From an uncultured Pedosphaera sp. (GTDB lineage Bacteria; Verrucomicrobiota; Verrucomicrobiia; Limisphaerales; Pedosphaeraceae): a stretch of 36,337 nucleotides of DNA. The notes beneath the pieces are model-generated. The model was not told the DNA's origin. It did no database searches and saw nothing but the letters and a program-made list of their open reading frames with translations. Position numbers and translations under genes: made by a program. Numbering within the stretch: the stretch's first letter is position 1; each line of letters begins with the position of its first letter. The stretch covers positions 1 to 36,337 of the forward strand of contig CAIXFN010000084.1 of the NCBI GenBank assembly GCA_903918755.1. The letters run 5' to 3'. Positions 1 to 36,337 of the stretch are shown here, piece by piece.

Positions 1-30
1 ATTGTTGCTCCAACCGAAGGGGATGTAATC

Positions 31-66
31 GCTTCAACGGGGCCGCGCTCTTGCGAGCGCGGAGAT
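31..66 (-). CRISPR. Leader-proximal CRISPR repeat (array truncated by window edge)
   Basis: A single repeat-like unit of about 36 nt contains a perfect 8-bp inverted repeat, CCGCGCTC at 43-50 and GAGCGCGG at 55-62, around a TTGC loop. Read on the minus strand it ends in CCCCGTTGAAGC, the kind of 3' end seen in repeats of subtype I-G/I-U loci. It lies downstream of cas2 in the same orientation, so it should be the first repeat after the leader. Bases 1-30 would then be the first spacer, cut by the window edge. Only one copy is visible, so exact repeat ends cannot be set and the array call rests on position, structure and resemblance. Confidence 0.72.
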
Positions 67-274
67 AGTCTTTCTATTACTTGTTCTGTCGCAAGGGCGC
101 AAGGCCCGGTTTGCGAGCGCCAGCCACCGGTAGGCGGGGAGGATCCAGGGTCGAACCCACCCCGCCCGGGTTAACCGCTGGCGGTGAACCACTTGCGACT
201 TGCGAGCGGGTCGGGGGTTGGCCTCGTCACCCCACCGCTCGCGGGTTACTTCAAATGTCAAAGAGCGCCGCGCC
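67..274 (-). promoter_or_regulatory. CRISPR leader
   Basis: This 208-bp non-coding stretch separates the cas2 stop codon from the first repeat and is read on the minus strand toward the array. It holds a boxA-like motif just after cas2 and three inverted repeats. These are GGCGGGG (133-139) with CCCCGCC (160-166) enclosing GGGTCGAACCC (148-158), two 10-nt arms with one mismatch at 169-178 and 181-190, and GCGAGCGG (202-209) with CCGCTCGC (235-242). The decamer TTGCGAGCGC of the repeat hairpin (51-60) also recurs at 111-120. The role as promoter and spacer-integration leader is inferred from position. Confidence 0.6.
256..267 (-). promoter_or_regulatory. boxA-like antitermination motif in CRISPR leader
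   Basis: The minus strand reads CGCTCTTTGACA, one substitution from the E. coli boxA core CGCTCTTTAACA bound by NusB/NusE (S10). It starts 7 nt after the cas2 stop. boxA upstream of CRISPR arrays is established as protecting long untranslated pre-crRNA from Rho. The same 12-mer occurs on the plus strand at 11027-11038 and 12043-12054. Function here is inferred. Confidence 0.55.
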
Positions 275-565
275 TCAAACCACATAACAAGGCGCGTCCA
301 AATTTGTATAGGGCAGTCCCAGCGCAGTGATGACCCGGTCGCCGCGTCCCTCCGCCGGTCCCAAGGTGACAAAAATGACCTGGTCTTCGTCATGCTTGAT
401 GAGGGCGGCCAGGGCGGTTTCCAGTTCCACCTTTTCCGCGGGATTCAATTCGCACTCGAAGATCGAGAATTGCAGGTGGTCGCCGAAATTGCCACAAGTT
501 TTGAAGACTTTGCGCAGGCGCTTCGCGTTCGCGATGTCATAACAGACAAGATAGGTGGTGCGCAT
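275..565 (-). CDS. cas2: Cas2, CRISPR adaptation subunit
   Basis: This 96-aa protein is the usual length for Cas2, the dimer that bridges two Cas1 dimers in the spacer integration complex. The N-terminus MRTTYLVCYDI shows the first beta strand and the conserved Asp10 of the ferredoxin-like fold. The middle contains the typical FSIFEC strand and the C-terminal half the VIFVTLGP strand. It starts 30 nt after the stop of the cas4-cas1 fusion and is the last gene of the operon, directly before leader and array. That placement and the match to the family make the call secure. Confidence 0.95.
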   Translation of the reverse strand: MRTTYLVCYDIANAKRLRKVFKTCGNFGDHLQFSIFECELNPAEKVELETALAALIKHDEDQVIFVTLGPAEGRGDRVITALGLPYTNLDAPCYVV

Positions 566-595
566 GGGGCAAAGCAGGGGCGGCGGGTTTGGATC

Positions 596-2908
596 TCATC
601 GGGTGAGGAGCGGCTCGTAGGCGGCGATTTCGCCGGTGAGGCTTTTGGCCAGCAGGCGGGCCTGCAATTCCAACGCCCGCCGGTAGCTCACTTTATAATC
701 AAAAACCGGGTGGGTGAGCAACGAGTTCATGCGCTGTTCATAGGTTTGGAAGAAGCGCTTGCGTCCGGCGGCGGACAGATTCACGGCCTGGCCCGCCCGG
801 ACAAAGTCCTTTTCCGTGATGACGCGATTGTTGAGGCAGCTCAGGACGGTGGATTCCGCGATGAGCGGCCGGAATTCCTCCATCAAATCCAGTCCCAGGG
901 CCGGGCGGCCAAAGCGGGGTTGATGATAAAAGCCGATGTAGGGATCAAAGCCCACGGCCAGGGCGGCCAGCGTGCAATCCTTGGCCAGCAGGCTGTAGGC
1001 GAGCGAGAGCATCGCGTTCACGGGGTCGGTGGGCGGCCGGCGGTTCCGGTGGGTGAAATTAAAAGTGAAGGCCGGCGGGGGAGCCGCGTTTTCCGGGAGT
1101 TCCAGGCCCGGGAGTTCGTCCTCCGCCATTTTCATCATGCCGCTGAAGTGCTGGAAATACTGGCTGGCCGCCGCCCCCTCAATGCCCAGCAACTCCCCCA
1201 CCCCGCCCGCGCCGAGCGCGTCCTCCGCCGCCTGTTTCAGCCGCAGGATCACGGGCTCGGGCGGTTCCCGATGATTCCGCATGAGCAGGGTGCGCTGGTT
1301 CCGGATCTTGCCGTGCACGAATTGGCGGGCCAGTTCGAGACACGCGCCGGACTCGCCGACCCGCCGGAATTGCTCGATCCGTAAGAACACGTTTTTCAGG
1401 CCGTGTCCCCGGGTGAGTCCGTAAAACCAGCCGCCCATGGAAAAGTAAGTGACCGGAACCTCCAATTCGCAGAGGGCCTGGATGGCTTGGGTGGAAATCT
1501 GGACATTGCCGAAAAGGGCCACATGGGACAAATCCCGCATGCGCACCTGCTCGATCAGCCGATCCTGGTCCTTGACGACCAGGACTTCGTCTTTGCAACC
1601 CACCCGGTAGCCCTGCGTGTTCAAGTACAAGGCCCGCGTGTCATCCCGGGCGGCGATCAACCGTCGCACCGGGTCGGCGCCCGCCGCCGGACCGGCGGCA
1701 GGTTCCCCGGCGCCCTCGTCCCGGGGGGCGGGTTCGTCCGCGCGGCCGAGCAGGCGGGTTTCATCCGGCAGGCAGACCGGCGCGAGCGAACAACGGACGC
1801 ACTTGGGGGAATGCGCCAGGGGCGCGGGGATCGGCCCCGCCGCGACGGCCCGGGCGGCCATGATCCGCTCGCGCACCCACTGTTCAAGTTCCGGCGTGAT
1901 CGGCAAGCGGACCCGCTGGCGGGTGCCCCGATAATAAATCACGCCTTCGTGGCAGAGGTAGCCATTGTCACGCAAGATGAGCGCCTGCAAACCGAGTTGC
2001 ATCCGGTCCGTGTCCCAGAGTTCGTTGCCTTCCACGCCCTCCCGGGGAGAGCCTGCCTTGTAATCCACGGGACAGACCTCGCTGGCGGTCCCGGCGTCGG
2101 CGTTCGCCTCCGCCTCCGCACCCGCCTCCGCACCCGCGGCTCCGGCGACGACGGTGCTTTCCACCAGGTCCATTTTGGCGAGCACGCCGAGGCGTTCGGA
2201 GCCCATCTGCACGGAGCGGGAATGAATAATGTCGGCTTCTGGTGTTTGGTCGGCGGGCGCCGCAGGGGTTGCGGGGGAAGCAGCCGGTTCCGGTGGTTGC
2301 GTGAGGGGTAAATCCGCTGCGGCGGACTCCGGGGCGGCTTTGGCTTTCGACTTATCCTTATCCCTGTCTTCGGCTTTGCCTTGGGCCGACGGCAACGCGC
2401 CGCTGCCGGCATCAACGCGCTGGTGGAGGGCTTCCCCGCGCAGGGTATCCACGCTTTCGACGAACACGCCTTCCACGAATTCGTAGTAGAACAAACGGGG
2501 ACAATAGACGAATTCGTTCAGCATCCGGGCGGGCAGCAGTTGCTGGCCGGATCCGGGCTCGGCCTGGGGAGCGGCGGGCGGGTCGTCCGGGAGGGGAACG
2601 GGGGACGCGGGGGGACGGGCGGCGGGAGGCTCCGTGGTAATTTTTTCACCCGCAGCCAAGAAGGGGGGCGAAGGGGTAGAATTCCTAGGTTCCGGGGTTA
2701 CTTCGGGTTCTGGCTTTTCACCCGCAACCGCGAAGGCAGGCACAGGGGGTAACCCGGAGGTTTCGTCGCCGGGCGGGTCGGGTGCAGATGCGGCAGCGGA
2801 CGGGGCCCAAAGCGTGGCGCCATCAGCGGACGCGGTGCGCGGCCGGGCGAACAGGTCCAACTCGCCGGTGCCCTCCCCTCCTCCGCCCTTTTTGGATTTT
2901 TTGGGCAT
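596..2908 (-). CDS. cas4-cas1: Cas4-Cas1 fusion protein of subtype I-G
   Basis: This 770-aa fusion joins a Cas4 nuclease, which trims and PAM-selects prespacers, to the Cas1 integrase. Residues 1-120 are a Pro/Ala-rich, probably disordered extension. Cas4 spans about 122-380: Cys136 and Cys370, Cys373, Cys379 form the Fe-S cluster set, and Asp247 with Asp282-Tyr-Lys284 forms the RecB-type nuclease core. A charged Ala/Pro-rich insertion (about 168-225) splits the Cas4 fold. Cas1 starts near 424 and shows its metal ligands Glu577, His662 (GFYH) and Asp674 (LDLMEEFRP). A GGAGGT Shine-Dalgarno lies at 2918-2923, 9 nt before the ATG. Such fusions are characteristic of I-G loci. The extension and insertion make it unusually long. 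Confidence 0.95.
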   Translation of the reverse strand: MPKKSKKGGGGEGTGELDLFARPRTASADGATLWAPSAAASAPDPPGDETSGLPPVPAFAVAGEKPEPEVTPEPRNSTPSPPFLAAGEKITTEPPAARPPASPVPLPDDPPAAPQAEPGSGQQLLPARMLNEFVYCPRLFYYEFVEGVFVESVDTLRGEALHQRVDAGSGALPSAQGKAEDRDKDKSKAKAAPESAAADLPLTQPPEPAASPATPAAPADQTPEADIIHSRSVQMGSERLGVLAKMDLVESTVVAGAAGAEAGAEAEANADAGTASEVCPVDYKAGSPREGVEGNELWDTDRMQLGLQALILRDNGYLCHEGVIYYRGTRQRVRLPITPELEQWVRERIMAARAVAAGPIPAPLAHSPKCVRCSLAPVCLPDETRLLGRADEPAPRDEGAGEPAAGPAAGADPVRRLIAARDDTRALYLNTQGYRVGCKDEVLVVKDQDRLIEQVRMRDLSHVALFGNVQISTQAIQALCELEVPVTYFSMGGWFYGLTRGHGLKNVFLRIEQFRRVGESGACLELARQFVHGKIRNQRTLLMRNHREPPEPVILRLKQAAEDALGAGGVGELLGIEGAAASQYFQHFSGMMKMAEDELPGLELPENAAPPPAFTFNFTHRNRRPPTDPVNAMLSLAYSLLAKDCTLAALAVGFDPYIGFYHQPRFGRPALGLDLMEEFRPLIAESTVLSCLNNRVITEKDFVRAGQAVNLSAAGRKRFFQTYEQRMNSLLTHPVFDYKVSYRRALELQARLLAKSLTGEIAAYEPLLTR

Positions 2909-2962
2909 TTACTGATGACCTCCGATCAGCCAGGGCGTAGCCGCCTTGGTGGCTTTGCTCAT
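2909..2962 (-). CDS. Possible 17-aa leader ORF coupled to cas4-cas1
   Basis: A mini-ORF encodes MSKATKAATPWLIGGHQ. Its ATG at 2962 is preceded by GGAGGT at 2966-2971, and its TAA at 2909-2911 directly abuts the cas4-cas1 ATG (TAAATG). Its last codons cover the Shine-Dalgarno of cas4-cas1, so its translation could couple to that gene. An in-frame upstream ATG at 3169 would give 86 aa but has no recognisable domain. Whether it is translated cannot be told from sequence. It occupies part of the only sizeable gap in the cas operon. Confidence 0.3.
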   Translation of the reverse strand: MSKATKAATPWLIGGHQ

Positions 2963-3205
2963 GGGACCTCCAAGCAACCATTGGAATGCTCTCGATGAGC
3001 TCAAACCAGTGCCCTGGGTGGATCCTCCTCCCTCCGCGGCTAGAACCGGGACGAACAGGCCGAGGCCGAAGTGGGCGTATGCTCCGGGCGAAGCACCCCT
3101 GGGCTGAGATAACGATTCTCCTTCACTCAAAACGATTCCGGTTGATTCCGGTGGCTGTTGATTTGTCAAAGCATTTCGAGGTCATCGTTGAATGGCATCG
3201 AGCGT
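2963..3205. other. Gap between csb3 and cas4-cas1
   Basis: About 240 bp sit between the csb3 stop and the mini-ORF before cas4-cas1, in an operon that is otherwise tightly packed. I see no conserved gene, hairpin with T-tract or clear promoter in it. It may separate the interference genes from the adaptation genes. Confidence 0.4.
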
Positions 3206-4138
3206 TTACAATTGGGCTGCGGGGGTAAAATTGCGGTATTTGCTCGTGGGGTTAATTCTTTGGCTTCTATAGGTCGCAGCCACGCCATACATCTCAAGGA
3301 CAATAGCAGAAGTTTCATCTCGCTCTAGAAGTTGTCTCAAACCCATCAGCGAACGAACTACATCCAACGCCAACCATCCCGTCCAGATCGGCCAGGTCAC
3401 GAAGGTGTCACGGCTGCCTCGACCACAAAAGCCAGTGGTGGCAACAGTGGTGCTGGAAGTTGGAATGACTGAAAAAAAAGGCAACGACGCAATGGCCAAA
3501 AGGTTTGCCCCTCGCACAGTGCGGACGGGGTCTTTCGATGGCTCATCCCAGCGCAGGGCATAGCGACGATCGTCTTCTGCATCCCACCGCATGGTGGGGC
3601 TTGAGTCCCGGTAGCGCCACGGGCCGAAAAGCGCCTCACGCAATTGCTCCAGAGTCGTTTCCTTCGCCAGCAGGTTCATGAATTCCAAGAAGTGTTGATG
3701 CCCTGCGCCGCTCATCGTCCGAAACGCGGTGTCTAGGATTGCGCCTTCTTCATTTCCCACCGCGTCACAACCAAACGCGGCGACCAAGCTTGCGGCGGTC
3801 AAATCGTTGTGGCCGAGAAAGTCTTCGGCTGACCTGGCGGCGAGTTTGCGAAAAACTCCACGAGGAATCTTCAAGTCCTTGTCCACAGTAATGACATAAT
3901 GATCGGCGAGACCGCGTAATGCGGCATGCACCTTTTCGACAATCACATCAGGGGCCGCTGGGGAGGGCAACCGGAGCACGGGACAATATGAGCCTGCTCG
4001 GGGAACCCAGCGCATACGGACTTCGCTGCCTTCCGGCAGCATGGCCAGCGTGCGGAAAGCCCCCAGTGAAGCCATGAATCCCAGCAAGCTCGAACCTTGC
4101 AATGCCGGGAGGGCTAATTCGGTGGATGAAGTCTTCAT
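3206..4138 (-). CDS. csb3: Csb3/Cas8-like subunit of subtype I-G Cascade
   Basis: A 310-aa protein belonging to the small Cas8-like family found only in I-G/I-U loci, where it is the candidate large subunit for PAM recognition. The N-terminus (LQGSSLLGFMASLGAFRTLA, residues 13-32) is the typical opening helix of Cas8/Csx17-type proteins. The block reading FGPWRYRDSSPTMRW followed by DDRRYALRWDEPSKDPVRTVRGAN, and the ATTGFCGRGSR segment, are family signatures. The start is set at 4138 because its ATG overlaps the cas3 TGA (ATGA); a longer in-frame start at 4246 would lie inside cas3. Csb3 versus a short Csx17/Cas8u is a naming question I cannot settle without alignment. Confidence 0.75.
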   Translation of the reverse strand: MKTSSTELALPALQGSSLLGFMASLGAFRTLAMLPEGSEVRMRWVPRAGSYCPVLRLPSPAAPDVIVEKVHAALRGLADHYVITVDKDLKIPRGVFRKLAARSAEDFLGHNDLTAASLVAAFGCDAVGNEEGAILDTAFRTMSGAGHQHFLEFMNLLAKETTLEQLREALFGPWRYRDSSPTMRWDAEDDRRYALRWDEPSKDPVRTVRGANLLAIASLPFFSVIPTSSTTVATTGFCGRGSRDTFVTWPIWTGWLALDVVRSLMGLRQLLERDETSAIVLEMYGVAATYRSQRINPTSKYRNFTPAAQL

Positions 4139-7100
4139 GGTTTCGCGCTGGCTTGCGGGTTGGCACTGGCAGTTTGATCGGCTAATCGGAGCACCGTTTC
4201 GAGGAAGGCAATGCCCCACCAACCGTAGCGGCGGTTCACCTGCCAAAAGCGTTCCGCCAGGCCCGAGTCCAGCGCATGGGCGGGATGTTCGAGGCGTTCG
4301 GTTGCAGTCACGGCAACTGTCGTGCCGTTCATGGGTAAGCTCACGTCGAGCGGAGCTTCGTCGCTCACCAGCGGCGCAAAGGGGCGGGCGTAACCGTGGT
4401 GGGTGGCGGTGAGATGCAATGCCAGCGCTTGGAGCACCAGATCTGGGGGAAGTGCGGTCGTTCCCCCGGCGCTTTCCGCCATTTGGACTGACAGCATTTC
4501 ATGGCGGAAGCCCACCGGCAGCTCAGCGCGCTGCCTCGTGGCGCGGCGCGCCGCGGCGGAATAGGCGATGGAGCCGGATTTAGCGAGGAATGTCTCACTC
4601 GCCATGGCGGCAAAAGGAGTCGTGCCGCGAAGCATGGCTTGGAAGCGCGGATCGACCTTTCCCCAATCATGCACCGCGGCGGCGGCGATTAGCGCTTCGC
4701 GCCAAAATGTGAGGGGCAGCAAAGCAAGGACGCTTTCGATTCGGGCGAGGACATCTTTGGTATGGTCGCGGAGTTCCTGCGGCAGAATTGCCTCCAAAAG
4801 CGTGTCGGCATCGGTATCGCCAGTCTCGTTTGCTTCTTCCAGATTCTGGCGAGGAAGGGGGCCGCGGGCCGTGATGACGAAGCCCATGTCCCAGGGATAA
4901 GACTCCACGCAGAGTCGCACCGCCTTCTTTTCCAAATGATCGATTACTTCGCGCTGGTCCTTCGTCAGTAGCCATCCGGAATGTTCCTCGTTCAGCAGTC
5001 GAGCTAGTAACGCTTTGATTTTCGGGATGCTCCATTCCTTCTCGGGGTCCCGTGCCATTTCGCTCAGTTCAGCGGCAGCGGTGCCCGGATCCGGTTCTGG
5101 CCAGAGGTCCGGATGGATTCGCAAGATGGCCGACTTCCGGGCAGAAGCCGCGGCACGTTCCGCGACGTCGACACGTCGTACCGCTTCCGAGTGCAGCAAA
5201 TTGCCGGGCGTGACCTGAGGATCGGCAGGCGCTCCGGGTAGGTGTCCAAGGGCCTGCCATCCGCCGCCTTGAACTCGGAGGACGATGGTGTCGCCCGGGC
5301 GAAGGGCGGAGGTGCGGTGGGCAAAAAATCTCTCATCCGGACCACGCCAAACCAGGGCAGCTATTTCGCGCTCTTCCTCGCCCAGTTTCTTGTCAGACGG
5401 TTGCACGCTTTCAACGCAATCGCCGGATGAATCCTCGAATTTACCCCGCGACCCCAACCAATCGCAGAATACGTAGAGCGGCACGGGCAGGCATTCAGCG
5501 CTGGTCGGTGGGCACAGGCTGAGGATGTCCGTCCAATCGTCCTCACTGAGTGTCTCGGGCAGGTCGCCACGCCAGCACACTTGCACGTCGGCCATCTCGC
5601 GCTGCGGGCCGTGGAGAAAGAGCGCAATATCGGGTTCAACTGCGGGAGCGGGATTTGTCTGGACCCAGCAATCCAAATAGGCCGGGAGCAATACCGGGGC
5701 ATCGGCCGTCGGCGAAAGCATCGCCGCGAGGGCTGCATCAGTGCCGGCATGGCGGAGCGCATCAACCGCACCGGTCATGGCGTTAATGCCAAAATCAACC
5801 ACTCCGTCCTGCGCCAGAAGGCTCAACCAGCGCCAGGTCCGTGGGATGGCGTTCCCATAAATGGGGTCGCACGGCGCAGCCTCATCAAGTTTTTCAACGG
5901 GTAAATCCTGATCGCCCGGCAGAACGATCACTGAACGGGCGGCAATCGCACGCCCGCCACGGTTGAGCCGTCCGAAGCGCTGTCGGAGCGCATCGAGGCT
6001 CGCGGCCTCGGTCACCAGGGCGTCAAAATCCAAGTCAGCTCCCACCTCCAGGCATTGCGTCGAGACGACGATGAAGGGTCCGGATTGGGGAGAACTCGGG
6101 GTCGCTCCAGTCTTGAGGCGGTCCTGAATTTCTTTCGTGGCCGCCTCCCGGTCGAACTGGCGCATCCGTCCGATCAAAAGGGTCACCCGGCCCGGGTGTG
6201 CCTCCTGCAATTTTGCAGCGATGGAGCGCGCCGTGCCCACGCGATTAACCATAATGGCGATGGAGCGTGGATGGTTTTCCGCGAGAATCTTTTCGGCCTC
6301 TTCCGTGAGCCGCTTTGCCATTTGCTCCTCGCGAGCTTTTCCTTTCCCCTTCGGCTCCACAATCAGTCGCGCCGGCTTCGCGGCCCGCAGGCGCGCTTTC
6401 AATACGGGGTGCTCATGATCGTTGGCGGTAAGCGTGAGTTTCTGGTCTGCCTGCGTGCCGGCTGGAGGGGTTGCCGTCAGTTGAATAAGCTGAAACGGAA
6501 GTCGCACCGTCTCACACCCGGCTGGTTGGTGCAGACGATAGCGCTTGACCCATTCCAGCGTTTGGATGAAGGGGCGGCTGATGTGCGCTTCGTCGATGAT
6601 CAACAAGCTGTCCTGCGCGACGAGAGCTGCCTGGATTGGCCAGGCTTGCGGACTGACTCCGTAGCCGCGGAAGAGCAGCCGCGACCCGGCTTGATCGACC
6701 GTGCTGCAGATAAGCATCGGTTGGAGCAACGATCCTGCCCAACTGCGGTCCCGATAAATTCCCCCTCGAAGCTGCGCGCGCGTTAGCGGGGCTGCCCCGA
6801 TTTCTCCGCAAAGTTTGCGCAACGCTGCGGCCACCCGCCCGACCACCGATTCGGAAGCCGCCTCCCGGAGTTTTTTGCAAAGCATTCCGGCGCGCTCGTA
6901 AGCCTCGTCCACAATAACGCGGCGATTGACGATAAAAAAAATGCGCCGGCCTTGCATCCTTTCTGCCAATGGCAAAGCGGCTTGCCGGGCTAATGCGAAG
7001 ACGGCGGCATCAAGGCAGGCTGTTTTGCCACTCCCGGTCGGAACAGCAACGTAGTCGGGCGCCTTGCCGGCGCAAAGGCGGCGGGCAAATTCATGCTGCC

Positions 7101-7182
7101 AGGGAAACGGTTCGCAGCCAGTCCCCCATAGTTCGCGGAAGAAAGCGGGAAAATCGTCGGCGGTCAGGGTGGGCAAATTCAT
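4135..7182 (-). CDS. cas3: Cas3 helicase-nuclease with C-terminal HD domain
   Basis: A 1015-aa protein that unwinds and degrades target DNA recruited by Cascade. The SF2 helicase is N-terminal: Walker A VPTGSGKT (47-54), DEAH box (197-200), TATPP (236-240), STQCLEVGADLDFD (374-387) and motif VI QRFGRLNR (401-408). The HD nuclease is C-terminal: His838-Asp839 followed by WGK, His894, His928-His929 and Asp1002. Helicase-then-HD order is the reverse of most Cas3 proteins and is typical of I-G. The start at 7182 (MNLPTLTADDF) is chosen because its ATG overlaps the csb2 TGA. The stop overlaps csb3 the same way, indicating translational coupling. All key residues are present, so it should be active. 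Confidence 0.94.
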   Translation of the reverse strand: MNLPTLTADDFPAFFRELWGTGCEPFPWQHEFARRLCAGKAPDYVAVPTGSGKTACLDAAVFALARQAALPLAERMQGRRIFFIVNRRVIVDEAYERAGMLCKKLREAASESVVGRVAAALRKLCGEIGAAPLTRAQLRGGIYRDRSWAGSLLQPMLICSTVDQAGSRLLFRGYGVSPQAWPIQAALVAQDSLLIIDEAHISRPFIQTLEWVKRYRLHQPAGCETVRLPFQLIQLTATPPAGTQADQKLTLTANDHEHPVLKARLRAAKPARLIVEPKGKGKAREEQMAKRLTEEAEKILAENHPRSIAIMVNRVGTARSIAAKLQEAHPGRVTLLIGRMRQFDREAATKEIQDRLKTGATPSSPQSGPFIVVSTQCLEVGADLDFDALVTEAASLDALRQRFGRLNRGGRAIAARSVIVLPGDQDLPVEKLDEAAPCDPIYGNAIPRTWRWLSLLAQDGVVDFGINAMTGAVDALRHAGTDAALAAMLSPTADAPVLLPAYLDCWVQTNPAPAVEPDIALFLHGPQREMADVQVCWRGDLPETLSEDDWTDILSLCPPTSAECLPVPLYVFCDWLGSRGKFEDSSGDCVESVQPSDKKLGEEEREIAALVWRGPDERFFAHRTSALRPGDTIVLRVQGGGWQALGHLPGAPADPQVTPGNLLHSEAVRRVDVAERAAASARKSAILRIHPDLWPEPDPGTAAAELSEMARDPEKEWSIPKIKALLARLLNEEHSGWLLTKDQREVIDHLEKKAVRLCVESYPWDMGFVITARGPLPRQNLEEANETGDTDADTLLEAILPQELRDHTKDVLARIESVLALLPLTFWREALIAAAAVHDWGKVDPRFQAMLRGTTPFAAMASETFLAKSGSIAYSAAARRATRQRAELPVGFRHEMLSVQMAESAGGTTALPPDLVLQALALHLTATHHGYARPFAPLVSDEAPLDVSLPMNGTTVAVTATERLEHPAHALDSGLAERFWQVNRRYGWWGIAFLETVLRLADQTASANPQASAKP

Positions 7183-8846
7183 TTGAGCAGGGAGCCGAGT
7201 GGTTTGCAGAGGCCATATCCTCGGAAGCGTCCCGCACCGAGGAGGAGCGGACCTTGCACCTCGCAGGGAAACTGGATCAGCACATGCACCTGCTGACGAT
7301 GCGCGGTGCCTTCCTTGCCGGGAAGCCAGGGCATCCCGCCCGGACCGGGCCGGGAGCGCGGGGCGCCCCGATGCCACGAGGTTTTGTCCACATCAATCAA
7401 TTCCGGCTTTGGCAACGCTTGACGCTCGCAGGCCTGGGCGATGCTCGCGGCGACTTCATCGTGCCATTGCGCCCGCTCGGTTTGCTGGTCGTGCTTCGGA
7501 TGCCGGTCAAGGACGACGGGCGTGACACTCGCCCAGACCGAGGACGGCTCGCACCAAGTCGCCGACCGCAGGGCTAGCGGCGGCAGACTGCGTTCTTCGC
7601 GTCGCAGCGTCCACGTCCCAAGCTTGCCCATAACCAGCTCCGGTTCGAGGTCCTCGCCGGATGAGCCAAACAGCCTTCCCCGCAAACAAACGGCCCGTTC
7701 CGCGGCGGGAATGGTCCGGGGAAAGGCCAGGGCCAATCCCAAAATATGACCATCGGCATGTTCCGCTCCCACGAAAGCGAGCGGGAAGAGCGCCATATGC
7801 CCGCCAGTTGCGGGCTCTCCTGGCGCGCTGTGGCCGGTGAACCACTCCGGTTTGCCTTCCCCCTTTTGCAGTAAATACCCCCGTAGCGCAGCGGTGAGGG
7901 CCGCGGTGGATTCCAGGCCAAGCATCGGTCCTTCCAGCTTCGTCAAAACTAGCAGTTCGGAATCGAAAACCGTCGAAACGTTGGCGGCTTGCGTTTCGTC
8001 CACCCGCGAGTAATGCGCGGTCCGCCCCGGAGAAGGACGCAGCCGCACCGGGGCGTTCGCGCTTTTGCTCCAAACAATGCCGAATCGTTCTATAAAGGCT
8101 GATTGTGCCTGGGCTTTTGCCGCCCCGGTTCCAGTCAAAATTGCTGCCGAAAGTTCGTAGAAGTCGTCGATTTCACCCGCGTTGAAGCATTGGTCCAGCT
8201 CGGTCAGGAAGCCCGGCGCAGGAATCCGCAGTTGCACCCCGCGGCGTGTCTTTGTTGCCTTCGCGTTTGGCTCGTAATCTGGCGAACATCCGCCCTCCAT
8301 CTCGGAAACCCAAACTTGGGCCAGCGAGGAGGAATGTCCAATACGGTTGACTTTCCGCGCAAGTCCAGTGAGCGCGGCCAGTATCTCGGCCGAAGGTTCC
8401 GCGGTGTGCCAATGCAGATAAACATGCCGATGCACACCTTCACCGCCGACATAAAGCGCGGGGAATGTCCGCTCCTGGCGACTGCGTTGCTCCGGCATAA
8501 CGCCGAGGGCGGATCGCATTTCAGATGCTTTCACGCGAGCAGGATTTTGCGGAACTCCGGGGTCGTTGACCGGCACATAAACTTTCACCACGTCGCGCGG
8601 AGAAGCTTCCGGCCAATTCATTTTTGGCGGACTCTGGCCTTCCAGCCATTCCAGAGCCGCACGCTCAACAACCCAGGCAGATTCCGCTGCAGGGCCATCT
8701 TCGGGCAGCGGTCTGGTTTCATAGTGCGCCGCCACCAGAGCCATAAAGACACGGGCGGGATGCGGCGGCCACTCGGCCTTTTCCCGGCTGGCCGCGTCCG
8801 TCATAACCGCAACACCGGTGATGAATTCAATTCCCAGGGCAAACAT
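7179..8846 (-). CDS. csb2: Csb2, Cas5-Cas6 fusion of subtype I-G
   Basis: A 555-aa protein of the Csb2 family, which fuses a Cas5-like RAMP (5' handle binding, Cascade foot) to a Cas6-like pre-crRNA endonuclease. The N-terminus has the family block EWPPHPARVFMALVAA after the first strand FALGIEFITG. The C-terminus carries the glycine-rich RAMP loop GPLLLGAGRFRGYGL (532-546), typical of Cas6. It begins 14 nt after the csb1 stop and overlaps cas3 by 4 nt. It should process the array whose repeat hairpin is at 43-62. The catalytic residue cannot be assigned confidently by eye. Confidence 0.9.
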   Translation of the reverse strand: MFALGIEFITGVAVMTDAASREKAEWPPHPARVFMALVAAHYETRPLPEDGPAAESAWVVERAALEWLEGQSPPKMNWPEASPRDVVKVYVPVNDPGVPQNPARVKASEMRSALGVMPEQRSRQERTFPALYVGGEGVHRHVYLHWHTAEPSAEILAALTGLARKVNRIGHSSSLAQVWVSEMEGGCSPDYEPNAKATKTRRGVQLRIPAPGFLTELDQCFNAGEIDDFYELSAAILTGTGAAKAQAQSAFIERFGIVWSKSANAPVRLRPSPGRTAHYSRVDETQAANVSTVFDSELLVLTKLEGPMLGLESTAALTAALRGYLLQKGEGKPEWFTGHSAPGEPATGGHMALFPLAFVGAEHADGHILGLALAFPRTIPAAERAVCLRGRLFGSSGEDLEPELVMGKLGTWTLRREERSLPPLALRSATWCEPSSVWASVTPVVLDRHPKHDQQTERAQWHDEVAASIAQACERQALPKPELIDVDKTSWHRGAPRSRPGPGGMPWLPGKEGTAHRQQVHVLIQFPCEVQGPLLLGAGRFRGYGLCKPLGSLLK

Positions 8847-8860
8847 CGTGAGCCTTCAGT

Positions 8861-10072
8861 TTATTCCGCCGTGGCGTCCGCTGGCGTCTTGGTCGCAATA
8901 TCCTGCGAACGCTTGAGGAGAGCGACGAGATTAGGCGAGGGAGTGAGTTTCACCGGCTCCTTTTGCCAAACCAAACCGAGCTTTTCCGCTGCCGCCACGG
9001 CTTCCCCCAAAAGTTTGATGGCGTCATTTGCCGTAATGATGAACTCGGTAGGAACCTTCCCCGGCGTCTCCAATAATTCCCACTTCATCACGTTTGTCGG
9101 CCAGAGCAGGCAGCGGGAACGAAGGTCAAATCCGCTCTCTGCAGCCAGCGTAGCCGCCGTGAGAGCCAGCGCGGCGAGAACCGTCCGCGCCGCCGCATCT
9201 CGCTCGGGGGTCGTCTTGCCATCCACGGGGAAGCGGAGCTTGCGCAGTGCAGGCAGGGACAGGACAATCGTTTGCTCGGCATAGTCGACCGTTGCCCCAC
9301 CGGCGCCGCCTGGTTTGGTCACATCTGGTGGAATATTTCCATGGTTCACTTCGGATGGAGAAACCGCATCTTTCGCCTTATCACCTGCGAGCTCGTAACT
9401 ACCATCGGGCTTTTTGATCACTTTTGCGGCCGCCCGCATTCCCAGCGGATCAATGCGACTACTCGTCTTGACCCCGATTTGCGCATTTACTCCAATAATT
9501 TCTGAAACCAGCGCCCGTTGAAACTTCGCGCCGAGCCCTCCTTTCGGGCCGGTGGAATCCCAAAGCCCAAAAATGAGCGCCGTTGGACAAAGCTTATATA
9601 GTGGTGTCGCATTTTGTAGGCTCGCTTGATCCAGTGATTTTCCCAAATCGCTTTTCCGGAAGGGCTGCCCCTCATGCAAACTGTCCCGAAGAATCGCATC
9701 AGCAATCCGATGGGGGGCCTCCAGGCTGCTCACCCGGCCCACTTCATCGAGTAAACCAAGACCAGTAAAATCCACGTTCAAGACCGGAACGCCCGTGAGC
9801 GTGCCCGCGTCGAGCGCACGTTGCAACGCTTCCTCTAAGCGGTTCGCTTGCGCTTGGACTGAATCAAGCAGCACGCAGGGCACCTTCACGCCATTGATCT
9901 GCCGCTCCTCCCGGGCATATACTGCTCCTGCGTAAGTTGGTGGAAATACTTTATCCCCTTCGCCTCCGGCCGGCTGGAGTCGGGTTCGGGACCGAAAGGC
10001 TGCTGCATCTTCGCTGACAGCCTTTTTGAGTCTGTGTAGGTCGAGCGGTTTGGTTTCCGTTGTCGTGTTCAT
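8861..10072 (-). CDS. csb1: Csb1, Cas7-type backbone subunit of subtype I-G
   Basis: A 403-aa protein of the Csb1 family, the Cas7 equivalent that polymerises along the crRNA spacer. Recognisable blocks are LNVDFTGLGLLDEVGRVSSLEAPHR in the N-terminal third (split here at about 98-122), FGLWDSTGPKGG (168-179), KFQRALVSEIIG (183-194), SSRIDPLGM (204-212) and EVNHGNIPP (241-249). It is the first gene of the cas operon. No Shine-Dalgarno is visible before the ATG at 10072. Upstream are a helicase-like remnant and a candidate promoter. Confidence 0.92.
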   Translation of the reverse strand: MNTTTETKPLDLHRLKKAVSEDAAAFRSRTRLQPAGGEGDKVFPPTYAGAVYAREERQINGVKVPCVLLDSVQAQANRLEEALQRALDAGTLTGVPVLNVDFTGLGLLDEVGRVSSLEAPHRIADAILRDSLHEGQPFRKSDLGKSLDQASLQNATPLYKLCPTALIFGLWDSTGPKGGLGAKFQRALVSEIIGVNAQIGVKTSSRIDPLGMRAAAKVIKKPDGSYELAGDKAKDAVSPSEVNHGNIPPDVTKPGGAGGATVDYAEQTIVLSLPALRKLRFPVDGKTTPERDAAARTVLAALALTAATLAAESGFDLRSRCLLWPTNVMKWELLETPGKVPTEFIITANDAIKLLGEAVAAAEKLGLVWQKEPVKLTPSPNLVALLKRSQDIATKTPADATAE

Positions 10073-10087
10073 AATATTGGTTCGCGC

Positions 10088-10279
10088 TTATAAAATTGAA
10101 TCTCCCCAGGCGGACCGCCAGACAGGACGGCAGACTCGTCCCCAGCCTTCGAGCCGCCATTCCTCGCGTTGGTCGGTTCCCGCCTGCTCCTTTGCCCCGG
10201 CCTGACCGGTCGCCACCCGGCATTGGTAGTCGTACGGCGGATTGTCGGTGGCGGCCTGGAAAAATTGCGGATAACTCAT
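10088..10279 (-). pseudogene. Remnant of a second Cas3-like helicase N-terminus
   Basis: A 63-codon ORF begins MSYPQFFQAATDNPPYDYQ and continues CRVATG, then degenerates and stops 15 nt before csb1. The opening matches the N-terminus of Cas3-type helicases of I-G-like loci, where an F-x-x-F-F-x-x-A-T-G block and a P-Y-x-Y-Q Q-motif precede Walker A. The intact cas3 of this locus has the same layout (DFPAFFRELWG, then PFPWQ). Here Walker A and everything after it is missing. I read it as the stub of a deleted helicase or interrupted older locus. It could instead be a short translated protein. Confidence 0.5.
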
Positions 10280-10301
10280 GGCGTGGAAATTTCTCGCTGG
10301 A

Positions 10302-10330
10302 TCAGTAACCAAACAGTTTGCTCACGGCAA
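10302..10330 (-). promoter_or_regulatory. Candidate promoter of the cas operon
   Basis: On the minus strand TTGCCG (10325-10330) and TACTGA (10302-10307) are separated by exactly 17 nt. They lie between the 101-aa gene and the helicase stub, about 230 bp before csb1. The spacing is ideal but the hexamers are imperfect, so this is only a candidate. Confidence 0.3.
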
Positions 10331-10357
10331 TCATAATTGCTAATTCCAATTTGCTTT

Positions 10358-10663
10358 TTACTCGACCGGATTCGGCGTCCCGGGAGGTGTTTCCGTCAGG
10401 GTGTCGAGCTGCACCCTTTTTTTCCCTGCCGTGATCCCGTCCGGCAAAAAAACACCCCATTCCGAATGGTTGGCATCCACGGTCAGGGAAATCCGGGCCG
10501 GCCCCGGCGGAAAATCCACCGGGGCCTCCAGAATCAGGAAGTCGTGCCCCATCTGCGCAATCAACAATTCCGCGCCATCCACCCAAAGGCTCATTTCGAC
10601 GTGGGCCGAGTGCCCGCAATATCCCGCGCTGGAGGGGATCATGGCGTGGCCCTTTCGGGGCAT
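10358..10663 (-). CDS. Small protein of unknown function
   Basis: A 101-aa ORF with a sensible amino-acid composition, unlike the Arg/Gly-rich shadow frames around it. The core (MSLWVDGAELLIAQMGHDF, then LILEAPVDFPPGPARISLTVD) suggests an all-beta domain of alternating hydrophobic strands. No signal peptide, membrane helix or catalytic motif is evident. It resembles small uncharacterised proteins I associate with Planctomycetes/Verrucomicrobia, but I cannot name a family. The start may be the Met at residue 1 or residue 8. It lies upstream of the helicase stub in the same orientation and could once have been its operon partner. Confidence 0.5.
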   Translation of the reverse strand: MPRKGHAMIPSSAGYCGHSAHVEMSLWVDGAELLIAQMGHDFLILEAPVDFPPGPARISLTVDANHSEWGVFLPDGITAGKKRVQLDTLTETPPGTPNPVE

Positions 10664-11026
10664 TCCCGCCCGCCAATCCCGCCGAGCCGCGCAAAATCGA
10701 TTAGACCGCGGCCTGAGTCCCTGTGGGTGGTTTCATTCATGCACGGTGCTTCAATTGCTTATATATACGTAAGCGGGGCGTCGCTTCTTGCAAAAATCTG
10801 CCGCCGCCCCGCCGAATTCCAGTTCGATTGCCGTCATTCCAACAGGCGGGGTGGGACATCCGCTGGGTAACCCCGGGGTTGCAGCTGCGAAATTCTTGCA
10901 AAATCCCCGCTAAATTCCTCCCATAGGAATACGAAACGTCCGATCCCATGCTAAAACCAACTGCCGGCTGGCCTGGCCAGACTTGGCCTCGCTGGCCCGC
11001 CCGCCCTTTCCGGGCTCGAGCGGACT

Positions 11027-11038
11027 CGCTCTTTGACA
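11027..11038 (+). promoter_or_regulatory. boxA-like motif, element copy 1
   Basis: CGCTCTTTGACA, identical to the motif in the CRISPR leader and to that in element copy 2, and followed in both elements by TATTGAA. It lies about 80 nt before the long hairpin. Confidence 0.5.
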
Positions 11039-11118
11039 TATTGAACGAATTTGCTCGATCCCGGCCATCGCCGGGCAACCGCCCGCCGAGATCGGACCGG
11101 ATGCGAAAGGCGGCCCCT

Positions 11119-11160
11119 GCCGCGCGCCGCTGCCCAACTGTAACCGGCAGCGCGCGCGGC
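11119..11160 (+). ncRNA. Long hairpin of element copy 1
   Basis: GCCGCGCG (11119-11126) pairs with CGCGCGGC (11153-11160). After one bulged C, CGCTGCC (11128-11134) pairs with GGCAGCG (11146-11152), closing an 11-nt loop. The 15 base pairs recur in copy 2. The element is called ncRNA only as a candidate. Confidence 0.4.
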
Positions 11161-11642
11161 AACCCGCCCTCCACCTCACTGGCCCTCGAACCAAAATGAG
11201 CGACCGCGATTGCGCCCGTTTCCCCACAATCCCGATAGAAGCCGTCAAGTTTATCCCCGAAGACCCACAGGGCATTTCCTCCGTCCCGATCTGACCGCCA
11301 AAATGCCCGAAGTCCAGGTTTAACAAGGTTAGTCCAACTTCCGGACATTTAACCTGCCCGGCTCCGCCCACCCTGAATCGAATCCATTCTGCGCTTTTTG
11401 CGCCTCTTGCGGCCAATCAAATTCCGGGATTCCCGCTCCGAGTCCAGGTTTCGAACAGTCAATCCAGTTTCGCCTCGGGCACGGGCTGAAGACGCCGGTA
11501 ACGGCTTCGTTCATCATCAGTTACGTTCCCCTTTGTGCTCTTTGTGAACCATGGTGGCCAATCAAATTCCCGGATTCCCCCTCCGAGTCCAACCTCCGGA
11601 CACTTAGTCCAGTTTCGCGTCCGACGACCAGTCCCCCGTCTT

Positions 11643-11673
11643 GTCCGGCTCAGCTTTCGGCGGAGACGGAAGC
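11643..11673 (+). repeat. REP-like hairpin unit
   Basis: An imperfect inverted repeat beginning GTCCGG and ending GACGGAAGC with an AGCT/GC core. Related copies lie at 12729-12759, 12886-12916 and 13614-13644, with an inverted copy at 12447-12477. Confidence 0.5.
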
Positions 11674-12042
11674 ACCTGAGCGAAGGGGGAAGCTGCCTCA
11701 GCGAGGCGGAAGGGGGGTGAGATCTTCCCCTGCCCCTCGGTCCCGCTCCCTTACCTCCGTTGGCTCCGGTGAAAAGGTCCTTTCTTCCGAGTCCAGGTTC
11801 CAGACAGTTAACCTGCCCGGCGTAGCTGCTCTCAGCGAAGAGGGGTCCAGTTTCAACACCACATCTCAGATGTTCCCACTCCGTAACCGCCCTTGGTTCC
11901 TGTGAAAATTCTCCCAAATCCCCCGCTAAATTCCTACCGGAGGAATACGGAACGCCCGATCCCATGCTAAAACCAACCGAGGGTTGGCCTGAGCTGAACT
12001 GGCTTCGCCCGCCCGACAGCCCCCTCCGGGCTCGGGCGGACT

Positions 12043-12054
12043 CGCTCTTTGACA
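12043..12054 (+). promoter_or_regulatory. boxA-like motif, element copy 2
   Basis: CGCTCTTTGACA followed by TATTGAA, identical to copy 1 over 19 bases despite divergence around it. Confidence 0.5.
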
Positions 12055-12128
12055 TATTGAATAAATTTGTTTGATCCCGGCAATCCCCGGGCAACCGCCC
12101 GCTGGATCGGAAGCGAAGGACGGCCCCT

Positions 12129-12180
12129 GCCGCGTGCCGCTGCCCAACTGTACAGTACAGTAACCGGCAGCGCGCGCGGC
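12129..12180 (+). ncRNA. Long hairpin of element copy 2
   Basis: GCCGCGTG (12129-12136) pairs with CGCGCGGC (12173-12180) using one G-U pair. CGCTGCC (12138-12144) pairs with GGCAGCG (12166-12172). The loop is 21 nt instead of 11 nt. Confidence 0.4.
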
Positions 12181-12403
12181 AACCCGCCCTCCGCGCCACT
12201 GGCCACGCCCTCGATCCAAAACGCGCGGCAACCATTGCATTGCACCTGCTTTCCCACAATCCCGATGGAATCCGTCGAGTTTATCCTCGAAGATTAACCT
12301 GGCATTTCCTCAATCCTGATCTGACCCCCAAAATGCTCGAAGTCCAGGTTTAACAAGGTTAGTCCAGTTTCAACACCGGTACAAAGGCTGGGGAGGTCAT
12401 GGG

Positions 12404-12573
12404 TTTAGACAGGATGGACAGGATTATCCCCGCGTCGCCCAAGGGGCTTCCCCCTTCGCTCAAAGCTTCGGAGGACAGGATGCAGGGCAGGCAGCATGGA
12501 AGACGGAGGTCGGATGGGCCGCCTGGCTTTGGTTCGGATCCATCATGCTCAATCCTGTGAATCCTGTCTCAAT
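12404..12573. repeat. Segment bounded by inverted GACAGGAT repeats
   Basis: The left end reads AGACAGGATGGACAGGATTA (12408-12427). The right end reads CAATCCTGTGAATCCTGTCT (about 12550-12569), nearly its reverse complement. The ~165 bp unit also contains the inverted REP-like unit 12447-12477. Similar AATCCTGT phrases are familiar as intergenic repeats in many environmental genomes. Confidence 0.45.
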
Positions 12574-12639
12574 TCCGGCGTTCATGGTTTTGGCTTCATG
12601 GGAGCTTTTTTAAACACGGGCAGAAGTTTTGAAAAGCCG

Positions 12640-12716
12640 CCTTCGCAAGCACGCTTCGGCGAGCTTCTGTTAAATGTTGCGCTCCCCTCCGAGTCCAGGT
12701 TCCGGACACTTAACCT
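12640..12716 (+). repeat. Composite repeat, copy A
   Basis: Head module CCTTCGC... ending GCTTCTGTTAAAT, about 10 nt, then tail module CTCCGAGTCCAGGTTCC and GGACACTTAACCTG. The tail contains CAGGTT and AACCTG as an inverted pair around a 10-nt loop. The same head-tail order occurs at 13269-13337 and inverted at 36095-36165. Confidence 0.6.
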
Positions 12717-12728
12717 GCCCGGCGTCCT

Positions 12729-12759
12729 GTCCGGCGAAGCTGCCAGCGAAGACGGAAGC
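12729..12759 (+). repeat. REP-like hairpin unit
   Basis: GTCCGGCGAAGCT, then GCC, then AGCGAAGACGGAAGC. Almost identical to 13614-13644 and attached directly to the tail of composite copy A. Confidence 0.55.
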
Positions 12760-12885
12760 TGCTCTCAGCGAAGGCGGGTCCAGTTTCGCGTCTGGCGACC
12801 TGCCCCCCGACCCATCCGGCGTAGACTCCGGGAAACACGAAGCGTTCGCGAAGGGAGAAGTGGGTCCAGTTTCGTCCGCCATCCC

Positions 12886-12916
12886 GTCCGGCGTAGCTCA
12901 AAGCGAAGACGGAAGC
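12886..12916 (+). repeat. REP-like hairpin unit
   Basis: GTCCGGCGTAGCTCAAAGCG followed by AAGACGGAAGC; arms TCCGGCGTAGCT and AGCGAAGACGGA are imperfectly complementary. Confidence 0.55.
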
Positions 12917-13268
12917 CTCAGCGACGGCGGAAGCATGGGCGCGACCTTCTGTGAAGAGGTCCATTTCTGTCCTAGTCCAGGTTTAACAAGGTTAGTCCAA
13001 TTTCCCGACATTTAACCTGCCTGACGAGCTGCCAGCGAAGCCGGAAGCGTTCGCGAAGGGAGAAGTCGGGTCCAGTTTCGCGCCCGGGGCGTTCAAGATT
13101 CACCTTGCCAGTTTTGTTCACATGGTTTGATCGGTTCCCCTCCCCTATCGTGGTCAATCAATTTCCGGGATTCCCCCTCCGAGTCCAACCTCCGGACACT
13201 TCATCCAGGTTTGGAGCGGCCGCCACTGCCCGCGTGATTACCGAGCTGTATCGCCTTGCGCCCCAACG

Positions 13269-13337
13269 CCTTCGCGACCTTTGCGAACTTCTGTTTATGA
13301 TCCCGATCCCCTCCGAGTCCAGGTTCCGGACACTTAG
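13269..13337 (+). repeat. Composite repeat, copy B
   Basis: Head CCTTCGCGACCTTTGCGAAC and CTTCTGTTTATGA, then the tail CTCCGAGTCCAGGTTCCGGA and CACTTAG. Here the tail is followed by the GTCCAGTTTCGCG module instead of AACCTG, showing that modules recombine or terminate at fixed points. Confidence 0.6.
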
Positions 13338-13613
13338 TCCAGTTTCGCGGCCATCACTGGCAGAAATCACCCGCCGGCATCGCTCATCCCTGAATTGGTT
13401 CTTTTTGACCAGCTTCTTCTACTGGTGGCGATCAATCTCCGGTCATCCCGTCCCAGTCCAGTTTCACGGCCAACACTGGCTAAAATCGTCCACCGACCTC
13501 GCTCACCCCTGAAATGGTTATTTTTTGAGATTTATGTGCATTTTCGCGGCCAATCGATCCCCGGTCTCCCCGCTCGAGTCCAGGTTTCGGACAGTTAACC
13601 TGCCCGGCGTCCT

Positions 13614-13644
13614 GTCCGGCGAAGCTGCCAGCGGAGACGGAAGC
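13614..13644 (+). repeat. REP-like hairpin unit
   Basis: GTCCGGCGAAGCTGCCAGCG followed by GAGACGGAAGC, differing from 12729-12759 at a single position, and again joined directly to a preceding AACCTGCCCGGCG tail. Confidence 0.55.
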
Positions 13645-13745
13645 TGCCAGCGACCTGTCCCCCGAAGCGTTCGCGAAGGGGGAAGAGGGGTCCAGTTTCG
13701 CGCTCGGGGCGGCCAGGATCGCCTCGCGCGCCGGGTTCCCCCACC

Positions 13746-14108
13746 CTACTCCCCGCGATAAACACAGCGCGCGGTACAAGTTTCCGCCACCACCACCTCC
13801 TTCAGCAACGGCAGGCGAGGCTGCAAATGACCCCAAATCCACGCCGCCACATTTTCGCTGGTCGGATTTTCCAGTCCGGGAATCTCATTGAGATACCGGT
13901 GATCCAGCGCCTCCCAGAGCGGCTTGAACGCCTCGGAAATCGCCGCGTAATCCATCACCCACCCGAAGGTCGGATCGCATTCGCCGGCCACCACCAATTC
14001 GACGGTAAAACTGTGTCCGTGCAACCGCCGGCATTTGTGATTCGTCGGCAGGTTCGGCAGCAGATGGGCCGCCTCAAATTGAAAATTCTTCCGCAATTCC
14101 ATTTTCAT
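13746..14108 (-). CDS. queD: 6-carboxy-tetrahydropterin synthase family (QueD/PTPS)
   Basis: A 120-aa T-fold enzyme converting 7,8-dihydroneopterin triphosphate toward 6-carboxy-tetrahydropterin in queuosine/7-deazaguanine synthesis. Zinc ligands His15, His30 and His32 (LHGHSF) are present, as are nucleophile Cys26, the Asp69-His70 pair and Glu109 in VAETCTARC. The length is standard for the family. It is the last gene of a four-gene operon, starting 19 nt after the luxC-like stop behind a GAGGGA ribosome site. No other queuosine gene is visible. A PTPS-like role in another pterin pathway cannot be excluded. Confidence 0.9.
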
Positions 14109-14127
14109 AGCTCAATTCCCTCGGCAC

Positions 14128-15489
14128 TCATTGCTCCCAATCGGTCCAGGTCACCAGATCCGCCAGCGCCGGCCGGCCGTCGTGACGCCAGGCCAGCGGC
14201 GGTTGTTGCATTTTTCCCAGCGGACAAACCCGGGTCACCCCCCAGCGGCCCAACTGCGCCACCAAAGGCGTCGCTTCCTCTTCCGTGGCCGCCAGTCCCA
14301 CGGTCGAGACGCTGCCGCGCACCGCGTCCGCGTTCTGTAGCGCGTCCGCCAGATCACGCACCGGTTTCACGTAAATGAAACGATGCAAGCAGGATAATTG
14401 GAACCGCGGTTCGGCCTCGTACACGACCGTCCAGGCCGTGGAATTCTCGCTGCACCAATGCCGGGTGTCGGGCGAATGCGCCGCGCGCACTTCGTAAAAC
14501 GCCCGCCGGTTCGCGATGACCGCGGCCGTTTCTGTGGGCAGAGTGCCCCGCGGTTCCGTCCGCTCCCGGCGCTCCAGTTCCTTGGCCAGCAACTCCGCGA
14601 AATACTCGCCGCCCGATCCCGCGCCGCTTTCTACATACAGCACATGCGGAGAAAGGCAGCCCAATTGATCCCACGCCACCACATCGGCCGCCGCCGCCGC
14701 CGCGACCTTCCGCGCGCCATTACCCGCGGCGGCGGCCGCCGTCACGTACCCAAAACTCACCTTGTGACCGTAAGTCAGCAAGCGGGACCGCGCGGGCACC
14801 CGTCGGCGCAGTTCTGCCAGGGTTTCATCACTGCCGGTGGCCGTCACGCAGTCGGACTCCTGGAACAATACGTTTTCCAGCGCGGTATTGCCCCCGCGCC
14901 ACTCCGCCACTTCCAGGCACGCGCCCAGCTTGTGGTCCGTGTCGTACAGGGAGTGCGCGAACAAACGCGGCAAAAAAGCCGCCCCGGAAGGACATTTGAT
15001 GAATTGCGCGGAGCGGGTCAGAATCCCCAGCATGATGCTTAGGAACGTGGGATTGGGGATCCGGCCGGCGGCGATGTGAAAAATGAACTCCGGCCCGCTT
15101 GCCATCGCCGCGCGCTGGGCCTTTTGCTCGGCCGCAGTGGCCACGGGACCGTCCAACCGCAAGCCCATCCCCAGGTCCTGGGTGATCAACGCCTGCAATT
15201 TATCCCCGGTGATTTCCCGGAAAAATCCATCCAGTCCCGCCGCCAGCGTGGCCGGGGCAAATCCGGTGGCCTTCGGCCCCTGTTCCAAGGCAATCTGCCG
15301 AAAGGGATAATCGGGCTGCAACCAGTTGTCGGCCGTATCCGCCAGCAACCGGATCAGGGCCGGAGTGCTGCGGATTGCGAGATACTGTTCCCGGTTCCGC
15401 TTGAGGGTCCGGCACGCCTCTTCGATCATCGCCGGACTGAACGTCGCCTCGGGCGGCAGGTCCGCCAAAAAGTAATTGGGAAGCTCCAT
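14128..15489 (-). CDS. LuxC-like acyl-CoA reductase
   Basis: A 453-aa protein of the LuxC/acyl-CoA reductase family (aldehyde-dehydrogenase fold), which reduces activated acyl groups to aldehydes with NADPH. The best landmark is WDQLGCLSPHVLYVESG at 273-289, with the probable acyl-accepting Cys278, a signature of LuxC. Other family-like parts are FHIAAGRIPNPTFLSIMLG (about 137-155) and the KCPSGAAFLPRL segment (165-176). The partner LuxE-like gene sits two genes upstream in the same operon, 4-nt spacing to the MFS gene. No luciferase genes are present, so this is not a light-producing system. The product aldehyde is unknown. Confidence 0.82.
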   Translation of the reverse strand: MELPNYFLADLPPEATFSPAMIEEACRTLKRNREQYLAIRSTPALIRLLADTADNWLQPDYPFRQIALEQGPKATGFAPATLAAGLDGFFREITGDKLQALITQDLGMGLRLDGPVATAAEQKAQRAAMASGPEFIFHIAAGRIPNPTFLSIMLGILTRSAQFIKCPSGAAFLPRLFAHSLYDTDHKLGACLEVAEWRGGNTALENVLFQESDCVTATGSDETLAELRRRVPARSRLLTYGHKVSFGYVTAAAAAGNGARKVAAAAAADVVAWDQLGCLSPHVLYVESGAGSGGEYFAELLAKELERRERTEPRGTLPTETAAVIANRRAFYEVRAAHSPDTRHWCSENSTAWTVVYEAEPRFQLSCLHRFIYVKPVRDLADALQNADAVRGSVSTVGLAATEEEATPLVAQLGRWGVTRVCPLGKMQQPPLAWRHDGRPALADLVTWTDWEQ

Positions 15490-15493
15490 GTTC

Positions 15494-16741
15494 TTAATTT
15501 GTTTCGGTGTTCAACTGGGTTGTTTCCAATCCTTCGCGGCGACGAATCGCGTGCAGCAAGGGCAAGCCCAGCAGCGAGCCCAGGATGAAGAGCGCGAGCG
15601 ACCAGAAAATAATGTGATAACTGTGCGGCAACCCGACTTCGGTCGGACCGAGTCGCTTGACCATTCCGCCCACCACCCAATGCGCCAGATTACCCAACAG
15701 ACCGCCCAGGGTGCTAAAGAGCCCGAAAACCCGGCCCCGCACCGCATCCGGCACGGAATCCATCACGGCCGCTTCCACCACGGGATAGCTGGCGAGGAAG
15801 AAAAACCCGTACGTCATTAGCACCAAAAACATCGCCCCTTTCGGCACGAACGGGAACAGCACAATCATGGAAGTTGCCGCCAGCAACAGGAGCATGATGG
15901 TCCGGATCCGGCCCCGGTCGCTCAGATGCCCAAACAGCGGATTGCTGACCGCGGATGCCAGGAAAATGCCGGAGACAATCAGTCCCGTGGTTTTGGGACT
16001 GAAGCCATGCGCATTCTGCAAAAACAGCGAGCTCAGGCTGGCCACCCCGGACCCGCCAAAATCGCGCAAACTGAAGCATAAAGCCGCCCCCAGAAAAAAA
16101 GCCCACAATGCCCCGGTGGGGAAGAGCTTTCCCGTCGGCACTCCGGGTTTCGCCCGGGGCCGCACCGCGGCCCGGTCCTCCTGCGCCAGCCAGTAAAAAA
16201 CCGGCGCGAACGCGATCCCCAACCCGCCCAATTCCAGGACCGGCGGACGCCAACTGCCGGTCGTCGCCGCGCGCCATCCCGCATAGATCGGCCCCACAAA
16301 AAAACCAACGCTGGCGCCGATGGCCACCAGGCCCAGCGCCCGCCCGGTGTTTTCCGGGAACAAGCGCGCCGCCAGGGCGGTCGCCGCTGGATGATAAAAA
16401 CTGCCGCCGAAACCAGCCAGGATCACCGCGAGCAAGGCGAACATAAAGTTCGGCGCCAGCCCCAGGCAAATGAACCCCAAGCCATTAACCGCCAGGCCGA
16501 ACGCCAGCAACTTCTTCCGGCTGTAACGATCCGCCAGGACTCCCATCGGATAACTCGGCAAATAATACGCCGTGGCCATCACCGTCACCAACAGGGTGGC
16601 CTCCTCCACGCCGGAGAGTTTCAAATCCTTCTGCATCAGGAGATACAGCGGAATGAGAGCGATCTGGTACGCGTGGGTGAATCCGTGCAAAATGCCGGAA
16701 AGCCACAGGGTGCGGGTTTTGTGATCGTGGGATGGGTTCAT
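15494..16741 (-). CDS. MFS transporter, 12 membrane segments
   Basis: A 415-aa major facilitator. Motif A appears as GVLADRYSRKK (67-77) between membrane segments 2 and 3. Repeated hydrophobic spans cover the whole protein, with a central charged loop near 190-205 (QEDRAAVRPRAKPG), as expected for two six-helix halves. It is enclosed between the LuxE-like and LuxC-like genes, with 3-nt and 4-nt spacings, so it is very likely co-translated with them. An export role for the product of that pair, or import of its precursor, is inference. The overall look is nearest to the fosmidomycin-resistance-like MFS branch, but the substrate cannot be read from sequence. Confidence 0.85.
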   Translation of the reverse strand: MNPSHDHKTRTLWLSGILHGFTHAYQIALIPLYLLMQKDLKLSGVEEATLLVTVMATAYYLPSYPMGVLADRYSRKKLLAFGLAVNGLGFICLGLAPNFMFALLAVILAGFGGSFYHPAATALAARLFPENTGRALGLVAIGASVGFFVGPIYAGWRAATTGSWRPPVLELGGLGIAFAPVFYWLAQEDRAAVRPRAKPGVPTGKLFPTGALWAFFLGAALCFSLRDFGGSGVASLSSLFLQNAHGFSPKTTGLIVSGIFLASAVSNPLFGHLSDRGRIRTIMLLLLAATSMIVLFPFVPKGAMFLVLMTYGFFFLASYPVVEAAVMDSVPDAVRGRVFGLFSTLGGLLGNLAHWVVGGMVKRLGPTEVGLPHSYHIIFWSLALFILGSLLGLPLLHAIRRREGLETTQLNTETN

Positions 16742-16744
16742 GAT

Positions 16745-17860
16745 TCAGGCACTCTGCAAGGAACAGCCGCGCGGTTCCGCCAGTTCGGCGCGACCGAGCA
16801 ATTCAAACTCCCCCCCCCGGCGCACCCCCAAATCTTCCGTCTGGACCGCCATGACGGAACGCAGGTTCGCGAGATCATAAATGCGCAACAATCCCGTTTC
16901 CCCTTCCGCCACTTCCCGGCCCGTTTCCGGCGACACCACTTGCACCCGCGCCCAAGGGGGAAAGGCAAACTGCCGCCCGCGGGATTGTGCCCGTCCTGCC
17001 ACCCCGTCATAACCTTGGGAACTCAGTTCGCTCATCCCGTATTCGCGAATGATCCATTGCGGTCCCACCCCCAACCGCTGCGTCATCCAGTCGTGCAATT
17101 CTTCCTTCGGAACGATCCGTGACCTGCCTTTATAGCCTCCCGTTTCCATGATCCGGGAACCGGCTGGAAGCTCCAATCGCACCCCGCGTTCCGTCAGAAA
17201 ATCCAGCCAATGCACAAAATTAAACGCCGTGCCCAGCAACATCACCGGCCCGGCCACCGCCCGCGCCTCAACCGCCGCCAAAACTTTGGCCCCGTCCAAA
17301 CTCCACCCATTCTCCCCACCCGCTTCACCCAAAAATTCAGCGCCCCCACCCTGCCCTAGCGTCGCCAGCATATGGACCAGCGAAGAATGTGGGGCGGCCT
17401 CCGGCGTGGGAGTCAGCGCCAGCATTCCCATCCGCGCGCTTGCGGTTGCTCCTTCGGGCAACAGATGCGGCGCAAACCAGCCCTGCAAGGAAGCTTCATA
17501 AACGGCCAAAGAATTCGCATCATGAAAGTGCCGGCTGTGACGTTGCCCGGTGGTGCCGCTCGAATGAAAAACGCGCGCCCGTACCGCTTCGGGAAGGCTG
17601 GTCAAATCCCCTTCTTTGAAGGCGCTCACGGAAATCGCCGGAATCTGCCGCCAATCCTCCACCCCGGCCGGGGTCACCCCGCGGGCCGAGCAAAACCGGC
17701 GATAGACCGGGTTCGCGGCAAATTGGAGCGCAAACAACTCGAGCGCCCACTGGTTAAACTCCTCTTCGCCAAAGCCTGTGCCTGGCTGGCTTGAAGAAGC
17801 CAGCCCGATGGCCATACGCAAGCGTACGGCGTAATCCGGAAAGGATGATGAATGGTTCAC
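16745..17860 (-). CDS. LuxE-like acyl-protein synthetase / acyl-activating enzyme
   Basis: A 371-aa protein of the LuxE (acyl-protein synthetase) family, which adenylates a carboxylic acid and hands it to a partner reductase. The adenylate-binding motif SSGTTG is at 100-105. The region LELFALQFAANPVYRRFCSA (40-59) is typical of the family opening, and the EYGMSELSSQGYD block lies near two-thirds of the protein. The chosen start is a GTG at 17860; an in-frame ATG lies 16 codons later, and neither has a clear Shine-Dalgarno. It is the first gene of the operon with MFS, LuxC-like and QueD. Two hairpins lie in its first codons. Confidence 0.8.
   Translation of the reverse strand: MNHSSSFPDYAVRLRMAIGLASSSQPGTGFGEEEFNQWALELFALQFAANPVYRRFCSARGVTPAGVEDWRQIPAISVSAFKEGDLTSLPEAVRARVFHSSGTTGQRHSRHFHDANSLAVYEASLQGWFAPHLLPEGATASARMGMLALTPTPEAAPHSSLVHMLATLGQGGGAEFLGEAGGENGWSLDGAKVLAAVEARAVAGPVMLLGTAFNFVHWLDFLTERGVRLELPAGSRIMETGGYKGRSRIVPKEELHDWMTQRLGVGPQWIIREYGMSELSSQGYDGVAGRAQSRGRQFAFPPWARVQVVSPETGREVAEGETGLLRIYDLANLRSVMAVQTEDLGVRRGGEFELLGRAELAEPRGCSLQSA
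17784..17829 (-). promoter_or_regulatory. Two hairpins at the 5' end of the luxE-like gene
   Basis: GGCTGGCTT (17784-17792) and AAGCCAGCC (17797-17805) form a perfect 9-bp stem with a 4-nt loop. A second small inverted repeat, TACGC-AA-GCGTA, follows at about 17815-17826. Both fall within the first codons after the GTG start. They could act on translation or be an inserted repeat. Confidence 0.3.
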
Positions 17861-18106
17861 GCGGTTTTTCGATCCACTGCCGGGTTGGTTTTCCGCCACA
17901 ACCCGGCCCCAAATCTGCCCCAAACGCCCCAAATGTCGAGTCCCAAAAACCCGTTCCGGCGGGCGAAGAACTGCCCTGAGTTTACCCGGTGGAAAACAGC
18001 ACTGCCTTCGCCCCAAGCGCAGAAAGTGCGGATTTATTGGATCGACAATCCGATTGTTGGGAGTCGCGTTTGCGTGAATTTTTCGGATGCCCGAAGGAGG
18101 TCATTC
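17861..18106. other. Intergenic region upstream of the luxE-like operon
   Basis: About 245 bp without a credible gene, between the UPF0175 stop and the operon. No PIN-domain toxin start (DUF3368 type) is found where one would be expected after UPF0175. No promoter could be assigned with confidence. Confidence 0.4.
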
Positions 18107-18358
18107 TCAGCCAAGGGCCAGCTCCCGTCGCAGTTCTTCCTGCCTCAAGTCAAACGTGCAGACTCCATAATCACCAAGTTTTGCCAAAAAATAAGGCTTG
18201 GGAACGCCGGCTAGCTCCGCGGCAGCGCCGGATGACAGTCGGCCGAGTTCATAAAGTTTGACCGCCGCCGCAAACAGCAACTCCCTACCCAACGCCTCGT
18301 TCGGCACCTTCAGTGCCAAAGACGCCGTTTCCGGCAGATGCATCACCACTTCGGTCAT
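18107..18358 (-). CDS. UPF0175-family small protein, possible orphan antitoxin
   Basis: An 83-aa protein with the UPF0175 pattern: an N-terminal beta strand (VVMHLPETASLALKVP), a helix AAAVKLYELGRLSSGAAAELAG, and the end FLAKLGDYGVCTFDLRQEEL. This helix-turn-helix-like family often pairs with a PIN-domain (DUF3368) toxin. Here no toxin gene follows, so it is either an orphan antitoxin or a stand-alone regulator. It is divergently oriented from der with 126 bp between the start codons. The family call is good; the function is unproven. Confidence 0.72.
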   Translation of the reverse strand: MTEVVMHLPETASLALKVPNEALGRELLFAAAVKLYELGRLSSGAAAELAGVPKPYFLAKLGDYGVCTFDLRQEELRRELALG

Positions 18359-18484
18359 GGGCTGAGCCTACGCTGGATAGGGGCGACCGTCAAAAGTTCC
18401 TCCGCGCTGCTAATCCGTCTGTCGCCAAATTGCGCTGGCGGAATGACTCGCTTTTCCCCCCGCGCTGGAGCATGTTGGCATGAT

Positions 18485-20017
18485 ATGTCAGGATTGATTG
18501 CTATTGTTGGTCGGCCGAATGTGGGGAAGTCCGCGCTGTTTAACCGGATTGTGGGGAAGCGTATCGCCATCGTTCATGATGAACCCGGTGTGACGCGGGA
18601 CCGCGTCAGCGCCGAGGCGGAATGGGGTGGACGCGCCTTCACCCTCGTGGACACGGGAGGCATCGGCTTGTTGCGACGCGAAAAGGCCGCCGACATCATC
18701 GCCAAATCCGCCCTCGAACAGGTGGACCTGGCGATTTCCGCGGCGCAAGTTATTCTGCTGGTGGTCAATGTCCAGGAAGGCATTGTGCCACTGGATCGGG
18801 AAGTCGCCGCCAAACTGCGCCAATCGGGCAAGCCCGTTCTGGTGCTCGCAAACAAGGTGGACACCCACCGCTTGGAAGCCGCGGCCATGGAATTTACCGA
18901 ATTGGGCTTTGATCGGGTCTTCCCCGTCAGCGCCATTCACGGCGAAGGCATCCAAAATTTGATGAAGTGTGCGTTGGATTTGCTGCCGGTGGAGACGGCT
19001 GAACCCACCGCGGAACCGGCCGCACCAGACGACGGCAGCCCGCCTCCGGAACCGGGTGAAGAGGTCGCTCCCCGGCTCAAGGGACCGCTCAAAATTGCCA
19101 TCGTTGGCCGCCCGAACGTCGGCAAATCGTCCTTAATCAATCAATTGACGAATTCCGACCGCGTGATCGTGAGCCCCATCCCCGGTACCACCCGGGATTC
19201 CGTGGATGTGCCCTTCACGGTGACGGCGGACGGGATTGAACATTCCTATATCCTGATTGACACCGCCGGCATCCGGAAATCCAAAAGCATAGATGATTCG
19301 GTGGAATTTTTCAGTGTGAAGCGTTCCGAGGAATCGATCGCCCGCTGTGATATCGCGGTTCTGGTCCTGGATGCCGAGGCCGGCATCACGGAACAAGACA
19401 AGAAGGTGGCCGATCGGATTGTGGAGCACCACCGGGCCTGTATCGTGGTGGTGAACAAGTGGGATCTGGTGGAAGAACAGGTGAAACGGGCCCGCGAAGA
19501 GGAGATGGAGCGCCGGGACGATAAACACCGCAACCGGGACGCACGTCGGGAAAAGCACCTGACCACCCTCGGCGAATTCGGCGAATGGGTGCAGCGCCAC
19601 CTCTTCTTCCTCGATTATGCCCCGGTCATTTTCACCTCGGCCCAATCCGGCTTCCATCTGGATCGATTACTGGAAGCCGTCCGCTACGTGGCGGACCAGT
19701 TGCGCCAGAAAGTGCCGACCGCCTTGCTGAATCGCACCATCAATGACGCGATCGAAAAACGCCCCCCGATTAGTGCGGCGGGCCACCGGGTGAAGTTTTT
19801 TTATGCCACCCAAGTTCGCCAAGCTCCCCCCACGTTCCTGCTGTTTGTGAACCGGGATGAACTGTTTTCCGATGGGTACAAGAAGTTTCTGGGCGATGAA
19901 TTGCGCCGGGCCTTCGGCTATGAAGGTTGCCCCTTGATTTTGGTCCCCAAGGCCCGGCCCAAAACCGTCGAACCCAAGCGTAAATACCGCACGACGGAAC
20001 AGCCATCCCGGCATTGA
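18485..20017 (+). CDS. der: Der (EngA), tandem-GTPase ribosome assembly factor
   Basis: A 510-aa essential GTPase acting in 50S subunit maturation. It has two G domains: the first G1 motif GRPNVGKS at 9-16 with DTGG and NKVD, the second G1 at 208-215 (GRPNVGKS again) with DTAG and NKWD. A C-terminal KH-like domain (RAPP-like region, KFFYATQVRQAPPTFLLFVN) follows. The linker between G domains is acidic and Pro-rich, and a charged insertion (about 339-360, REEEMERRDDKHRNRDARRE) lengthens G domain 2. The start at 18485 places the G1 motif at the standard distance from Met; an upstream ATG at 18338 would add 49 non-family residues. Confidence 0.96.
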   Translation: MSGLIAIVGRPNVGKSALFNRIVGKRIAIVHDEPGVTRDRVSAEAEWGGRAFTLVDTGGIGLLRREKAADIIAKSALEQVDLAISAAQVILLVVNVQEGIVPLDREVAAKLRQSGKPVLVLANKVDTHRLEAAAMEFTELGFDRVFPVSAIHGEGIQNLMKCALDLLPVETAEPTAEPAAPDDGSPPPEPGEEVAPRLKGPLKIAIVGRPNVGKSSLINQLTNSDRVIVSPIPGTTRDSVDVPFTVTADGIEHSYILIDTAGIRKSKSIDDSVEFFSVKRSEESIARCDIAVLVLDAEAGITEQDKKVADRIVEHHRACIVVVNKWDLVEEQVKRAREEEMERRDDKHRNRDARREKHLTTLGEFGEWVQRHLFFLDYAPVIFTSAQSGFHLDRLLEAVRYVADQLRQKVPTALLNRTINDAIEKRPPISAAGHRVKFFYATQVRQAPPTFLLFVNRDELFSDGYKKFLGDELRRAFGYEGCPLILVPKARPKTVEPKRKYRTTEQPSRH

Positions 20018-20324
20018 GCGCGACGGGGGTTCCGGACGGTAATACCACACTTGTAAACGTGACTTTTTGGTTAAATTAACCAGCAGGTTGTGTGAAAATC
20101 CGTGGAAATATCGTTAGCGTAAATTTTTCCCCAAAATTTTCTTGCCACCACTACATATAGTGGCTAATTATTATACGTAACCCTACTGGAAGGGGTATTG
20201 GTCGTTTCATCCAATATTCCATATCCAGAAAATAGGTCGTAAATTGAAATTTTTCGCCTCGCCAGCCTGTTCGGAGACGAGCGGGCGCTACATCCAGCAT
20301 TTAATTCCGTCGGAAAGGTAAAAC
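20018..20324 (+). promoter_or_regulatory. Upstream region of nrdJ
   Basis: About 300 bp without a gene, noticeably AT-rich compared with its surroundings. It carries the nrdJ promoter with an NrdR box. I looked for the conserved B12-box of a cobalamin riboswitch (GCCACTG) and did not find it. Near the start codon AAAGG lies a few nucleotides before the ATG at 20325. Confidence 0.55.
20142..20170 (+). promoter_or_regulatory. nrdJ promoter with embedded NrdR box
   Basis: TTGCCA (20142-20147) and TAATTA (20165-20170) are spaced by 17 nt. The spacer begins with CCACTACATATAGTGG (20148-20163), a near-perfect palindrome that fits the NrdR consensus (ACACwAtATaTwGTGT type). Binding there would cover the promoter core and repress when dATP is high. 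A second box about 31 bp away, common for NrdR, is not evident. Confidence 0.65.
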
Positions 20325-23300
20325 ATGATCGATACCCGCAAGCCAGCCTTGTCGTCCTCGCGCGCGAAAGCGCCCCGCCGTGCCACCCCGGTTTCCTCTG
20401 CCGAACGCGGATCCCGGAAGGCCCCCCTCGCGACCAAGAAGTCGCTCCCCGTCCCCCGCATCTTCAGTGACGCGAAGGTGAAGCCGTTCGACCAGTTGGA
20501 ATGGGAAAAACGCACTGCTGAAATCACGGATGATGGCGGGAAGGTCATTTTTAAGCAGGAAAACGTGGAAGTACCCAAGTCCTGGTCAATTCTCGCCACG
20601 AAAGTGGTGGTTTCCAAGTATTTCTATGGTGAACAGCACACTTCGGAACGCGAAACTTCCGTTCGCCAGTTGATTCACCGGATTTGCCGCACCATCACGG
20701 ATTGGGGCATCAAGGATGGCTATTTCAGTGTGGCGGATGGCGAGATCTTTTTTGACGAACTGACCTGGTTGTGCGTCAACCAATACGGGGCTTTCAATTC
20801 CCCGGTTTGGTTTAACGTGGGGCTGTATCATCAGTACGGCATTGGCAAGAACTCCAGCAAAGGCAACTGGTTTTATAATCGCCAGACCGGTCAGGCGGAG
20901 CGCGCGGCCACGCAGTATGAGTATCCCCAAGGCAGCGCCTGCTTCATCCAGTCCGTGGAAGACAACATGGAGGACATCATGCGCTTGGCCTATAGCGAGG
21001 CCATGCTGTTCAAATACGGTTCCGGCACCGGCACCGATTTGAGCCCCATCCGCTCCAGCCGGGAAAAACTGAGCGGCGGCGGGCGCCCCAGCGGTCCCCT
21101 CTCGTTTCTGCGGGTTTATGACCAGGTGGCTAATGTTGTGAAATCCGGCGGCAAAACCCGCCGGGCGGCCAAGATGAATACCCTGCGCGACTGGCACGGC
21201 GACATTGAGGAATTCATTGACGCCAAGCAAAAAGAAGAGCGCAAAGCCTGGGCGTTGATCGAACAGGGTTATGACGGCTCGTACAATGGCCCCGCCTACG
21301 GCAGCGTCATGTACCAGAACGAAAACCTCTCCGTTCGCGTCAGCGATGAGTTCATGACGGCCGCCGGGAACGGGGCCGAATGGTGGACCCGGTCGGTAAC
21401 GAGCGGCAAGCCGCTGGAAAAGAAAAACGCGAGCGAATTGCTCAACAAGATCGCTGAGGGCACCTGGGTGTGCGGCGATCCGGGTTTGCAATACGACGGC
21501 GCCATTCAAAAGTGGCACACCTGCAAGGGCACGGAACCCATTCACTCCACCAACCCCTGCTCGGAATATGTGTTCCTAAACAACACCGCCTGCAATCTGG
21601 CGTCTTTGAATCTGATGAAATTCAAGCGCACCGACAGTGTCTTTGATGTCGAACGTTACAAGGCGGCTGTGCGCATTTTCATCACCGCGCAGGAAATCAT
21701 TGTGGATAACGCCAGTTATCCCACCAAGGACATCGCCGAAAACTCCCACATCTACCGGACCTTGGGGCTCGGTTATGCCAACCTGGGATCGCTGATCATG
21801 AGCTACGGACTGGCCTACGATTCCGATGAAGGCCGCGCGCTCGCCGGGGCCCTCACGGCGATCATGACCGGGCAGGCGTATGAACAATCCGCGGAAACCG
21901 CCAGCATTATGGGAGCGTTCAAGGGGTATCGTGACGCCCGGTGTGCCCATGTCAGCAAACCCGTCGCCCCGGACAATGTTGAGTCGATGCTCAAGGTGAT
22001 CAAATTGCATCGGGAAGCCGTGGAAAACATTCAACCGAGCCGCGAATTCCACTACCTCAAGGAGGAAGCTCGCCGGGCTTGGGATCTGGCGTTGGAGCGT
22101 GGTCAACAGCACGGCTATCGCAATGCCCAGGTGACCGTCCTCGCACCCACCGGCACCATCGCCTTCCTCATGGATTGCGACACCACCGGCGTCGAGCCGG
22201 ACATCGCGCTGGTGAAATACAAATTGCTGGCGGGCGGCGGCACCCTGAAAATCGTCAATCGCACTGTGCCCGAGGCACTCCACCGGCTGGGCTATTCTGT
22301 AGCCGCCGCCGAAAAAATTGTCGCCCACATCGCCCAATACGACACGATTGAAGACGTGGAGGATCACGGCAAGACTGTTCCCAGCGGTTTGAAGCATGAG
22401 CATTTGTCCGTGTTTGATTGCGCGTTCAAGGCCTATCAAGGCAAACGCAGCATCGGCTATATGGCGCATCTTCAGATGATGGGCGCGGCCCAGCCCTTCA
22501 TCAGTGGCGCCATTTCCAAAACCGTGAATTTGCCGCAGGATTGCACCGTGACGGACATCCGGGACGCCTATGTCCAGGCCTGGAAAATGGGGCTCAAGTG
22601 CGTCGCGATTTATCGCGACGGCTCGAAGCGTTCCCAGCCGCTGAACACGAAGAAGACCAATGAAGGTGGCGACAAGTCCGAGGGGGCCTCGAATCCGCGC
22701 CTCAAGGAACTCGAGACCGAAGTGGCGCAACTGCGCCAGCAGGCGGTCCAACCGCTGCGCCGGCGTCTGCCCGACACCCGCGCCGCGGTCACACACAAAT
22801 TCGATATTGCCGGCCACGAAGGTTATCTCACCGTCGGGTTGTTCGAAAACGGCCAGCCGGGCGAACTTTTTGTGACCATGGCCAAGGAAGGCTCCACCAT
22901 TGGCGGTTTGATGGACAGCATTGGCACCCTCACCAGCATGGCTCTCCAATACGGGGTGCCGCTGGAGGCGCTCGTGAAGAAATTTGCCCACCAACGCTTC
23001 GAACCATCGGGCTTCACCAAGAACCCGGAAGTGCGCAATGCCTCCTCTATCACCGATTACGTCTTCCGTTGGATGGCGTTTCAATTCATCCCCGGCTATC
23101 GGGAAAACAACGGCCTGAACCGTGCCCAAGGTGAGCTGGCCATTCCGGGACTGCTGGCTGAAGTCAAAAAGGCGGTCAATCGCCCGGTTCCCGAACTCGC
23201 CCTGGCGGAAGAAAATGACCCCCTCGAGGCGAACCCTGCCCCTGTCGAGACCGGCAATGGCCATGGGCACGGGAACGGGAATGGTCATAAGACGGCCGCA

Positions 23301-23447
23301 AAGCGGCGCCATTCCAGCAAAATCAGTGAATCAGTGGCCCACTTTCAGCAGGACGCCCCCACCTGCCCCAACTGCGGCCATGTCGCGGTTCGCAACGGGG
23401 CATGCTACAAGTGCCTGAACTGTGGGGAAAGTCTCGGTTGCAGTTAA
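20325..23447 (+). CDS. nrdJ: Class II (adenosylcobalamin-dependent) ribonucleotide reductase
   Basis: A 1040-aa oxygen-independent ribonucleotide reductase that makes deoxynucleotides using an AdoCbl-derived radical. The active site shows NPCSE (410-414), giving Cys412 as thiyl radical and Glu414. Redox cysteines Cys206 (GSACFIQS) and Cys423 (TACNLASLN) flank it. SGGKTRRAAKMNTLRDWHGDI (274-294) and PTGTIAFLMDCDTTGVEPD are further class II landmarks. The C-terminus carries a Gly/His/Asn linker and a zinc-ribbon with Cys1014, Cys1017, Cys1030 and Cys1033 for thioredoxin re-reduction. Length and architecture match the long NrdJ type. It is monocistronic, preceded by an NrdR box and followed by a strong terminator. 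Confidence 0.97.
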   Translation: MIDTRKPALSSSRAKAPRRATPVSSAERGSRKAPLATKKSLPVPRIFSDAKVKPFDQLEWEKRTAEITDDGGKVIFKQENVEVPKSWSILATKVVVSKYFYGEQHTSERETSVRQLIHRICRTITDWGIKDGYFSVADGEIFFDELTWLCVNQYGAFNSPVWFNVGLYHQYGIGKNSSKGNWFYNRQTGQAERAATQYEYPQGSACFIQSVEDNMEDIMRLAYSEAMLFKYGSGTGTDLSPIRSSREKLSGGGRPSGPLSFLRVYDQVANVVKSGGKTRRAAKMNTLRDWHGDIEEFIDAKQKEERKAWALIEQGYDGSYNGPAYGSVMYQNENLSVRVSDEFMTAAGNGAEWWTRSVTSGKPLEKKNASELLNKIAEGTWVCGDPGLQYDGAIQKWHTCKGTEPIHSTNPCSEYVFLNNTACNLASLNLMKFKRTDSVFDVERYKAAVRIFITAQEIIVDNASYPTKDIAENSHIYRTLGLGYANLGSLIMSYGLAYDSDEGRALAGALTAIMTGQAYEQSAETASIMGAFKGYRDARCAHVSKPVAPDNVESMLKVIKLHREAVENIQPSREFHYLKEEARRAWDLALERGQQHGYRNAQVTVLAPTGTIAFLMDCDTTGVEPDIALVKYKLLAGGGTLKIVNRTVPEALHRLGYSVAAAEKIVAHIAQYDTIEDVEDHGKTVPSGLKHEHLSVFDCAFKAYQGKRSIGYMAHLQMMGAAQPFISGAISKTVNLPQDCTVTDIRDAYVQAWKMGLKCVAIYRDGSKRSQPLNTKKTNEGGDKSEGASNPRLKELETEVAQLRQQAVQPLRRRLPDTRAAVTHKFDIAGHEGYLTVGLFENGQPGELFVTMAKEGSTIGGLMDSIGTLTSMALQYGVPLEALVKKFAHQRFEPSGFTKNPEVRNASSITDYVFRWMAFQFIPGYRENNGLNRAQGELAIPGLLAEVKKAVNRPVPELALAEENDPLEANPAPVETGNGHGHGNGNGHKTAAKRRHSSKISESVAHFQQDAPTCPNCGHVAVRNGACYKCLNCGESLGCS

Positions 23448-23470
23448 GTCTCCCCGCTCGTTGGTGAAAC

Positions 23471-23502
23471 GGCAGGCTCTCTTCGGGGGGCCTGCCTTTT
23501 TT
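23471..23502 (+). terminator. Intrinsic terminator of nrdJ
   Basis: GGCAGGC and GCCTGCC form a 7-bp stem around a TCTCTTCGGGG-type loop, followed directly by six T. It ends inside the stop codon of the convergent permease gene (TAA, complement of 23501-23503), so both genes end within 55 bp of each other. Confidence 0.88.
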
Positions 23503-25165
23503 ATCGCCGGTTGCGTTCCGCCGCCGACGGATCGGGCCGGCGCCCAAACCACCGGGCGAGGAATCCCGCGGGCGGCGCATAGCGCTGCAGAGCCATCTCC
23601 CGAAAACGGGCGTGCAAGCGCCGGTTGCTGCGGATGCCAAAGCCAAGATCACACAAGAGTCCCCAGCTCACCCAGATGCCGACCAGCAGATTTTGACTTG
23701 GATCAAAGTTGGACCCGGTGGTCATCACGACCAGGGACATAACTACCAGGGTAACGATATGCCCCAGCCAGGGCAAAACCATGATGACCAGCACGGCGCT
23801 GCCGGTGCTCCGATTGGGGGCGCGCGAGCTGAGGGCGAACCACATCGCCACCCCGGGCAGGGCAATCACATCTGCCACCAGCATGAACATGCCGGCCAGC
23901 CAGAGCACCAGGCTGTCGCTATCATGATTGTGGTGCTGCACAGCCAGCAGCAGCAGCACTTCCAGTCCCAGAGTGAGCAGCACTGGTCCGAGGAACTGCC
24001 GCCGGAGCGCCAACCATTGCCCATGCAAAATGTCCCTCACGGTCAGCGGGGTGGACAACAACAACTCCAGCGCCCCCGACTGGCGGTCCTCGCCCAGCCG
24101 AAGTCCCGCCTCAGCCGCCAACCAACATTTCAATAGCGTGTTGAGGATCAGCCCAGTGAGGACGTACATGCCTTCGTTCGCCCACTCATCCCGCCACTCC
24201 CGCCAGCCACACCACCACGCGGCTCCCATGGCCGCGAAGACCGCCCACACGTGAAAGGGCTTCAGTCGCGCCCGGGCCGTGAGCCAATAAAATGCGTTCA
24301 CGTCCAGCAGCCGGCGGCGGAAGGTGGCGCGTTCCCGTTCCGGACCAAAGCTCCAAAAACGCCAGAATCCTTTCCAGATACCCCGCTGTGCCGCGGCCGG
24401 GCGGTCCTGCCACGACCGAGGCACCCACCAGCAGGCAATCGCCAAAGCCACCCAGGTCAACCCATGCACCACCATCTGCGAATGCCAAAAGAGGGGTGCC
24501 ATTCGGCGAAATCCCGCGTCCGAAGCCAGCACCAGACCGGTGAAGGGTGAGGGCAGAAAAAAATGTTTCCCCCAGGCATGGCCCGGAGCTTCCGTCAGCC
24601 AAAGTCCCACCAGGGGAAATACGGCGCCGAATAACAGCACCAGGATCGCCGCACCCGCCCTCGCCTTCCGCGGCCAGCGACTCCCGGCGGAAACGATCAT
24701 GCCCATCGCCAGGGAAAAAGTGAAAGTATTGAGCAGGACCAGCACCACCCGCCCGAGTTCGTCCCGGGTTATCCCGCCCATCAGTAGAGGCACCGCGAGC
24801 ACTGGAAAAATGGCCAGCAACCCATAAAATGCCGTCAACGATGTGGCGAACAACTTTCCGAGGACGACATCGTACCCCCGCAAGTCGGTGAGGAACAACA
24901 ACCCCAGCGTTCCTTCGCGCTTCTCTTCGCTCAGACAATCGGCGGTCACGCGGATTCCCGCCGAAACACAATGAAGCATGGCCAACCAGGCCAGGCCAAA
25001 AAAGATTTCTACGCTTAACGCTTCCGCCGATCGCCCCCAATCTGCCAACCGGATAAAAACGCCCACCGCGATTGCCGCCAGCACGGCAAGGGTCCGCCCC
25101 CAGTAGGTCCCGCGCCGACGCGCCGCGACCCGCAATTCGCGCTCAACTATGGGTAAAAATGTCAT
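23501..25165 (-). CDS. ABC-2 type permease, internally duplicated (permease 4 of operon)
   Basis: A 554-aa polytopic protein with about 12 membrane segments. The ABC-2 coupling-helix motif occurs twice: LSEEKREGTLGLLFLTDLRG and following residues at 78-104, and LGEDRQSGALELLLSTPL at 357-374. Each half therefore looks like a six-helix ABC-2 permease, and the gene is a fused pair. The DLRGYDVVLGK version of the first motif matches the most upstream permease (28551-30200) more than the two middle ones. It is last in the operon, 55 nt after the previous permease start region. The substrate is unknown; an exporter role is inferred from the family. Confidence 0.85.
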   Translation of the reverse strand: MTFLPIVERELRVAARRRGTYWGRTLAVLAAIAVGVFIRLADWGRSAEALSVEIFFGLAWLAMLHCVSAGIRVTADCLSEEKREGTLGLLFLTDLRGYDVVLGKLFATSLTAFYGLLAIFPVLAVPLLMGGITRDELGRVVLVLLNTFTFSLAMGMIVSAGSRWPRKARAGAAILVLLFGAVFPLVGLWLTEAPGHAWGKHFFLPSPFTGLVLASDAGFRRMAPLFWHSQMVVHGLTWVALAIACWWVPRSWQDRPAAAQRGIWKGFWRFWSFGPERERATFRRRLLDVNAFYWLTARARLKPFHVWAVFAAMGAAWWCGWREWRDEWANEGMYVLTGLILNTLLKCWLAAEAGLRLGEDRQSGALELLLSTPLTVRDILHGQWLALRRQFLGPVLLTLGLEVLLLLAVQHHNHDSDSLVLWLAGMFMLVADVIALPGVAMWFALSSRAPNRSTGSAVLVIMVLPWLGHIVTLVVMSLVVMTTGSNFDPSQNLLVGIWVSWGLLCDLGFGIRSNRRLHARFREMALQRYAPPAGFLARWFGRRPDPSAAERNRR

Positions 25166-25220
25166 GCCGGTGGCCGGGTGATCCTCCGCCTTGGTTTGCG
25201 GGATGTCAAATTCTCCCTGC

Positions 25221-26840
25221 TCACGCTACTCCCCTTTCCATCGGGAAATGACGCGTCCGCAAATCACGGAGCAAGCGCTGCCAAAACCAGAGAGCCAACA
25301 ATAACTGCAGCAACCATCCCAGGTGCCCGGCCAGGACCGTGCCAAAGTATCTAAAATTATCCGTTACTGGCCAATATTGAAGTATTCCAGGCCACCAATC
25401 CCCAACCATTTGACCGAACTCCGGGATCGCCGCCCCCACCAACAAGGTCAAAAGCCAGGCCGCAAGGAAATGGCGCGAGCGCAGGGAAAAATACAATCCA
25501 ACCACCGGCAGGGTCACAAAACTCAGCAGCACGGAGGTCAAATGGCTGAAGATACCCGGCAGATGATACACCGCTGCCATCCAACTCCAAACGATCGACA
25601 GCAGTACCAGCGCAGGCAGGAATTGCGACCAAACCTCCTTAAGTCGCCCTCGAATGATCTCCCGTTCGTCGAGCGGCGTCACGAGCAGAAGTTCCATTAG
25701 GCCCGACTCGCGTTCCCGCCGGAAGCTCCCCGCGGCGCTGGCCGCAAGATTTCCCAGCAGCAGCACCAAGAGCCAGCGCCCGCACCAGTCGAAAGCCAAT
25801 GGCGGCCAATCCGCCGCCAGGAGAAACAAAGTGATCGTGAGCACCGCCGCCAGCCACGCCCAGGTGACCAGGCGACCGGACCAGGTCCGCCGTTCCAACC
25901 AGCCGACGGGATTACGCTCCAAGGCGCGAAGTTGCCACCGGCGCAAAAAATCGCGGCCCAATACCGGGGTACTCAGCGCTGCCTCGCCCTGTTGCCACCA
26001 GGCGGGCAAGGAGGCTTCCCGCCAACCCCGACGAATCAGCGTCGCCGCCAGCAAGATGGCGAGCCAGAGCACCAAGGCGGAAAATAGTGCCATGATCGCG
26101 ATCACCGCCAACAAGTTGCCCTGCTCGGCAGGCCGGATCAAAGCCAGGATGGAAGGCCAGGAGTGGTTCACCCCGGTGGCCCCAAAGAAGCCCTGTGCCA
26201 TCATCCGCTCGTAATCCCAGGGATTGATTGTGGACTGCCGGAAAAAGGCCCCGAACCGGGCGAGGAAGAACACCAGCACCACCCCCAGGCAATACATAAA
26301 TGCCCCCACCCCCAGCAAACTGGCGAGGCAACCAAAGAGCATCGAGCGCACCCAAGCCTTGCCCAGGGCGGACCCCAACAAACCCGCCGCCAGGGCCCAG
26401 CACACGCAACTGAAATTGATCATCGTGGACCAGGCCGCCTCCCGCCAGGACACTCCGCCCACCAGCGAGGGCAGGGTCAGCACCGGCAATACTGCCAACC
26501 AGAGCATCAGCGCCCGCAACCCGTGCACCAATCCCTTGGCCAGCACAATTTCCCGGGCGCGCAAGGGAGTGAGAAACAACAATCCCAGCGTCCCCTCCCG
26601 CTTTTCCCGGCTGAGGCAATCAGCGCTCATCAAGGGCACCAAAATCCAGATGGAGCAAAACATCGCCACGTGCAAATGACTGAAAAGGTCGCCGCCGGAA
26701 CTTCGTCCCAGTCCGTGCCGGGCCCAAAATTCCTCCGCCGCCACCAACAAGACCACCACACCGGCCACCCGGAAAGCATAGGTCCCGGGTTGACGGGCCT
26801 GCGACCGCAATTCCCTGCCAATGATGGGTAAGAGTGTCAT
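25221..26840 (-). CDS. ABC-2 type permease, internally duplicated (permease 3 of operon)
   Basis: A 539-aa membrane protein with two coupling motifs, LSREKREGTLGLLFLTPLRA at 76-95 and SFRRERESGLMELLLVTPL in the second half, each followed by REI-type helices. It is closest to its upstream neighbour: same length, same PLxARxIVLAK and HGLR sequence after the first motif. The start at 26840 (MTLLPIIGREL) aligns with the starts of the other three permeases and lies 8 nt after the neighbour's stop; a longer reading frame begins inside that neighbour. Probable product of tandem duplication. Confidence 0.85.
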   Translation of the reverse strand: MTLLPIIGRELRSQARQPGTYAFRVAGVVVLLVAAEEFWARHGLGRSSGGDLFSHLHVAMFCSIWILVPLMSADCLSREKREGTLGLLFLTPLRAREIVLAKGLVHGLRALMLWLAVLPVLTLPSLVGGVSWREAAWSTMINFSCVCWALAAGLLGSALGKAWVRSMLFGCLASLLGVGAFMYCLGVVLVFFLARFGAFFRQSTINPWDYERMMAQGFFGATGVNHSWPSILALIRPAEQGNLLAVIAIMALFSALVLWLAILLAATLIRRGWREASLPAWWQQGEAALSTPVLGRDFLRRWQLRALERNPVGWLERRTWSGRLVTWAWLAAVLTITLFLLAADWPPLAFDWCGRWLLVLLLGNLAASAAGSFRRERESGLMELLLVTPLDEREIIRGRLKEVWSQFLPALVLLSIVWSWMAAVYHLPGIFSHLTSVLLSFVTLPVVGLYFSLRSRHFLAAWLLTLLVGAAIPEFGQMVGDWWPGILQYWPVTDNFRYFGTVLAGHLGWLLQLLLALWFWQRLLRDLRTRHFPMERGVA

Positions 26841-26848
26841 CCCTGTCC

Positions 26849-28468
26849 CTAATTCGCCACCCGACCAAAAATGAATTTGCGCGACACCAGGGCGCGGAGG
26901 AGACCCCGCCAAAAAAGCCAGGCCATCGCCAGTTGGATTCCGAGAGTGAGAACGGCCAGCAAAGATGAGCCGTCCACCTGCCAGCCACCGGTTGCGAGGG
27001 AGAGCGATACCAGCCCGAATGCCGAGTCGACAAACCGGAGACCGAGTGGCGCAGCGGCGCCCACCACCAGGGTGATCGGAAAAGTGGCCAAAAAGTTGTT
27101 CCACCGCAGGGAAAAGTAGAGCCCGATCAACGGGAAAGTGAAAAAATTCACCGCAAATAACAGGAGGTTGCCAAATCCAGCCAGCGGTTCGTGGGTCAGG
27201 TCAACCCAAACCCGGATTGCGGCAAGCAGGGCAAGTGCGGGAATGAAATGCGCCCAAATCCCGCAGAGCCGGCCCCGGATGATCTGGGCCTCGGTCAGCG
27301 GCGAAACCAGGAGCAACTCCATGACGCCATTTTCGCGTTCGCGCTGGAAACTTCCCGCCGCGCTGGCCGCCAGGCTGCCGAGGAGAATTATGGCCAGCCA
27401 GTGCTGACCTTCTCGGTAGTCTTCGGCATTGTCCGCGGTACCGACGGTGAAGGCGGACATCACCACCGCCACGGCCAGCACCCCCCAGGCCACCAACCGT
27501 CCGGACCAACTTCGCCACTCCAGCCAGCCAATCGGATTCCGGGACAAGCGAGCTTCCTGGCGAGTCCTCAGCCAACGGGCGCCGAAAATCGGAGCGCACC
27601 AAACCCGCGCCCAACGCATTCGCCAGGCGGCGGGTGGTGCGTCCTGCCAACCGCGCCGGACGAGCGCCGCGGCGAGTAAAATTCCCGCCCCCAAAACCAG
27701 GACAGAAACCGCCGCCACGCCTCCCCCCAGCCGGAATAATGACGCCTGACCCGCGGGACGGATCATCCTTAGAATATTGGGCCAGGTCCGCTCAAAATCG
27801 GTGGCGCCGAAAAAACCGATTTCCATGATGAAGTCGATTCGGTGGTACTCGACATTCTGCATACCACGGCCGAAAACCCCATATCTGGCAAGCAATCCGG
27901 CCAACGCATATCCAAATACGTAGACGAAGCTAAACGCACAGGTAAGGCTCAGGACCAGCGCCAGCAAGAGCGCCCGCCCCCATACTTTCGCCAATGCGGA
28001 AGCCGCCAAGCCCATGGCCAAAGCGCACGAGAAAGCGCTGAAATTGAAAAGGACCGCAAAACACCCCTCCTGCCAGGAAACGCCACCGATAAGGAATGGC
28101 AGCATCACCATGGGCACCAGAGCCAGCCAGAGTGTCAGCCCCCGCAAACCGTGCACCAGCAGTTTGGCCAGGACGATGTCCCGCGCCTTTAGCGGCGTCA
28201 GAAAAAGCAGGCCCAAGGTGCCTTCGCGTCGCTCCTCGCTCAGACAATCCGCGCTCAATAACGGCACTAAGATCCAAATGGCACAAAAAAGTGCCACATT
28301 TACCTGACTGAACAATTGGCCGCCTGCGCCGGAGCCCAAGACCGCCCCCCGCCGTAATTCGACCGCCGCTGCCAGCAAAATAATCACACCCAACACCCGA
28401 ATCAGATATGTTCCCCGCCGACCGGCAAGCACTCGCAGTTCCCGCGCAATGAGTGGCGTCACGTTCAT
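26849..28468 (-). CDS. ABC-2 type permease, internally duplicated (permease 2 of operon)
   Basis: A 539-aa membrane protein, paralogue of 25221-26840. Coupling motifs are LSEERREGTLGLLFLTPLKA (76-95) and SFQRERENGVMELLLVSPL (373-391) followed by TEAQIIRGR. About 12 membrane segments alternate with short charged loops, and a long loop links the halves near 290-315. It opens with MNVTPLIARELRVLAGRRGTY, a variant of the start block common to all four permeases. The gap to the next upstream permease is 82 bp. Confidence 0.85.
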   Translation of the reverse strand: MNVTPLIARELRVLAGRRGTYLIRVLGVIILLAAAVELRRGAVLGSGAGGQLFSQVNVALFCAIWILVPLLSADCLSEERREGTLGLLFLTPLKARDIVLAKLLVHGLRGLTLWLALVPMVMLPFLIGGVSWQEGCFAVLFNFSAFSCALAMGLAASALAKVWGRALLLALVLSLTCAFSFVYVFGYALAGLLARYGVFGRGMQNVEYHRIDFIMEIGFFGATDFERTWPNILRMIRPAGQASLFRLGGGVAAVSVLVLGAGILLAAALVRRGWQDAPPAAWRMRWARVWCAPIFGARWLRTRQEARLSRNPIGWLEWRSWSGRLVAWGVLAVAVVMSAFTVGTADNAEDYREGQHWLAIILLGSLAASAAGSFQRERENGVMELLLVSPLTEAQIIRGRLCGIWAHFIPALALLAAIRVWVDLTHEPLAGFGNLLLFAVNFFTFPLIGLYFSLRWNNFLATFPITLVVGAAAPLGLRFVDSAFGLVSLSLATGGWQVDGSSLLAVLTLGIQLAMAWLFWRGLLRALVSRKFIFGRVAN

Positions 28469-28550
28469 CCCAACCCCTTTCGCCCGGTATGACGCAACGA
28501 CCTCCTGATTTGATACCGCGCAACGATTTGAGCCGCGTTAACCATCGATT

Positions 28551-30200
28551 TCATCGCGGCATCCCTGACGGTAATTTGGCTGGGGCTCTCCCCCAGCGAC
28601 GAACCGGCCGTTTGATTCCAGCCGCCAGTTCGTGAAAATCCCGCTGCAAGCGCCGTCGAGCCCATAGTCCCAGTCCAAGGGACCAAACGATACTCAAAAG
28701 TGCCCAACCGCAGATTCCTGGTTGGAACTGCGCCCACCAGGACCGGCCATCGAGGAAACCGCAAAAACCCGCCAACAAAAAGGCGCCCCATGATGGCAAA
28801 TGCATCAAGGCCAGCGTTGCCAATACCGCCCGATGGTGCCGGTAGTGCATTGCCAGCCACATTCCCAGCCAGCTAAACGCAAAGAAGTCCGCCACCAACA
28901 TGAATACATTCCCTCCTAAAATGAATACCGTTTCATTGTTATCGGACATCTTCATGGGATTGAGTCCGTAACGGAGCCAGATGATCGCGCCGTAGAGGAG
29001 GATCAATCCGGCGAAGGGCATCCCGAATTGCGCCCGCAGCGCGCGCACTTGGCCGTGCAGAATTTGGTTGGCGCGCAGCGGAGTGGCCAACAGCAACTCC
29101 AAAGCACCGGATTCTCGGTCCTCGCTCAACCGGCGGGTGCTTTCCAAGGTCAGCAGTCCCTTGGCCAGCAATTGGAGGGCGAAAGTACAGAAAATCAGCA
29201 TGGAGAAACCGTCCATGGGGGTGACTCTGGGGCTCCGCAAGGCGGCCCAAAAGCAGGCCACCCAAAGCGGCATTCCGGCGGCGAACAATGCCGCCGCTGC
29301 CCATCGCGCCAAATGGTCGCGACGGGCCAGCCATTCAAATGGATTGCGGGCCAGAAAACGGACTCTTTGCCGAATGCGCCCCGCTGCCGAACCGAAGCGC
29401 CAGCGTCGCCAAATTGTAGTCTCTGGCGCGCTGCCCCGTTCCTGCCAGGCATGGGGCAACACCAAGCTGCCAAAGAGGAGACCGGCCAGACCCAATCCGA
29501 CCAGGGTTCCCAGGGAGCCCCAAAAGCCAAGGTAGGCAGAAGGATATGCGCCGTCCGAGGAAAGCTGATCCGCAAATCCGGCACTGGCCCAAAAAAAGAG
29601 GACCGGATTCGGACGACGCCCCGCGAGGCTGAGCAGGTTACCCAGGGCCGGCAACACGGCAGTAAAGAAGAGCAGCACCCCGGCGGTCGCGGCCATTGCT
29701 TTGCGCGCCTCGCGGCTGACCGCGGACATCGCGACGCCAGTCGCGAGCGAAAAGAACAGCGCGGCCAGCAAAACCAGAACCATTCGCCAAAATTCGCCGG
29801 ACGTCACCCCGCCGATCAGCAAGGGCAACGCCAGCACTGGGAGCATGGCCAAAAGGGCATAGCCGGATTGCAGGGATGTGGCCGCCAATTTGCCCAGCAT
29901 CACATCGTAACCGTGCAAGTCGGTGAGGAACAAAAGCCCCAAAGTTCCTTCACGCTTCTCCGTGCTGAGGCTGTCCGCGGTCAGGAACACGCCCGCGACG
30001 AGGCATAAACCGAGGGCGATGCCGGAGAGCATTTCAAATTGTTCCCGGGCCGCGGCGGCGGGGGCTTGGTGGCGGGCTCCGAACGAAGCCAGCAACCATA
30101 GGGAACAGAAACTCAAACCGGTCAGGAAACGCAGGCGATAGGTTATCGGCTGGCGGGCAGAAACTCCCATTTCCCTGCCTACGATGGGCAAAAACGTCAT
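28551..30200 (-). CDS. ABC-2 type permease, internally duplicated (permease 1 of operon)
   Basis: A 549-aa membrane protein with two coupling motifs, LSTEKREGTLGLLFLTDLHG (78-97) and LSEDRESGALELLLATPL (358-375). The DLHGYDVMLGK continuation and the LSEDR opening of the second motif pair it with the last permease of the operon, whereas the two middle permeases form another pair. It is the first permease after the ATPase gene, with a 135-bp gap that contains a small AACCC-GCAA-GGGTT hairpin at 30256-30269. It presumably uses the ATPase encoded upstream. Confidence 0.85.
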   Translation of the reverse strand: MTFLPIVGREMGVSARQPITYRLRFLTGLSFCSLWLLASFGARHQAPAAAAREQFEMLSGIALGLCLVAGVFLTADSLSTEKREGTLGLLFLTDLHGYDVMLGKLAATSLQSGYALLAMLPVLALPLLIGGVTSGEFWRMVLVLLAALFFSLATGVAMSAVSREARKAMAATAGVLLFFTAVLPALGNLLSLAGRRPNPVLFFWASAGFADQLSSDGAYPSAYLGFWGSLGTLVGLGLAGLLFGSLVLPHAWQERGSAPETTIWRRWRFGSAAGRIRQRVRFLARNPFEWLARRDHLARWAAAALFAAGMPLWVACFWAALRSPRVTPMDGFSMLIFCTFALQLLAKGLLTLESTRRLSEDRESGALELLLATPLRANQILHGQVRALRAQFGMPFAGLILLYGAIIWLRYGLNPMKMSDNNETVFILGGNVFMLVADFFAFSWLGMWLAMHYRHHRAVLATLALMHLPSWGAFLLAGFCGFLDGRSWWAQFQPGICGWALLSIVWSLGLGLWARRRLQRDFHELAAGIKRPVRRWGRAPAKLPSGMPR

Positions 30201-30335
30201 AGAGCAATTTCTGAGCAGAACACCGAGCGGCGTAATCGCGCGCTTTCCACCGCTGAACCCGCAAGGGTTTTTATAGCCACTTCAGCCGGAACGGGCGCCA
30301 AGAAGCCTTACGTGCGCAATTCCCGAAGCCCCGGT

Positions 30336-31298
30336 TTACTGCGTCTCTCCGCGCGTGACGCGCAAAAATACCTCTTCGAGTCCCAACTCGTCCTCCTGCA
30401 ATTCCAGCAACTTCAAGCCCGCCCGGACGATGACTTCCGCCACGCAGCTGTGGTCGATATCATGACTCGCCATGGTGACCTTGAGCCGGCCTTCGACCAC
30501 CTCAACCCCGGTCACTTCGGGCCGTTCCCGCAACAACTCGATCGCCCGTTCCGTTTCGGTTGCCACGCGCACCCAAATCACGAGCCCGGTGGACATCTGA
30601 TCGCGAACACCCTGCACGGGGCCGCTGTAAATCAAACGGCCTTTTTCAATGATGGCCACCCGGTTGCACAAGGTCTGCAACTCGCTCAAAATGTGGGAGG
30701 AAATGATGATGGTCTTGCCGAGCCGCTGCAATTCCTGGAGAATGGCCATCATTTCAATTCGCGCCCGGGGATCCAGACCGCTGGCGGGCTCGTCCAGGAG
30801 CAGCACTTGCGGGTCATGAATCAGCACGCGGGCCAGGCCCAATCGCTGCTGCATGCCGCGGCTCAGCGCCCCAATCAAGGCGCCCTTTTTCTCCGTCAAT
30901 CCCACCAACTCCAGCACGTCATTGACCGTCTTTTCCCGCTGCGCGGTGGGGATCTTGTAACAGGCGCCAAAAAAATCCAGGTACTCCGTCACCTCCATGT
31001 CCTTGTAAACGCCGAAAAAGTCCGGCATATAGCCGATCACATGGCGGACGGCATTCGCGTCCCGGACCACGTCGTGACCCAGCACTTTGGCCGTCCCGGC
31101 CGAGGGCGCGAGAAACGTGGCCAGGATTCGCAGGGTGGTCGTCTTGCCCGCGCCATTGGAACCGATGAAGCCAAACAAATCCCCGCGGTTGACCGTGAGG
31201 TCCAGCGCGCTCAAGGCCGTCATGGCGCCATAGGTGCGGGTGAGGCCAATGGTCTGGACGGCGGGAATTGGGGGCGGGGGTGCCGATTCTGGATTCAT
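30336..31298 (-). CDS. ABC transporter ATPase
   Basis: A 320-aa ABC ATPase of the CcmA/GldA-like type that energises ABC-2 permeases. Walker A is GSNGAGKTT (46-54), the signature LSRGMQQRLG (145-154) and Walker B VLLLDEP (165-171), followed by ASGLDP (D-loop) and the switch His in ISSH. The Q-loop position reads GYMPDFFGVY, with Asp where Gln is usual, a variation seen in this branch. A short Pro-rich N-terminus precedes the domain. It starts 4 nt after the stop of the upstream 718-aa gene and is the only ATPase for four permeases in the operon. Confidence 0.93.
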   Translation of the reverse strand: MNPESAPPPPIPAVQTIGLTRTYGAMTALSALDLTVNRGDLFGFIGSNGAGKTTTLRILATFLAPSAGTAKVLGHDVVRDANAVRHVIGYMPDFFGVYKDMEVTEYLDFFGACYKIPTAQREKTVNDVLELVGLTEKKGALIGALSRGMQQRLGLARVLIHDPQVLLLDEPASGLDPRARIEMMAILQELQRLGKTIIISSHILSELQTLCNRVAIIEKGRLIYSGPVQGVRDQMSTGLVIWVRVATETERAIELLRERPEVTGVEVVEGRLKVTMASHDIDHSCVAEVIVRAGLKLLELQEDELGLEEVFLRVTRGETQ

Positions 31299-31302
31299 AG
31301 TC

Positions 31303-33459
31303 TTAAGGCGTTCCGGGCGCGCCCACGTTTACCGCAACGCGCCACAAGGTGTCTTTGTGCAACCGGCGGGGAGTGAACAGGTTCATCGGTTTGGCCGGAG
31401 AATATTCCGCGGACCACGCCAGCAAGACGGCCTGACCGTGCTCGAGCACCGACATTAGATCCAAGCCCGGAGGCGCAATAAATTCGTAATTCATCATTCC
31501 CGGTTGGGGTTGCCCGTCGCGCGCCAATTCGCCGAGGAAGGAAGCGGCCATGCAGGTATTCGGGGGATCGCCGAGGCGCCCGCTGCCACTGGCGCCAAAC
31601 GCCTGTTGACGCATTTGAACCGCCCCTTGAAAACCACCGCCGTGCGCTTTGACATAATCCGGCAAACTCCGTCCCTGCTCCAGCCCGAAGCGGACCTTTT
31701 TGGTTTGCGCGGCACCGACTTCGCCCACATCAAAAACCCGATCTTTGATGACCAGCAAGACGTTGGTCACCGACCGGGCAAGGTGATTCAGTACCGTCAA
31801 TTGCCAGCCATTCCCCTCCGACGCCACAATCACTTCCAGCGGTCGCTCCGCGCTCAACCACCAGTCACTGATGTAGAGCTGACTGGTCCACACCGGGACG
31901 AAAATATCCGCCTTGAAATTGTCGCCGTTTTGGATCACGTCGGCCTTTTCCGCGTTCTGGCCACCGCTCCAACTGCTTTGGAACTCGCCGCGAAACGTTG
32001 AAGAATTGGCCTGGTTTTCCACCCGGTAGGTGGAATTGACGGGTGAGTAAATGGAGGCGTAGGTCCGGCCCCGCAATTCCGCCCCTTCTTTGCTGTTGAG
32101 GACGTCCACCACGTGCAGTTCATTCCATTCCGATTCGCCGGCGCGCAATTTGTAGCCGATAAAATAAATCAAGAGGGAAAACAGCACGACATAGCAGGGA
32201 AAAGTAATCCAGGTGAGCATGGGCCGCTTGATGCGCTTCAGCCAGTATTGGTCCAGCGGACCGATCACAACGAGGTAAACAATCAGCAGCAACAGCAGCC
32301 ATTCCACCGGAAGCTTGCGGACCTGCTTACTGTCGATCAACGCGCCGAAAATGCCATCGGCACTGTAGCCCCCATGCTGCATCTGCACTTCATTCAAATA
32401 AAGCCGGACGGGCACATCGGCCAGGCGCGCCCAAAGTGAGGACAGGTTCCGCCACGAATGAACCGGTTCCCGTTCCGGGCTGAACAGCAAAGCGGTGATC
32501 TGGCCCCGCCCCACCCGGCCAGTCAGGATCAGGGGGGTATCCCCCGACTGCGCCACGATCCGGGCATTCCGCGGCCGGCAGGACACCACTTGCAAGTCGG
32601 CGCGCTCGAAGGCGGGATCGGATGGTGTCTGCGAAAACGCACTGGAGGATTCCGTGTTGCCCCGGATGCCAGCGGCACTTTGCACCCAGCGCTGCAACTC
32701 CCCGTGTGCTTTCACGGTAATGACTTCGCCCAACTCGCACGGCAGCGTAGACCGCAGCCAGGGCATGGCCGTGACATCGGAGGGCTGCTCCACCGCCACA
32801 ATCAGGTGACCGCCGTTATTCAGCCAGCTCAGCAGGGCGAAAACCTGGTTGTCCTTTAATTCCAACGCCTTGTCCGAGTTCAGATACAGGGAACTGAGCC
32901 CCTCAAAAACCAGCGGGTTGTCCGGCAGCAAGGCCGGCTGAAACCGGGCGACGGCCGGCTTCAACAGCGGGTCTTTGCCCAACACGTCCCGGATCACGGG
33001 CAATCCACCCGCCGTGCGGGGCAAGGCTCCCATGATCACGGTCTCGGCGGCAATCTGGGTGCGGGGCCGGGTGCCCGGTTGTTCCGCGCGCACTTTGCCG
33101 CGACTGTCCAACAGGCGCACATCCCAACTGCTCTGGTAACGGGCGGTGGAGAAAACGGGGATCACCACCCGTTTGAGCGTTCCGGTGGGCAATTCCACTA
33201 CGAGGCGTCGGTTCTGACCCTGCGTGAGATTTCCCGCCTGCACTTCCACCACCCCGGTGAAAGTGGGACCGTCGTTTTTGATTTCGCAAATGACCGGAAA
33301 CCAACTCGCCTCAGGCACCACCCCATCGTAGCCCAGAAAAACATCAAATTGGATGGCCGCCCGAGCGGAGGTATTGGCGAGCAGGAAACCCAGGACCAAA
33401 GCCAGTAGCAGGCGAAAATGGTTCCGGCCGCCCTTCGCCGCCGGGCGCAACGCGTTCAT
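31303..33459 (-). CDS. Exported/membrane-anchored protein of the ABC operon, unknown function
   Basis: A 718-aa protein with an N-terminal signal sequence (hydrophobic 15-30, Ala-rich cleavage region near 35). It then has a beta-rich extracytoplasmic domain (FLGYDGVVPEASWFPVICEI), a region like the amidotransferase-fold domain of gliding-type ABC systems (ALLSWLNNGGHLIVAVEQ, 208-225), two membrane helices (about 385-402 and 415-436), and a C-terminal domain. The layout recalls GldG-like partners of ABC-2 exporters, but I cannot assign a family with certainty. The start at 33459 is chosen for an AAGGA site 8-12 nt upstream and the signal peptide; an ATG lies 8 codons earlier. First gene of the transport operon. 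Confidence 0.75.
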   Translation of the reverse strand: MNALRPAAKGGRNHFRLLLALVLGFLLANTSARAAIQFDVFLGYDGVVPEASWFPVICEIKNDGPTFTGVVEVQAGNLTQGQNRRLVVELPTGTLKRVVIPVFSTARYQSSWDVRLLDSRGKVRAEQPGTRPRTQIAAETVIMGALPRTAGGLPVIRDVLGKDPLLKPAVARFQPALLPDNPLVFEGLSSLYLNSDKALELKDNQVFALLSWLNNGGHLIVAVEQPSDVTAMPWLRSTLPCELGEVITVKAHGELQRWVQSAAGIRGNTESSSAFSQTPSDPAFERADLQVVSCRPRNARIVAQSGDTPLILTGRVGRGQITALLFSPEREPVHSWRNLSSLWARLADVPVRLYLNEVQMQHGGYSADGIFGALIDSKQVRKLPVEWLLLLLIVYLVVIGPLDQYWLKRIKRPMLTWITFPCYVVLFSLLIYFIGYKLRAGESEWNELHVVDVLNSKEGAELRGRTYASIYSPVNSTYRVENQANSSTFRGEFQSSWSGGQNAEKADVIQNGDNFKADIFVPVWTSQLYISDWWLSAERPLEVIVASEGNGWQLTVLNHLARSVTNVLLVIKDRVFDVGEVGAAQTKKVRFGLEQGRSLPDYVKAHGGGFQGAVQMRQQAFGASGSGRLGDPPNTCMAASFLGELARDGQPQPGMMNYEFIAPPGLDLMSVLEHGQAVLLAWSAEYSPAKPMNLFTPRRLHKDTLWRVAVNVGAPGTP

Positions 33460-33618
33460 GAGTCGAATCCTTGGCCCGGGCATTTTAGTTGAGTAATTTG
33501 AGTTCAGGCTGCTGGCGTATGCATATAACAGACCCGTGGGCGCTGGCAATGTTCAATTCAATTTGCGGTAAGGTTCCGCTTTACACCGGGCCCGCCCCAA
33601 CTTAACCATCTGGTACGC
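33460..33618. promoter_or_regulatory. Divergent promoter region
   Basis: This 159-bp region separates the divergent ABC operon and protease gene. For the minus strand a candidate promoter is TTGCCA (33544-33549) and TATATG (33522-33527) with a 16-nt spacer. No clear pair is seen for the plus strand. Confidence 0.4.
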
Positions 33619-34467
33619 ATGTTACCGAATCAGACACGGTGGCGCCCGGGTCGTCACACACAATTCGCGACGTTATTCATTTCCCTCGTGGTCGGCGTTT
33701 TCCCTTTTCTGGGAATCGCGGAAGGAGAAAAACTCCGTCCGGGGGCCGTGGCCTTACAACAATTGCTTTCCGCCACCGGGAAACTGGCGGGCAAGGATTC
33801 CTCAGGGACCTGCTTTCTGCTGCGGCCGCCGGCCAGTGCCGGGTGGCCCAACAATGTTTTCATCCTCGTTACCGCGGCTCATGCGCTCAGCGAGGTTCCG
33901 GGCGCGGAAGCCCATCTGGTCCTGCGCGATCGGCGGCCGGACGGAAGTTATCTGCGGCGCGAAATTCCCCTGCTGTTACGCTCCGGCGATCGCACCCTTT
34001 GGCGCAAGCACCCACAGGAGGATGTGGCCGTCCTTCGGTTTTCCCTCCCACGGGATGTTACCTGCGATCCGCCGAATCTTGGTCAATTGGCCCAGTCTGC
34101 GGATTTTGTCAACGGCAGCATCGCCTTGGGCACGGACACCTGGATTTTCGGATGCCCCGCACAGTTGGAAGTCAACGAAGCGGGATTCCCCGTCCTGCGG
34201 CATGGCTCCATCGCCAGCCTGCCCCTCATACCAATTGACAGCCACCGCACGTTCCTGGTGGATTTTAGTACCTTTGGGGGCGACAGCGGCGGCCCGGTGA
34301 TGCATCGGGATTCCGGAATGATCCTTGGCCTGGTTCTCGGCATGCATCGCCAAACCGACCGGACCGTGATCCCCTTTGAGGAGCGCACCGTGCACCATCC
34401 TTTGGGTTTGGCGATCGTGGCCCATGCGGGCGTCATTCGCGAGACGGTGGAATTGTTGCTCCACTGA
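33619..34467 (+). CDS. Exported trypsin-like serine protease
   Basis: A 282-aa protein with an N-terminal membrane/signal segment (FATLFISLVVGVFPFLGIAEG, about 16-36) after a basic start, indicating export. The chymotrypsin-fold triad is complete: His88 in VTAAHAL, Asp135 in EDVAVL and Ser223 in GGDSGGPV. There is no PDZ domain, so it is not a full DegP/HtrA. It may be a stand-alone periplasmic protease or bacterial trypsin-like peptidase. The gene is divergent from the ABC operon and convergent with the PQQ-propeller gene, with 38 bp between the stop codons and no obvious terminator. Confidence 0.85.
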   Translation: MLPNQTRWRPGRHTQFATLFISLVVGVFPFLGIAEGEKLRPGAVALQQLLSATGKLAGKDSSGTCFLLRPPASAGWPNNVFILVTAAHALSEVPGAEAHLVLRDRRPDGSYLRREIPLLLRSGDRTLWRKHPQEDVAVLRFSLPRDVTCDPPNLGQLAQSADFVNGSIALGTDTWIFGCPAQLEVNEAGFPVLRHGSIASLPLIPIDSHRTFLVDFSTFGGDSGGPVMHRDSGMILGLVLGMHRQTDRTVIPFEERTVHHPLGLAIVAHAGVIRETVELLLH

Positions 34468-34505
34468 GGGCGAGGAACAACTCCTACCGCGGGTGATGAG
34501 TCAGC

Positions 34506-35960
34506 TCAATGGTGCGCCGCCGGACCGAACGCGTACAATTTGGTCTGCGTCCGCAAATAGAGGTAATCCCCCGACAACGCGGGGGTTGCCAGAATACGTT
34601 CGCCGAACTCCGCCTGATGCAGGACTTTCGGGGTATCACCCCCGGCCTCCACGACGCTGAGCTTGCCATTGAGCGAGGCTACGTAAATGCGACCATCTGC
34701 GGCAACCGGCGAGGCATAGTAGGATCCAATGGCATCCAGGCGCTCTTGGGCGTAAAAGGGCTTGCCCGTCTTGCCGTCAAACGAGGACATCATGCCGCCA
34801 TCGCGAACCAGATAAAGCCGCCCATCATAGAAAATCGGCGAGGGCACGTAGGGCAAACCCTTTTCAAACTTCCAAGCCAGGTGCGTTGCCGAAATATCTC
34901 CCATTCCGTCCGGCTTGACAGCCACCAGAACGTTCGCGGCTTTGGCGGCGTGCTCCCGGACCAGGGCGTAATCCTCTTTCGAAATTTTCCCGTCGTGGTT
35001 GACATCCAAGCCGCGGACGTAGTCTCGTTCGGCGGGGTCAAATTCATCCATCGTGATCACCCCATCATGATTCTTGTCGTACTTCCCCAAGAAAGTTTCC
35101 CAGGAGGGCCAGGGAGAATCGGCCTTGCCGGGCGACCAACCGGCAAAAAACAGCAGGCCATCCCCGACCACCGGCGTGGTGCAGGCAAAACCGGTGGTAC
35201 CCTCGAACATCCAGCGTTCCTTCCCGGTCTTCAAATCGTAACCTTTGAGCCGGAGAGACCCGGGCATCACCACCTCTTCGCGGCCGCCGCTCCGCCAGAC
35301 AATCGGGGTTCCGAAGCTCCCACTGGCTTCCGGACGCGGGGCTTCCCACGCCGTCTTGCCGGTCTTCAGATCGACCGCCAGCAGGGAGGAATTTTGGTCC
35401 TGATCGCGGTTCAGCAGCACCAGATTCCCATGAATGATCGGCGACGTGCCGGAGCCATAACTGCCGCCGCTGATGGCCAGCGGCAGCGGATGCCGCCACA
35501 ATTCCTTGCCGTCAACATTGTAGCAGACCAAACCGAAGGAGCCAAAGTAGCTGACGACTCGCTCCCCATCGGTCGCGGGAGTCGAGGCGGCCGGACTGCC
35601 GTCGGTGTTGTGGTAAACCTCCAACTTGTCGGTCTTCACCGCCCCGGTCCACAAGGTCTTCCCGGTGTGGCGCTCCAGGCAAAGGGTTTCCAATTGGTCC
35701 TGCGCAAACGTGGTGAGATAAATATGTTGCCCCCAGACCGAAGGCGAAGACGGTGACCAGGGCACCTCCACCTGCCACGCCACTTCATTGGTCGGGCTGA
35801 TCTTGACCGGCGGATGAGCATGCTCCCCCACCCCGGCGGCATTCGGCCCACGGAATTGGGGCCAATTGCCGTCCGGCAATTCGATTGCCTGACCGTTTTG
35901 GCCGCCTCGGATCAGGGCGCCCGCGAGGAGGAGCGCAGAAAGCGATTTTTGGTTCATCAT
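34506..35960 (-). CDS. PQQ-like beta-propeller protein with two EF-hands
   Basis: A 484-aa probably exported protein; the N-terminus (MMNQKSLSALLLAGALIRGG) resembles a signal peptide. The WPQFRGPNAAG block (33-43) is typical of the PVC-group PQQ-repeat family, and blades with the pattern D-x-x-T-G-K-x-x-W recur (for example LERHTGKTLW, VDLKTGKTAW, YDLKTGKERW). Two canonical EF-hands, DKNHDGVITMDE (295-306) and DVNHDGKISKED (319-330), are inserted between blades and should bind calcium. The start is one of two adjacent ATG codons at 35960/35957; an upstream in-frame extension covers repeat DNA and is rejected. The ligand is unknown; it may be a scaffold or a dehydrogenase-like protein. Confidence 0.85.
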   Translation of the reverse strand: MMNQKSLSALLLAGALIRGGQNGQAIELPDGNWPQFRGPNAAGVGEHAHPPVKISPTNEVAWQVEVPWSPSSPSVWGQHIYLTTFAQDQLETLCLERHTGKTLWTGAVKTDKLEVYHNTDGSPAASTPATDGERVVSYFGSFGLVCYNVDGKELWRHPLPLAISGGSYGSGTSPIIHGNLVLLNRDQDQNSSLLAVDLKTGKTAWEAPRPEASGSFGTPIVWRSGGREEVVMPGSLRLKGYDLKTGKERWMFEGTTGFACTTPVVGDGLLFFAGWSPGKADSPWPSWETFLGKYDKNHDGVITMDEFDPAERDYVRGLDVNHDGKISKEDYALVREHAAKAANVLVAVKPDGMGDISATHLAWKFEKGLPYVPSPIFYDGRLYLVRDGGMMSSFDGKTGKPFYAQERLDAIGSYYASPVAADGRIYVASLNGKLSVVEAGGDTPKVLHQAEFGERILATPALSGDYLYLRTQTKLYAFGPAAHH

Positions 35961-36337
35961 AAGTTGGGCTGTTTCGGGCGGGAGACAATGGCACAAAAGC
36001 CTGCCCTTGGCAATCGCGGGCGAATTGCGCTGAGAATGCGCCCAAGCGGCGGCAAAGGAATCAGGTGAAGGGGGGGCTTGGAAGCGGTGTGAATTGACCG
36101 TCTGGAACCTGGAATTGGGACAAGGGGGGGGACTTCTTAACAGAAGCACGCTAAGTTCGCGAAGGTGAGCCACCCGAAAAAATTGCCGAGCCGAATTTTT
36201 AGCCGCGAAAATGCGGGTATGTGTTTTGTCAACCGACCGCGTGGATTTTTTCCTCTTTTTTCTTCTGAGCACTCAATTGGAAAGAGAAGACGACGAATAG
36301 CTAGCGCTCTCGCCGCCCTCCCTTCCCTTTTCTTGGG
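35961..36337. other. Upstream region of the PQQ-propeller gene
   Basis: About 375 bp to the window edge without a credible gene. It contains an inverted composite repeat (36095-36165) related to those in the repeat island. The remainder shows G/C runs and an A/T-rich part near 36180-36290 but no assignable feature. Confidence 0.5.
36095..36165 (-). repeat. Composite repeat, inverted copy C
   Basis: Read on the minus strand: head CCTTCGCGAACTTAGCGTGC then TTCTGTTAAGAA, about 14 nt, then tail CCAGGTTCCAGACGGTCAA. This is the same head-tail order as at 12640-12716 and 13269-13337, 23 kb away and in opposite orientation, showing the unit is dispersed. Confidence 0.6.

Follow-up and report, generated by a model that had tools for sequence, protein, structure and literature searches.

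Organization of the locus

The window, that is, the whole 36,337-nt stretch of DNA analysed here, comes from a 7.2 Mb Verrucomicrobia-like genome. Its minus strand carries Type I-G CRISPR-Cas genes (Cas2, Cas4-Cas1, Cas8g, Cas3g, Cas56g and Cas7g) at 278-10072, and its plus strand carries two copies of a boxA-bearing element, each followed by a repeat array. The features of the two copies are as follows.

10901-11174, plus: whole leader element 1 (promoter module and structured RNA); match to covariance model R1, 208 bits
10914-10930, plus: palindromic, activator-site-like part of the promoter of element 1 (ATTCCTCCCATAGGAAT); one of 66 sites
10949-10953, plus: -10-like TGCTA of element 1, at a fixed distance from the palindrome; conservation over the 66 sites
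10991-11025, plus: region of the predicted hairpin just 5' of boxA in element 1, degenerate here (helices 4-5)
11028-11045, plus: boxA of element 1 (GCTCTTTGACATATTGAA), in a 26-nt block identical to copy 2
11109-11168, plus: GC-rich main hairpin of element 1 (helices 6-8); fold z -4.69
11311-11870, plus: repeat array after element 1, units AGTCCAGGTT-N10-AGTCCAGTTTC; repeat families D2-D8, strand-specific
11917-12194, plus: whole leader element 2; R1 match, 238 bits
11930-11946, plus: palindromic, activator-site-like part of the promoter of element 2; exact TTCCTACCGGAGGAATACG site
11965-11969, plus: -10-like TGCTA of element 2; conservation over the 66 sites
12007-12041, plus: predicted hairpin just 5' of boxA in element 2 (family helices 4-5)
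12044-12061, plus: boxA of element 2, in the 26-nt block identical to copy 1
12118-12192, plus: GC-rich main hairpin of element 2, with an enlarged loop; fold z -6.02, family structure
12341-13480, plus: repeat array after element 2; motif counts downstream of boxA

A previous sequence-only reading of this DNA had described the two copies as paired elements. They are indeed direct copies, with 84% identity between 10890-11086 and 11906-12102 and 85% between 11209-11341 and 12239-12371. The identical block around boxA, given then as 19 nt, does exist (GCGGACTCGCTCTTTGACATATTGAA, with boxA at 11028 and 12044) but is 26 nt long, and the single-base difference in the hairpin (C at 11125, T at 12135) is as claimed. 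Element 2 is flanked on both sides by repeats belonging to the array of element 1 (interval 11844-12341).

A multicopy family in the source genome

A search of the source genome (7,194,820 bases, 118 contigs) with copy 1 returned 60 matching pieces. Twenty-one of 27 drawn copies were aligned by sequence (alignment A1), L015, L019, L021, L022, L028 and L029 being left out as partial or divergent; a structure was written by hand, and R1 was built on this alignment. At E ≤ 0.001, R1 gave at least 81 matches on 51 of the 118 contigs, with scores from 276 down to 25 bits; this count rests on 150 of 5343 candidates scored and may be a lower bound. When R1 was applied to the extracted loci, 83 matches were obtained, one of them antisense to another. 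Meanwhile, the boxA string GCTCTTTGACATA, with at most one mismatch, occurred 80 times in the genome versus 6 for its reversed control. Because of these 81 matches, the pairing of the two copies in the window is incidental, copy 2 merely lying within the array of copy 1. The elements are often found near contig ends.

The window gave no match in Rfam 15, and its part from 10700 to 12500 gave nothing but sub-threshold matches at E ≤ 10. As nothing in the window rose above a gathering threshold, a known Rfam family was rejected. The element DNA had no match among phages and plasmids, and no description of such units was found in the open-access full-text literature searched. The earlier description as an unrecognised RNA element is hence correct with respect to Rfam, but the RNA does not stand alone and serves as leader to a repeat array.

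A structured RNA around boxA

The proposed structured RNA family with a boxA was borne out by the alignment. Double changes were found in 16 of 51 pairs, compared with 7.3 ± 1.8 in shuffled alignments, and none of 500 shuffles reached 16; standard pairs made up 84.6% of the 1028 cells in A1. A second covariation measure, further pair types, was weaker, with 20 of 500 shuffles reaching the observed value. When the 3' partners were slid, pairing fell to 35-41%, although this comparison is biased towards a structure that was drawn from the same sequences. Covariation supports RNA helices in the hairpin before boxA (helices 4-5: 80 and 82% of cells paired, double changes in 4 of 12 pairs) as well as in the GC-rich hairpin that follows (81-92% paired cells in helices 6-8).

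Folding of single sequences gave z values of -2.0 to -6.0 in 9 of 10 cases and -1.16 for 12014-12074, a stretch cut short. The long GC-rich hairpin that had been claimed for both window copies folds in both (z -4.69 and -6.02). The hairpin 5' of boxA was not reproduced by the single-copy folds: copy 1 folded otherwise (z -3.64), and the copy 2 fold (z -1.16) used a stretch missing part of the 5' strand. This hairpin is predicted from the family alignment, in which boxA with a hairpin directly 5' is present at the family level. A second subfamily in the source genome has the same layout with a conserved hairpin of its own (GCCGCGTGCCGTCCCAACCGGCACGCGGC).

A wobble pair in the outer stem had been put forward as evidence that the plus strand is transcribed. 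In the best 47 of 83 rows, the flagged pair is T-A 21 times, T-G 13, C-G 4 and C-A 1, with 4 other mismatches and 4 gaps, and the 13 T-G against one C-A favour the plus strand. The whole structure is undecisive, however, with G·T 47 versus A·C 45 over the five RNA helices and 80 versus 73 in the best 47 of 83 rows, and a strand call by whole-structure wobble was rejected. We assign the plus strand because boxA, promoter, ORF and array direction agree.

A hairpin directly followed by boxA is also the order of rrn leaders, and boxB-boxA leaders of rRNA operons, degraded and dispersed through the genome as copies, would share it. We regard such an origin as extremely unlikely. The window is free of rRNA, as are 11 other loci (140.5 kb), and the promoter and an additional 3' hairpin are conserved as a unit, ahead of a repeat array. 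A 16S search of the source assembly gave no match, leaving no rrn leader of its own to compare with.

The 5' module resembles a phage late promoter

The whole element had been taken for RNA. The remainder fits the proposed structured RNA, but the first ~50 nt look like promoter DNA. We picked 66 sites in the loci examined by a degenerate palindrome pattern (AAATTCCTACCGTAGGAATAC type) that does not include the TGCTA box. At a fixed, ungapped distance of 16 nt, TGCTA was conserved at T 95%, G 98%, C 86%, T 95% and A 95% over these sites. The 19-nt promoter core, with at most one mismatch, occurred 46 times in the source genome (control, 0), and three times in total in 96 other relatives versus 8 in controls. 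By our own count, the centre of the palindrome lies near -41.

One arm position of the palindrome is invariably C in the 21 A1 copies, and G stands opposite in 18 of them; across the 66 sites, where the pattern itself fixes the C, G stands opposite in only 68%. As the arm C is kept while the partner varies, the palindrome behaves as a protein-binding site and not as paired RNA. An RNA hairpin at this place was rejected: four of six pairs are invariant in A1 and the other two depart only by broken pairs, and the second subfamily, with AGCAAT opposite an unchanged ATTCCT, also disfavours it.

Two of the exact promoter cores listed lie away from R1 matches. One of them, on contig C88, heads a contig-end fragment of a Gp27-like ORF. 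The other lies at C90:95235-95253, 56 nt ahead of the leading gene in a minus-strand run of Mu-like phage morphogenesis genes, which extends from 95.2 to 76.8 kb (18.5 kb). This run gave matches to TerL (PHROG 5909, 1.5e-27), the Mu portal (PF06074, 3.5e-55) and head protease, scaffold and major head proteins. No small-terminase match was obtained among the proteins scanned from the run; an unmatched 189-aa protein encoded directly upstream of TerL could be an unrecognised small terminase. Downstream of the run lies an O-acetyltransferase-like gene, followed by a boxA element at 74.3-74.6 kb.

In phage Mu, the C activator site is located upstream of or overlapping the -35 region of promoters for late phage genes (PMC4461284). 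The module is similar to Mu late promoters, having late phage genes behind it and a putative activator site next to or overlapping -35; it differs in its operator sequence and in the reuse of the motif at ~65 other sites. With its palindromic putative activator site at a fixed distance from the -10 box and its position ahead of phage late genes, the 5' module appears to be phage-late-promoter-like.

Long copies encode a Gp27/small-terminase-like protein

Long copies carry an ORF between the promoter module and the boxA RNA, and short copies have none. The ORF start was present in 12 of 14 loci scanned. In 11 of these 12 copies the promoter motif starts 52-53 nt before the ATG, the twelfth lying 20 nt from the end of its contig. 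BoxA follows the stop codon by 71-246 nt in 8 of the 10 copies whose stop lies in the sequence and is absent within 700 nt of the stop in the other 2. The protein scan covered seven proteins, from ORFs around 13 loci. The ORF matched PHROG 426 (terminase small subunit) at 7e-7 and 9e-7 and Pfam PF11985 (Mu Gp27) at 2e-4 to 0.34, the latter below the cut-off in all four of its proteins scanned. Searches of the genome contigs and of IMG/VR with a single ORF protein found no relative.

Over the first 240-245 codons, the median dN/dS was 0.17 (7 copies) and 0.16 (5 distinct copies, with one locus entered twice) in two paralogue groups. The ORF is under purifying selection. In L062, L109 and L115, all that stands in place of the ORF is a start-stop frame of four codons, for example ATGGAAAGTGGCTGA.

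A strand-specific repeat array follows boxA

The array is composed of degenerate TCCAG-type direct repeats, typically AGTCCAGGTTCCGGACACTTAATCCAGTTTCG. In the window, the first boxA is followed within 3 kb by 21 repeat motifs and the second by 14, and none lie on the opposite strand. Over 81 boxA sites (a few of them not elements), the density on the boxA strand was 2.9/kb at 0-250 nt, 8.2 at +250-500, 5.2 at +500-750 and 2.6 at +750-1000, compared with 0-0.17/kb on the opposite strand (0.05/kb at +250-500) and 0-0.82 upstream on the same strand.

The same dependence on strand was seen for the R1 matches, of which 81 were used after 2 of the 83 with less than 600 nt downstream had been dropped. 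At least one same-strand repeat was found within 1.5 kb downstream in 64 of the 81 and at least two in 59, while 17% of random anchors in the same loci had a repeat. Opposite-strand repeats occurred downstream in 3 of 81, and upstream repeats in 14. Nine of the 17 matches without a repeat within 1.5 kb are, by our own reading, 5' parts of ORF copies. The string TTAATCCAGTTTC occurred 168 times in the source genome (control, 0) and twice in 39 other relatives. Among 379 repeat-to-repeat intervals, lengths of 20-39 nt and 100-160 nt were commonest and long ones rare. Toxin-antitoxin-like genes occur in two of the long intervals (ParE, 5e-4, and UPF0175, 9e-6, below the cut-off; DUF3368, 3e-9, above it), and the ORFs of a third had no match at all. 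The L039 and L050 arrays contain about six head-to-tail, iteron-like 20-nt repeats (GTCCAGTTTCCAGACGGTTG type).

Such genes within an array could suggest an integron-like cassette system, in which the element would be attI/promoter and the array a cassette array. The genome does encode an integron integrase (search profile TIGR02249): behind the 3' end of the two main intI copies (C93 and C95), a boxA element lies at ~140-200 bp on the same strand, and a third intI fragment is at C46:6-188. We nevertheless hold this explanation to be very improbable. Integron arrays were rejected since attC-like R''/R' pairs (RYYYAAC...GTTRRRY) were no commoner than in shuffled sequence (50 versus 46 in 0.81 Mb; the 50 include 14 that are the real C93 sites, counted on both strands). 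The arrays in the five stretches inspected contained no such pairs, and the genuine C93 attC sites are on the far side of intI from the element. C93 itself (L039 6500-12350) is a classic integron with a truncated intI and seven attC sites of 93-108 nt.

A boxA leader ahead of an untranslated directional array is likewise reminiscent of CRISPR. Membership in this class was rejected: the array repeats are degenerate and irregularly spaced over the 379 intervals, and the units are recurrent and resemble one another. BoxA has reportedly been described in CRISPR leaders before. On the minus strand of the window, a boxA (GCTCTTTGACATT, 254-266) stands directly after cas2, followed by what, judged by eye, resembles a first type I-G CRISPR repeat and then by the contig edge; window 1-300 is a probable CRISPR leader with boxA. 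In the same-genus genome G001, a boxA (TTCTTTGACATTTT) lies in the CRISPR leader directly upstream of a CRISPR array (L200). The presence of boxA before other untranslated arrays in the lineage fits the boxA role proposed below.

Occurrence in other genomes

Under stricter filters, R1 matched two of 58 relatives, the source genome and, weakly, G002. Among 320 genomes of the order, only the source genome and, weakly, G153 were matched, i.e. one of 319 others, and G001 gave no R1 match under these filters. One Gp27-like ORF of G001 (L159) has, by eye, a diverged promoter module. The boxA string was also searched in five relatives, where the inspected loci were informative for G006 and G001 only.

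G006, from another genus of the same family, has a similar layout with different sequences. A TTGCAAA upstream module was present at 7 of the 9 boxA sites examined (out of 14 exact sites), with CTTGCAAAGCTTGCAAA in six of these. CTTGCAAAGCTTGCAAA also precedes three extracted Gp27-like ORFs in G006, two of which are one place; no boxA was seen behind these ORFs because the loci end at contig edges. Downstream, repeats of AATCCAGG type are confined to the boxA strand (11.9/kb at +200-400, 0 on the opposite strand), and there are a few upstream.

A boxA-like string within 1 kb downstream was found in 1 of 33 related ORF loci from named genomes (Verrucomicrobia, subdivision 3, Limisphaerales and Pedosphaera among others), five of which have less than 50 nt downstream. 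In the MAG PLIU01 (palsa_1400), four Gp27-like ORFs (L264, L266, L268 and L272) have in common an upstream region containing TGATAAAA, which reads TGATAAAC in one case. A CACTT-rich stretch precedes this sequence in three of the four, and three run off contig ends; they may be elements of this kind with a different operator. G004 has 17 Gp27-like ORF matches, many of them short, in one genome; no boxA was found downstream in the 17 loci inspected, and other short direct repeats were seen upstream by eye.

The dispersed and lineage-specific distribution, the frequent proximity to contig ends and the placement of one copy within the array of another are what a non-autonomous MITE-like repeat would produce, with hairpins and promoter as passengers of no cellular or phage function. 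Against such a repeat stand the compensatory changes, the fixed promoter spacing, the purifying selection on the ORFs, the strand-specific arrays and the repetition of the layout in G006 with different sequences, all of which point to selection. We therefore judge it improbable.

A host-owned multicopy noncoding RNA or regulatory system is another candidate, one that would act independently of phage from the promoter of a host regulator also used by the resident phage. An RNA structure conserved in many copies, subfamilies with their own hairpins and short copies without an ORF would all suit it. It is at odds with the lineage-specific expansion (down to the lack of R1 matches in the same-genus genome), with a promoter that heads a phage structural operon and with the phage-type gene in long copies. 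We consider this explanation rather unlikely, at about one chance in four.

Discussion

The architecture of these units, consisting of promoter, RNA, optional ORF and directional array, is well supported. Within the literature searched, we know of no class that has a structured RNA with boxA, a strand-locked array and a late promoter of phage type, together with an optional small-terminase-like gene, in ~80 copies per genome. Our tentative explanation, which we put at a little below even odds, is that they are leader-array units driven by a phage late promoter, either satellite-like passengers of a Mu-like phage or dispersed parts of it. In relation to that phage they would probably be satellite-like relatives or servants.

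Such units might work in the following way. The palindromic activator site, 16 nt upstream of the TGCTA box, would fire on induction of the matching Mu-like phage or phage-derived particle operon; the motif does stand ahead of the phage operon. As read from the sequence, the transcript of long copies would first encode the Mu Gp27/small-terminase-like protein, and that of short copies would lead straight into the RNA. The RNA is predicted to fold in the order hairpin, boxA and long GC-rich hairpin, with support from covariation. NusB and NusE associate with BoxA RNA (PMC4807359). By analogy with established boxA biology, boxA would recruit NusB/S10-type antitermination, so that the polymerase may cross the untranslated array without Rho termination. 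The array would be the business end, and its repeats would most likely serve, in the DNA or in its RNA copy, as pac- or cosB-like sites bound by the terminase-like protein. A role of the units as satellites or in packaging is putative.

The nearest comparison is with PICIs, which are ~10 kb or more in size. The units described here measure 0.3-2 kb plus array, with ~80 matches per genome and a boxA RNA, and we do not claim PICI membership for them. The candidate terminase small subunit gene, with its PHROG 426 matches and its Pfam matches below the cut-off, was found in 12 loci versus 81 R1 matches. Some PICIs carry a terminase small subunit homologue directing packaging, and PICIs possess integrase and replication genes; pac is the site recognised by TerS, and cosB of lambda is made up of repeated TerS sites (PMC6092414). 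The likeness to PICIs and SaPIs would lie in the small-terminase-like gene of some units, and TerS with its repeated sites is the nearest working analogy.

HEARO-type RNAs are also a structured family with an ORF in some copies. Unlike them, the present family has no Rfam match and a Gp27-like ORF, and it is followed by a repeat array.

A more far-reaching reading, to which we give a low probability, is a decentralised, phage-derived system for DNA packaging or gene transfer. The late promoter would run the 18.5 kb particle operon, about a dozen dispersed genes would supply small terminases, and the ~80 boxA-led arrays, crossed by antiterminated polymerase, would be packaging sites or sites at which replication starts. 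If this were true, particles could take up DNA from many regions of the host genome.

Should the tentative explanation given above hold, the units would represent phage satellites of a minimal kind, or else a scattered system of gene transfer, in a phylum that has received little study. It would also mean that boxA protects a long untranslated transcript in a further setting besides rRNA and CRISPR.
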